From a virus, in the IMG/VR virus record IMGVR_UViG_3300046454_000367, positions 1-44,284 of that record: 44,284 bases of DNA. The stretch is one strand, 5' to 3'. The stretch's first letter is position 1. Each line of letters starts with the position of its first letter. Positions 1 to 44,284 of the stretch are shown here, piece after piece. The notes beneath the pieces are model-generated. The model saw nothing but the letters and a program-made list of their open reading frames with translations. It had not been told where the DNA came from and searched no databases. The translations under genes and the position numbers were made by a program.

Positions 1-43
1 AGATCACGATTACCGCGAAGCAGATCGGAAAGATAAGTTTCAT
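1..43 (-). CDS. Small membrane protein, N-terminal part, reading frame intact in this copy
   Basis: ATG at 43, preceded by a GAGGA ribosome binding site. The frame reads MKLIFPICFAVIVI and runs off the window edge. Joined to the right end at 44145 it continues as YCFVAPKYQAAQDSVS and stops at 44069, giving a 39-residue protein. Residues 2-18 form one hydrophobic segment, so it is probably a small inner-membrane protein. Its stop overlaps the next start as ATGA. The function is unknown; a lysis role is possible from size and topology only. The right-end copy has lost two bases and is frameshifted. Confidence 0.7.
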   Translation of the reverse strand, partial: MKLIFPICFAVIVI

Positions 44-51
44 AGTTCCTC

Positions 52-85
52 AAAAAAGCCCGCTACCGATTCCCAGCAGCGGGCT
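52..85 (-). terminator. Rho-independent terminator
   Basis: On the minus strand an 8-bp perfect stem (AGCCCGCT at 78-85 with AGCGGGCT at 57-64) encloses a 13-base loop and is followed by six T (52-57). It lies downstream of the C5 methyltransferase stop, but also just downstream of a strong promoter (108-136). It can therefore end the methyltransferase transcript and a transcript of about 50 nt started at that promoter. The small membrane gene starts 9 bases beyond the T run. Confidence 0.9.
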
Positions 86-107
86 ACAGTAGGAGTCGGA
101 CAAGACA

Positions 108-136
108 AGTATCCATCGCGCGGACGGACATGTCAA
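108..136 (-). promoter_or_regulatory. Sigma70-type promoter, GATACT family
   Basis: TTGACA (131-136) and GATACT (108-113) are separated by exactly 17 bases on the minus strand. The spacer shares bases with three other promoters in the window (1073-1101, 17162-17190, 41712-41740), including RTCCR and GRYG just before the -10. Transcription should start near 101 and meets the terminator at 52-85 almost at once. The promoter is repeated in the right terminal copy. Confidence 0.75.
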
Positions 137-140
137 GCGA

Positions 141-1067
141 TTATTTTGGGAGGTAGCAGCGCGCGACGTATCGGCTGAGTTCGAGCGGGATTTTGGCAAT
201 CTGGGCGGATGCGGCCTTTCGGGCGGATGACTTGCTGCTAAAGTGTCCCGCCACGTCAGGATCAGCGAACCAAGCGCGTCCAGAATGCCCCGGCTGTTTA
301 ATGCCGTCGCTGTTCTCCATCGGGCTGGTCAGATGCACGCCCTTGCCGCCGTTCCTGCGAGGGTCCGAATACTCCCCGATCTTCTGACCATCCACCGCCG
401 CCGACTGAAACGATCGCCCCGGCTGGCCGGTCTTCTCGTGCTCGTGGAAGTTAAAGCCTGGAACTTTCTGTGCCTTCATCGGCCGAGTGTATCTCCCGAA
501 CTCCGTTCCGCACACCACGCGCTTGCCGACCATCGCCACATCGCCCCACAGGTAGAAGCTGCCGAAGTTCGCTTTCGCCGGACCCACCCACGGCTGCGCT
601 CCCTTCACATTCTCGACGACCAGCGGGATGTATCGTGGCGTGAACTCGCAGCCGTTGAGCCTCGTCGCCGGATGGTATACGCCGCATCGGGCACACCCAT
701 AAGTTGTAGTCGCCGCCTCGCACGCCTCCCGCTGAATCCGAAAGCACGCGTTGAACAGCGCGTTCAGGTCGGCCAGCATCTTGCCGCTGACGTCGGCGCG
801 TATCGCCACCGCCTTCGCCTTCGCCAGCTTCCAGGGCATCGCCATGTAGGAGTACTCCTGGCACGGCGGGGAAGCCACGATCAGCGCGGCGTTGCGGAAC
901 TGGGAACCGTGGATCGTGAGCACGTCTTGGAGGACAAGCTGCCCGGGATAGCCGCCCGTGCCGTAATCGTGCCGCTCGATGTCGAAGCCCACCACGTCGT
1001 AGCCTTCGGCTAGAAGACCGTCAGTCCAACCACCGAGCCCGCAGAATAGATCAATCGCAAGATGCAC
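141..1067 (-). CDS. DNA (cytosine-5) methyltransferase
   Basis: 308-residue protein that transfers a methyl group from SAM to cytosine C5. Motif I is DLFCGLGGWTDGL (residues 6-18), the catalytic Pro-Cys lies in ASPPCQEYSYM (near 65-75) and motif VI is VVENVKG. The C-terminal end SRYVARCYLPK fits the last conserved motif. The GTG start at 1067 puts motif I right at the N-terminus, as is normal for the family. No restriction enzyme lies nearby, so this is an orphan enzyme, probably protecting phage DNA from host restriction. It has its own promoter (1073-1101) with the -10 only 5 bases before the GTG, and a terminator downstream. The target sequence cannot be read from the protein. Confidence 0.93.
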   Translation of the reverse strand: MHLAIDLFCGLGGWTDGLLAEGYDVVGFDIERHDYGTGGYPGQLVLQDVLTIHGSQFRNAALIVASPPCQEYSYMAMPWKLAKAKAVAIRADVSGKMLADLNALFNACFRIQREACEAATTTYGCARCGVYHPATRLNGCEFTPRYIPLVVENVKGAQPWVGPAKANFGSFYLWGDVAMVGKRVVCGTEFGRYTRPMKAQKVPGFNFHEHEKTGQPGRSFQSAAVDGQKIGEYSDPRRNGGKGVHLTSPMENSDGIKQPGHSGRAWFADPDVAGHFSSKSSARKAASAQIAKIPLELSRYVARCYLPK

Positions 1068-1072
1068 GCTTA

Positions 1073-1101
1073 AGTATCCATCATGCGGACATCGGAAGCA
1101 A
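1073..1101 (-). promoter_or_regulatory. Promoter of the C5 methyltransferase gene, GATACT family
   Basis: TTGCTT (1096-1101), 17-base spacer, GATACT (1073-1078). The -10 ends 5 bases before the GTG at 1067, and no Shine-Dalgarno sequence fits between, so the mRNA should be leaderless or nearly so. Spacer bases RTCCR and GRYG match the other three members of the family. Confidence 0.7.
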
Positions 1102-1103
1102 GG

Positions 1104-2456
1104 CTAGATTGGTGAAATCTGGTACCAGTCCCTCTCCCGGATCAGCGCCAGTTCCTGTAATTCCGGGTCAACCACCAGTTCCGTTACCGCCCACACCAGC
1201 GCGTCCATGCGATCCGGCGACTTGTCGGTGATGCCCGGGACGAACTCGCAGAGCTGATCCTCCAGCGTGCCGAACGTGCCGACGTGGTGCACCCTGCCCT
1301 GCTCGTACATCGCAGCGACCGGCTCGGCGCGCACTGCCTTCCCCCGAGACGCCCTGACGGCGCGGAACGGAACTTCCGGCGCCACAGTGTACAGGTTCGC
1401 CGCAACCAGGTCGCCGCCGTTGTTCACCTCGGCAACGATGCGATCGGCGCGCCGCATCTTGTACCGAGCGACCGCGGCCCGCGCCCAGCCGAGCGGCGAT
1501 TCCTTGCAGCTATCGTCGTCCAGGATCAGGATGTGCTCGCTGCGTGTGAGCGCCGCGGTGATGATGCCCGTCTCGTCGCTGTCCTCGTTGGCGCTGACTG
1601 CCGGATCAATCGCCACCACAATGCGCACGATCATGTCCCAGTGCACCTCGTCGGGCCGGATGCGCGCGCTTTCGATCATCGCCCGGGTCCACAGCGCGCC
1701 GGGGAAGTCCTCGAGTAGTTCGCCCATGAGTTCCTGCCGGCCAATGCGCGTGCCCTCGTACTTGCGGATGACTTCGGCGAAGAACTCCGGCGCCAAGTTT
1801 CTACGATTGTCGTATGTCGTGCCGCGCGTGATCGTACTGGCCGGGTTCTTGATGAGATCGCGGAGGAGTTGGATCGGCCGCGGCGTGGTGGTGATGACGC
1901 CCCGCAAGTGGTCGCCGATGCGGAACCCGAACATCAGGTTATCCCAGGTTTCCTCAGCGCGCTGCCATGCGGCGAGTTCGTCCGCCCAATATCGGCAGCA
2001 CTGCGGGCCGCGCAGACGTTCAGGTTCCTCTGCCGAGAATGCGTACGCGATGTTTCCATTCGGCCACGTGAGGAGATGCCCCTTGGAAGGCTCGTAGAGC
2101 GGAGCTTGGCCAGCTGGATAGCAGGACAGAATTCCAGACGGCCCCTCGATCATGACCTTGCGGATGTCAGCCGCCGTTGGGGAAATTAGATGGATCGGCG
2201 CCGGCAACTTCTCGCGTGCCCATTCGCGCACGGTTTCTGACCCGGTCTTGGTCTTGCCCCAGCCGCGCCCGGAGAGAATCAGCCAGTGAACCCAATCGCC
2301 GGCCGGTTGAACTTGATTGCGTCGCGCGATGAAGCCGCGCCAGTCATGCATGATGGCAGCGGCTTCTCGGTCAGTCAGTCCCTGTAGGAGGCTCGCTCGT
2401 TCCGCCGCGGGCAATGAGGCTATCAATTCGAGTCTTGAGCAATTCGACAGCTCCAA
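1104..2456 (-). CDS. terL: Terminase large subunit
   Basis: 450-residue packaging motor with ATPase and nuclease domains; it drives DNA into the prohead through the portal. The Walker A region is GRGWGKTKTG (about residue 64), the Walker B region is in CRYWADELAAW, and the coupling motif is near TTTPRP. The nuclease domain starts with the acidic motif VVAIDPAVSANEDSDETGI. The N-terminal stretch LPAAERASLLQGLTDREAAA followed by DW is typical of the COG5323 / gene-transfer-agent-like terminase group and supports the long start, which overlaps terS by 86 bases. It is followed by the methyltransferase promoter. Confidence 0.95.
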   Translation of the reverse strand: MELSNCSRLELIASLPAAERASLLQGLTDREAAAIMHDWRGFIARRNQVQPAGDWVHWLILSGRGWGKTKTGSETVREWAREKLPAPIHLISPTAADIRKVMIEGPSGILSCYPAGQAPLYEPSKGHLLTWPNGNIAYAFSAEEPERLRGPQCCRYWADELAAWQRAEETWDNLMFGFRIGDHLRGVITTTPRPIQLLRDLIKNPASTITRGTTYDNRRNLAPEFFAEVIRKYEGTRIGRQELMGELLEDFPGALWTRAMIESARIRPDEVHWDMIVRIVVAIDPAVSANEDSDETGIITAALTRSEHILILDDDSCKESPLGWARAAVARYKMRRADRIVAEVNNGGDLVAANLYTVAPEVPFRAVRASRGKAVRAEPVAAMYEQGRVHHVGTFGTLEDQLCEFVPGITDKSPDRMDALVWAVTELVVDPELQELALIRERDWYQISPI

Positions 2457-2820
2457 TGTTCACCTCAAGCGGGTTTTCTTTGTCGCCTGCGATCTCGATG
2501 CGGTCGCCGTATTTCTTCGGCGCGAGCTTGGAAAGAAACCATTTCCTCGTGTCGATGCGGACGCGCCGGCTGTTGGCGTCTTCGGTCAGATCGTCCGCTA
2601 TGGCGAACGTGGATTCAGCGATTGCGTCGTATCCTCGCGCGCGCGCAGCCGCGTATTTCGCACTAAATCCGGGGGGTTGATCTGTAACGGACCAAGCTCG
2701 AATTGCCGCCTCGGATGGAAGATGCTGCGATTTGCATATTCCGTTAAGCGACTCGCCGGCAGCTAAACGTTCAAGAATTTCCGTCTCTATGCCCGGCGTG
2801 TGAGAATTTGGCCTGCCCAT
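2371..2820 (-). CDS. terS: Terminase small subunit
   Basis: 149 residues. The N-terminal part (EILERLAAGESLNGICKS, then PSEAAIRAW) looks like a helix-turn-helix for DNA recognition. The middle RIDTRKWFLSKLAPKKYGDR is a signature of phage small terminase proteins. It should bind the packaging start site and recruit the large subunit, whose gene overlaps its end. The ATG at 2820 lies 7 bases after an AATAAT -10 box with no ribosome binding site between, so translation is probably leaderless. Confidence 0.9.
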   Translation of the reverse strand: MGRPNSHTPGIETEILERLAAGESLNGICKSQHLPSEAAIRAWSVTDQPPGFSAKYAAARARGYDAIAESTFAIADDLTEDANSRRVRIDTRKWFLSKLAPKKYGDRIEIAGDKENPLEVNIGAVELLKTRIDSLIARGGTSEPPTGTD

Positions 2821-2827
2821 TCGATTG

Positions 2828-2857
2828 ATTATTGTACGGTTATTGACAATCCGTCAA
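2828..2857 (-). promoter_or_regulatory. Promoter of the terminase genes with inverted repeat
   Basis: TTGACG (2852-2857), 18-base spacer, AATAAT (2828-2833), then 7 bases to the ATG at 2820. The -35 lies in an inverted repeat, TTGAC-N5-GTCAA (2843-2857), a possible operator. It sits in the only sizeable gap (2821-2918) between the early operon and the packaging genes, so it probably allows terminase to be expressed separately. Confidence 0.6.
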
Positions 2858-2918
2858 CTGGCCGATAAACTGGCGTTGCGAGCGGACGGAGAGGGAGCGA
2901 GCAAAACTGTTCAGTCTT

Positions 2919-3077
2919 TTAGCTGCGTTCCGCCCGCGCCAGAGGTTGGCACTTCGCTGGCGTCGCATCTGGACGTTCTCTCCTCTTGCGAAACGTAACC
3001 CGGCCACGCGAATCAACATGGCGATCGATCTGGACGGCGAGTGCAAGTTCCGTAAGGTAGAGTTCGTATTTCGTCAT
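2919..3077 (-). CDS. Small hypothetical protein
   Basis: 52 residues beginning MTKYELYLTELALAVQ. The start is chosen because its ATG overlaps the TGA of the upstream gene (ATGA at 3074-3077), the coupling pattern used throughout this operon. The C-terminal half is basic (RGRVTFRKRRERP), so nucleic-acid binding is conceivable. No family is recognised. It is the last gene of the early operon. Confidence 0.6.
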   Translation of the reverse strand: MTKYELYLTELALAVQIDRHVDSRGRVTFRKRRERPDATPAKCQPLARAERS

Positions 3078-3550
3078 CGCATTCCCTTTTCCCACGCTTC
3101 GGCGTAATCCAGATAGCCGAGTTCTTTCGCCGCCTGAATCATTCCGGCCCAAGATAGTTCGCCGGGATATTTCGCCTTGATCGCTGATAGCATTTCGGCC
3201 TCGCGCGCTTTCACGCGCTTGATCCTGTCAGTGTCCAGCGCCTTCCAGTCGAACGGCTTCGGCTCGCCGTACTTGCGCTTCCACTGCGCTGTAACGGGCG
3301 GCAACAGCGCCTCCTGTGCCCGGCGCTGCTCATCTCGGATCTGATTGGCGATGGTCACAAGATCCGCATCGGTGGGACACCATTCGCTCGTTGTGGCGCA
3401 GACCATCACGATGTGACGCGCGTCGACGCCGGCCGCGGACGCTGCCCGTGCCAATCCTTCGGCGAGATACACTACGCCTGCCTCATCGCGCGGGTAATTC
3501 TTCGTGCGCGAGAGCCGCGACACCAGTTCCAATGCTTCAGCGAGTTCCAT
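3074..3550 (-). CDS. Hypothetical protein downstream of the DUF1376 gene
   Basis: 158 residues from ATG at 3550 (MELAEALELVSRLSR); the longer open frame upstream only shadows the DUF1376 gene. It is a mostly helical, charged protein with WKRKYGEPKPFDWKALD in the middle and a C-terminal segment ending in YAEAWEKGMR. It follows a predicted replication protein with a 14-base overlap, the place where many phages keep a helicase loader or replication partner. No Walker motif is visible, so the role is inferred from position only. Confidence 0.75.
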   Translation of the reverse strand: MELAEALELVSRLSRTKNYPRDEAGVVYLAEGLARAASAAGVDARHIVMVCATTSEWCPTDADLVTIANQIRDEQRRAQEALLPPVTAQWKRKYGEPKPFDWKALDTDRIKRVKAREAEMLSAIKAKYPGELSWAGMIQAAKELGYLDYAEAWEKGMR

Positions 3551-4334
3551 TCTTTGCCTCTTTCGCTTTCCGTATTGCGGATTCTGTTGGCGTTTCTTGG
3601 CGCAGCGGGCCCGCACGTTGCGCCGGCCACCTGGTCCTGAAGGAATCCGCCGCCATCTCGCGCAGGAAGTTGTCAGGGCGGTATCCGTGCGAAGGGTCGG
3701 CACCCGGTCCGGCGACATAGGATGAAACGCAGTCGAGCGCGTCTGCCTCGCGTGCCAGCATCACCACGCTGAGGAACTGGCTGCACGCCTGCGCGCGGTA
3801 TGCGTTGCCGCGGACGCCGCTCCAGATCGCGAACCATTCTTCGAAGCGCTGCGAGGTCTGCCCGTTCAGGTCGTCGGCGTTCGGCTTTCTGAGGGTCGGC
3901 AGCGCCGCGCGCACGCTCTCTTGTGTGGGTGCAGGAGCAGGAGAGGGAGAGGGTGTAGGAGAAGGTTCAGCATACGTTGAACATATGTTCAACGAACGTT
4001 CACGCCTAGCTCTACCACTTGCTGCACCTGCGTGTGACCTAGCCTTATGATAAGCATCGAGTTTCGCGCGAACCTCGTTCACTTTCGCGTGCGTGAATCG
4101 TTCGCCGAGTCGAACAAACAATTCCTCCACCACTGGAAGGTGGCGCTTTATGTCTGAGGTGTCACAGCCGCAAATTCTGGCGAGTTGAACGGCGTCAACG
4201 GGCAGCGACCCCTCCAAATAGCAATAGTCCAGCATCTCTCGATAGAGGCCGCGCTCGGCTAGGGATAATCGGATACGTGTCTCTGATTCTCGCCAGTCGG
4301 CGATGTACCAGGGATAGGATTGGATCACAAACAC
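3537..4334 (-). CDS. DUF1376 family protein, probable replication initiation protein
   Basis: 265 residues from GTG at 4334. The N-terminal domain (YPWYIADWRESETRIRLS, then ERGLYREMLDYCYLEG) is the DUF1376 winged-helix-like domain often found in phage replication modules, in the position of lambda O or DnaT-like proteins. A proline-rich linker (PSPTPSPSPAPAPTQ, near 125-140) joins it to a C-terminal domain. The gene overlaps the J-domain gene upstream by 10 bases. It probably binds the phage origin or helps load host helicase, since the window encodes no helicase or polymerase. Confidence 0.85.
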   Translation of the reverse strand: MFVIQSYPWYIADWRESETRIRLSLAERGLYREMLDYCYLEGSLPVDAVQLARICGCDTSDIKRHLPVVEELFVRLGERFTHAKVNEVRAKLDAYHKARSHAGAASGRARRERSLNICSTYAEPSPTPSPSPAPAPTQESVRAALPTLRKPNADDLNGQTSQRFEEWFAIWSGVRGNAYRAQACSQFLSVVMLAREADALDCVSSYVAGPGADPSHGYRPDNFLREMAADSFRTRWPAQRAGPLRQETPTESAIRKAKEAKNGTR

Positions 4335-4606
4335 TCCTTGAGCTGCTCCATAGCCGCGTTGAGATCCACCATGTCCGTGTGATTCCCGCCAGCGTCGGGA
4401 TGATATTTTTTGGATAGTTCTCTGTATCCGGTTTTGATTATCCGCTCGGCCATCGAGGAATCTTGCTCCTCATCTAACTCACGCCGACGCAATTCAGCCG
4501 CCAGTGACTTCTGAGTTTCTTTGTTGGATTCGGACAGCCATTCGAGGTATTCGAGAGGCACGTCCCTGATGTCGCAGCCGCGATATTTTCCGTATTGAAG
4601 TATCAA
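4325..4606 (-). CDS. DUF3820 / J-domain fusion protein
   Basis: 93 residues from a TTG start with an AAGGGGGG ribosome binding site 6 bases upstream. The N-terminal half (GKYRGCDIRDVPLEYLEWL) is a DUF3820-type domain. The C-terminal half is a short DnaJ J domain with the HPD motif in YRELSKKYHPDAGGNH, followed by a helix-III-like segment. J domains stimulate the ATPase of DnaK. Placed directly before the DUF1376 replication gene, it may bring host DnaK to the replication complex. The glycine/phenylalanine and zinc-binding regions of full DnaJ are absent. Confidence 0.85.
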   Translation of the reverse strand: MILQYGKYRGCDIRDVPLEYLEWLSESNKETQKSLAAELRRRELDEEQDSSMAERIIKTGYRELSKKYHPDAGGNHTDMVDLNAAMEQLKECL

Positions 4607-4633
4607 ATCAGCCCCCCTTAGAGGCTTGGTGGT

Positions 4634-4658
4634 GGTGAGGCCCTAAGGGAGCCTCACC
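4634..4658. other. Stem-loop in the leader of the J-domain gene
   Basis: A perfect 7-bp inverted repeat (GGTGAGG / CCTCACC) encloses a small inner CCC/GGG hairpin. It lies 28 bases before the TTG start and is not followed by a T run, so it is more likely an RNA structure or processing site than a terminator. Confidence 0.45.
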
Positions 4659-4723
4659 GGGGTTCCGCCGTTCCGTGGTGACAGGTTGCAAGCCCGACAG
4701 CAACACCACAGCCAGTATAGCAT
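4643..4723 (-). CDS. Possible 26-residue cysteine-rich micro-ORF
   Basis: The frame MLYWLWCCCRACNLSP runs from ATG 4723 to TAG 4643. It starts 1 base after the preceding stop, with GAGG 6 bases upstream. Four cysteines are clustered near the N-terminus. It would fill the gap between two packed genes, but it is very short and overlaps the stem-loop. Confidence 0.3.
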   Translation of the reverse strand: MLYWLWCCCRACNLSPRNGGTPVRLP

Positions 4724-4724
4724 C

Positions 4725-4994
4725 TCACGCCTCGGCAGACTTTCGGTGCGAGCGTTTTCCGAGGCTGTTGAGCCCGTACGAATTGGAGTGCGGCCTGTCG
4801 CGCTTGCGGCTCGGCGAAGGCTCAACCTCTGTGTGGATTTTGAAGATTCCTGGCTGGTCGCTCATGACGGGATCGGGGACGACGATGGGCGCCGCGCGGC
4901 CCCAACCACAGTCAGCCTTCCACCAGGCCAGTAGTTCGCGCCGCACCTGCGATTCCTCTCGCGTTTCGATCAGACTTCCGTTGTGTTCGATCAA
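4725..4994 (-). CDS. Hypothetical protein
   Basis: 89 residues from a TTG at 4994 that overlaps the TGA of the nuclease gene (TTGA). It contains RRELLAWWKADCGWGR and a basic C-terminus (SPSRKRDRP, then KRSHRK). No family is recognised. The tight junction with the upstream gene is the main support. Confidence 0.5.
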   Translation of the reverse strand: MIEHNGSLIETREESQVRRELLAWWKADCGWGRAAPIVVPDPVMSDQPGIFKIHTEVEPSPSRKRDRPHSNSYGLNSLGKRSHRKSAEA

Positions 4995-5494
4995 ACTCTG
5001 CCTCGATTCAATCCGCTATTGCGGTATTTCTCCACGAATCCGGAGACGCTCGCGGGGAAGTCAACGCCAGCAATCCAGGTGAGAGCGCCGCGCGCCCGCT
5101 CTTTCGTGTGCCATTCGGTCTGGTGCTTAGCGGGCTTGCCCTTGGCGGACTTGAACTCGATCCAGAGCGTCTCTGATAGTGCATAGAAATCAGGGGGCCA
5201 TGGGTCAAATCCAGCGGCTACGTCTCCCGCACAGTTGTACCGGATATACATGTGGTCGGCCATGCCCACTTCGCCGAAGCCCTTGCCGCGCCCGCGGTCG
5301 CTCACTGGGTCCGTGCGCAGCGCGCGCCAGCCGTCCTGCTCGAGCAGCCGGGTGCATTCGGCCTCGATCATGTGCTCGGGCCATTCGACGGAATCAGCAA
5401 CCGGAAGCGGCAACACTTTGGCGCAGGAAGCGCAGAACTTCCTGCGCTCCCCATGCTGGCAAAGTTCTTGCTGCTCTGCCCATTCCGGCGTCAT
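4991..5494 (-). CDS. VRR-NUC-like nuclease with N-terminal zinc motif
   Basis: 167 residues. Residues 12-24 hold CQHGERRKFCASC, a probable zinc-binding motif. From MIEAECTRLLEQDGWRA onward it resembles the VRR-NUC branch of the PD-(D/E)XK nucleases: acidic residues in GEVGMADHMYIRY, then LWIEFKSAKGKPAKHQTEWH with the E-x-K pair and the Q following. Such enzymes cut branched or single-stranded DNA and fit between recombination and replication genes. It starts in TAATG with the DUF2303 stop. An internal start at MIEAE would drop the zinc motif. Confidence 0.8.
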   Translation of the reverse strand: MTPEWAEQQELCQHGERRKFCASCAKVLPLPVADSVEWPEHMIEAECTRLLEQDGWRALRTDPVSDRGRGKGFGEVGMADHMYIRYNCAGDVAAGFDPWPPDFYALSETLWIEFKSAKGKPAKHQTEWHTKERARGALTWIAGVDFPASVSGFVEKYRNSGLNRGRV

Positions 5495-6345
5495 TACCGC
5501 GCTACCCCGCTAATGATCGGCGCGCCGATAGCCTCGGCCACCTGTGCACGGGTTGCGTCGAACGCTGCCCGCTCCGCCGCGTCATCACGCAGCAGGTCAT
5601 ACCAGAACGTCGCCTTCCCGCCCGCGACGCGCCAGCGAAGCCGCGCCACCAACTGCACGCGCTCGCCGCCGATGTATACCGGGATGCCGACCTTGAACGA
5701 TTCCGGCACCGTGGCATCCGCCTTGCCGAAGCTGCTCTTATTCTCCTGCGTGAAGCTGATCTTCTGGGAACCATTAGGCGTGGTGGCCTTTCCGGCGAAG
5801 GTCATCTCGTGCGTTTCGTGCAGGTCGCTGGCGATTTCCTTCATTGTGGCCGCGCTCGGGTCCACGATGTCCGGCGCGTTGTCTTCGATGAAGGTGGCGA
5901 ATGTATCCTGATCCATCGTCTTTTTGTTGCTGGCGATCCACAGAAGCCATTCGGGAGACTTCTTGAGCGAGAGGGTGAGTTTGTGCGATCCCCACCGCGG
6001 GACTGCGGTATCGTTGTGGGTTTCTTCTCCGATCCACTCGTGATAGTCGAGAACAGAGGTGACTGTCGCCACATTCACGTCTGCGAAGACACGCGAGCTA
6101 TGATCCCGAAACGCGATGAAATACTCGATGAAGCTGGCCGCGTCCCAGACTTCCACTGCCTGCTTGATGCGATGCGGGCGCTCGCTCCGGTCATTCTGGA
6201 TGAGCGCTTCCAGCGTCGTGACCTTGTAATCGGCAGGATGCAGCAGATAGGGAGTATTGCCGCCCTCCACCGTCCCGACGGCGCTCGAAGCGTCTGCTAA
6301 TTCGCGGATGAACTCCGCCGTTCCTTGATCGATTGCGTTATCCAC
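5494..6345 (-). CDS. DUF2303 family (YfdQ-like) protein
   Basis: 283 residues from GTG at 6345. AGGAG lies 7 bases upstream and the GTG overlaps the end of the preceding gene, so I prefer it to the upstream ATG at 6384. The sequence (TPYLLHPADYKVTTLEAL, then SFIEYFIAFRDHSSRVFAD, then YHEWIGEETHNDTAVPRWGSH) matches DUF2303, which is common in phage and prophage recombination regions. The biochemical role is unknown. It sits between the exonuclease and VRR-NUC genes, which suggests DNA metabolism. Confidence 0.85.
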   Translation of the reverse strand: MDNAIDQGTAEFIRELADASSAVGTVEGGNTPYLLHPADYKVTTLEALIQNDRSERPHRIKQAVEVWDAASFIEYFIAFRDHSSRVFADVNVATVTSVLDYHEWIGEETHNDTAVPRWGSHKLTLSLKKSPEWLLWIASNKKTMDQDTFATFIEDNAPDIVDPSAATMKEIASDLHETHEMTFAGKATTPNGSQKISFTQENKSSFGKADATVPESFKVGIPVYIGGERVQLVARLRWRVAGGKATFWYDLLRDDAAERAAFDATRAQVAEAIGAPIISGVAR

Positions 6346-6679
6346 GTTTCTGCTCCTGTCCTGTCTGTTTATTGGCTTCTTCAAACATAGCTTCCTGCGC
6401 CGGGTCGTCGCGCGTCAAATCACCCTCTGCCGTGACGAAGAAATGAGCGTCGCCTACTGCCAACTCCGGCTTCTTCACCTTGCAGATGTGCTTGGTTTTG
6501 ATTTCGAGCACCGCGCCGCCGATGGCGCACTTGCTCGGCTCCAAACTCAACTCAATCGTGAGTTTGCCTTTGCCGCGAGTCTGGATGACTGCGGTCTTCA
6601 GTTCGTCGAAGTGGCGGGAAATGTCCGTAGCCACCTCGCCATTTCTCATATCAAACAGCAATTGTAGAATATCCGTCAA
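6338..6679 (-). CDS. Conserved hypothetical protein paired with DUF2303
   Basis: 113 residues from TTG at 6679, with AAAGGAG just upstream. The pattern GKLTIELSLEPSK, then VLEIKTKHICKVKKPE, then HFFVTAEGDLTRDDP is one I associate with small proteins placed before DUF2303 genes in many phages. The C-terminus is polar and glutamine-rich. The function is unknown. It overlaps the DUF2303 start by 8 bases. Confidence 0.75.
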   Translation of the reverse strand: MTDILQLLFDMRNGEVATDISRHFDELKTAVIQTRGKGKLTIELSLEPSKCAIGGAVLEIKTKHICKVKKPELAVGDAHFFVTAEGDLTRDDPAQEAMFEEANKQTGQEQKRG

Positions 6680-6746
6680 GTGGTTCTCCTTTGAAACATT
6701 CGATCCCGCTGGAACGCATCCGGCCTCCGGGCTGGCGTGAAACCAT
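6651..6746 (-). CDS. Possible 31-residue micro-ORF
   Basis: ATG at 6746 with AGGAG upstream opens a frame starting MVSRQPGGRMRSS that ends at 6651, overlapping the next gene by 29 bases. It lies in the 104-base gap after the exonuclease gene. The ribosome binding site is good but there is no other support. The stretch may simply be a leader. Confidence 0.3.
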   Translation of the reverse strand: MVSRQPGGRMRSSGIECFKGEPLDGYSTIAV

Positions 6747-6783
6747 TGTGCTCCTATGCCCTGCCGAAACCAGCGGGAAACTT

Positions 6784-7512
6784 TTAGGACTGCGGCGAGA
6801 TGGCGCCGTGCTGAATCAGCGCGTCAAGATCCGCATCGCTCACGCCCATCCCGTCGTATGGATCGCTCGGCGGCACCGGCTTGCGCTCGAACGGTCCGTA
6901 CTCCTGCGTGAGTTTCAGGCGCGTCTTCTCCATGATTTCCGAGAACGACTCCAGCGCGGTCGCCAGCGCCTTGATGTACTTCTCGTCGCGGCCAACGCGA
7001 ACAATCACCGTCGGCAGTTCCTCCGTGTACGAAGCGAGATCCCAGTAGTCCTTCTCACAGATCCATAAGCAGCCCTGAACCTGCGACTTGTGGCTGTCTG
7101 ACATGGCGCGCTCTACCATCGCCTGAACGTGAACGCCGATGGCCTGCGGATGCGTCTTGATTTCGACGCCGCGCGGAGCGCCAACCACGAATCGATCCGG
7201 CGAGCAGCCGAACCGCCCGCAATCGGTGGTCACGAATCCGATCTGCTCGACCTGGCACTCTGACTGGAAGCAGTACGCCTTGACCGCGCGCTCCTCAAGC
7301 TCCTTGCCGATCTGCATGTACTCGGTCTCGATCATCTCTTGCGCGTGGCCGGTCATCCACTCGCCGAGCAGGCGGTACATGTAGGCCGGCGACTGCGAGC
7401 TGAGCTTCATTTCCTTCGGCGTGAGGATCTTCGAGAACTCCGACGCGGTTGGTACGCCGCAGCGCAGCGCGTGCCATTCGGGCGAGCCTTGGTCTACGTT
7501 ATGAATTTTCAT
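6784..7512 (-). CDS. YqaJ-like (lambda exonuclease family) viral recombinase
   Basis: 242 residues. The N-terminal motif GSPEWHALRCGVPTASEFSK, the acidic motif GCSPDRFVVGAPRGVEIKTH (D...E-x-K catalytic core) and the following HKSQVQGCLWI with its glutamine define the YqaJ/Exo fold. The enzyme resects double-stranded ends 5' to 3' to give single strands for the annealing protein encoded two genes upstream. It overlaps the preceding small gene by 14 bases. Confidence 0.93.
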   Translation of the reverse strand: MKIHNVDQGSPEWHALRCGVPTASEFSKILTPKEMKLSSQSPAYMYRLLGEWMTGHAQEMIETEYMQIGKELEERAVKAYCFQSECQVEQIGFVTTDCGRFGCSPDRFVVGAPRGVEIKTHPQAIGVHVQAMVERAMSDSHKSQVQGCLWICEKDYWDLASYTEELPTVIVRVGRDEKYIKALATALESFSEIMEKTRLKLTQEYGPFERKPVPPSDPYDGMGVSDADLDALIQHGAISPQS

Positions 7513-7687
7513 GAATTGCCTCGGGTTTCGGTGAAATCATTTCAAAGAGATGACACGTCCAATTGAGCAGGCATGCGTGATATCGTTCCGCCGCCGCCGC
7601 TTTGTCTGTGAATATCTCTACTGGCATCTCGTTATCCTCGAAATGAATCAGCCAGAATCCGGGTTCGTCGGATCGTGGCTCATTCAT
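7499..7687 (-). CDS. Small hypothetical protein
   Basis: 62 residues (MNEPRSDEPGFWLIHFED at the N-terminus). It links the ERF and YqaJ genes with an ATGA overlap upstream and a 14-base overlap downstream, so it is very likely translated. No motif is recognised. Position suggests an accessory role in recombination. Confidence 0.7.
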   Translation of the reverse strand: MNEPRSDEPGFWLIHFEDNEMPVEIFTDKAAAAERYHACLLNWTCHLFEMISPKPEAIHENS

Positions 7688-8418
7688 TTCTTGGCCGCCC
7701 TCTTGCTCTGCAGCGCCTGCATGATGTCCTTGTACCTGCGCTGCGGGATCTCTTCGACGGAGGAAACATCCGCCAATTGGAAGAATGCTTGGCGCCCGGC
7801 TGCCGTCATACCGATCTCGCTGATGAGTGAGTTGATATCGTCGGCCTGATTGCGCGTGATTGCCTCTGCCCTCTTTCCATCATCGTCCGCGCCGACAGTG
7901 ATCAAATTCCAAATTCCGAGCGTCAGGTAGCGCCTGTTGTAGCTGTCGCTGCTACCTTGGGCCGTCACGTCACCAGTGCGCCCGGGCCCTGAGTCGGGAG
8001 GCAGATAGCGAGTCGATTTGATGCTGTGTCCGCCGCGATGCAACAGCGTCAGCGTCATCAGGCTGCCGGGCTTCTCGGTGCGTTCCGTGGAGAACGTGCG
8101 GCAGAACCCGTATTTCGATTCGATCACGCGCACGATCCTGTCGAGCTTCTCATAGGACGCGTATGGGATGCCGGACTTACCGTCCCCCATGCCCTTGACC
8201 TTGTCCTTGCCTATCGTGGGCATCTCGGACATTGCCGCCGCGAAGTCGATGTTAAACTGCCGCTCCGCCTCGCGCGCCTCTGCCCGCTCCTGCAGCCCCA
8301 TGAGCGCGGCGAGCTTCTCGACGTTCACGCGCTCATCGACGGCGAGCGCCTGAATAACCTCGATGACGGTCGGCTGCGAGAGTTCGCGCGGCGGGTTGAC
8401 GGTTAGATCGTTCGTCAT
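7684..8418 (-). CDS. erf: ERF family single-strand annealing protein
   Basis: 244 residues from ATG at 8418, chosen because it overlaps the upstream stop (ATGA); the longer frame upstream is a shadow. FNIDFAAAMSEMPTIGKDKV, then GIPYASYEKLDRIVRVIESK, then YGFCRTFSTE and the segment ending RRYLTLGIWNLIT are characteristic of the ERF superfamily. The protein coats single-stranded DNA and anneals complementary strands, working with the YqaJ exonuclease. It could serve in circularisation, repair or replication of the phage genome. Confidence 0.93.
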   Translation of the reverse strand: MTNDLTVNPPRELSQPTVIEVIQALAVDERVNVEKLAALMGLQERAEAREAERQFNIDFAAAMSEMPTIGKDKVKGMGDGKSGIPYASYEKLDRIVRVIESKYGFCRTFSTERTEKPGSLMTLTLLHRGGHSIKSTRYLPPDSGPGRTGDVTAQGSSDSYNRRYLTLGIWNLITVGADDDGKRAEAITRNQADDINSLISEIGMTAAGRQAFFQLADVSSVEEIPQRRYKDIMQALQSKRAAKK

Positions 8419-8756
8419 AGCGCCTCGCGCGCTGCCATTTGATCTTCGGCGCGCTGGATGTGAAGACTGCACACTTGATCCGTGCTCCACACGTCGCATG
8501 GGCCGTCCGCGTCGGTGTGGTAATGATTGGACGCTTCAGAGCAGCGGAAAATTCGCTGCTCGTCGCCTTCGAGCATGTCGTTCCAATCGCGCGCCTCGCA
8601 GTTCCGCGCATGCTCGACGCGCTCGTACGCCGTACGGCATGCCTGCTGGATTGCGTTGGAATTACCCGCCGCCTGATCCAGCGCCGCCATCACTTCCTCT
8701 GCGGCATTGAGTTGGTCGATCATCTTCTCCGTCGTCGTCTTTTCTTTAATTTTCAC
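8415..8756 (-). CDS. Hypothetical protein with possible C-terminal zinc site
   Basis: 113 residues from GTG at 8756 (GTGA overlap with the upstream stop). The N-terminal 70 residues are helical and charged. The C-terminal part has Cys and His spaced as C-x6-HYH, then PCDVW, then VCSLH, which could bind zinc. The family is unknown. Confidence 0.7.
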   Translation of the reverse strand: MKIKEKTTTEKMIDQLNAAEEVMAALDQAAGNSNAIQQACRTAYERVEHARNCEARDWNDMLEGDEQRIFRCSEASNHYHTDADGPCDVWSTDQVCSLHIQRAEDQMAAREAL

Positions 8757-9055
8757 AATCCCTCCGTTGCCGCGCCGTTGTTGTGGCGCAATTCGAGCTC
8801 CTGTGCGGTCGGTGCTGCCGTCTTAAACATCCGCTGAGCAGCGTCGCCGCCTTCGTTCGTCTCGATCACGACGCGGCGGTTCTTGCTACCGCGCGGCCGG
8901 CCGAGAGGCTTCGGCGCGGCCTGTGCGGCTGAGTTCCCGAGCGTCGCAGCGAAGCGTTCAACGTGCTTCAGCGCCAGCGCGAACGTCGCGCGCTGGTCGG
9001 TATCAAGCTGGAAGTAAGCGTCCAGCGCGCGTTCGGTAGGATCAATCTTTCGCAT
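8753..9055 (-). CDS. Hypothetical protein with AT-hook-like motif
   Basis: 100 residues. A helical N-terminal half (DPTERALDAYFQLDTDQR) is followed by LGRPRGSKNRRVV near residue 52. The GRPRGSK core resembles an AT-hook, which binds the minor groove of AT-rich DNA. It may be a small DNA-binding protein of the early operon. ATG at 9055 lies 2 bases after the preceding stop. Confidence 0.7.
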   Translation of the reverse strand: MRKIDPTERALDAYFQLDTDQRATFALALKHVERFAATLGNSAAQAAPKPLGRPRGSKNRRVVIETNEGGDAAQRMFKTAAPTAQELELRHNNGAATEGL

Positions 9056-9057
9056 TA

Positions 9058-9399
9058 TTATTCTCTCTCCGGTGTGCGGTCGCTGCCGCGTTCTCGATCA
9101 AATCTGTATTCCCACTCCCTGTCCGCCCGCTCATCCGCCGCGAGCGCTTCATCGTACGCCTGCTGCGGATGCACTGTCGGCTCCATCGGCTCCTCGGCGG
9201 GTTCGGCCAACTTCGCCAGCGCGAGCGCCCGCGTCGTCTCGCTCGGCGGGTTCACATGTGCCGCGTTGGCCGCGAGGAACCAGTCGTGGTCATTCGCCTC
9301 GGCCAGCATCGAAGCCGAGATGCCAGCCTGACGCAGCACAGCAACCAGCGCGGCCACCTTCTTGTTGCGGGCGGCAACTTCGTAGGTCGTCACAGCCAC
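9058..9399 (-). CDS. Hypothetical protein
   Basis: 113 residues from GTG at 9399, overlapping the end of the small membrane gene upstream. N-terminal helical region VAARNKKVAALVAVLRQAGI, acidic middle (LAEPAEEPMEPT) and a strongly charged C-terminus (ADREWEYRFDRERG). No family recognised. Confidence 0.65.
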   Translation of the reverse strand: MAVTTYEVAARNKKVAALVAVLRQAGISASMLAEANDHDWFLAANAAHVNPPSETTRALALAKLAEPAEEPMEPTVHPQQAYDEALAADERADREWEYRFDRERGSDRTPERE

Positions 9400-9554
9400 C
9401 CCATGTATTGCAGGAACAGCCCCGCCGCGAAGGTCAACATCACCGAGAAAATCACCGCGTACAGAACGCGCCCGATGGCTTCATGGCTGCGTCTGCGGTC
9501 TTCGCGTTCTGCGAGGTGCGCGACGAACGCCTGCCACTGGCTGTCATGCTGCAT
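9390..9554 (-). CDS. Small single-span membrane protein
   Basis: 54 residues, found by reading the minus strand between two called genes. A charged N-terminal half (HLAEREDRRRSHEAIGR) precedes one hydrophobic span, VLYAVIFSVMLTFAAGLFLQ, ending YMGWL. It overlaps the upstream stop by 11 bases and the downstream GTG by 10, as its neighbours do. An amphipathic helix followed by a transmembrane segment recalls XhlA-like proteins, but the early operon is an odd place for a lysis gene. Function unknown. Confidence 0.65.
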   Translation of the reverse strand: MQHDSQWQAFVAHLAEREDRRRSHEAIGRVLYAVIFSVMLTFAAGLFLQYMGWL

Positions 9555-9774
9555 TGAGCGCCGCCTTTGCCGATTCGAGAAATACCTGGGCCCGGTCGAT
9601 AGCTTCGACCAGCAAGCGCCGATCCGCTTTCGAGTTCGCTCGATGCCTCCGCCGCGCGAAGCAGCTTTCTTCTTCGGCGTACATCATGTAGTCATCCCAT
9701 TGCATCGGCGGTTCGGTGTTTCGCGTATCCGGCCCCGCTTCGGTCGGATCGCCGGGGAGAGTTTCAAACGGCAT
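9544..9774 (-). CDS. Small hypothetical protein
   Basis: 76 residues starting MPFETLPGDPTEAGPD. The ATG lies 11 bases inside the end of the ribbon-helix-helix gene. The C-terminal half (DRRLLVEAIDRAQVFLESAK) is helical. No family is recognised. Confidence 0.65.
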   Translation of the reverse strand: MPFETLPGDPTEAGPDTRNTEPPMQWDDYMMYAEEESCFARRRHRANSKADRRLLVEAIDRAQVFLESAKAALNAA

Positions 9775-9928
9775 TGTACGCGGCCTCTAAGTGGTTGCGA
9801 AGTGCCAGAATGAAGACGTCCATTTTCATGACGCCATCGCGCTTGCAGAGCTTTTCAATGTCGCGGTCAAGGTCGGGCGGGATGCGTACTGCCACCAGCT
9901 TTTTAGGTGGCTGCTTTTTCTGTCTCAT
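9764..9928 (-). CDS. Ribbon-helix-helix (Arc/MetJ-like) regulator
   Basis: 54 residues, first gene of the early operon. After a basic arm (RQKKQPPKK) comes the strand LVAVRIPPDLDRDIEKLCKR, then a helix through DVFILALRNHLE. This is the Arc-type ribbon-helix-helix pattern in which a dimer inserts a beta-ribbon into the major groove. Its start codon follows the promoter's -10 by 6 bases, and an imperfect palindrome covers the -10 (9930-9949). It is therefore probably an autorepressor of the early operon, and its own mRNA is probably leaderless. Confidence 0.8.
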   Translation of the reverse strand: MRQKKQPPKKLVAVRIPPDLDRDIEKLCKRDGVMKMDVFILALRNHLEAAYNAV

Positions 9929-9929
9929 G

Positions 9930-9949
9930 AGATAACTATACAGCTATCT
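9930..9949. promoter_or_regulatory. Palindromic operator
   Basis: A 20-base imperfect palindrome, AGATA-n-CT-n-TA-n-AG-n-TATCT, with 16 of 20 positions symmetric. It covers the -10 of the early promoter and ends one base before the regulator's start codon. It is the natural binding site for the ribbon-helix-helix protein encoded immediately downstream. Confidence 0.65.
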
Positions 9950-9964
9950 TTGCGTCCGAGTCAA
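9935..9964 (-). promoter_or_regulatory. Early operon promoter
   Basis: TTGACT (9959-9964), 18-base spacer, TATAGT (9935-9940), then 6 bases to the ATG at 9928. The predicted start of transcription falls on or beside that ATG, so the first mRNA is leaderless. Confidence 0.75.
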
Positions 9965-10148
9965 GGATTATTGCGTATTATCTTCTATTATTTTCTGGCT
10001 TGATTCATTTTGAACCATCTGGTACGCTGAGGCGTGCAATGTACGGAAACTGTCCAGGATCACCGCTCCCGCCGCTGGCGCAGATGCCGACGTAAGGCCA
10101 TGCGGGGGGCTGCGCTTTGTCCGTGGCATACAACGAAGGAAGGTACGA
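9965..10148. promoter_or_regulatory. Divergent intergenic region
   Basis: An AT-rich stretch (about 9966-10012) separates the early operon from the plus-strand gene at 10149. On the plus strand TTGATT (10000-10005), a 17-base spacer and TACGCT (10023-10028), preceded by TG, form a plausible extended -10 promoter. I see no gene here beyond short frames. It could also hold replication or control sites, but no repeats are clear. Confidence 0.5.
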
Positions 10149-10556
10149 ATGCGAAGAAGGTACGTAAGTCCGGCAGTCGGGACAATTCTCCCGGCGATGC
10201 CAAATGAAACGGTAGACAACCCCGGCCCGAATGCCAGCCTCGATCAGCAGAATCAATGGGAGCAGGCGCAGGCGCAGGACAAGGCGTTCACGGCGAACGG
10301 CGTGCGGACAACCGAATGGCTGTCCTGGTTCTGGAATTCCTGGTACGAGAATTACAGCGACGGTCGGCTGTTTGGTCCCAAGGGGCAGGGAGATCCCGAC
10401 GCACCCGCGCCCGTTCCGCCGCCCGGAAAGGTAGTCCAGGTGAAGGCCACGGAGGAAGGTGGCGCAGTGCTCAACTTCGATATCGTGGATGGCGCGGAGC
10501 CTGTTTGCGCCGTCCCCGCGTACCCGAAGATCCCGGCCCCGCAGCACTACAAGTAG
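10149..10556 (+). CDS. Hypothetical protein, plus strand
   Basis: 135 residues from ATG at 10149, with AGGAAGG 5-6 bases upstream. An acidic, glutamine- and tryptophan-rich middle (TEWLSWFWNSWYENYSDGR) is followed by a proline-rich linker (PDAPAPVPPPGK) and a beta-like end. No family is recognised. It is transcribed divergently from the early operon, and a long minus-strand frame across it looks like a shadow. Confidence 0.65.
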   Translation: MRRRYVSPAVGTILPAMPNETVDNPGPNASLDQQNQWEQAQAQDKAFTANGVRTTEWLSWFWNSWYENYSDGRLFGPKGQGDPDAPAPVPPPGKVVQVKATEEGGAVLNFDIVDGAEPVCAVPAYPKIPAPQHYK

Positions 10557-10563
10557 AAACACC

Positions 10564-10583
10564 GGGGCGACGCGCGTCGCCCC
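10564..10583. other. Perfect 20-base palindrome
   Basis: GGGGCGAC-GC-GC-GTCGCCCC reads the same on both strands and lies 8 bases after the plus-strand gene's stop. It would form a strong hairpin. No clear T run follows on either strand, so it is a weak two-way terminator candidate between convergent units, or a regulatory site for the micro-ORF that starts 8 bases later. Confidence 0.55.
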
Positions 10584-10590
10584 TCATTTC

Positions 10591-10668
10591 ATGGATTGGC
10601 TGATTGTAATCGCGATGGTTGCCGTCCCGCTCCTGCTGACGTGGTTCTACCTGAAGTCGCAGGAGTAA
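10591..10668 (+). CDS. 25-residue single-span membrane peptide
   Basis: MDWLIVIAMVAVPLLLTWFY followed by LKSQE is almost entirely one transmembrane helix with a charged tail. No ribosome binding site is obvious, since the palindrome lies just before it. Its stop is directly adjacent to the minus-strand gene's stop at 10669. It could be a small holin-like or accessory membrane peptide. Confidence 0.5.
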   Translation: MDWLIVIAMVAVPLLLTWFYLKSQE

Positions 10669-11619
10669 CTATCGCGGCGTCCACGTGCCGCCCACTGGCA
10701 CCATCGAAACTCCCACAATAGAAGCGTTCGGCAGCTTCGCCCACAGCATGCCGCCGCAATCGGACGTGTAGGTAATCCCCGTCTTCGGATCCACATGCGC
10801 CTCAGATCCAGAGCACTGCAATACCGGATCACCCAGAGCTTTCCCCACCGCGTCCAGATTGCCGATCTTCCCGGCGAAGTAGGCGATCTCCCACGTCATC
10901 TGCCCCTGCGAAAGCTTGCTCACGTCGCCCGGGATCTCGTTGTTATTCGCGTCCATCGTGAACACTTCGAAGTACGCCACCAGATCGTACGGCCCGGTGA
11001 ACTGAGGCACCGATGGCCGCGCTGTCCAGCAGTTCGAATCGTTGCTCGCGTTCTGCAGTGGCACCGCGACGCCCGTAAGCTCGGTATGGTTCGTCCCTGG
11101 GCGCCCGATGGAAACCTGAAAGCGCGACTGGCCGAGAAACCGCGTGGTCGAGCAGACGGTCACCATCTCGTACCGCCGCTCGCCGGGTATGTTGGTCATG
11201 ATGGGCACTTCGATGTTGGGCACCGCGCCGACAAGCTCCACGCCCGCGCTGACGGTCCCTGATTCGACGATGATCTTCACGCCGGGATCGGGCACCGGAG
11301 GCGGCGCAGTGCCGGCGCACGTCCAGTTCTCCTGCCATACGCGAAAGCTGGTGTACGCAATGGAGCCCGTCGCGGCGCTGGTCGTCAATGGAATCTGGAT
11401 CGAGAACACGGTCGAGAAGTTATCGCCAGGTGCCCACGCAACCGGGGTGATGGTCGGCACGCCGGAAATCACTTTGTAGGCGAAGTCCGGTCCTTGCCGC
11501 AGGATCGCGCCGTTGCGGTAGACGAGCACCTGCCCGTTGGGGTACTTGCCGGTCTGGTACGCGCACGTTTGACCGTACGCGCACCAGGCAGCAGCGATTA
11601 GAAGCACAGCTTGTTTCAT
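10669..11619 (-). CDS. Secreted protein of unknown function
   Basis: 316 residues from ATG at 11619 with a perfect AGGAGG 3 bases upstream. Residues 1-17 (MKQAVLLIAAAWCAYGQ) form a Sec signal peptide. The rest is beta-rich with scattered cysteines (for example QTCAYQTGKYPNGQVLVYRN and TSDCGGMLW), which fits an exported, disulfide-bonded protein. It follows the glycosyltransferase-sulfotransferase gene by 7 bases and is probably co-transcribed. A signal peptide is unusual for a virion protein, so it may act in the host envelope. Confidence 0.7.
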   Translation of the reverse strand: MKQAVLLIAAAWCAYGQTCAYQTGKYPNGQVLVYRNGAILRQGPDFAYKVISGVPTITPVAWAPGDNFSTVFSIQIPLTTSAATGSIAYTSFRVWQENWTCAGTAPPPVPDPGVKIIVESGTVSAGVELVGAVPNIEVPIMTNIPGERRYEMVTVCSTTRFLGQSRFQVSIGRPGTNHTELTGVAVPLQNASNDSNCWTARPSVPQFTGPYDLVAYFEVFTMDANNNEIPGDVSKLSQGQMTWEIAYFAGKIGNLDAVGKALGDPVLQCSGSEAHVDPKTGITYTSDCGGMLWAKLPNASIVGVSMVPVGGTWTPR

Positions 11620-11626
11620 GATCCTC

Positions 11627-12961
11627 CTATATCTGGAAGTCAACCGCGTAAGCGCTGGTGGCGAGCTCGTGCGGGTACGGTACTTTCGGCACCGGCCTGT
11701 CCAGGAAGCGGCACAGCTTCTCCCACCCGTCGCCGATGTGATAGGTAAGCAGGTCGCCCGGGCGGTGCTTGAAGTACTCCCACACCTCCGCGTTGTGGCG
11801 ATGGTAGCGCGCCGCGAAGATGGCGCGGTCGAAGTGCTTCTGGCCGTAGACGAGCTGGTGCATTTTGTGGGTGAACGGCGCGATGTCCCAGTGCTTGCGG
11901 TTCGGGTTCGCCGGGCTCCAGTGCTTCTCCACGCTGTGCAGCCACGCTTCCTCCGGCCGAGTGGTCAGAATGAATTTGGAGCCGGGGTACGCCTTGTCTA
12001 ATTCCCTGAAAAGAATCGTGAACGGCAGATCGCAGAACGCATAATGCTGGTCCACAAGTTCCGAACGGCCGTCCAGCATCACCTGTCGCCACACGTCGCG
12101 CGCCCAGTTCGCCGTTCCCCAGTGGTGCGAATTGATGCCGAGAACGTCGAACGCCTTGTCGAGCGATGTGGTGCCGGTCTTGTGCATCCCGATCCCGAAG
12201 ATGCGGGTTGGCAATGGCCCGATCGATCGCTCTCGCCCGTTCGCATTACGGCGGAAGGTCCCCATGCCTACCTGGCCGAAGTTGGCGACGGCGTTCACCG
12301 GACTGCACGACGCACGCTCGCCGTACGCCACGCCAGCCACTTCTGGATACTCGCGAAACCGCGCCTTATCGGTGTGCTTGACTGCGTGCAGATATCGCGG
12401 ATCGATCTCTGCATCTTCAATTCCGAGCATGCGCAGGCGGATCTTAAAGTCCTCATCGTCTGGCCCCCATGTGTTGTATTTCTCGTCGTAGCCGCCGGCC
12501 ATGAGAAAAGCGTTGCGGGTGACTGCCATGCGCCCGTTGATGCCGCGGGCCATCTGGCCTTTCACCATGTTGGCCCACATGAAATATTCGTCTCCGCAGT
12601 ATGCCGCGGTCGCAAACTCGCGCCGCAGGTAATCCGCAAAGCCGCGCCCGGCGAAGTTGTCAGCGTCGAGGTTCACCAGGATATCTGCGCCTTCCGCGAT
12701 GCCGAGACGGTGCGCCATATTCTTTGCATGGGCCATCTGGAATCGTTCTGGCTCGAATGTGGAGTAGAAAATTAGTTGACCTGAAGCGATCTCCGCTCTG
12801 TGTTTTTCCATCACATAGCGCACTAAGTCGTCGTCGCTGTTGTAGTTCAGCAGAACGAAAGTCGCGTCGGGATTGTCCGCGATGTTCTGCGGCAGAGTCT
12901 GTTTGATGTGGTACGCACGCCCTTTACAGGTCGTACAGAAAACTACCTTCGGTGTGTTCAT
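11627..12961 (-). CDS. Glycosyltransferase family 2 / sulfotransferase fusion
   Basis: 444 residues from ATG at 12961 (AGGAG 7 bases upstream). The N-terminal half is a GT-A glycosyltransferase: FCTTCKGRAYHIKQTLPQNI, a metal-binding DAD in ILVNLDADNF, and the acceptor motif GGYDEKYNTWGPDDEDF. The C-terminal half (from about residue 255) is a PAPS-dependent sulfotransferase: the 5'-phosphosulfate loop is GIGMHKTGTTSLDKAF and the 3'-phosphate region is KFILTTRPEEAWLHS. One polypeptide could add a sugar and then sulfate a glycan. Its ribosome binding site lies in a long inverted repeat (12963-13042). Confidence 0.9.
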   Translation of the reverse strand: MNTPKVVFCTTCKGRAYHIKQTLPQNIADNPDATFVLLNYNSDDDLVRYVMEKHRAEIASGQLIFYSTFEPERFQMAHAKNMAHRLGIAEGADILVNLDADNFAGRGFADYLRREFATAAYCGDEYFMWANMVKGQMARGINGRMAVTRNAFLMAGGYDEKYNTWGPDDEDFKIRLRMLGIEDAEIDPRYLHAVKHTDKARFREYPEVAGVAYGERASCSPVNAVANFGQVGMGTFRRNANGRERSIGPLPTRIFGIGMHKTGTTSLDKAFDVLGINSHHWGTANWARDVWRQVMLDGRSELVDQHYAFCDLPFTILFRELDKAYPGSKFILTTRPEEAWLHSVEKHWSPANPNRKHWDIAPFTHKMHQLVYGQKHFDRAIFAARYHRHNAEVWEYFKHRPGDLLTYHIGDGWEKLCRFLDRPVPKVPYPHELATSAYAVDFQI

Positions 12962-12962
12962 T

Positions 12963-13042
12963 CGCAAGCTCCTGAGCACCCAAGCCTTGACGCTGGCCCG
13001 CGCGAACCGGAGAGTAAGCGCGGGCCAGCCAGGGAGCTTGCG
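12963..13042 (-). promoter_or_regulatory. Structured mRNA leader, nested inverted repeats
   Basis: Outer perfect 10-bp arms (12963-12972 with 13033-13042, GGAGCTTGCG / CGCAAGCTCC) flank an inner perfect 11-bp stem (12993-13003 with 13018-13028, CTGGCCCGCGC / GCGCGGGCCAG) with a 14-base loop. The outer arm next to the gene contains its ribosome binding site, so pairing would block translation. No T run follows. This looks like a cis-acting RNA switch or thermosensor-like leader. Confidence 0.65.
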
Positions 13043-13084
13043 GCACCCACTGTGCAGTTTATCTCAATCTGATGGAATTTGGAA

Positions 13085-13093
13085 TGCTACGCT
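13085..13093 (+). promoter_or_regulatory. Candidate extended -10 promoter element
   Basis: TGCTACGCT on the plus strand is an extended -10 (TGn then TACGCT) placed 6 bases before the ATG at 13100, so the mRNA would be leaderless. No good -35 is seen. Confidence 0.4.
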
Positions 13094-13099
13094 TGATGG

Positions 13100-13843
13100 A
13101 TGATTGAGTTTCACGCGCTGCGCGCGTTCCTCGGCCTGATGCAGTTGTCAATCGTGGCGCTGCTGATTCACCGCGACATCGGGTATCTGCTGCGCTTCGG
13201 AATTCTGATGTTCGCGAGCGCGGCAATGAATCTGGCACCGGCGCACCCAGAAGACGAGACGTGGAAATACTTCCTGCAGATGCCCGCTTACCTGGTAATC
13301 CTCGCACTTACCGCAGACGCCACCGTTGAAATATTCGCCTTCCTGCGGCGCCGGACCTTCATCGAAGAACGCCTGGCGCTGCTGACCTTCGCCGGCATCG
13401 TCGGGATTATCCCGGTGTGGATCTGCTGGACGTGGCCCGGGGAAAACTGGTATCAGTCCGCGATGCTGCTGCGGCAGTACTTCCTGATGTGGTTGACCGC
13501 GGGATTCCTGACCGCCTGGTGCTGGCTGCGCGGCGTGCGGCCGATCCACATGAGCCAGCACATCGAGGATCATGGCGAGCTCTGGGCGCTGTGGCTGATG
13601 TCGTCTGCCGTCTTGGCGTCAACCACGAAATGGGGAGTGCTCTGGAAGTTCGCGCAATGGCAGGGAGGAGACACGCTCTGGCGCATTGCAACCGACGTCG
13701 CGCTCGTCGCTCAGGCGGGAATCTGCGGAGGATTCCTATTCAATCTGAGGAACTGGAAGACCGATGGCGTTGCTGTTCCAATCGGATTACACGGTCCTCA
13801 AGCCCTTGCACCGTCCCAGCTACACCGTCCACTGAATCCCTGA
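13100..13843 (+). CDS. Multi-pass membrane protein
   Basis: 247 residues with about six hydrophobic spans, for example GLMQLSIVALLIH, YLLRFGILMFASAAMNLA, MPAYLVILALTADATVEIF and LALLTFAGIVGIIPVWICW. No family is recognised. It is on the opposite strand to its neighbours. Its last 35 codons overlap the 3' end of the holin-like gene on the other strand. A role in the host membrane (lysis, exclusion or transport) is possible. Confidence 0.75.
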   Translation: MIEFHALRAFLGLMQLSIVALLIHRDIGYLLRFGILMFASAAMNLAPAHPEDETWKYFLQMPAYLVILALTADATVEIFAFLRRRTFIEERLALLTFAGIVGIIPVWICWTWPGENWYQSAMLLRQYFLMWLTAGFLTAWCWLRGVRPIHMSQHIEDHGELWALWLMSSAVLASTTKWGVLWKFAQWQGGDTLWRIATDVALVAQAGICGGFLFNLRNWKTDGVAVPIGLHGPQALAPSQLHRPLNP

Positions 13844-14012
13844 TCTGCCGAAGCTCTGCCAGGAGGAATGCGTTAGAGTGCTCGGTACGCGCCGGGCGCT
13901 GCGTGCGTGCCAGCCGATCCCACGCCCACTTAGCCGCGGCAGCCAGGACGCCACCGGCGAAGATGTGCGTCCAGCCGCCAGGATCAGGAGTCGGGCCGCT
14001 ACTCTCCAGCAT
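13740..14012 (-). CDS. Holin-like / XhlA-like membrane protein
   Basis: 90 residues from ATG at 14012, inside the end of the preceding small gene. Residues 13-32 (GWTHIFAGGVLAAAAKWAWD) are a membrane segment. A coiled-coil region follows (FLLAELRQIRDSVDGVAGTV, then LEDRVIRLEQQRHR) with a serine-rich tail. One span plus a coiled coil fits phage holin accessory proteins. The 3' end overlaps the antisense membrane gene by 104 bases. No endolysin is recognised nearby. Confidence 0.6.
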   Translation of the reverse strand: MLESSGPTPDPGGWTHIFAGGVLAAAAKWAWDRLARTQRPARTEHSNAFLLAELRQIRDSVDGVAGTVQGLEDRVIRLEQQRHRSSSSSD

Positions 14013-14127
14013 CGCCGCCAGGACCTTCAGGCGGGTCCTTCGGCTTATCGGCGTCCGCGGTGCTCGGCAGCGGATCGGATTTCTTTTGTTCGCATTCGTC
14101 GTCGTCGTGTTTGTGCGTGTGCGGCAT
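13999..14127 (-). CDS. Small His/Asp-rich protein
   Basis: 42 residues, MPHTHKHDDDECEQKK at the N-terminus followed by a Pro/Gly/Asp-rich tail. GGAGG lies 5 bases before the ATG at 14127, and the TAG overlaps the start of the holin-like gene. The cluster of His, Asp and Cys could bind metal. No family is recognised. Confidence 0.6.
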   Translation of the reverse strand: MPHTHKHDDDECEQKKSDPLPSTADADKPKDPPEGPGGDAGE

Positions 14128-14149
14128 TCAGTCCTCCGACCCTGGATAA

Positions 14150-14180
14150 ATAATACACCGTTTCGTACGGTACTATCCAA
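14150..14180 (-). promoter_or_regulatory. Candidate promoter of the holin-like operon
   Basis: TTGGAT (14175-14180) with TGTATT at 17-base spacing (14152-14157) or TATTAT at 19 (14150-14155). It lies 23-25 bases upstream of the first ATG, with a normal ribosome binding site between. An inverted repeat GTACTAT / ATAGTAC (14170-14202) overlaps the -35 and could be an operator. Confidence 0.45.
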
Positions 14181-14201
14181 TGCACATTTGCGGGTATAGT
14201 A

Positions 14202-15569
14202 CTAATGCGCGGAATTCCCGAATTCGCCGGGATTCCCCTGCCCAGACGCCGCGGCACACCTCGAGCTCTGCCCGATCTCGGGATATACGCCGCTCGTGCC
14301 GGACGCCATGAGGAAGCTGCCCACGGTCTGCGCGCCTGCCCCGCTAGAGCTGCCGATCGCCAGGAAGTCCTTATGGTCCAACCCCGCACCGATGGCAACG
14401 AAGTCTGTCACAATGGCGCAATCCCAGAGCTTCCCGACCACCCAGGCAGGATCGGAATTCGTCGGATCCGATCCAAACTGGACGTAGGGCCCGTAGAACA
14501 TCGGGACGCCGTAAACGGTAAGCAGCGGATTCGATAGAGATTGGTAGCAGAGCGCGCGCGCCGCAGGGTTCTTGTCGACGTGCTGGAACGGCGGCGCGTC
14601 GAGGCTCATTGTGGACGAGCCGCCCCACGCCGGCGAGCCGCCGACGGTGTTTGGGCCCAGCACGAACACGGCGTATGCCGGCACGAACACTTCGCCCGCT
14701 GGAACCTCTCCAGCCACGGGGAAGTACGGCGCCATCGCAAAGATTGAAATAAACCTGAAAATGTGGCTTGTGGTATTGTGCGGCACGTCGAACACGCAGA
14801 ATCCAAAAGGATTGGCAACGATGGTGTATTGCGGCACCGCACCGACGCCGAGCGATCCCATGTCGCCGAGCGTCCCCTGGATATCGTTCAGAAGCTGATA
14901 AATCACGGTGTCACCGTTGATGGTGAACTCGAATACGAGATCGCCGTTCAAATAATCGTCGCCCGCGCCGTTGCGGTTCGCAGCATACGTGGCGCACCGG
15001 TACACCGCCGAATTGCTCGAACTGGACGACTGCAGCCGATACCCGCCGCCCCAGGTCTGCGTGGCACCCGTCACCGCGTTGCCGTCGATGGTTTCCTCAT
15101 TGAGTAGCGGGCCGGTGATCGTCGCGGTGAAATCCACGCGATAGTTGACGCCGCTGACGTGCGTCCCGACGGCGAACCAGATGCCTGAAAGATTGACCGC
15201 GGCGATAAGGTTGGCGAGCGATCCCGCATTGTCCAGCCCTTCCTCGACGAAGATGCACGCCGTGGTGCTGCCCGGGATCTGCTTGAACGAATCGTAGAAC
15301 GAGTATTGCTGCCCGGCGATGGTGAGGATGCCCGGGGGCGCACTGCACCCTACCACGGTCTTCGGGAGGATCGTCACGCCGTCGGTGATAGGGAAGCCGA
15401 GCGGATAAGTGATGGTCCCCTGCGCGTGCAGCCCTTCCGCCAATGTCCAGCCGGCCGACAGGAGAAGGTTGGTCCAGTCCACGATGAAGCGCTCTTGGTT
15501 CGGGCCGACGACGACGGTTGAGCGCGCCAGCCCGCTGTGCTTGATGTCCATCGCGTCAATAAGCGACAT
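14202..15569 (-). CDS. Tail-tip or appendage structural protein
   Basis: 455 residues, beta-rich with many Gly, Ser and Thr residues and no signal peptide. Near the N-terminus, RFIVDWTNLLLSAGWTLAEG matches the pattern FIADLELQLIAAGWTLVRH of the next protein upstream, so the two are paralogues at least in this domain. It is the last gene of the tail operon and overlaps its partner by 14 bases. It is probably a distal tail or receptor-contact protein; the exact role is unknown. Confidence 0.7.
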   Translation of the reverse strand: MSLIDAMDIKHSGLARSTVVVGPNQERFIVDWTNLLLSAGWTLAEGLHAQGTITYPLGFPITDGVTILPKTVVGCSAPPGILTIAGQQYSFYDSFKQIPGSTTACIFVEEGLDNAGSLANLIAAVNLSGIWFAVGTHVSGVNYRVDFTATITGPLLNEETIDGNAVTGATQTWGGGYRLQSSSSSNSAVYRCATYAANRNGAGDDYLNGDLVFEFTINGDTVIYQLLNDIQGTLGDMGSLGVGAVPQYTIVANPFGFCVFDVPHNTTSHIFRFISIFAMAPYFPVAGEVPAGEVFVPAYAVFVLGPNTVGGSPAWGGSSTMSLDAPPFQHVDKNPAARALCYQSLSNPLLTVYGVPMFYGPYVQFGSDPTNSDPAWVVGKLWDCAIVTDFVAIGAGLDHKDFLAIGSSSGAGAQTVGSFLMASGTSGVYPEIGQSSRCAAASGQGNPGEFGNSAH

Positions 15570-16503
15570 TGCCCGTCCCCGATCCCGTCACCAGAATCAC
15601 CAGTTGCAGCGACGAATAGAATTGCGAATGCCACGTGATGCACTCGACATCGAACGGATTGCCGCTGCTGTCGGTGTCCTCGAAAGTCTGTACCTGATCC
15701 AGCGTCGTCGCCGCCGTCTGAAGAAAAGCGTCCCAGAGCTGGCCGCGAAGATTCCAGCCCCCCCACCCGAGGAACGCGTCGATATTTAGCACCGCGTGAG
15801 CGGAGTAAGTGATCGCGGGCCACGCGATCTGGTCCGTTCCGAAAGGATTGTTGAAGTCGGCGAGCGGGAAAAGCGTCAGGTAGCCGCTGTCCGGACTGAT
15901 GGTGTTGTCATCCGGCGCGATGACGATAACCCCGTTCAGGTAGTACGACATGCATGCGTAGCAGGTAGCCTGTGAGCGGAAGTCGAACGCCCACTGTGAG
16001 CCGCCGCAAGACCACCAGATATCGGTGATCACCGGAGGCATGAGCCCAGCGACGCATGGCCCGCTCGCCGTCGGCATCGCCGGAATACCGCAAGCCCAAG
16101 AACTCCAGCCGCCGCCGTCGTTGCCGGGTTCGGAGATAAACGCCTGCGCCCGTCCGATCACAGTTTGGAACTCTGAGTAAGTCCCATTGCTCAGAATCTG
16201 GTATGGGAAGCTGACGACCGTTTCCGCCACGTTCATCACCTGAAGCACCGGCCCGCGGAAGTTATACAGCCCAACGGCAGGATGGTCGATCTTGTAACTT
16301 ACATCGTCCTGAACGAGCAGCCGGGCGGTGTAGCCAGCCGGATCCGGCGATGTCATCAGGTAAACGAATCCTCCGGTGATATGGCGCACCAGCGTCCAGC
16401 CTGCCGCGATCAACTGAAGCTCCAGATCCGCAATGAAGTTCGCCGCATTGTCCGCTCGCAGCGTCCCGTTGATGATCGGAAACTGGCTATAGGCTATCGG
16501 CAT
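15556..16503 (-). CDS. Tail-tip or appendage structural protein, paralogue of the next gene
   Basis: 315 residues. The N-terminal pattern NAANFIADLELQLIAAGWTL is shared with the 455-residue protein downstream. The rest is beta-rich with aromatic-rich stretches (WSSWACGIPAMP and IDAFLGWGGWNLRGQLWDAF). Its ATG lies 17 bases inside the end of the DNA methyltransferase gene. Probably part of the distal tail; no family is recognised. Confidence 0.7.
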   Translation of the reverse strand: MPIAYSQFPIINGTLRADNAANFIADLELQLIAAGWTLVRHITGGFVYLMTSPDPAGYTARLLVQDDVSYKIDHPAVGLYNFRGPVLQVMNVAETVVSFPYQILSNGTYSEFQTVIGRAQAFISEPGNDGGGWSSWACGIPAMPTASGPCVAGLMPPVITDIWWSCGGSQWAFDFRSQATCYACMSYYLNGVIVIAPDDNTISPDSGYLTLFPLADFNNPFGTDQIAWPAITYSAHAVLNIDAFLGWGGWNLRGQLWDAFLQTAATTLDQVQTFEDTDSSGNPFDVECITWHSQFYSSLQLVILVTGSGTGNVAY

Positions 16504-17155
16504 TCGCGAATAGATCCCCTATTTCCGCCTCGACGTGTTCGAACAGTGTCAGGCGCGCCGCCTCCAGCCGCTCTACCGCAATGGCGCAGTATTTCTCCTC
16601 GATCTCGATCCCGATAGCGCGGCGTCCAAGTTGTTTCGCGGCTACCAGCGTGGTGCCGCTGCCCATGAATGCATCAAGAATAGACGGATATTCGGAAAAC
16701 TGGTGGAGCGACCATTTAACAACGGCAAGCGGCTTTTGGGTAGGATGCCCAACGCGCTCAGCATTTGTCTGTGAGATCGAACAAGATATAATGCGAGAGT
16801 TGCGATCCTGATTCGTCCACGCAAGCTCGAAACTTCCCATGCTCGGAGGCGCATCGGGCTTGTACCAGCAGAGCCAGCCCCGCGACACAGGAAGCTTGTA
16901 ATAGTTTCCGCCCCATACCACTTGGGCATTGCCAATGGCTAGGACTGCTGGAAGGAAATCGACCGCCACGTCATCCCAAACCGTAGCAATGTGGCCCGCC
17001 AATCGCTGCCATTTGGTCGGCTGCGCAGCGAATCCAATCCCGTACGGCGGGTCAGTGAACACCAGATCAACATTGGGCAGATACGGCAGGATCTCGCGGC
17101 AATCGCCGTGATAGATCGTGATGCCGTCGTGCTGATAGTAGGGCTTCGGAAGCAT
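16487..17155 (-). CDS. DNA N4-cytosine/N6-adenine methyltransferase
   Basis: 222 residues from ATG at 17155 (MLPKPYYQHDGITIYHGDCR). The catalytic motif is TDPPYGIGF and the SAM-binding motif FMGSGTTLVA comes later, the catalytic-then-SAM order of beta-class enzymes. HPTQKPLAVVKW precedes the SAM motif as usual. I choose 17155 over the ATG at 17173 because the -10 box ends 6 bases before it and family members usually start just before this point. It is inserted among tail genes with its own promoter. No restriction partner is present. Confidence 0.92.
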   Translation of the reverse strand: MLPKPYYQHDGITIYHGDCREILPYLPNVDLVFTDPPYGIGFAAQPTKWQRLAGHIATVWDDVAVDFLPAVLAIGNAQVVWGGNYYKLPVSRGWLCWYKPDAPPSMGSFELAWTNQDRNSRIISCSISQTNAERVGHPTQKPLAVVKWSLHQFSEYPSILDAFMGSGTTLVAAKQLGRRAIGIEIEEKYCAIAVERLEAARLTLFEHVEAEIGDLFANADSL

Positions 17156-17161
17156 GGACCA

Positions 17162-17190
17162 AGTATCCGCCATGTGGATGCCGTTTGCAA
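17162..17190 (-). promoter_or_regulatory. Promoter of the N4/N6 methyltransferase gene, GATACT family
   Basis: TTGCAA (17185-17190), 17-base spacer, GATACT (17162-17167), then 6 bases to the ATG. Spacer bases RTCCR and GRYG match the three sister promoters. The -35 lies immediately after the stop codon of the upstream tail gene. Confidence 0.7.
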
Positions 17191-17994
17191 CTATGGCGTG
17201 GTGATCACGGTGATGAGCCGGTCTGCCGCGCCGGTCGCCGTGAATCGCAGGGTGATGACGTTGCCGTTCAGGTCGGACGTCGCCAGGTCGATCTTGTAAA
17301 TACCGCTGGACACCTCGGCAACCGCATTCGCGCACGATGCCACGGAGCCGCCGTCGATACTGCGAGTCGCCGCCACCGTGAGCCCCGTTTGCGGGATGCC
17401 GGTGGTGCTGTTGACCATCACGAATTCGAAGTTATTCAGCCCTACGTTCTTGACGGTGTTGCTCTGGATGGCAGGGCGCCCGCTGGACAAGCTCACCTGG
17501 CCGCTCCCGGTGCCGCTGCTGAGTAGAACGCTCGCCCCGATGTCGCGCGCCGTCTGGGACGTTCCGCTGCCCGTGGGACCGATCTTTACCGTGTTGGCAT
17601 CCCCGAGGCCCGCCGCGTCCACAACGAGCGTGCGCCCCGCCGTGGCAGGCTTCAGCGAGGAATCCTTGCGCAGCGTGAAGCTGGCGATGGCCGAGCCCGC
17701 CACGCTCACGGAATCCACCGTCCCCGACGTCAGCACCGCATCGAAGAATGAGCCCGCGCTGTAGAACGATCCATCCGAACTCGTATCAATGGCGACGTGA
17801 TTCAGGCCTGTGCGCGAGTCGAAATTGGTGGTCAGCGTGACGCCGCTGCTGCTTTCCGTTGTGCTGGCGTCCTTGTAAACGGCAATCGCAGGCGAACCCG
17901 CCAGCGTGAACGTCGCGCCCGTCGATGGCTGGTACGTGCTGAATTTCCCGTAAATGACCGCGCTCTGATCGTAATCGCCAAGATGTTTGCTCAT
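17191..17994 (-). CDS. Tail fibre/appendage-like protein
   Basis: 267 residues, low in charge and rich in Ser, Thr, Gly and Ala. The start YDQSAVIYGKFSTYQPSTGA and the segments VDAAGLGDANTVKIG and QTARDIGASVLLSSGTGSGQ are of a kind frequent in phage tail or fibre proteins of soil bacteria. It overlaps the LamG gene by 4 bases and is most likely a surface appendage near the tail tip. Confidence 0.7.
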   Translation of the reverse strand: MSKHLGDYDQSAVIYGKFSTYQPSTGATFTLAGSPAIAVYKDASTTESSSGVTLTTNFDSRTGLNHVAIDTSSDGSFYSAGSFFDAVLTSGTVDSVSVAGSAIASFTLRKDSSLKPATAGRTLVVDAAGLGDANTVKIGPTGSGTSQTARDIGASVLLSSGTGSGQVSLSSGRPAIQSNTVKNVGLNNFEFVMVNSTTGIPQTGLTVAATRSIDGGSVASCANAVAEVSSGIYKIDLATSDLNGNVITLRFTATGAADRLITVITTP

Positions 17995-19118
17995 GAGAAG
18001 AATCCTTGAAGCGGGTTGATGCCGCCGTACAACGGGTTGCCGAGTACCGTTCCGCCGCCGCCCGGCGTCGTCGGAGTGCCAGCAATCAGAAATGTGGATG
18101 GCGAATTCTGGTTATTGTATTCGACGGTCGGCCAGGAATTCAGCCTGCTGGTGGAAGAATACCGGAATTCGTCCATCGAACCCGTCATTCCTTCGTCGGT
18201 GCCGTGCCAATTCCCGATAAAAACGGGCTGCGTCGAGGCAGGCTGAGAACTGGCGACAGTATTTGTCCCCTGCGAAGCACCGTCGATAATCAGCGTAATT
18301 GAGGTTGTAACGATGGAAAAGGTCAGCACGCCGACGGCACAATGCCAAACGCCGTCAGTATAAGTCCCCGAGGAAGTGACGCCTGGATTTCCACCGAAGA
18401 TCACGAAGAAATCAATCTTGTTTGCGGTGTTGATTCGAAGGGCGAAATTGCGATTACTGCCGCCATCGTCGCGCCGGATAATATCCTGAAGCGTCCCCGT
18501 CAGACTCGTCTTGAACCACGCCGAAACCGTGATCGAAGCCGCATCCATCCCTGTGACAGACGGCGCCGTCAGGTACTGCGAATTGCGGACGAGCGCCACG
18601 CCGCCATCGATCTTGCCGGCCGTCGCAGTCGCGGAACCGTGGTTGGTCGCCGTGTTCGCGCGGGAGGTCGAATCCGTCAGCGCCAGCGTGGTGCCGTCTG
18701 CCAAGTGCAACACGGTCAAATAGTTGGAATCCCAGACCGCCTGAGAGCCGAACGTCGATCCCGCCGCGGGCTGAGTCTGGCCGCCACCCGCGTTGTACCA
18801 GACGTAAATGGTGGTGTCGACGCTACTCGACACCGAAACCGGAACCCAGATTTCTGCCTTGGCGAGCGATGCCGTGGCGTTCTGCGTCCAGATGACAATC
18901 TCGCAGGCCAACTGCGCCGAGCCGCCGAGGTCAGAGGTAAATCGGATATCGCCGCCGTCCGACTGCGCCGCGTTCGGGTCACCTGTCGTCACCATCTCCG
19001 CAGGCAGGCATCCCGTATCGTTGGTGATGAGTACGGGAAACGCGGTCTGGTCAGCAGCGACCTGCCCATGCTGAATCACCAGCGCGCACCGTCTATTCCA
19101 TCCCGTCGGAAATGCCAT
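17991..19118 (-). CDS. DUF2341 / LamG-domain tail protein
   Basis: 375 residues. The N-terminal 110 residues (WNRRCALVIQHGQVAADQTA, then FPVLITNDTG) fit DUF2341. From about residue 125 a concanavalin A-like LamG domain follows (HLADGTTLALTDSTSRANTA, then SITVSAWFKTSLTGTLQDII, then FIGNWHGTDEGMTGSMDEFR). Such domains bind carbohydrate. With no signal peptide and a place in the tail operon, it is a likely receptor-binding protein. The C-terminus is Gly/Pro-rich. Confidence 0.8.
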   Translation of the reverse strand: MAFPTGWNRRCALVIQHGQVAADQTAFPVLITNDTGCLPAEMVTTGDPNAAQSDGGDIRFTSDLGGSAQLACEIVIWTQNATASLAKAEIWVPVSVSSSVDTTIYVWYNAGGGQTQPAAGSTFGSQAVWDSNYLTVLHLADGTTLALTDSTSRANTATNHGSATATAGKIDGGVALVRNSQYLTAPSVTGMDAASITVSAWFKTSLTGTLQDIIRRDDGGSNRNFALRINTANKIDFFVIFGGNPGVTSSGTYTDGVWHCAVGVLTFSIVTTSITLIIDGASQGTNTVASSQPASTQPVFIGNWHGTDEGMTGSMDEFRYSSTSRLNSWPTVEYNNQNSPSTFLIAGTPTTPGGGGTVLGNPLYGGINPLQGFFS

Positions 19119-19119
19119 G

Positions 19120-21720
19120 TCACCCCACGAAAGGTCCGAAGCCGATCAGCGACCAGAGCCCGACGCCAGCAGATACCGGCCCCGTGCCCACGCTAATGTA
19201 CACGTTAACACGTCCGTTCGCTGGATCGTCCACCACACTGATCGTGACCGAGCCTAGCCCGATGAAGTTGATGGCGTGCCGCGTGCCGATCGATGTGCCG
19301 GTGTTCTGCACTTCAACCTTAGTGCTCGCCCACGCAAGCCCTTTACTTTGAGTGCTGTCAGCAGTTAAGACCGTGCCGTCTGCGCCGACGGGAAGCCGCA
19401 CGATGGTATTCGCCGCGGGCGAGCCGGCAAACTGCACGGTCTCGAGATCGCCCTTGGTGGTCAGGACTTCGGGGATCGTTTCCCAGTCGGTGTCAAAGTC
19501 CGCATCCGAAGCCTTTGTCAACACCTGGCCCGTCGTACCGCCCGCTGGAACGCCAGTCCCAGCGATGCCAGGTGAACCCCTGAGAGCTACGATGGCCCAA
19601 AAAGCGGAATCAGGATCGTCTGGGCTATTTCCGGTATTTCCATCCTGGAGGCTGATGTAGCTAGATCCATCAAAAGAAACGGTATCGCCCAGCGCGTAGC
19701 CGCCGCTCACGTCCCACGGGCCCTTCCATTGGCCCATGATGGTGATCTGAGTGACGCTGCCCCATTCGACGGTGATCGACGCGATGGAATTCGTGTCGCG
19801 AGAGCTGTCGGACGAAACGATGTCCCACGTCATGATGGTGCCTTCGACGAGGGTTTGATTCGCGATGGAGACTTCGACCTTGGTCTTAACCGGAGTCGCC
19901 GCGGGAATCGTCAGCGTGCCGAGTTCGAGTCCTGCCACGTTGACGCGAACCACCAGATCGGCCGTGATGGTGTCGCGCAGAACGCCCGCGATCTTGATAC
20001 CGCTGCCGGTGCCCTGGACGGTCAGATTCGGCGCGATGTTGTTCCCCGGCGTGGTGTTATTGATGTCGATGGTGCGCCAGAACATCTGGGGATTCGGGCG
20101 GCCGGTGTTGCCGTTGCCGCCGCTCCCCGGCCGCAGGGTTGCCAGCGTGGCGCGGTAGTCCCAGTTGATTAGCGGGCTGCCGACCATCGTGACGGTCCAC
20201 AGGATCAGGTTATCGTCGGTGGTGATCTGGACATCGGAAATGCAGAACGGCTCCGCAGACAGCCCGAACACCGCCAACGTGACGTTAATGTTCTGCCCGA
20301 TCTTCAGCCCGGGTCGATAGGTGGTGATCTGGATCCGCTTCGGGATGACGCCGTATTGCCCAGCGATGGCCGCAGCCAGCGTCTGTCCCTCCGTTTCCGT
20401 CGCCGGGTTGTCCTGCTGAATTACGTTCTCGTACAGCCCCGTGCCGCTCTCGACTTCCTGTCTTTCCAGCACGGCAGCCGCGTTCTCTTCAGCGACGATG
20501 CCGGCGATGTATTCTGCAGCAATAACCACCAGCGTCACCGACGGCGAGAGCGGCGCGCCGGCCGGGTCCTGAGTGATGGCGGTAGATCCCTGGCTCCAGT
20601 ACCACGCGCTGCCAGTGCTGATGCCGAGGATGCCGACGGATACCGGGGTGCCGTTCTCGGTGATCGTCGGCGTGTTCGCCACGGGGTTCGACATCTGAAA
20701 TGCTTTGGTCGAACTGTCGCCGACGAAGCTCTCCGTGATCGGGTCGGAGATTTCATTGCCGAGCCGCACGAGCGCGCGGTCGATGAACTCCGAACGGTCC
20801 CATGTGCACTGAACCGCGGCGAGAAGACTTCCATCGCAATTTCCCCCGTCGATGTCCCACGGCGCGGTGAACGTCGATTGGTCAGCCAACCAGATCTTCT
20901 TCGTCGGGTCGGTGAACCAATGGAGGAACGTGGTCTGATCGCTGCCAGCCTTGATGAGTTGGTCGAACGCGTCGCCGCTCTGTGCGTAGCTCGCCGTGAA
21001 CGTCGGAATCACCGGGCCATCGACCGCGCCAACGAAGTCGAGCCCTTCGCTGCCGAGCGCGTGCACGATCAGAAACTTGATGATCTCCGAAACGGTCATG
21101 TTGGAGAACAGACCATTCTGCGGGTTAGTGACGGCTGGGCTGCCCGATGAGAAGGTCGGTTCGCCCGTCGTGCGCTTGTACGCCAGACGATCCCAGGAAA
21201 CGCAGTCTATCGCCCATTTCCCAAGCGGCGAGCCTGGCACGTTCTGACCTACGATATTGTCAATCGTGCCGCCGAAAATGTCATCGCCGCTGATGCGGAA
21301 CAGAACTGGCTGCCCGATTTCCGGCTTCGGCAATTCGTCCAAGAACGTGAAGCTCGCCACGTCGTGCGAGGTCAGGGAGAACTGAAGATTCCCCGATCCG
21401 ATCAGCGGCCAACCGCGCTGGCGAAACAGCGTCGCGTTGCTGGACGCCGACGTGTCGCCCGTTGCCGCGTCAACCGTCGTCGCGTGCGTGGCGTCAATCA
21501 CCGTCGCAATCGACGTCCGCAGCATTCCGTTATCCGTGGTGCTCGAATCAATCGGCGGAGTCGCGCCAATCACCCAGATCGGCTGCCCTACATCGTCCTG
21601 CGTGAATTGGAACCGCCCATCGTCGTCGGTGATGGCGTTGCTGCCATTCGTCATCGTGCAAGTCGAGACGGCACCTAACCGCAGGACGGCTTCTATCGTT
21701 GAGATGGGGTCATAGCTCAC
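19120..21720 (-). CDS. Tail hub / baseplate protein with C-terminal carbohydrate-binding-like domain
   Basis: 866 residues. The N-terminal 500 residues contain hub-like segments (FTFLDELPKPEIGQPVLFRI, then DRLAYKRTTGEPTFSSG) expected of a gpD/gp27-like tail hub. A middle beta region follows. Near residue 690 is QWKGPWDVSGGYALGDTVSF followed by DGSSYISLQDGN, resembling CBM5/12-type binding domains. Then comes GGTTGQVLTKASDADFDTDW, a short motif common in phage tail fibres. It directly follows the tape measure gene, as a hub should. Confidence 0.75.
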   Translation of the reverse strand: MSYDPISTIEAVLRLGAVSTCTMTNGSNAITDDDGRFQFTQDDVGQPIWVIGATPPIDSSTTDNGMLRTSIATVIDATHATTVDAATGDTSASSNATLFRQRGWPLIGSGNLQFSLTSHDVASFTFLDELPKPEIGQPVLFRISGDDIFGGTIDNIVGQNVPGSPLGKWAIDCVSWDRLAYKRTTGEPTFSSGSPAVTNPQNGLFSNMTVSEIIKFLIVHALGSEGLDFVGAVDGPVIPTFTASYAQSGDAFDQLIKAGSDQTTFLHWFTDPTKKIWLADQSTFTAPWDIDGGNCDGSLLAAVQCTWDRSEFIDRALVRLGNEISDPITESFVGDSSTKAFQMSNPVANTPTITENGTPVSVGILGISTGSAWYWSQGSTAITQDPAGAPLSPSVTLVVIAAEYIAGIVAEENAAAVLERQEVESGTGLYENVIQQDNPATETEGQTLAAAIAGQYGVIPKRIQITTYRPGLKIGQNINVTLAVFGLSAEPFCISDVQITTDDNLILWTVTMVGSPLINWDYRATLATLRPGSGGNGNTGRPNPQMFWRTIDINNTTPGNNIAPNLTVQGTGSGIKIAGVLRDTITADLVVRVNVAGLELGTLTIPAATPVKTKVEVSIANQTLVEGTIMTWDIVSSDSSRDTNSIASITVEWGSVTQITIMGQWKGPWDVSGGYALGDTVSFDGSSYISLQDGNTGNSPDDPDSAFWAIVALRGSPGIAGTGVPAGGTTGQVLTKASDADFDTDWETIPEVLTTKGDLETVQFAGSPAANTIVRLPVGADGTVLTADSTQSKGLAWASTKVEVQNTGTSIGTRHAINFIGLGSVTISVVDDPANGRVNVYISVGTGPVSAGVGLWSLIGFGPFVG

Positions 21721-24605
21721 TGAGGGAACCGCCCGGCCGGGAATGCGCCCGCCAACTTGCTCATGCGGATTCCGCGGTTGAACACGTCGCGCACCTTCGT
21801 ATCGGTGACGTCGGACGCGACGGTGTCGATATTGACGGTGACGTTCGAACTCTGATCGGCAACCACTGCTTTATTCAGGGCGAACGTGCTGACCTGCGAT
21901 TGAACGGCCGAAGAATGAATGCCTCCCATGCCGATAATGGTGTCGAGCTTTTCGGAGATCCCCTGAAAGTACGTCGTCGCAACGTTCCAGTTCCACGCCA
22001 TGAAATCGGTAAGCGTATTGCGAATCGTGTGCGAATCGTTCAGCAGCGAATCGCCCTGCGTGACGAGCCCGATCTTGAGGTAGCGCGTGCTCTCCTCGAT
22101 AGCGTTCAGCGTCGTCTCGCTCTGCGCCGCCTGGAAATTCCCGAAGATGCTGGACGCCGCAGTGAGCCCGGTGAACACGCTGGTAAGGATGCCTGTGAGG
22201 CTGGAACCGACCGCTCCCGCCGCGCCGCTTGCTGCGCCACCTGCCCCGCTTGCAGCCGAACCACCAGCACTGGCCGCGCCGCCCGCAGCCGTCCCTGCCG
22301 CACTCCCGGCGCCGCCGAATACGCCGCCGAGTACTTTACCGATGGCTTTCTCGAGCGGGTCCAGCAGCACCTTGAACATGATGTTCAAGAGATCTTTCGC
22401 CAACCCCTGCCAGAGCGTCTTCCAGAGATCACCGAAGCCTTTCAGGTTCACGATGGAATCGGCCAGCCCGCGCTCCAGAGAATCGAATGTCTTTTTGTTG
22501 ATCGCCTGAATATCGTCGCCGAGAGTGCGCTCATTCTTGCCGCGCGTCTTAGTCGAACCCGCCGAACTTGCGTCGAGTTGATTAAGATCGTCCTGAACCT
22601 GCTTGAGCGTCTTGTCTGCCTCATCGCGCGAAATCTGCCCGAGGTCAAGCTGCAATTGAATCTGTGCCTGAACGGAACGTAGCGCGGCCTGCGCAAGTTC
22701 GTTGTACGTTCCTACGCCGGAATCGAGCACGACTTGATACGCCGCGTCGGCTTTGTCGGCGAGATCCTTGTAATATTGCTGCCCTTTGATCCCGAGCGAA
22801 TCCAGCGCGGCTTCGAGCTTCGCATACGGGCTCGTGTCGAGTGCTGCCTGAGCTGCCGCCGTCGTCTCGTCTGCCAGTTCGCCCATGAGCGGCGCGAGTT
22901 CTTTCACGCCAGCGAGAAGATTCGGCAGCGGGCCGTCAACCCATCCCTGCGATGCGCCAAAGACATCTTTCAGTCCGCCGTAGAAGTCAGCAAGTTTCTG
23001 CTGCGCCTCTTGCAGTCGAATGTTCAGCAGATCGTGTGTGGTGATGAGTTGCCCGGTCGCTTCGTTCCACTTCGCCGTAGCGTTGACGACTTCCTGCTGC
23101 GCTGCGACTTCAAGTTTCTCCATCGCGATCCACACGGAGAGTTGGTCCGTGAGATCCTTGAATCCCTTTACCTTGTCGCGTGTGGCCTGCAGAACCGGAT
23201 CGTTTCCGCCCGTGCTGCCGGTTGGGGTGAACGTCGCCGAGATTTTCTTCGCCGAATCGGACCAAATCGCCTGAAGCTGATCTGCTGTTTTCTTGGCGTG
23301 ATCCTGAATCGATTGGTCGGTGTATTCCGCCGCCGTCTTGATGTTGGAATACGCGTTGGCCGCAGCAATCGCCGCGCCTGCGAAGTCTCCAGACATCACC
23401 GCAGCCGCGACTTGGCCGAGTCCCTTGATTCCCTCGATGGCCTCTCGCACCATGCCGATCACTTCGACAGTGACCAACTGAACGCCGCCAATGATGGCAA
23501 TCAGTCCCGAGGCAATGACCTTCATGGCTCCGGAGAAAACGTCCACGATGCCAGCGAAATTCTGCCCGATCTCCTGGAATATAAACTCTGCCTGATTCTT
23601 CAGGTTCGTCCAGATCCCGAGAGTGTTCTGCGCTTGCCGTTCTGCAGCGTCGCCGAATTTGGTATTGATCGCTTCAATTACGTCGGCAACGTCCTGCTGC
23701 GCATCCTGGCCGCCCTTCTTGAGCTTGGCTTGAGCTTCTTCGATGGAAACTCCCATCGCATCGGCCATGTCCTGCCAAGAGAGCCCCAGCGCGAACAGTT
23801 GCCGCGCGGATACCGTGCCAGTGACGCCGATCCTCTCAATTGCCGCCGACGCCGAATCGAAGCTCTTGCCCGTCGCTGCCGCTGCGTTGCCAGCCGCGAT
23901 CAGGACAGCGGTCATGCCTTCGCCAGTGCCGAACTGAGCGGCGAGCGCCTGCGCCTGATGCGCAAGGTCCTCGAATGGCACGGCCAACTGGACGGACAGG
24001 TTCTTGAGTTCTTCGACCTTTTCCGCTGCGCCTGCCGCTCCGGCGCCCATCAGATCGAGGCTGGTGGTCAACTGCTGGAGGTGACCGTACGCGAAAATCG
24101 ATTCTTCGCCTATGCGCTCGATGGCCGCGGCGGTGATTGCCGTGGCAGCGAAGCCGAGCAGCGAGTCGAGCAGCGAATTCGACGCCTGCGCCGCATCGTT
24201 CAGCGGAGGCACCGCACCAGCAGCCGCCGCACCTACGCCCTGAACTCCAGCCGCCGCCTGAGTGGACGCCGCGCCCAGCGCATCCTCCGACGCTGCCGCT
24301 TGCGTGGTCTGCGCGTTCATCGCGGCCATCGCTTCAGAGACGGACATCCCCTGAGCGAACAGCGCCTGCAATTGCGCCTCGGCTGCTGCGGTCGGCTGGA
24401 CGATGCCAGTCAGCGCGTCCGTGGTGCCAGAGATAGAAGCAGTCAGCGCATTGGCGCCTGCGGCACCCGACTCCAGCGCTGCGCCGATTTGCTGCCCTGC
24501 GGCCTGTGCAAGGTCCTGCGATTCCTGGAACGACTTCTCCAGCCCGGAGTAATCGCCAACGATATTGACTGAAGCGGAACCGATTACAACGTCGCCGTCT
24601 GCCAT
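21717..24605 (-). CDS. Tail tape measure protein
   Basis: 962 residues, the longest gene. Alanine-rich helical N-terminus, hydrophobic central stretches (MKVIASGLIAIIGGVQLVTV) and a Gly/Ala/Ser low-complexity region (GGAGSAAGTAAGGAASAGGS near 800-830). It sets tail length and forms the tail lumen scaffold. Position between the chaperones and the hub confirms the call and indicates a long flexible tail. The TAA of the chaperone frame is directly followed by its ATG. Confidence 0.92.
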   Translation of the reverse strand: MADGDVVIGSASVNIVGDYSGLEKSFQESQDLAQAAGQQIGAALESGAAGANALTASISGTTDALTGIVQPTAAAEAQLQALFAQGMSVSEAMAAMNAQTTQAAASEDALGAASTQAAAGVQGVGAAAAGAVPPLNDAAQASNSLLDSLLGFAATAITAAAIERIGEESIFAYGHLQQLTTSLDLMGAGAAGAAEKVEELKNLSVQLAVPFEDLAHQAQALAAQFGTGEGMTAVLIAAGNAAAATGKSFDSASAAIERIGVTGTVSARQLFALGLSWQDMADAMGVSIEEAQAKLKKGGQDAQQDVADVIEAINTKFGDAAERQAQNTLGIWTNLKNQAEFIFQEIGQNFAGIVDVFSGAMKVIASGLIAIIGGVQLVTVEVIGMVREAIEGIKGLGQVAAAVMSGDFAGAAIAAANAYSNIKTAAEYTDQSIQDHAKKTADQLQAIWSDSAKKISATFTPTGSTGGNDPVLQATRDKVKGFKDLTDQLSVWIAMEKLEVAAQQEVVNATAKWNEATGQLITTHDLLNIRLQEAQQKLADFYGGLKDVFGASQGWVDGPLPNLLAGVKELAPLMGELADETTAAAQAALDTSPYAKLEAALDSLGIKGQQYYKDLADKADAAYQVVLDSGVGTYNELAQAALRSVQAQIQLQLDLGQISRDEADKTLKQVQDDLNQLDASSAGSTKTRGKNERTLGDDIQAINKKTFDSLERGLADSIVNLKGFGDLWKTLWQGLAKDLLNIMFKVLLDPLEKAIGKVLGGVFGGAGSAAGTAAGGAASAGGSAASGAGGAASGAAGAVGSSLTGILTSVFTGLTAASSIFGNFQAAQSETTLNAIEESTRYLKIGLVTQGDSLLNDSHTIRNTLTDFMAWNWNVATTYFQGISEKLDTIIGMGGIHSSAVQSQVSTFALNKAVVADQSSNVTVNIDTVASDVTDTKVRDVFNRGIRMSKLAGAFPAGRFPQ

Positions 24606-25019
24606 TTAATTCACCTTGCCGATCTCGCGGAATATGAGAGGCACCCCGCTGTCGTCGCCCTTGCGCATCATGTCGAGCCGCGATCTCTCCATCATGACAT
24701 CTGCCTTCTCGCGCAGCGCCTTCGCCTGGCGTTCAACGCGCGCGGTTGGAGTTATGAAGTCTTCGGGAAGGAAAGGAACGTCGTCGGCCGGTCGGAAGTG
24801 CGCGTTGTGGAACTGCGCTTCCTTGGTGGCCCAGACTCGTTTGAGTGCGATGAATTCGCGCGGCGTCATGGTCCAAAGCCTCCAATCAGTCAGCCCCAGA
24901 CCATGCGGCGAGACGCCAAACGCCCAGATTTCCAGCAGGTCGTCGGCGTCGGCTAGTTCAGCGGTTGCGCCCCGTCCGTCTCCACCAGCGCCAGGGCCGT
25001 CGCTGGTGGGGCTACTTTT
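24606..25019 (-). CDS. Tail assembly chaperone, frameshift extension (GT-type product)
   Basis: This frame lies at -1 relative to the upstream chaperone gene and has no good start of its own. After slippage it gives a flexible linker (SSPTSDGPGAGGDGRG) and then ELADADDLLEIWAFGVSP and LTDWRLWTMTPREFIALKRV, a pattern like the gene-transfer-agent gp10 type of tail chaperone. The full product would run from 25360 to 24606. It should bind the tape measure and tube proteins during tail assembly and be absent from the virion. Confidence 0.75.
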   Translation of the reverse strand, partial: KSSPTSDGPGAGGDGRGATAELADADDLLEIWAFGVSPHGLGLTDWRLWTMTPREFIALKRVWATKEAQFHNAHFRPADDVPFLPEDFITPTARVERQAKALREKADVMMERSRLDMMRKGDDSGVPLIFREIGKVN

Positions 25020-25360
25020 AGCATTGCCTGCATTGTGGCCGCGCAGACGTCGCCCCACTTCTCGTCTGGGATGACGGCCGCCCAATACTCGGGCGAAGGG
25101 ATCTGCGCCGGCGCCCCGGGATTGTCCTTGTCGATGAAGTTGGACGCTACCGCGCACGAGAAGAGTTTCATCGCCAGCGCCATCGCGCGCGGGTCCATGT
25201 CCTCCGGCTTCTCAGGACGGCTGAAGGCGCGGAAGTCAGCCGTCCTGATGCCGAGCACAGACATCTGGTACTTGGCGAGGAAATCGAACTTGCAGATGAG
25301 CTTTCGGCCGCCGATCTCGACAATCGGGAAGCCGGGCGGCACTGGTGTGAGTTCGGGCAT
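24953..25360 (-). CDS. Tail assembly chaperone (G-type product)
   Basis: 135 residues, MPELTPVPPGFPIVEIGGRK at the N-terminus, then FDFLAKYQMSVLGIRTADF. It sits between the tail tube and the tape measure genes, the standard place for the chaperone pair. A slippery site and stem-loop at 24982-25020 should divert some ribosomes into the downstream frame. The tube gene's stop is 8 bases upstream. Confidence 0.8.
   Translation of the reverse strand: MPELTPVPPGFPIVEIGGRKLICKFDFLAKYQMSVLGIRTADFRAFSRPEKPEDMDPRAMALAMKLFSCAVASNFIDKDNPGAPAQIPSPEYWAAVIPDEKWGDVCAATMQAMLKVAPPATALALVETDGAQPLN
24982..25020 (-). promoter_or_regulatory. Programmed -1 frameshift signal
   Basis: On the minus strand CTA-AAA-GTA contains the A-AAA-G slip site (25015-25019). 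Five bases later a perfect 9-bp stem (CCACCAGCG 25001-25009 with CGCTGGTGG 24982-24990) closes a 10-base loop. A lysine tRNA on AAA can re-pair on AAA one base back, entering the frame that ends at 24606. Confidence 0.75.
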
Positions 25361-25368
25361 GGTTCACC

Positions 25369-25824
25369 TTACGCGATGGTGGTCGGCTGGCCGTTATTAG
25401 ACAGCGTGATCGAGCCGTGGAACACGTCACCCACTTTGCCGTCGATGCTGACCTCGGTGACGTACGCCGGGAAGATGTCGGACGTGTTGCTGCCATCGGG
25501 ATACACGATCTTGAACGAGGTCAAGATCTTGTTGATCATCAGGTAGCGTAGCCCGGTGGTTGTGCTGGCGATGGTGTTGTTGTGGGTTGGCTCCAATGGG
25601 ATGAAGTAAACCTTGAAGGTGATGTTTCCCATGTCGAGCAGTGTCGGGAAACGCCGGATCCACCCGTCGCAAAAGTTGGTCGTCTCGACAGTGTTCGCTT
25701 TCGTGGGCAGCGTGAAATCGTAGGCGTTGGCAATCGTCATGAACGCTGCCGGGCTGCCGATCTGCGCCTGAATCAGCGTTCCCTGCGTTCCGAGTTGCGC
25801 GCCGAAAGTGGAAGTGCAAGCCAT
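25369..25824 (-). CDS. Major tail tube protein
   Basis: 151 residues, beta-rich: LIQAQIGSPAAFMTIANAYD, then TVETTNFCDGWIRRFPTLLD, then GNITFKVYFIP. The pattern of a difference-from-zero strand followed by a target description is typical of siphophage tail tube proteins. It stacks in hexameric rings around the tape measure. Position after the tail terminator and before the chaperones supports the call. Confidence 0.85.
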   Translation of the reverse strand: MACTSTFGAQLGTQGTLIQAQIGSPAAFMTIANAYDFTLPTKANTVETTNFCDGWIRRFPTLLDMGNITFKVYFIPLEPTHNNTIASTTTGLRYLMINKILTSFKIVYPDGSNTSDIFPAYVTEVSIDGKVGDVFHGSITLSNNGQPTTIA

Positions 25825-25833
25825 ATTATTCTC

Positions 25834-26301
25834 CTATTCGTCCTTGCTGAAAATTCGCACGTCCATGACGCGCTGATAAACCGGCTGATCCGTCATCGGA
25901 AACACCGCGCGCCGGTTGCCCAGCACGATGTTGGTGTACATAGAAAGTCCACTGATTCCAACGAGATTTAACTGATCGAAGAAATCCAAAAGCACGTCGC
26001 CAACCTGATCGGCCGCCGTGACGCCGCCGCTGTATTGCCCGCCCCATATAGTGAACTGAAAGCGCGAAAAGCTCGTATTGAGTCTGCTGCAAAGCACGTA
26101 CGAAGGCGGGTTGCTGATCTCCTGCATGACCACCGACGGGTAAGCCGCACTCTGCACCAGCGTCGTATCGAACCATCGAAAAACCAGCGGAGATCCCGAT
26201 CCCAAGAGAGTTCGCAACGGGAAGGTTGCCACTAAGGGACTTCCAGTCATTACTGAGAAGTTCAGGGCGGCTGTCCGGATTCGTTCTGCCAAGGATGCCA
26301 T
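25834..26301 (-). CDS. Tail terminator / tail completion protein
   Basis: 155 residues. RTLLGSGSPLVFRWFDTTLV and RFQFTIWGGQYSGGVTAADQ, followed by VGDVLLDFFDQLN, resemble phage tail completion proteins of the DUF3168/gpU group. Position directly before the tube gene agrees. An alternative 196-codon frame over the same bases is arginine-rich and looks like a shadow. Confidence 0.7.
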   Translation of the reverse strand: MASLAERIRTAALNFSVMTGSPLVATFPLRTLLGSGSPLVFRWFDTTLVQSAAYPSVVMQEISNPPSYVLCSRLNTSFSRFQFTIWGGQYSGGVTAADQVGDVLLDFFDQLNLVGISGLSMYTNIVLGNRRAVFPMTDQPVYQRVMDVRIFSKDE

Positions 26302-26712
26302 TCACGTTGTGACCAATCTGACCGATACCCTGGTCATTTTTGATTGAGAGTCCGATTCGACGCCGAGAATATCGTAGTTCGTGCCGTCGATCAGGCAGCG
26401 CCACCCGCCGCGCCATCCTGCATTGAGCAGCGGATAATAGCCGTCCAATAGCGTGTGCAGGAATCCAGCCGCGGCGATCTCCGGCACAGCCTTCATTTCC
26501 TCAGCACGAATGCTCGAATCACCGAAAGCATAAGGCGGTGCCGTACATGCGATATTCACCAGCCCGATCACGCTGGCATACGTGCCGTCCGGCGCGCCAG
26601 TGCCGCCGAGGTCGCTCGATGGCATCTGCGCGGTGAACAGACTCACCAGCAAGCCCGTCGCGATGACAGCGGGCATGACACCGTCCAACTCGTAGCTGAG
26701 GGACTGGTTCAA
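26302..26712 (-). CDS. Head closure / head-tail joining protein
   Basis: 136 residues from TTG at 26712, which overlaps the preceding TGA (TTGA) and has GGAGG 6 bases upstream. The C-terminal part (LNAGWRGGWRCLIDGTNYDI, then LGVESDSQSKMTRVSVRLVT) resembles SPP1 gp16-like head closure proteins, which plug the connector after packaging. The N-terminal part has a hydrophobic helix (PAVIATGLLVSLFTAQ). Confidence 0.65.
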   Translation of the reverse strand: MNQSLSYELDGVMPAVIATGLLVSLFTAQMPSSDLGGTGAPDGTYASVIGLVNIACTAPPYAFGDSSIRAEEMKAVPEIAAAGFLHTLLDGYYPLLNAGWRGGWRCLIDGTNYDILGVESDSQSKMTRVSVRLVTT

Positions 26713-27161
26713 AACCCGCCTCCGCTCTGCCTCTGGATCTGATTCCAGAAGCGATCTTGGAACGCCCACACCGTCGGGCACTGCTCAATGATGAAGAACG
26801 CGCCGCTGTTATCGTCAGTGTCGCGATACGCCTGCGCCTGATCGCGCAGCGACTTCGCGGCCACGTTGGGATTCAGTTTGACGTCGAGCAGTTGCGTAAT
26901 CGAAGCGAGCCGCGATTTGTTTGCGGCGAGCGCATCGAGCAGCAGCGCGGCGCAGCGGAGATAAGAGAGCGGCTGCGAAGGAAGGTTGCGGCCCGCGGGC
27001 GGCGAAAAGAACATCGAGCTCTGAAACTGCGCAGCGTTGATCTGATAGGCGGCGAGAATTTCCGAGTCCTCAAAGATATGATTGAGTTCCGCCGTGTCGC
27101 TGATGAGCAACCTGGGATAGTCAATCGTCGGATTTGCGCCTGCCTGATAAGAGAATGCCAT
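26709..27161 (-). CDS. Head-tail connector protein (HK97 gp6-like)
   Basis: 150 residues from ATG at 27161 (MAFSYQAGANPTIDYPRLLI). SDTAELNHIFEDSEILAAYQ and the helices after it follow the pattern of head-tail adaptor proteins that form a ring under the portal. No ribosome binding site is visible. A terminator's T run ends 5 bases before the ATG, so expression depends on read-through or a promoter I do not see. Confidence 0.75.
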   Translation of the reverse strand: MAFSYQAGANPTIDYPRLLISDTAELNHIFEDSEILAAYQINAAQFQSSMFFSPPAGRNLPSQPLSYLRCAALLLDALAANKSRLASITQLLDVKLNPNVAAKSLRDQAQAYRDTDDNSGAFFIIEQCPTVWAFQDRFWNQIQRQSGGGF

Positions 27162-27166
27162 AAACC

Positions 27167-27198
27167 AAAAAAGCCGCCCGCCCCTGCGAGCGAGCGGC
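27167..27198 (-). terminator. Rho-independent terminator after the major capsid gene
   Basis: A 9-bp stem with one G-U pair (GCCGCTCGC / GCGGGCGGC, 27173-27198) and an 8-base loop is followed by six T (27167-27172). It lies 21 bases after the capsid stop and should raise the ratio of capsid to tail transcripts. Confidence 0.9.
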
Positions 27199-27219
27199 CC
27201 AAAGGAAGAATCAACCGCT

Positions 27220-28542
27220 CTATGATCCGCTTCCGTCGCTCGCCACGGTGGAGCGGCCGTCAATCTGCGTGCCGCCCATGACGGTCACGATCTTCATATC
27301 CGAATCCATCGTGAAGAAGTCTCCCAGCATCGGATCGACGCCGCCGCCCATTCGCTGCGTGTTCGGAACCTTGGTGAAGATCTGCGGCACTTCGAATCCA
27401 TTCAGGAAACCAACCTCGGTGTTCGGTCGGTTCTGGCTGTTCGGATCGATAGTCAATCCCCAGGACGTGTTTTTCTTGCCGCTGGTGGTGCAGACAATCG
27501 GGATGTACGGGTCCATCACCGGGTCGAGATTCTGCACAATCCAATTGTTGGTGTTGACGAACTGCCCCGGCTGCGCGCTGCCCGCAACGCCGCCCGCCTG
27601 CGTGAGGTAGACGTTGAGTTGGTTCATCAGGTTGTTTGCAGTCGCAGTCAACGAAGGCCCGTACCAGAGCTTCACGCGCCCGGTAATCAGAATCGGGTCG
27701 CCGGTCGAATCGCGCATGCCGGCGAGGATGTTGAACGCATCCTGCAGCCCGGCGATGGACAGCGGAGGATTGTTCGATGCCGCCCCGTTCGCCGTGATGA
27801 TCTTGTTCCCGTAGCCCGTGGTGTACAACAAGGCGTTCGGGCCGTTGGCGTCCATGTAGAAGGTCGTGATGAACTTCGAGATGCCGCGGTTGCCGGCGAT
27901 GGCAAGACGGTTCGCCAGATCCTGGAAGATGCCGAGGTCATCATTGACCATCGCGCGCCAGTTGACCGATGTCATGGCCTGGTAGAGCAGCGGCGAGTAC
28001 GTCAGCGCGGGCGAACTGCCGGAAGCGGGCTGGCTAGCGCCGTCCTGCGGCACCGGAGGCAGCAGCGCGCGTTGCGGAGGCGGAGCCGCCGCGTCCATCG
28101 AAGTCAGCGGGGTGACGACGCCGTCCTGCAGGTAGCGTTTCACCAGGCGGAAGTCGCGCAACTGGTGAATCTTCACCAGCGATTTGTTGACGATGGGGTA
28201 CGCCGAATAGTACCCGTAGTACATCCGGTCGAGCACGTCAACGTAGAGCGCCTGGTAGTCGGTGACGCTCATGGTTTCGCGGAGTCCCATGATGCGGCCA
28301 TTGCCCTGGTACAGACCGGGGTAGCGCTCGAGCAGCACGCCGACGAGTGTTTCGTCCGTCGGGCGCATGGCCTGCTTGAGGAAGACGGGATCCAGATTGC
28401 CTTGGAGGCAGTCGGCGTAGAGTCGAGCAGCTTCGACCACTCGCCGTTTGTGCTGTACGCCCGCGTCGCGCCGCGCTGCGGTGAAGCCAGCGAGTGCGGG
28501 CGAGTCCGGGGTGTACGTTCCTGCTGCTGTGAATTCGAGCAT
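27220..28542 (-). CDS. Major capsid protein
   Basis: 440 residues, placed after the protease and decoration genes and before the connector genes. Segments such as YQALYVDVLDRMYYGYYSAY, then DFRLVKRYLQDGVVTPLTSM, and later YTTGYGNKIITANGAASNNP fit a large HK97-fold or Mu-type head subunit. The N-terminal 90 residues may be a delta-like region. Product identity rests on order, size and the strong terminator that follows it. Confidence 0.85.
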   Translation of the reverse strand: MLEFTAAGTYTPDSPALAGFTAARRDAGVQHKRRVVEAARLYADCLQGNLDPVFLKQAMRPTDETLVGVLLERYPGLYQGNGRIMGLRETMSVTDYQALYVDVLDRMYYGYYSAYPIVNKSLVKIHQLRDFRLVKRYLQDGVVTPLTSMDAAAPPPQRALLPPVPQDGASQPASGSSPALTYSPLLYQAMTSVNWRAMVNDDLGIFQDLANRLAIAGNRGISKFITTFYMDANGPNALLYTTGYGNKIITANGAASNNPPLSIAGLQDAFNILAGMRDSTGDPILITGRVKLWYGPSLTATANNLMNQLNVYLTQAGGVAGSAQPGQFVNTNNWIVQNLDPVMDPYIPIVCTTSGKKNTSWGLTIDPNSQNRPNTEVGFLNGFEVPQIFTKVPNTQRMGGGVDPMLGDFFTMDSDMKIVTVMGGTQIDGRSTVASDGSGS

Positions 28543-28946
28543 TAGATTTCAGCCTCCAGAACCACGATTGCGCTCGTGGAAGTCGTCGCGCTGGTGATGG
28601 CCGGCGCGGTCGGGTCGAGATGCCCAAAGAGCGTCCCGCCGCTCGCCTTGCTGATCACGAGCCCCGTGGTGATGTTGGTCGGCGTGTCCAGATTGCCGGT
28701 GACATACAGCTTGTCGCCCGGGTTGACCTGGCTTCCGGTGATCGGCGAAACCACCGTGGCCGCGATCACCGTCAACGTGAAAGATCCGTTGCAGAGGAAG
28801 GTCGTCCCCCCGGTGTTCGCTTGGTAGTCGTCCAGCGCCACGCCGGGGATCGTCCCGATCAGCACCGGATCGCCGCTCAGTACCGTTGTGGGGCAGAGAG
28901 CGAAGCGCCGGGATACGTTCGTACCGGTGTAAACTTGGTTGCGCAT
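28542..28946 (-). CDS. Capsid decoration protein (DUF2190-like)
   Basis: 134 residues, almost all beta structure: VLIGTIPGVALDDYQANTGG, then GSFTLTVIAATVVSPITGSQ, then VNPGDKLYVTG. This is the pattern of DUF2190 head decoration proteins, usually encoded between protease and capsid genes. The ATG overlaps the protease stop. Confidence 0.85.
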   Translation of the reverse strand: MRNQVYTGTNVSRRFALCPTTVLSGDPVLIGTIPGVALDDYQANTGGTTFLCNGSFTLTVIAATVVSPITGSQVNPGDKLYVTGNLDTPTNITTGLVISKASGGTLFGHLDPTAPAITSATTSTSAIVVLEAEI

Positions 28947-30583
28947 TACGCCGCCCTCCCTTTGGCCGCGAACGTGGCCGCATCCTTCGGCAAGCCGAGA
29001 GATTCGAAGATGCGTACAGCATCTTCCTCATCGGTCTTCGCCAGCGCCGCGCGCCGGGCTGCTTCTTCGGGTTTGATCTCGACAGGGGCCGCGCCCATGC
29101 CGACGACGCGCCCGCTGCCGGTCGATGCCGCGATGACTGCGCCGAGCCGCTTCACTTCGGCGTTGACTGCCTCCGCGAACTTCGCCTCATCGAGCGCGCC
29201 GTCTTTCTGCGGGATGTTCTGGAGAACGGTGTCGATAACCATTCCTTTGGCCGCTTCGTGAAGGGTTACGTCCTTTAGAATCTTGGTGGCCGCTTCCCGC
29301 GCATCGCCGCGAATGGCGCGCTCGGTCAGAGGTACCTGCTGTGCGATCACCGGAGCGAGCGCCGCCTTAACGGCTGCCTCTACCAGCTTTGCTACTTCGG
29401 CTGCATCCATTTCGGCTGCGCCTCCTGTGTTGGGATTGGCGGTACGCGCCGCCTCGGTCAAAATCATTCCACCGGCACCGGCGCGGGTTACCACGTCCAC
29501 GCTTTCCGCCCCGGTCAATTCCTTGAGCACCGGCACGCCGTCGCGCATCTTGCCGGATTCCGCGATGCCGGACGCGCGGATCGACATTCCGACGTGCGCC
29601 GCTTTCTCTTCAACCATTTGCGCGTGATCGGCGAAAACCTTCATGCGCCCGTAGAGCCCTGGCCCCTTCGCGTGCGATTCGTGATAAACCGCCGTGGTCG
29701 TGAGAACCCCGGCTAGGTTCGCAACGTCGCCCTCCGGCCGTTGGGATTCCTCCGCTGCGGTCGGATGATTGAGGTAAACGTGGGTGCCAGCCTTAAACAC
29801 TTTCGGGCCATCGCGTTGGAGGACTTCTTGAGGGTAGAACGCGCTGGAGCCTTTGCCGGGAGCGATCAGCTTGATTTCGTAGTCGGCCCGGGCTTCCTGA
29901 AGCCGGATTATTTCCGTTGTCGCCGCTGATTCGGTGAGCTTTAACCCTGTTTCACGTGGAACAGCCGACTCGCTGGTCTTGTCGCTCTGCCATGCCTTCG
30001 GGAGATACTTCGTCCAGCCCTTTTTCTTCGCGATGGCGATGATGCGCGATTTCAGCGTGGCGGCGCTCGAATTGTCAGCGCCCGCGCGCCCCATCGAGTG
30101 AACCGCCGCCGAGATGTCGCCGGGCTTCAAGATCGGAAAGGATTTCCCTTTGCCGGCGAAGTCCCCGCTGCCGGCCGAATCGCGCTCGCCCTTGCTGATG
30201 AAGCGCTCGTAAACCGGGAGTTCGGTGTACAGCCGCTCGGCTTTCAGAGCCTCTTCCATCGCGGCGTAGTGGTCGCCCTCTTCGGGCTCCATCTCGTAGG
30301 TCATGCGCGGCACGACGCCGTGCGCGCCTTCGAAGTCCACCTTTGCGCTGCCGTCGCTGCCGATCTCGTACGGTGCCTGCTTCATGTCGCCGTCGGCGGA
30401 ATACACCACGTCGCCGTTGGCATTGTCGCCGAAGTGATCCACGTAGTACGCCCAGGTGCCGGAGTCCCGGTGCTGGTCGCCAATCGCGCCGGAAAGTGCC
30501 TTTTGGGTGTCGCTGGCAGACATCTCCGCGGCTTCCTGGAGTGCGAGTGCCACCGCCTTATATCCGCCGCGCAGAGTAGCCAT
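28946..30583 (-). CDS. Prohead (capsid maturation) serine protease with scaffold-like C-terminus
   Basis: 545 residues. An N-terminal region of about 200 residues ends in HSMGRAGADNSSAATLKSRI and the AIAKKKGW motif often found beside phage proteases. The protease core has the likely catalytic His in THVYLNHPT and Ser in HVGMSIRASGIAESGK, then LTGAESVDVVTRAGAGG. The C-terminal 140 residues are charged and helical like a scaffold. The gene contains a parS-like site (29948-29963) and probably starts close to its own promoter (30595-30624). Confidence 0.85.
   Translation of the reverse strand: MATLRGGYKAVALALQEAAEMSASDTQKALSGAIGDQHRDSGTWAYYVDHFGDNANGDVVYSADGDMKQAPYEIGSDGSAKVDFEGAHGVVPRMTYEMEPEEGDHYAAMEEALKAERLYTELPVYERFISKGERDSAGSGDFAGKGKSFPILKPGDISAAVHSMGRAGADNSSAATLKSRIIAIAKKKGWTKYLPKAWQSDKTSESAVPRETGLKLTESAATTEIIRLQEARADYEIKLIAPGKGSSAFYPQEVLQRDGPKVFKAGTHVYLNHPTAAEESQRPEGDVANLAGVLTTTAVYHESHAKGPGLYGRMKVFADHAQMVEEKAAHVGMSIRASGIAESGKMRDGVPVLKELTGAESVDVVTRAGAGGMILTEAARTANPNTGGAAEMDAAEVAKLVEAAVKAALAPVIAQQVPLTERAIRGDAREAATKILKDVTLHEAAKGMVIDTVLQNIPQKDGALDEAKFAEAVNAEVKRLGAVIAASTGSGRVVGMGAAPVEIKPEEAARRAALAKTDEEDAVRIFESLGLPKDAATFAAKGRAA
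29948..29963. other. parS-like site
   Basis: TGTTTCACGTGGAACA. Both half-sites fit TGTTNCAC, the half of the bacterial chromosomal parS consensus bound by ParB. It is the only such site I found, and it lies within protease codons (Ala-Val-Pro-Arg-Glu-Thr). No ParA or ParB gene is present in the window. Confidence 0.6.
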
Positions 30584-30594
30584 TTCTGGAAATG

Positions 30595-30624
30595 ATGATA
30601 ATGCGGCACTTAGAAATGTACCAA
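30595..30624 (-). promoter_or_regulatory. Candidate promoter of the capsid operon
   Basis: TTGGTA (30619-30624), 18-base spacer, TATCAT (30595-30600), 11 bases before the protease ATG. No ribosome binding site is visible, so the leader would be about 5 bases. The region is shared with the divergent gene at 30658. Confidence 0.5.
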
Positions 30625-30657
30625 GCGCTACCCTTTCAAATTTAGTAAACTCAACGC

Positions 30658-30927
30658 ATGGCAGATCAAGAACTTGAGACGAAATGCTCGAAATGCGAGA
30701 AGGATTTGGACACCGAAGGTAACCCGAAGTGGTGCAAGGCGTGCCGCGCCAAGTACCAGCGGGAATACCAGAGTCTCAAGAAAGAAATGTCAGAGACGCG
30801 CGGTTACGCTGCCGGCTGCTCGGCCATGCGCGAGTTTATCGCCGGGTATTTCCAGCAGTTCGGAAACGTGCGGCTGTCTGGCGTTGAAGCCGCGATCATG
30901 ACGCGTAAGGCTGGTCTGCCGCAATGA
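30658..30927 (+). CDS. Zinc-finger-like small protein, plus strand
   Basis: 89 residues. CSKCEKDLDTEGNPKWCKAC gives two CxxC pairs 12 residues apart, a treble-clef or zinc-ribbon site, followed by a basic helix and a C-terminal helix (AMREFIAGYFQQFG). A TAAACT box lies 6 bases before the ATG with no ribosome binding site, suggesting a leaderless mRNA, although no -35 is clear. First gene of a four-gene plus-strand island within the head genes. Confidence 0.75.
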   Translation: MADQELETKCSKCEKDLDTEGNPKWCKACRAKYQREYQSLKKEMSETRGYAAGCSAMREFIAGYFQQFGNVRLSGVEAAIMTRKAGLPQ

Positions 30928-31316
30928 GCGGAACTCTGACGCTAACCGCAGCCGTCACGCCGTCTGCCATCCGCATGTCCATCGTGCGGGCGAAGACGGC
31001 GATTTACTACATCGACGTGCTGCAAATGGACGGGATAACGCCGTTCGACCTGACGGATTCTGTGATGTACTTCCACGCGAGCAACGGTTCGTTTTCAGTT
31101 GATAAGTCTTCCTTAACAACTGAGGGGATCGTCTATAACAATCCAACGATGGGACTTGCTATTTTGACTCTTGACCCCGCCGACACCGAATCGCTCGGCG
31201 CGGCTGGCGTCTTCGGCATGCCGTGCGAGTTCACGCTGACGGGCGGATCGCCGGCTGGCACGCTGGAACTGGCGACGGGCAATCTGACGATCTCGCCGAG
31301 CGTGGGGACGCCGTGA
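30924..31316 (+). CDS. Probable structural protein
   Basis: 130 residues, beta-rich, with AIYYIDVLQMDGITPFDLTD and TSEGI-like strands ending in LELATGNLTISPSVGTP. The pattern resembles small phage tail or head accessory proteins that describe a polymer-type domain. ATGA overlap upstream and GTGA overlap downstream show it is part of the island operon. Confidence 0.65.
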   Translation: MSGTLTLTAAVTPSAIRMSIVRAKTAIYYIDVLQMDGITPFDLTDSVMYFHASNGSFSVDKSSLTTEGIVYNNPTMGLAILTLDPADTESLGAAGVFGMPCEFTLTGGSPAGTLELATGNLTISPSVGTP

Positions 31317-31540
31317 GAAATCCAAAGAATGTCGCAATCGTAAGCAGCGGAGACGTCGAAAAGGACGCCGCCGCTATTGAGAAATTCTGCCGCGAATCTG
31401 ATCTAATTGACGCAGGGATGTGTCCAAACGGATGCGGCGGAATGATGGCCATCGACACGCACAATGCCGAATGTCCGAAGTGCCATTTCGTGTACTTCTG
31501 TTCTGGTGGACTTAAGACTGACAGAATTCCGAAGTGCTGA
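31313..31540 (+). CDS. Small zinc-ribbon protein
   Basis: 75 residues from GTG at 31313, overlapping the preceding TGA. The C-terminal part has MCPNGCGGMM and, later, ECPKCHFVYFC, which makes a four-cysteine zinc ribbon. The N-terminal half is helical and acidic. Function unknown. Confidence 0.65.
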   Translation: MRNPKNVAIVSSGDVEKDAAAIEKFCRESDLIDAGMCPNGCGGMMAIDTHNAECPKCHFVYFCSGGLKTDRIPKC

Positions 31541-31541
31541 A

Positions 31542-31979
31542 ATGAACATCCGCGCTAACGTCACGTTCCAGGCAGGCAACTTCGCCAAGCTCGAAGCGCT
31601 CATCGTACCGCGCATCATCGCCGCGGTGGACGGAGCTACGGAGTTGGTGCTGGGTGCCAGCCAGCAGCTTGTCCCCGTCGATACTGGCGAGCTCGTGTCA
31701 TCGGGAGGCCGCGAGACGCAATGGAAAGGGCAGCGTGTAACGGGGACGGTAAGCTACACATCGGGGCATGCGAGCTTCGTCGAGTTCGGCACGGGGATAA
31801 TCGGCAGCGGGACCTATCCGTACCCGCTGCCACAGGAAGGCGTGCCATTCACCGGAAGCTGGGTGTACGATTACAAGCACCAGAACTGGAAGGGGATGTA
31901 CGCGCGTCCCTACCTGCGGCCCGCGCTGGATCTGAATCAAAGCGCCATCGTCGCGCTATTCGGCAAGAACGGGGTTTAG
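31542..31979 (+). CDS. HK97 gp10-like head-tail joining protein
   Basis: 145 residues. SQQLVPVDTGELVSSGGRET, then YTSGHASFVEFGTGIIGSGT, then YARPYLRPALDL is the classic pattern of HK97 gp10-family proteins, which join head and tail. In most siphophages this gene stands between head closure and tail terminator genes. Here it is about 5 kb away on the opposite strand, and no second copy is seen at 26 kb. Its stop codon interlocks with the opposing gene's stop. Confidence 0.85.
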   Translation: MNIRANVTFQAGNFAKLEALIVPRIIAAVDGATELVLGASQQLVPVDTGELVSSGGRETQWKGQRVTGTVSYTSGHASFVEFGTGIIGSGTYPYPLPQEGVPFTGSWVYDYKHQNWKGMYARPYLRPALDLNQSAIVALFGKNGV

Positions 31980-34147
31980 TTCAGGGTCGCGAGGAAGGTA
32001 TTTGTGAAGTCGTCAACGAGTGCCTGCCACTGCGATCCGGTCAGCAGCAGCGAAGGCTTTTGGTAATTCGTCAGGCCGGTAATCCACGATCCGTAATCCC
32101 ACCAGCGCGTGAGATCCTTCGACCAATACGCGCCCACGTTATCCGTCCGCGCCCCTGAAATCAAGCTCTGGCCGGTGTAAAGCCCGATGTATCCGCCCGT
32201 CGTCGCGTAGATGGTCGGATCGAAAACCCGCAGGTTCGATTGACTGAGCGCCAGCCCGGTGAATAGCGGATTGGTCGTCATCTGCGTGTAGGTCCCCGTC
32301 GGCGTGCTGCCCGTCCAGCAGCCGATGGATTCGAGCGTATCGTCTGGAACGGTCGTCGTCTTGCCGTTGCCGCACAGATAGTAAGTCGTGCCATCGAAGA
32401 CCGAATACACGCGGTAGATGATGCCCGAATCCCAACCAGCAGACGGGCTGAGGATCGCGCTGCCGGTCTTCGTCCAGGGCCCGGTGATGGCCGGCGCCGT
32501 CGCCGCGCCGATACTGAGCGGGCCCGCCTCCAACCCCGTATTCTGGCTGCCCGCGTAGTACATGTAATACGTGCTGCCGTACTTGGCAATGTTCGGGCTC
32601 CAGGCGCTGGCGCTGTCCCAATCGCCGCCCGTGCCGTGCGAGAGTACCGCTCCCTGCTTCACGAGGCTGTTGAGATCCGGCCCTTGCGCGAGGCAGACCG
32701 AGCCGTGATTGTTGCCGGCATCCCAGCCAGAGTAGAAGACGTACTGCGTCCCGCCCTCCGACCAAATCGCGGGCCCGATCGCTTTCGACGCATCCGGCTC
32801 GGCACCACTGCCATGCGGAAGTACCGGCGTCGGGTTGACTGTCCATGTCCTGGTGACGTAGGTCGGCCAGACAGCGGGCGGCACGTCGCTGGGCGCATGC
32901 ACATCGTACGCGGACATTGAGGCGATCTCGCCCGCGGTCAGCACGTAGCCGGCATAAATGATCGCAAGCTCAATGTTGCCGTCGGCGTAGAACGAAGACG
33001 CCCCGTTATTATTGAAGCGGCCGAGATTGTGAGTCCCAGCCGCATACGTCAGGTTCATGCCCGTGAGCGTTTCGGTACCCGTCAGCGAGCCGGCAATGTA
33101 CATCTTCGCCGTCGTGCCCGATTTCGTGGTCACAATGTGCGTCCGCTGCCCGGTGGTGTACGTCCCCATGATCGTCTCAGCGGAACCCCACAGCCCAAAG
33201 TAGAGATTGTTGGTCGCGTTCTTGGTGTAGATCGCGGACTGCTCTGCCGTGGTCGAAGTGCCATAGCTCCACAGGCCGCCGTTCCAGCTCGAGTTCAGCG
33301 GAGGAATCGGCGCCGCGATCATCACGATTGAGAAATCCTTGTTGGTGCCCTCGATGCCTGTGAGGCGCGGCAGTCCCACGAAGGAACTGCGCGCCGCGAT
33401 AAAGCCTGTGCCGGAAAGGCTGTTGATCGTGCCGGTGCCGAGGTTTCCGCTGATGTCCGAAACCGCAGTGCCGCCGCTCGGCATGTTGACCTGGTACAGC
33501 GCGGAAATGTTCAACCAAGCGGGTGGCGCAACCACCCAGGAACCGTCGGGATACATCAGGTGAATATCAGTGTTCGGCGAGGCTGGCACGGTCGATGCCG
33601 CATGCGCCAGCGTGGCCCACGGGTGGCCGAACAGCCCCGAGTTGGAGTCGCTGCCGCCGCCCGTCACCGCATCGACGTAGTAGCCGCCCGGCACAACGTT
33701 CTTGAGCTTGGCGCTGGCGCTGGTGCCCTTGTATCCGTAGGTGACTACCTGCCCGCTGCCTGCGCCGGTGGTGCCGGTGACGTTCACACGGACATACTTC
33801 CCGTACGCGCGGAATGCCGAGGTGCCCATCACGCCATCGGTCAGAGGGTTCGCGCCGTCGATGACGCAGGGAGGCTGCACGGTGCTGCTGCAAATGGAGT
33901 TGGTCACGTCGGACCATGAGGAATTGTCCGGCGAAGTCTGGAACTTGACCGTCACGCTGGAGAACCCAGTGGAAGTGAAGGTTACGCGCCACGCGACGCA
34001 CGGTGCAGAGGAGGAAGCGTTATTCTGGCCGGTCTGCGCGCCGGTGCCGGTGAAGGTGAAAACGCTGGTGCAATCGAACGGCGTGCCAGCCTGCGCGAAC
34101 GCGACGGCCGCAAAGGTGAGGAATACGAACAATCGGAACAGTTTCAT
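31976..34147 (-). CDS. Secreted LamG / glycosyl hydrolase-43-like protein
   Basis: 723 residues from ATG at 34147. Residues 1-20 (MKLFRLFVFLTFAAVAFAQA) are a signal peptide. A beta domain (residues 25-150) is followed by a LamG-like domain (near 250-420: KDFSIVMIAAPIPPLNSSWN, then AGTHNLGRFNNNGASSFYAD). The C-terminal part is a five-bladed propeller of GH43/GH32 type (EGGTQYVFYSGWDAGNNHGS, then SPNIAKYGSTYYMYYAGS, then DPTIYATTGGYIGLYTG). It may bind or cut polysaccharide. A TACACT box 7 bases before the ATG hints at its own leaderless transcript. Likely a moron gene among head genes. Confidence 0.75.
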   Translation of the reverse strand: MKLFRLFVFLTFAAVAFAQAGTPFDCTSVFTFTGTGAQTGQNNASSSAPCVAWRVTFTSTGFSSVTVKFQTSPDNSSWSDVTNSICSSTVQPPCVIDGANPLTDGVMGTSAFRAYGKYVRVNVTGTTGAGSGQVVTYGYKGTSASAKLKNVVPGGYYVDAVTGGGSDSNSGLFGHPWATLAHAASTVPASPNTDIHLMYPDGSWVVAPPAWLNISALYQVNMPSGGTAVSDISGNLGTGTINSLSGTGFIAARSSFVGLPRLTGIEGTNKDFSIVMIAAPIPPLNSSWNGGLWSYGTSTTAEQSAIYTKNATNNLYFGLWGSAETIMGTYTTGQRTHIVTTKSGTTAKMYIAGSLTGTETLTGMNLTYAAGTHNLGRFNNNGASSFYADGNIELAIIYAGYVLTAGEIASMSAYDVHAPSDVPPAVWPTYVTRTWTVNPTPVLPHGSGAEPDASKAIGPAIWSEGGTQYVFYSGWDAGNNHGSVCLAQGPDLNSLVKQGAVLSHGTGGDWDSASAWSPNIAKYGSTYYMYYAGSQNTGLEAGPLSIGAATAPAITGPWTKTGSAILSPSAGWDSGIIYRVYSVFDGTTYYLCGNGKTTTVPDDTLESIGCWTGSTPTGTYTQMTTNPLFTGLALSQSNLRVFDPTIYATTGGYIGLYTGQSLISGARTDNVGAYWSKDLTRWWDYGSWITGLTNYQKPSLLLTGSQWQALVDDFTNTFLATLN

Positions 34148-34163
34148 GCTCCAAAGTGTACAA

Positions 34164-35099
34164 TTATTCACTCCCTTTCTGGAAATCTATCGAACAATCG
34201 CAGTTGGGGTGGGCCGTCGGTGCCAGATCGCCGCTCGGGAATTCATCGTCAATCCCGATCCATCCCTCATCGACGTTCTCCATGCAGATCGGGCACGCCT
34301 CGCCGTCAGGATCCCACGCCTTTTGATCGAACCCGGCCTGCACCGCAGTGTAGATGCGCCCGCGGTTGTAGGCGTCGTTAATCTCCGTCTGCGCGATCAT
34401 GCCCGCCCGCGTGTCGCTGAAGTCCGCGAATGTGTCCTGAATCGCCTTGACGATCTGCTCGTAGCTGCCGCCCGCGTCCCAAGCGTCGGCCACGGCATCG
34501 CGCAGCCGATTGATGCTGGTGTTCGAGAAGTCGCCCGTCAAGCGCGTGAGGCTGTTATCTCGCAGCCAGCGGGATACGGCGTCATCGACCGTGACACCCG
34601 ACGCGATGGATGCCGCCGCGCCCGCGATCACCGCGCGGATGGCAGCGTTCCATTCCTCGGTTTCGATGCTGGTGACGGGGAAGCGTAGCGGGTGTATGCT
34701 GGCCGGCAAGATGGTGTGTGCGTAGAGCGTGCCGCCGCTGGACGCTTCAAGGGCACGGTGCCTTATTCCGTTCCCAATTGCATCCGCTGTGCCCTCAGTC
34801 GTTGAGACCGGTTTGGAAGACCGGACTGCGGATGAGCCAAAAACAGATTCTACCACGTGAAAGTTCGCATCAGTTCGCATCAGTTCGCTTTGGTTCGCTT
34901 CCCGCGCCGCGATCTTCGGCTTGATCTCTGCCAGCAGCGCCGCTTCCTGCCGCGCGAAGTAGTGCCGCAAGACGCGCTCAACCTTCTTGCGCGCCGGTGC
35001 GACGATCCGCGCGTGGGACGGGTGGCGCAGCCCTTGGCGCGGCGCGGCAGCTTCCAGAAGCGCGGAGAGATCGTTCGCGGCGTCGGCGAGATCTAGCAT
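34164..35099 (-). CDS. Phage Mu F-like head morphogenesis protein
   Basis: 311 residues. The C-terminal domain has DTRAGMIAQTEINDAYNRGR, then AWDPDGEACPICMENVDEGW and the end APTAHPNCDCSIDF, the Cys/His zinc-binding signature of the Mu gpF/SPP1 gp7 family. These minor capsid proteins act early in head assembly and DNA delivery. The gene follows the portal and two small genes. Residues around EANQSELMRTDANF are encoded by a 10-base tandem repeat. Confidence 0.88.
   Translation of the reverse strand: MLDLADAANDLSALLEAAAPRQGLRHPSHARIVAPARKKVERVLRHYFARQEAALLAEIKPKIAAREANQSELMRTDANFHVVESVFGSSAVRSSKPVSTTEGTADAIGNGIRHRALEASSGGTLYAHTILPASIHPLRFPVTSIETEEWNAAIRAVIAGAAASIASGVTVDDAVSRWLRDNSLTRLTGDFSNTSINRLRDAVADAWDAGGSYEQIVKAIQDTFADFSDTRAGMIAQTEINDAYNRGRIYTAVQAGFDQKAWDPDGEACPICMENVDEGWIGIDDEFPSGDLAPTAHPNCDCSIDFQKGSE
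34863..34898. repeat. Four 10-base-spaced GTTCGC repeats
   Basis: GTTCGC begins at 34863, 34873, 34883 and 34893, with AGTTCGCATC repeated almost exactly. The 10-base period matches one helical turn and is not a multiple of three, so protein repetition does not explain it. It lies inside the Mu F-like gene. Confidence 0.7.
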
Positions 35100-35278
35100 C
35101 TATTTTCCAAGTGATGACGCAACCGCATAACCTGATCTGCAAGAAGACCGATGGCCGATACGATCGCAGTCGCATCGTCCGAGACGCCGAGGGAACTGCA
35201 TAAATCTGAAAAGTCGTCCGCCAGCTTACCTCGTTCCTCAATATCAATTTTTGCAATTTGATCGTTTAGATTATCCAT
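35093..35278 (-). CDS. Small hypothetical protein
   Basis: 61 residues from ATG at 35278 (MDNLNDQIAKIDIEERGKLA). Helical, acidic, ending AIGLLADQVMRLRHHLENRC. It overlaps its upstream neighbour by 13 bases and the head gene downstream by 7. Function unknown. Confidence 0.6.
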   Translation of the reverse strand: MDNLNDQIAKIDIEERGKLADDFSDLCSSLGVSDDATAIVSAIGLLADQVMRLRHHLENRC

Positions 35279-35487
35279 ACTTCCACCACGGGATACCAGA
35301 ATCTCGAACCGTCGCCCATCTGCCGCGCCGCCCAGCGACAGCCGCAATTCGCGTGAGTCCACTCTGAACTCCGCGCCAATTCGCCGGACCTGAGCGCTTT
35401 GGTGAGCGCGCCGCCGCAACATTCGTCAGGCTCGGCCATGTCCAGCGGGCTCGGATTCAGCGTCTTCAACTTGTCGGCGAGTTCCAT
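35266..35487 (-). CDS. Small hypothetical protein
   Basis: 73 residues. Its ATG directly follows the portal TAG. DECCGGALTKALRSGELARS, then WTHANCGCRW, contains Cys and His residues that could bind zinc. Such small proteins after the portal gene are common, but no family is recognised. Confidence 0.65.
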   Translation of the reverse strand: MELADKLKTLNPSPLDMAEPDECCGGALTKALRSGELARSSEWTHANCGCRWAARQMGDGSRFWYPVVEVWII

Positions 35488-37899
35488 CTATTTTTTAGGA
35501 TAGATGGTGTTGAAGTAACCTTGGCCGGGAGCCGTGTTTGCCAACACAGTGCCAGATGTGTAATTGATATTTTTCCCTACGGATTTTGCTTCCGCTCGGT
35601 GTTGGTCAGATAAACGGCCATGTTCGGTAGATTTCCCGAAATGCTCCATCGCTTTTGCTTTGAGCTTTGCCACGATAGCTAACCCTTCTTTTTTTGCCTT
35701 TCCTTTGAGCTGATTAGATTCTTCTTCCTTGCGCCCGGCTTCGGCGCGATGCTCTTTCCCTATAGACAAATGAGAGGCTTTGGCTTTATCGTGCGAATCT
35801 GCCGCAGATGTGTGCGCTTCAGAAGTTCCAAGATTGTAAGCATGCGAAGATGCTGCGTTGGCGCTCTTGCTGTGCACAGCAGCGGCTTCGGCACCGCTCC
35901 CGCCGCCGTCATTGAGCAGTACATGCTCTCCGTTGATTGTCACCCAACCTTCAGTAATTGTCATGTCCTCAGTATCCGCGTTATGGATATTTCTGTCAAG
36001 CCCCTTTCTTTCCAGCAGGTGCAACGCGCGGGCGAGCCGCTGCGATGCTGCCTCGATCTTCTTCACGGGCGCGGACTTCGCCCCGGGCGCGGCGGGTTGC
36101 GGCATGGCGCTGGCGATCTTGGCGTCAAGCTCGGCCTGCGCGTCTTTCTGCGCCTGACGGTCCATCTCGTAGGAGCCTTCGGGATACTGCTCCTCCGCGA
36201 TGGCGTCGCCGTCTTCCACTCCGAGGTAATCGTAAAGCTGCCGTACGCCAGTCTTCTCGTCGATGCCCGCGACCTGCCCGAACTTGTTTCCGAGCGTCAT
36301 CGCTTCGACCGTGGCCTGAACGAGCGCCGGAATATCGCCCTCACGAATCGCGGGGAAGTTTACCTGGATCTCGATATCGCCGGATGTGGTCGCTGGCTTC
36401 ATCGCCTCGTAGACCCGCTTCCCATCCTTGCGCGTGATCTGTTTCGCTTCAACGACTTTGAAGTCATGGCGCACCGCTTCACGCAGAGAACCCGACGGCG
36501 CGCCCTGGCTGACCTTTAGCACGTATCCCGCGATGGTGCACAGATCCTCGCGCCAGCTCTCCTGGAGTTCCAGAAACATCGTCTCGGTCGGACGGTCAAG
36601 GCTCGTCGCCGTCGCCAGATTGCCGGTGCTCACGTCGCCAAGGAATGTCTCCGGCACGCCCTTGACCATGCAGCACATGAGCTTGTACTGCCGCACGTCC
36701 TCGGGCGAGAATCCCGCGCCGGCCGTCTTGAACGCTTCGAGCTTCGTGCCCGGGCCGCTGGCGAACGTGGAACCGCGGCCGGCTGGAGGGTTCTGGTCCC
36801 ATATCTGCGCCGTCGGGCCAACCGTGGTGCTCATCTGCGCCTTGACGCCCTCGAGCGCCTGTTGGCCGCCCTTGGTGGTGAGAGTCAGAGCAAACTGCGA
36901 GAGCGACTGCCGCACGCTGGCACATGCTTCCAGGAACCGCCGCGCTTCACGGGCCCAGTCCAGCATCGGGTAAATGCGCGGGCAGCCGAAATGCCACTTC
37001 GCGACCGCGCCGGTCTTGCGGTGCAAGACGGGCCGATCCCAGAATACCGGGACGGCGTTTATGGTCTTCGGTTGCGCGGTCGGCTCATACCCCAGGGCGG
37101 GATACCACGCGCTTTGAGTCGTGATCGCAGTCGTTCCGTTCGTGGCGTCGAACGTTCGCTGGTCCCAGGTGCGCCGGTAAAACCACGGAGAATCAGAATC
37201 ATCAGGGTCACATACGATATCCGCAATTTCGGTCGCGTCAATCGTGCGAATCGAAGTGAGTCCCTTGTCCGCTTTATCCGAGAAGAATACCCAGAATAGA
37301 TTTCCATCGGTGTCCTTTGACCGCTCCTGCGCGACGAGCGCGTTCTGGCCCATCACGGTCTTGTTGCGCTCGAAAAACTCCTTCAGCGTTTCGTTGGCCG
37401 CGTCGTCGTTGGTGGTGATTTCCACGCCTCGCGCGAAAACGTACGCCGCGCAAACGTCGATTAGGCGCCGGCAGATGGGGTTCTTGAGGTAGTAAAGCCG
37501 GGAAATCAGGATGATCTGCTGAATCCCCCAGCGCGAGAACTCCAGCCATGAAAGGTTGACCTGCCGCCGCCATTCGACGTTCTGCAGCGCGAGTTCGATG
37601 TCGCCGTACGCGCCCTGCGAATCCAGCGGCGTCGCCTCGCGCAAGTTGGCCCCGGGCCGGTTCACCTGGCCGCGCGCCTCCGCAACCAGCCACGGGCCCG
37701 CGCCGGCCATCTGCCGCGCCTCGATCAGCTCCGCGGCGCGCTCCATGTAGTCGGCCTTGAAGCGTTCCTCGCGGGCCGCGGCCTCAGACTGCACCTCGGC
37801 CAGCGCCTGCGACGTGGCGCGATACTCCTCTCGATAGTTCGGTTGGGGGCGAAGTGCGCGGTAAGCGCTGGCGAGCCAATTCATTGCGCGGCGTCTCAT
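35488..37899 (-). CDS. Portal protein with long C-terminal extension
   Basis: 803 residues from ATG at 37899, which overlaps the stop of a micro-ORF (ATGA). The portal core includes NPICRRLIDVCAAYVFARGV, then DGNLFWVFFSDKADKG, then MVKGVPETFLGDVSTGNLAT. It forms the dodecameric DNA gate. From about residue 645 an extension follows: ITEGWVTINGEHVLLNDGG, then a His/Ala/Lys-rich helical tail (SSHAYNLGTSEAHTSAADSH, then KAKKEGLAIVAKLKAKAMEH). The DNA of this tail (35488-35990) looks poorer in G+C than the core, suggesting later acquisition. Confidence 0.85.
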   Translation of the reverse strand: MRRRAMNWLASAYRALRPQPNYREEYRATSQALAEVQSEAAAREERFKADYMERAAELIEARQMAGAGPWLVAEARGQVNRPGANLREATPLDSQGAYGDIELALQNVEWRRQVNLSWLEFSRWGIQQIILISRLYYLKNPICRRLIDVCAAYVFARGVEITTNDDAANETLKEFFERNKTVMGQNALVAQERSKDTDGNLFWVFFSDKADKGLTSIRTIDATEIADIVCDPDDSDSPWFYRRTWDQRTFDATNGTTAITTQSAWYPALGYEPTAQPKTINAVPVFWDRPVLHRKTGAVAKWHFGCPRIYPMLDWAREARRFLEACASVRQSLSQFALTLTTKGGQQALEGVKAQMSTTVGPTAQIWDQNPPAGRGSTFASGPGTKLEAFKTAGAGFSPEDVRQYKLMCCMVKGVPETFLGDVSTGNLATATSLDRPTETMFLELQESWREDLCTIAGYVLKVSQGAPSGSLREAVRHDFKVVEAKQITRKDGKRVYEAMKPATTSGDIEIQVNFPAIREGDIPALVQATVEAMTLGNKFGQVAGIDEKTGVRQLYDYLGVEDGDAIAEEQYPEGSYEMDRQAQKDAQAELDAKIASAMPQPAAPGAKSAPVKKIEAASQRLARALHLLERKGLDRNIHNADTEDMTITEGWVTINGEHVLLNDGGGSGAEAAAVHSKSANAASSHAYNLGTSEAHTSAADSHDKAKASHLSIGKEHRAEAGRKEEESNQLKGKAKKEGLAIVAKLKAKAMEHFGKSTEHGRLSDQHRAEAKSVGKNINYTSGTVLANTAPGQGYFNTIYPKK

Positions 37900-37994
37900 G
37901 CGCTGAACCCCCACCATTCAGAGCAATATTTCGCCAAGACATTGAACCCCAATTTGCGCAGGTTCCATTCTTGCGAGCAAACAAGTCGTCTCAT
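37896..37994 (-). CDS. 32-residue leader ORF before the portal gene
   Basis: MRRLVCSQEWNLRKLGFNVL, ending EWWGFSA, from ATG at 37994 to a TGA that overlaps the portal ATG. A TAAAAT -10 lies exactly 6 bases before the ATG. It may be a leaderless entry point that delivers ribosomes to the portal gene by coupling. The product is unknown. Confidence 0.5.
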   Translation of the reverse strand: MRRLVCSQEWNLRKLGFNVLAKYCSEWWGFSA

Positions 37995-38000
37995 GCCGCG

Positions 38001-38029
38001 ATTTTACTCTGAAACGGGCGGATTGTCAC
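38001..38029 (-). promoter_or_regulatory. Promoter before the portal gene
   Basis: GTGACA (38024-38029), 17-base spacer, TAAAAT (38001-38006), then 6 bases to the ATG at 37994. Good match to sigma70 at both boxes, with leaderless geometry. Confidence 0.65.
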
Positions 38030-38042
38030 TTTTGGCCTGAGT

Positions 38043-38354
38043 TTATACCTGCCCGATGAATTGTGAGCCGCCATCATCTTCCCACCGCTGGCATGCTGGC
38101 GTAATCTGAAATTCGCGCAACCGTCCACGTTCATGATTGCACTGATAATGAGCCAACTTTAAATTTACCAATGCGTCTGTGCCTCCATCTGCGTACGGGA
38201 TTACATGGTCAATTGTCGCTATCCGAGGATTTCCCTTCCTCTTTGGGCCGAACAACATAACTCGCCCACAAATCCAGCAGAATCGACCTCCAGTCTTGCG
38301 AAGGGTCACCATGATCTTTGCTCTGCGAGAAGGGCTTCGATGATGCAAGCTCAT
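38043..38354 (-). CDS. HNH endonuclease
   Basis: 103 residues. CWICG provides a zinc-binding pair and IATIDHVIPYADGGTDALVN, then LKLAHYQCNHERG, is the HNH catalytic core. Small HNH proteins can work with terminase in packaging or act as homing nucleases. The place beside the portal favours packaging, while the lower-looking G+C of this stretch than its neighbours would fit a mobile gene. The ATG is 1 base after the preceding TGA. Confidence 0.88.
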   Translation of the reverse strand: MSLHHRSPSRRAKIMVTLRKTGGRFCWICGRVMLFGPKRKGNPRIATIDHVIPYADGGTDALVNLKLAHYQCNHERGRLREFQITPACQRWEDDGGSQFIGQV

Positions 38355-38355
38355 A

Positions 38356-39243
38356 TCACACCACGCCGAACAGGTCCAACCCGGCGAATTTAGCGCGCCC
38401 GTGCTGCTCGATCAGCTTGCGGCATTCGGCTTCCTGCCAAGGCGCGGCGTCCAAGTGCAAGTGCTGCATCAGGTCTTCGTACCCTTCCCACCAATTCTCT
38501 GGCGTGACTTGCAGGTCGAACGAAAGCGGAGACATCCAATCCGGTTTCTGTGCCTGCCCGTAAACGCTCCAGTTGTACCGCGCGTTGATCACGTCGATTG
38601 AATCGCGGCCGGGCCAACGAATGATCTCGGTGAGCTTGTAAAGTGCCTGTTTTGCCAGCAGCCGCCGCCGATTCGAGTACTGAAGGTGCAAGATGCCGCC
38701 CTGTAGGTGCGAGATCGGTTTGAACGGGACTTCCGGCCGCCCCATCGGCGCCCGGTTGTGGAAGTCGTAGCCGTTGCGCTGCTGCCAGTGTAGCTTCGGA
38801 TCGTCCACGAAAGCCATGCTCGCGTGCTGCTCTGCCCAGAGTCCGCTGCGGTGATGCTGGTAGATCGAATCGCGGCATGTGATCCACGGGAGTTGCAGCA
38901 CCATGCCGGGCGGCGTGTTGCCGACGATGTCCCGCGCATATGGCAGCAGGTTGCCGGATAGCACCTCGTCGGCGTCGATGGTGACGATGTGGGTGGCACC
39001 GCATGTTCTCGCGACATCCAATAGCCGTTGGCGATGGCGCATTTCTTCCCATTTCGGATCATGCTCAAATACCCTGACGATGCGGCCATAATTTTTACTT
39101 AGATCGTAAATAATGTCGTCTGTGCCGTCCGTCGAGCAGTGGTCAAGGATCACCAGTTCATCGACCCACTTCAGCAGCGCGCGGGCGGACAGGCCGAGCA
39201 CCCAGTCTTCGTTTCGCACGGGCATGATCGCGACGATTTTCAT
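38356..39243 (-). CDS. Glycosyltransferase family 2
   Basis: 295 residues with a GT-A fold. IVAIMPVRNEDWVLGLSARA starts the nucleotide-binding half, VILDHCSTDGTDD follows, and the metal-binding DADE is in HIVTIDADEVLSG. Cytoplasmic, using a nucleotide sugar. It is the last of four glycosyltransferases in this operon and overlaps the 55-residue gene upstream (ATGA). Confidence 0.88.
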   Translation of the reverse strand: MKIVAIMPVRNEDWVLGLSARALLKWVDELVILDHCSTDGTDDIIYDLSKNYGRIVRVFEHDPKWEEMRHRQRLLDVARTCGATHIVTIDADEVLSGNLLPYARDIVGNTPPGMVLQLPWITCRDSIYQHHRSGLWAEQHASMAFVDDPKLHWQQRNGYDFHNRAPMGRPEVPFKPISHLQGGILHLQYSNRRRLLAKQALYKLTEIIRWPGRDSIDVINARYNWSVYGQAQKPDWMSPLSFDLQVTPENWWEGYEDLMQHLHLDAAPWQEAECRKLIEQHGRAKFAGLDLFGVV

Positions 39244-39407
39244 ACCTTAACCTCAAACACTTTGTACTGATTGCCGTAAAATGGATCGGTCGGTAGTTTC
39301 TTGACATCTTCGAGGTGCTTCATTGCCTCAGCTTTGGTGTCCCACCCGATCTCTTGAACGAGATCGCAGGCTTCTTTATAGCTGATTGCAACCACGTACC
39401 TTTTCAT
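39240..39407 (-). CDS. Small hypothetical protein
   Basis: 55 residues, MKRYVVAISYKEACDLVQEI at the N-terminus and PTDPFYGNQYKVFEVKV at the end. ATGA overlaps join it to both the FkbM gene upstream and the glycosyltransferase gene downstream, which strongly supports translation. No family recognised. Confidence 0.7.
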   Translation of the reverse strand: MKRYVVAISYKEACDLVQEIGWDTKAEAMKHLEDVKKLPTDPFYGNQYKVFEVKV

Positions 39408-40051
39408 ATCCGGCCCTCGATCATGTTCGGATTGCCCAACAGCACGTTCTGGCCGAGGTCTTCGACGATCCGCCAGCCGGGCAGCATCGCGAGTAGTTCG
39501 CAGCGGAGCGCCTGCCCCTGGTAGAGCTCGCCGTCTTCCACTTCGATGAAGAGGTAGCGCGTCCGCTGCAATGCACCCTGGCCGCCTGCGATCATGTCGC
39601 GCTCAGCGCCCTGGATATCGACCCAGAGAAGATCAATCTTCGTCAGCCATTCTTTCTGGTAGATCGTGTCGAGGGTCCAGCACGGCACAAGGTTGACGCC
39701 CTCGAACGCCGTTTGTGGGTAATACTTCATGTGGCCGGTTGGCCGCCGAATCGAGCCAGACGTACGCGAACCGTCTGGATTGTGGCTCAGGTGAAAACGC
39801 GCGTCTCCGTCGTACTCTGCCACCGCGCCGAGGATCAGCCGGCGATTGCGGTCGATGCCGCGCGGGTGGTCGAGGATCAGTTGCGCATTCCGCAGGTCGG
39901 GCTCGACCATCAGATAGCACGGGTCTTCGTGGCACACGCCGCGGATCCACGGTTCGTCTTCGCCGGTGCGCGCGCCGAGTTCGACCACGCACGGGCTAAT
40001 GATATCTTTCATGACTTGTCGGATTGCGTACTTCTCTGCGTCACTCGCCAT
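39404..40051 (-). CDS. FkbM family methyltransferase
   Basis: 215 residues. The SAM-binding motif is ISPCVVELGARTGEDEPWIR and the family signature is LTKIDLLWVDIQGAERDMIA. FkbM enzymes O-methylate sugars and related groups. Surrounded by glycosyltransferases, it probably caps or decorates a glycan. It overlaps the small gene upstream by 11 bases. Confidence 0.88.
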   Translation of the reverse strand: MASDAEKYAIRQVMKDIISPCVVELGARTGEDEPWIRGVCHEDPCYLMVEPDLRNAQLILDHPRGIDRNRRLILGAVAEYDGDARFHLSHNPDGSRTSGSIRRPTGHMKYYPQTAFEGVNLVPCWTLDTIYQKEWLTKIDLLWVDIQGAERDMIAGGQGALQRTRYLFIEVEDGELYQGQALRCELLAMLPGWRIVEDLGQNVLLGNPNMIEGRI

Positions 40052-40202
40052 GTTTACGCGCCCTTATTTCATCAGCTATCTTTTTAGGAGACTCGCCGCG
40101 ATCTGCGATTCGAGCACATTCCTCTCGCTCGATCCGTCTGGCCGCGTTCGCAACTACCAACATCAGGTTTATACTGTGGTCGCTGTATTCGTCACTCATC
40201 AT
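40041..40202 (-). CDS. Small hypothetical protein
   Basis: 53 residues, MMSDEYSDHSINLMLVVANA, then ARRIEREECARIADRGESPK and IADEIRARKHGE. The pattern of a basic helix with EREECARIAD and a second helix IADEIRAR is common in tiny phage proteins of unknown role. Coupled by overlaps to both FkbM genes. Confidence 0.65.
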   Translation of the reverse strand: MMSDEYSDHSINLMLVVANAARRIEREECARIADRGESPKKIADEIRARKHGE

Positions 40203-40792
40203 TGCCTCGCGAAGATCACGTTCTCGCCGTTCAGGTGCTCTCGCACGTAGCCCGCGGTGAGCGCCATCAGCGTCAGTTCTTCCTGCCGCCCGTCGTGCTC
40301 GACGCAGAAACACTTTGGGCGCATGCGATGCTGGTGCGCCAGCAATCGCGCGAACAGATCCGCGCTTCCGCCTTCGATGTCGATGTTGATGAAATCGAAG
40401 TCATGCCCGAACCGCTCCACGACGTCTTCCAGCACTATCGTCGGTGCCCAAAATCGGCCATCGAACTTTGCGGAGTCGCGCCACTTCTGGTAGTGGTGTG
40501 GGTTCGAGGTGCCGACGCCGGCCTCACTGTGATGGAACCTCACAAGTCCGTGCATGGTAGCGACCGCCGCGCACACAAGCTCGATGCGCTCGCAGTTGCC
40601 GTACTCGATCAGTAGGTCCATGAACGGCCCTGGCGACGCTTCCACCATCACGCCGGACCATCCGCGCTCGAACAGCGCCCGCGTGTTGGAGAATAGGAAC
40701 GGGTTGTAACTCCCTATGTCTAAAAAACGGCCCGTCGGGATGCCGCCGCATATCCGCGTGATGTGTTCTTCTTCAGCGTTCTGGCTATACAT
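40199..40792 (-). CDS. FkbM family methyltransferase
   Basis: 197 residues from ATG at 40792, 8 bases inside the preceding gene. SAM motif TGRFLDIGSYNPFLFSNTRA; signature DFDFINIDIEGGSADLFARL. Different enough from the FkbM protein downstream to be an independent acquisition rather than a recent duplicate. Predicted to methylate a sugar. Confidence 0.88.
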   Translation of the reverse strand: MYSQNAEEEHITRICGGIPTGRFLDIGSYNPFLFSNTRALFERGWSGVMVEASPGPFMDLLIEYGNCERIELVCAAVATMHGLVRFHHSEAGVGTSNPHHYQKWRDSAKFDGRFWAPTIVLEDVVERFGHDFDFINIDIEGGSADLFARLLAHQHRMRPKCFCVEHDGRQEELTLMALTAGYVREHLNGENVIFARQ

Positions 40793-41579
40793 TGCGAAAC
40801 CTCGATCCGGCGAGCGATTTCGCATGATGCGCGCAGCCGACCTGCTGGAACAATTGCGGGTACAGCTCCTGGTCTTCCGGCTGCGTCGCGGCGTTCTGGC
40901 ACGCCTCGCGGTAGAGCTTGTGCCCGTACTTGTACGCCAGGTTGGTCATGATGGCCTGCTCTGTGCGGTGCTCGTGAAGATCTACATCGCCCCGCACGCT
41001 GTCTGGGAACAATTCGCTTTTCTCAAAGGTGGTTGCCAACGGGTTAAGGCAGTACGTCAGCCACTCCATTAGGAATTGCTGAACGTGCCACGGCCCCTTT
41101 TGAAATAGCATGAAACGAGCGCACCCGTGTGTTTTATGTCCACGGAATAAATCCCAGTCGCCCATCACGACATGACAGTCATGCTTACACCAGTTCGCGT
41201 GGTCGCAGCCGTACGCGTTGAACAGCATCGTTCCACCGATCCGCGCGCACTCTTCGTATAGCATGCTGAAGTCGTGAATCGGGAACGTGTCGGCGTCGGT
41301 GAAGAGAACGATATCGCCCGGTTCGCAGCGGTTCAGCGCATCGAGGATGATGAACGGCTTCCAGCAGAACCAGCCGAACCCGCGCGGCGCACGCCTCGGA
41401 TCAGTCGTGTCCGGGTACGTCCACAGCCACTTGTTGAGCCGGTAGAACTCCTGTTCCATCAGCCAGCGGTCGTCGTACACGAGAACCTGATCGGCACCGA
41501 AGCGCGGCGCGAACTCGACGATGCGGGATGTTGTGTCGTCGTATGCTGCGCCGCTGAACGTGATGTAGAGTCTTTTCAT
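40785..41579 (-). CDS. Glycosyltransferase-like protein
   Basis: 264 residues. RLYITFSGAAYDDTTSRIVE, then GWFCWKPFIILDALNRCEPG, then the metal motif IVLFTDADTFPIHD. It resembles GT-A enzymes that transfer hexoses in capsule or LPS synthesis. Start overlaps the 39-residue gene (ATGA). Confidence 0.8.
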   Translation of the reverse strand: MKRLYITFSGAAYDDTTSRIVEFAPRFGADQVLVYDDRWLMEQEFYRLNKWLWTYPDTTDPRRAPRGFGWFCWKPFIILDALNRCEPGDIVLFTDADTFPIHDFSMLYEECARIGGTMLFNAYGCDHANWCKHDCHVVMGDWDLFRGHKTHGCARFMLFQKGPWHVQQFLMEWLTYCLNPLATTFEKSELFPDSVRGDVDLHEHRTEQAIMTNLAYKYGHKLYREACQNAATQPEDQELYPQLFQQVGCAHHAKSLAGSRFRNV

Positions 41580-41695
41580 TTAGAGAATTCGATCATGATC
41601 CCGATCATCGGAATCGGCAGAATGTAGAGACGACGTTTTGCCCTATCCCAAAATATCCCTATCCAAAAGTCGTACCACGCGACAATCAGGTTCAC
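41576..41695 (-). CDS. 39-residue protein with WYDFW motif
   Basis: GTG start; MNLIVAWYDFWIGIFWDRAK followed by RRLYILPIPMIGIMIEF. I recall similar tiny proteins in other phages but cannot name a family. The amphipathic, aromatic-rich sequence could lie on a membrane. It is the first gene after the promoter at 41712-41740 and has no ribosome binding site; the predicted leader is about 10 bases. Confidence 0.65.
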   Translation of the reverse strand: MNLIVAWYDFWIGIFWDRAKRRLYILPIPMIGIMIEFSK

Positions 41696-41711
41696 GCGCG
41701 TCAGATTTAAA

Positions 41712-41740
41712 AGTATCCGCCTAACGGACAGGATTGTCAA
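41712..41740 (-). promoter_or_regulatory. Promoter of the glycosyltransferase/FkbM operon, GATACT family
   Basis: TTGACA (41735-41740), 17-base spacer, GATACT (41712-41717). Spacer carries the shared RTCCR and GRYG bases. It overlaps the 3' end of the gene at 41721-41936 and drives 41695 downward. Confidence 0.75.
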
Positions 41741-41936
41741 GAGGCTCGGCATCTTTTGCCCAGCGGCGAAATGCTGGCAGCCACGGTTCGTGCCAAGCAA
41801 CCATCGGCGGTGCATCTCGCAGGATGCCGCAAAATGTGAATGATAGCTCTCCAGACGACGCGCGCACGATAGTCACCGTGGATTCTCCCTTTTGGAACCG
41901 GTCTCCGGCGATGGGATCAATCCTCTGATCTCTCAT
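41721..41936 (-). CDS. Small hypothetical protein
   Basis: 71 residues; VTIVRASSGELSFTFCGILR, then MVAWHEPWLPAFRRWAKD. ATGA overlap with the glycosyltransferase gene upstream. No family recognised. The promoter for the next genes lies within its last codons. Confidence 0.65.
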   Translation of the reverse strand: MRDQRIDPIAGDRFQKGESTVTIVRASSGELSFTFCGILRDAPPMVAWHEPWLPAFRRWAKDAEPLDNPVR

Positions 41937-42670
41937 AGCGGTTCACTCCCGGGCCATCCCGCAGCCTTGCGCTCAACGAACAGCCGCTGCGATTCGTGCC
42001 AATGCTGCGGCGTGTTGACGGGCCGCAGGAAGTCTGGACAGTCTGCGATATCCGCGAACTCGTCGCCCGGCTTGCGTCCCCAGTGCTGGTGAAGCTGGAT
42101 GATATCGCGCCGCGCCCAGTAGACGCCGAGCTTCTCCGCGACTTCCTTCAGCTCCTCGTCGGCGTACATGTGTCGATAACCCGCGAACATCGGCCCGTTG
42201 CCCTGGTACGCGCGCTTCACCCACTCGCGCCCCATCCACGGGCTGCCTGCGATGCGGTCGAGGTATGCTCCGCGGTGTTCGCCGTACTGTTTGCGCGCTG
42301 CCGGCGTGTCGCCCCAGCGGTCGCCGCTCGGCTGCATGATGCCGAAGGTATCTCCAATCTCAGTCTTGTTAAGTTTCCAGAAGCAATGAGAGCACTCGCA
42401 TGCGATCTCTTCCGGAGACTTCGCCATGTCCGGCTCGTAGTCGTCGCCGCCCGTCACGATCCATTCCGCCGTCGGGTCATGCTCGACTACCCACTTCGCG
42501 AGAATGTTGACGCTCGGCGCCCAGCCGTGGTACTCACCGGTCGGAATCTGCAGCTCGCAGTCGATGGGATCGCCCTGGCGCAGGCAGGCGACTTTGTAAC
42601 CGCGCTCGCGCCATAGCGGGATCGTGCCGCCGTTGGGTCGGATGCTGGGAATCACAAACCAGATCGACAT
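41933..42670 (-). CDS. Glycosyltransferase-like protein
   Basis: 245 residues. Starts with a GT-A-like strand (MSIWFVIPSIRPNGGTIPLW); the metal-binding acidic motif is in EWIVTGGDDYEPD. A Cys/His pair (CECSHCFW) follows. Predicted sugar transferase of the accessory operon. Its ATG overlaps the MazG-like stop by one base. Confidence 0.72.
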   Translation of the reverse strand: MSIWFVIPSIRPNGGTIPLWRERGYKVACLRQGDPIDCELQIPTGEYHGWAPSVNILAKWVVEHDPTAEWIVTGGDDYEPDMAKSPEEIACECSHCFWKLNKTEIGDTFGIMQPSGDRWGDTPAARKQYGEHRGAYLDRIAGSPWMGREWVKRAYQGNGPMFAGYRHMYADEELKEVAEKLGVYWARRDIIQLHQHWGRKPGDEFADIADCPDFLRPVNTPQHWHESQRLFVERKAAGWPGSEPL

Positions 42671-43023
42671 TAGTATTTCTTCCCTCCATGCGCTAAACGT
42701 GCGGCATAAGTGTGGTCATGACGATTCGCATTGTATGCCATCTTTTCGAGATAGATCGCCTGTAAGTCAATTCCACGATCCCCAGCCAAGTCGAAAATCC
42801 TGATCAGGCAATCCACCAACTCCACGTCGAACATAGAGCGATGCGGTAGTTTGTCGTCCGTCAAATTCTTCCGGTGCCCCTCCATCGCTTCAGAAAGCTC
42901 CGAAACGCAGAGCATGAGCAGCTCGCCAACATTGCGATCTGGAAGCAGTTCATGCGTCACCGGATCCCGCCACCATTTGTCATTAGCCTTTCGGCATTCT
43001 TGTGCATATTCATTCAGATTCAT
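42670..43023 (-). CDS. MazG-like nucleotide pyrophosphohydrolase
   Basis: 117 residues from ATG at 43023 (ATGA overlap). LCVSELSEAMEGHRKN and FDVELVDCLIRIFDLAGDRG carry the acidic ExxE and ExxD pairs that hold magnesium in the all-alpha NTP pyrophosphohydrolase fold. Phage MazG-like proteins alter nucleotide or (p)ppGpp pools. The longer frame upstream is a shadow of the glycosyltransferase gene. Confidence 0.82.
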   Translation of the reverse strand: MNLNEYAQECRKANDKWWRDPVTHELLPDRNVGELLMLCVSELSEAMEGHRKNLTDDKLPHRSMFDVELVDCLIRIFDLAGDRGIDLQAIYLEKMAYNANRHDHTYAARLAHGGKKY

Positions 43024-43757
43024 AGCCGCATCGCCTCCCTTGCGTAGCTGTCCCATTCCGGCACGCGCGTCCACTCTCGCTGCGCCGCGTCGATCCGCGC
43101 GCAGGTGTTGCCGCCGTGTATGCTCGCGATCATGCGCGGGTGCATTTTCCATCCTGGAACCATGCGTGTATCGTCTGGTATCGCGCTGACGCTGGCAATC
43201 TTCACGCCGCGATTGAACCAGTACAGATCGTCGCAGCCCTCCGAACGGTCAGGAAACGGGTTTCGCTCCCACGCCTCGCGCCAGTAGCACATGCTTGTGC
43301 CGACGGCGTAGTTCGGGACGGCGGAATGGTAGAGCCACGCTTCGCTACCTTTGCAGCAGCCGCCGCCCGTGCAATCATTGCGGCCACATGGAGCGACGCG
43401 CCAGAACAGCATCTCGTTGTAGCCGACGCACTCCGCGCCGCTCGATTGCAGCAGCGCGACTTGCTCGGCGATGCGGTTCGGGTGGCTCCAGTCGTCGGAG
43501 TCCCAGTGCAGGAGGATGTCGGCACCTACGCAGGTGTTGGCCGCATTTCGGAGAGCACCGATTGATGCTACGTGCCCATAGTTTGTTGCCCAATCGACGC
43601 TCCACGATGGATCGCGAACTATCGGAACCGGACCGGTTTCGAACACCAGCAGGCGCGCTCCGTGGAAGGATTGCGCGAGGAATGACTTGACCGCGCGGGC
43701 GACCATCTCAGGCCGGCCGTTCGCCAGCATCACGGCCGCTACAGTCGGAGCGCTCAT
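43020..43757 (-). CDS. Glycosyltransferase family 2
   Basis: 245 residues. VAAVMLANGRPEMVARAVKS opens the GT-A fold. The metal motif is LLHWDSDDWSHPNRI and the acceptor side follows (WKMHPRMIASIHGGNT). A cysteine cluster (CGRNDCTGGGCCKG) may bind zinc. First glycosyltransferase of the operon. Confidence 0.85.
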   Translation of the reverse strand: MSAPTVAAVMLANGRPEMVARAVKSFLAQSFHGARLLVFETGPVPIVRDPSWSVDWATNYGHVASIGALRNAANTCVGADILLHWDSDDWSHPNRIAEQVALLQSSGAECVGYNEMLFWRVAPCGRNDCTGGGCCKGSEAWLYHSAVPNYAVGTSMCYWREAWERNPFPDRSEGCDDLYWFNRGVKIASVSAIPDDTRMVPGWKMHPRMIASIHGGNTCARIDAAQREWTRVPEWDSYAREAMRL

Positions 43758-43873
43758 CGGTACCCCGCCTCGTACGTCCGCAGGCAGCGCAGGCAGTAGT
43801 AGCGGCCGTGATAGGCTCGCGTGATGCGTCGGTGAAAGCTGCGGCAGATCCAGCGTGCGATTGTCTCGATCAT
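43754..43873 (-). CDS. Small zinc-ribbon-like protein
   Basis: 39 residues, MIETIARWICRSFHRRITRA, then YHGRYYCLRCLRTYEAGYR. Ends with a CxxC pair and is strongly basic. ATGA overlaps on both sides. Unknown role. Confidence 0.6.
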   Translation of the reverse strand: MIETIARWICRSFHRRITRAYHGRYYCLRCLRTYEAGYR

Positions 43874-43995
43874 TTCGCAGCCTTCTTCCACTTCACCGTG
43901 CGGCAGCCCGCAGCCGGGCAGCGCCGCGGCGGCACCTTGCCAGACTGCGGCCACTCGTGCCCGCACTTCGCGCACTTGTTGACGGTGATGCTCAT
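43870..43995 (-). CDS. Small zinc-ribbon protein
   Basis: 41 residues, MSITVNKCAKCGHEWPQ, then PRRCPAAGCRTVKWKKAAK. Two cysteine pairs (CxxC and CxxxxC) 15 residues apart make a clear zinc ribbon. ATGA overlaps join it to both neighbours. A longer frame over the same bases is out of phase and looks like a shadow. Confidence 0.65.
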   Translation of the reverse strand: MSITVNKCAKCGHEWPQSGKVPPRRCPAAGCRTVKWKKAAK

Positions 43996-44072
43996 CTGCC
44001 ACCTAGCCATTGCCAAATGCAGCGTCCGAGCAATAACCCAAGCGACAAGTTAACAAACGTGCGCCAGGTCAT
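43992..44072 (-). CDS. 26-residue membrane peptide
   Basis: MTWRTFVNLSLGLLLGRCIW followed by QWLGGR: one hydrophobic segment flanked by arginines. Its ATG overlaps the stop of the small membrane gene that crosses the circle junction (ATGA when the frame is intact). Two adjacent tiny membrane proteins could form a lysis or membrane-modifying pair; this is a guess. Confidence 0.55.
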   Translation of the reverse strand: MTWRTFVNLSLGLLLGRCIWQWLGGR

Positions 44073-44186
44073 CGCCCAACCGCCGCGGCCACAGTGCGGC
44101 TCACGCTGTCTTGCGCGGCCTGGTATTTCGGTGCCACGAAGCAGTAGATCACGATTACCGAAGCAGATCGGAAAGATAAGTTTCAT
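44069..44186 (-). pseudogene. Small membrane protein gene, frameshifted in this copy
   Basis: The first nine codons (MKLIFPICF) match the left copy at 1-43. Here a CG pair is missing after 44160, so the frame changes to an arginine-rich, non-hydrophobic sequence and fuses into the next gene. Restoring the two bases gives FAVIVIYCFVAPKYQAAQ and a stop at 44069 in a perfect ATGA overlap. The deletion is either a sequencing or assembly error at the contig end or a real variant. Confidence 0.75.
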
Positions 44187-44284
44187 AGTTCCTCAAAAAA
44201 GCCCGCTACCGATTCCCAGCAGCGGGCTACAGTAGGAGTCGGACAAGACAAGTATCCATCGCGCGGACGGACATGTCAAGCGAT
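44146..44284. repeat. Right copy of the contig terminal repeat
   Basis: 139 bases equal to positions 1-141 except for a missing CG. It carries a second copy of the terminator and of the TTGACA/GATACT promoter. Confidence 0.95.

Follow-up and report, generated by a model that had tools for sequence, protein, structure and literature searches.

What use might a phage that encodes neither ParA nor ParB have for a parS site of the kind found on bacterial chromosomes? The question is raised by a near-complete soil phage of 44 kb, whose IMG/VR record (IMGVR_UViG_3300046454_000367; 44,284 nucleotides, analysed in full and called the window here) carries a 16-mer, TGTTTCACGTGGAACA, with 0/14 mismatches to the fixed bases of the 16-bp palindrome TGTTNCACGTGNAACA and with CACGTG at its centre. 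The same palindrome serves as parS in the chromosomal ParABS systems of B. subtilis, Caulobacter and Pseudomonas, and by sequence the window site belongs to that class. It differs from chromosomal parS in its setting: it lies on a phage genome, in single copy, without parA or parB, and beside head and packaging genes. An earlier note on this DNA had called the site near-consensus, which understates a perfect match, and had put its chance occurrence at about 1 in 10,000 genomes; simple arithmetic for 14 fixed bases over 44,284 positions gives about 1.6e-4, which is close. The runner-up sites in a whole-window scan carry three mismatches. Noc binding sites have a CCCGGG-type centre in place of CACGTG, and this identity was rejected for the window site.

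Table 1. Features of the window, and of two relatives, that bear on the parS site
Feature	Position	Strand	Remarks
parS	29948..29963	.	TGTTTCACGTGGAACA; minus strand TGTTCCACGTGAAACA; 14/14 fixed bases vs TGTTNCACGTGNAACA
545-aa protein with head maturation protease	28946..30583	-	phrog_15531, residues 230-494, E 9e-29
Promoter-like TTGGTA-18-TATCAT, directly upstream of protease gene	30595..30624	-	consensus match; weak
Divergent small gene, 89 aa, Cys-rich N terminus	30658..30927	+	phrog_29282, E 8e-5
Probable capsid cement protein, next downstream in head operon	28542..28946	-	Phage_cement_2, E 2e-4, just below cut-off
Major capsid protein	27220..28542	-	Phage_capsid_4, E 2e-16
MuF-like head morphogenesis protein, upstream in head gene cluster	34164..35099	-	Phage_Mu_F, E 9e-11
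Portal protein with C-terminal extension, head gene cluster start	35488..37917	-	phrog_10963, E 2e-55
Swapped intergenic segment 5' of protease gene	L237 (G020) 13818-14070 vs L239 (G022) 16294-16684		parS in one

The window resembles no cultured phage closely: there is no near match in DNA, and cultured phages offer only remote relatives of its capsid. Plasmid records hold no relative of its protease. Its gene order continues around in a circularly permuted relative of 48 kb, G002, and both genomes are thus near-complete. Besides the genes in Table 1 it encodes a terminase, a YqaJ/RecE-like exonuclease, an ERF annealing protein and several glycosyltransferase-like proteins, some of these named by eye. 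The large terminase gene (TerL) lies about 15 kb from parS around the circle. The weak promoter-like sequence ahead of the protease gene is the one match found, against 0.4 expected. Profile searches found no ParB_N domain (PF02195) in the window or in G002, and no ParA-type ATPase (PF13614) in any of 37 records, the window among them, so the absence of both proteins, as earlier claimed, is borne out, and a self-encoded ParABS system is rejected. Nor was a tyrosine integrase (PF00589) found in the window; an attP site, shared with the host for integration, is set aside on that account. No repressor, plasmid replication or immunity gene was recognised among the window proteins scanned, which are a subset of the open reading frames.

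The site is indeed coding, as first described. Read on the minus strand, it spells GTT CCA CGT GAA ACA, or VPRET, residues 208–212 of the 545-aa protein, in a linker with an N-terminal domain on one side and the protease domain on the other. It is some 630 bp inside the gene and away from the promoter. Four of the five VPRET codons are uncommon in this phage, and the probability of obtaining the parS letters and the T that precedes them, given VPRET and the codon usage of the phage, is about 7e-6. G002 (locus L003), whose protease part is 86% identical in DNA and 90% in protein, has an exact site, TGTTTCACGTGAAACA (0 mismatches), at the aligned position. Within the 16 bp the two differ once, at the free N, which turns proline to serine. 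Homology between them starts 11 bp before parS; upstream of this the protein domains are unrelated. That four synonymous codons are kept is weak evidence alone, because 71% of the gene's synonymous codons are identical anyway. In a distant relative, L231, the peptide, VSRET, is kept but the DNA site is broken (CGTGTCACGCGAAACA), a pattern of the kind that the earlier note had named as refuting.

About 100 further IMG/VR records were gathered by protease, capsid and portal searches, and sites with at most one mismatch were present, over whole records, in 4/12, 7/39 and 8/50 relatives in three sets. A few carry one C-substituted half, TGTTTCCCGTGGAACC. The non-redundant DNA of the family, 1.57 Mb in all, contains 6 exact sites, 15 with at most one mismatch (about 11 if the few records fetched whole as site holders are omitted) and 24 with at most two, these last individually uncertain, such that the claim of enrichment rests on the class of at most one mismatch. 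For 419 control palindromes, made by permuting the half-site letters of parS, the corresponding means are 0, 0.13 and 3.2, and the maxima 0, 3 and 24. Enrichment of parS over permuted palindromes exceeds 100-fold.

Nor are the sites scattered. Ten of the best 15 fall in 5% of the DNA, either in the protease linker or within 1.4 kb 5' of the protease anchor (P ~3e-10). Most of the relatives' copies are intergenic, among them one in the 17-bp gap that separates two genes in G001, and protein coding is hence not the cause of the sites. They lie 79–640 bp 5' of the protease gene in G001, G010, G019/G020, G033, G057/G059, G061, G066, G069, G070, G077 and G079, and in several relatives stand between that gene and a divergent small gene of the 89-aa type. 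G002, G075 and G086 have parS in the same linker as the window, and in five further linkers (L231, L186, L270, L183 and L234) a diverged version with three mismatches is found at roughly that position. Peptides there include IPRGT in L186 and VPRGM in L270. All of the linker sites are in one reading frame, fitting a single ancestral site in a coding linker. The enrichment and the intergenic copies show that selection has kept the parS sequence for more than what it encodes, though many relatives have no site.

Turnover has been considerable. A protease tree, built by a short search with SH-aLRT support only, puts the number of changes at nine or more: a site close to the gene is present in 13 rows and absent from 34, and 3 others show a near-miss in their linker. 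A site here means at most two mismatches outside the near-miss linkers, and the counts are approximate, as some rows in which no anchor motif was found were left out and some near-identical rows were merged. G020 and G022 are about 86% identical, and a parS-bearing segment in one is replaced by unrelated DNA in the other (Table 1). Together with the loss in L231, these changes indicate a site that many lineages favour but that is not essential. The conservation check that the earlier note proposed thus gives a mixed picture: the closest relative differs only at the N, L231 keeps its peptide without the DNA site, and in most lineages nothing recognisable as a site lies near the protease gene, so that the site, though often present, is dispensable.

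Could all of this be chance, or the constraint of a VPRET-like linker, or a short boundary shared by recombination? The diverged linkers, some with related peptides, might be read in this way, and the site does sit at a mosaic boundary in the window and G002 and in the swapped segment of G020 and G022. Against this stand the enrichment over permuted palindromes, the intergenic copies, and the improbable choice of codons for VPRET, and we regard the whole class of explanation as very unlikely. In its simplest form, a coding accident, the intergenic copies and the enrichment lead us to reject it.

Sites of this kind are common beyond the family. Exact copies of TGTTTCACGTGAAACA occur at no fewer than 120 loci in IMG/VR; its reversed counterpart, with the same base composition, occurs at one. 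At the free N, over 178 loci, T is found 338 times, C 101, G 6 and A once; T or C thus fill 439 of the 446 half-sites, as they do in true parS. Since at least 87 of the loci share terminase, portal, capsid or neighbouring structural clusters, they represent phage DNA, and not stray chromosome. More than one parS is present at 25 of the 178. A ParB-like open reading frame accompanies the site at 2/178 loci and a ParA-like one at 0/178, in a search of loci 1–15 kb long with one acidobacterial ParA and ParB as queries, which remote forms could escape. In a Pfam search of whole records, 26 of 30 were without ParB_N and all 37 of 37 without a ParA-type ATPase. One large terminase cluster comprises 35 distinct loci, and in 11 of them parS stands between -200 and +30 relative to the start of TerL, where 1.5 would be expected (P 5e-7); by eye, several of these run from promoter-like sequence to parS to terminase. 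A second terminase cluster has no excess there (1 vs 0.42 expected), and the TerL leader is without parS in five cultured phages related to the TerL cluster.

Some individual loci merit a word. Exact parS sites occupy the TerL leader, without parAB, in L052, L325, L335, L095, L339, L362 and others, and at the TerL-leader loci the 16-mer is unchanged while its flanks differ. In a phi29-like contig of 27% GC, parS at 2786 overlies a possible start (MFHVKQ) of the packaging ATPase (L338:2770-3933, + strand). Arrays with no parAB nearby also exist, of 12 sites in 13.9 kb in L329 and of 5 each in L045 and L101. Pelagibacter phage HTVC027P, cultured on Candidatus Pelagibacter HTCC1062, has a one-mismatch site, CGTTTCACGTGAAACA, between gp31 and gp32 (MN698241.1:16412-16427), near the terminase small subunit gene; neither ParB_N nor a ParA-type ATPase was found in its genome.

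The palindrome might instead be an operator for a different regulator, from phage or host, that shares the parS sequence by coincidence. Sites in leaders and intergenic regions of structural operons would suit an operator well enough. A coincidence would have to recur across unrelated phage groups, however, with all 14 fixed bases unchanged and with the bacterial preference for T or C at the N, and in the window's own family the position of the site relative to the gene start spans about 1.3 kb, unlike that of a classical operator. We think this alternative very improbable, too. A spread of that size would seem better suited to a protein that itself spreads than to one with a fixed operator.

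With a host-type parS, under selection, in a phage that has neither ParA nor ParB, the obvious candidate to bind it is the ParB of the host. The presence of orphan host-type sites in this phage and in many unrelated ones, usually close to genes for head assembly and packaging, suggests recruitment of host ParB, and we consider such recruitment, for whatever use, quite probable. To that extent the proposal of the earlier note survives, with ParB as a candidate binder. The steps we envisage are simple. Host ParB, a CTP-dependent clamp, would load onto phage DNA at the 16-mer, close, and slide across the adjoining head-morphogenesis operon, and its likeliest use there would be to hold back, or to time, transcription of head and packaging genes, or to mark the segment in some other way, rather than to partition the genome. 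That ParB binds, that it spreads and that transcription responds are all three things that we infer.

Local silencing or timing of the head genes fits the positions of the sites better than plasmid segregation does, and that the 16-mer is a parS for host chromosomal ParB, put to this local use, is a reading to which we would give slightly less than an even chance. Enrichment, position, intergenic copies, conservation in G002, orphan status and the TerL-leader sites count in its favour; dispensability, the loss in L231, a host that is no more than a lead, and the intragenic position of the window site, deep inside the gene, count against it. Precedent cuts both ways. P1 and F ParB are established silencers of flanking genes (PMC7333895), but B. 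subtilis ParB at native levels does not silence its neighbours (PMC7333895), which tells against silencing. A broader version is that several unrelated phage groups, each with a parS but no parAB at or close to the leader of the head/packaging operon, have independently borrowed host ParB as a silencer or timer of late genes; we think it less likely than not.

As to the host, there is a lead, and not a result. A distant relative of the portal protein (61%) is encoded in the MAG of an uncultured member of the Acidobacteriia, G102, on a contig of 3.9 kb; the same MAG has two exact copies of TGTTTCACGTGAAACA, 43 bp apart, adjoining canonical parA and parB. The window site is of the same sequence class as these. 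The portal match was found in 1 of the 299 Acidobacteriia genomes searched, this MAG, and the assignment rests on that one binned contig. Searches of genome collections for prophage copies found none by way of the protease and, by way of the portal, one MAG contig.

If host ParB does bind, the phage might exploit the host's ParABS to segregate a plasmid-like prophage, as the earlier note supposed. A parS site is sufficient, in principle, to recruit host ParB; a host with host-type parAB, such as that in the Acidobacteriia MAG, could supply both proteins; and the window and most of its site-bearing relatives have no tyrosine integrase. Set against these, the integrase-bearing relatives G038 and G068 carry sites as well, and among the relatives there is no clear link between absence of an integrase and presence of a site. 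The scanned window proteins include nothing recognisable as a repressor or a plasmid replication protein. Sites cluster at head and packaging genes, as partition would not require, and they do so in several unrelated groups, among them the phi29-like group with its site over the packaging ATPase. Phi29-like phages are expected to have no use for partition. Segregation is disfavoured on these grounds, and we judge it distinctly unlikely.

Host ParB might also bind for other ends: to position or condense the DNA, to shield it from nucleases, to control packaging, or to be titrated. The site data that speak for head-gene control speak for these too, other phages have sites close to their packaging genes, and plasmid ParB, as it spreads, is reported to block the access of gyrase and restriction enzymes to DNA (PMC7333895). 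In the window, on the other hand, TerL is far from the site, and one site alone would soak up little ParB. With one site per locus the rule, and multiple sites the exception, the decoy function that the earlier note had entertained finds little favour. We rate these other uses as unlikely, together.

Phages with partition systems are not new, and those of P1, N15, RedRock and Mic1 likewise place a centromere-like site on phage DNA. These phages encode their own ParA and ParB, however, and rely on sites peculiar to them, an 8-bp repeat present eight times in mycobacteriophage RedRock (PMC7157519) and an unrelated palindrome adjoining parA in cyanophage Mic1 (PMC7156551), whereas the window phage has neither protein. 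Clamps of the ParB/KorB type, once loaded at their particular palindrome, can silence genes at a distance of kilobases, as with P1 ParB and F SopB (PMC7333895) and with the RK2 clamp, KorB (PMC11790492). In each of those cases the protein comes from the same replicon; here it would come from the host. Incomplete par systems are known in phages, too, among them the orphan ParB of Staphylococcus phage Lacachita (PMC10286716) and others in a survey of ParB-CTPase folds (PMC12704722), but these are ParB without ParA, and the window phage has parS without either. In the literature searched, the scope of which excluded subscription papers and preprints, we found no description of phages with an orphan parS of the host type. 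If host ParB is indeed recruited, phage biology would gain a near-universal chromosome-segregation protein as a host factor, a simple DNA motif would mark the phages that use it, and ParB clamps would be tied to the timing of phage genes or to packaging.

Three minor observations may be added. Relatives of the window phage include some with short ParB_N proteins of about 180–200 aa, below canonical ParB size (G075:20437-20697, G076:35962-36231 and G077:43690-43947). Locus L029 encodes a TerL of 1132 aa (L029:4369-7767, - strand) interrupted by what looks, by eye, like an intein-like insert directly after the Walker A motif. And in the window, where glycosyltransferase-like genes are abundant, positions 11627-12979 encode a 450-aa protein that by eye appears to join a glycosyltransferase to a sulfotransferase-like domain.
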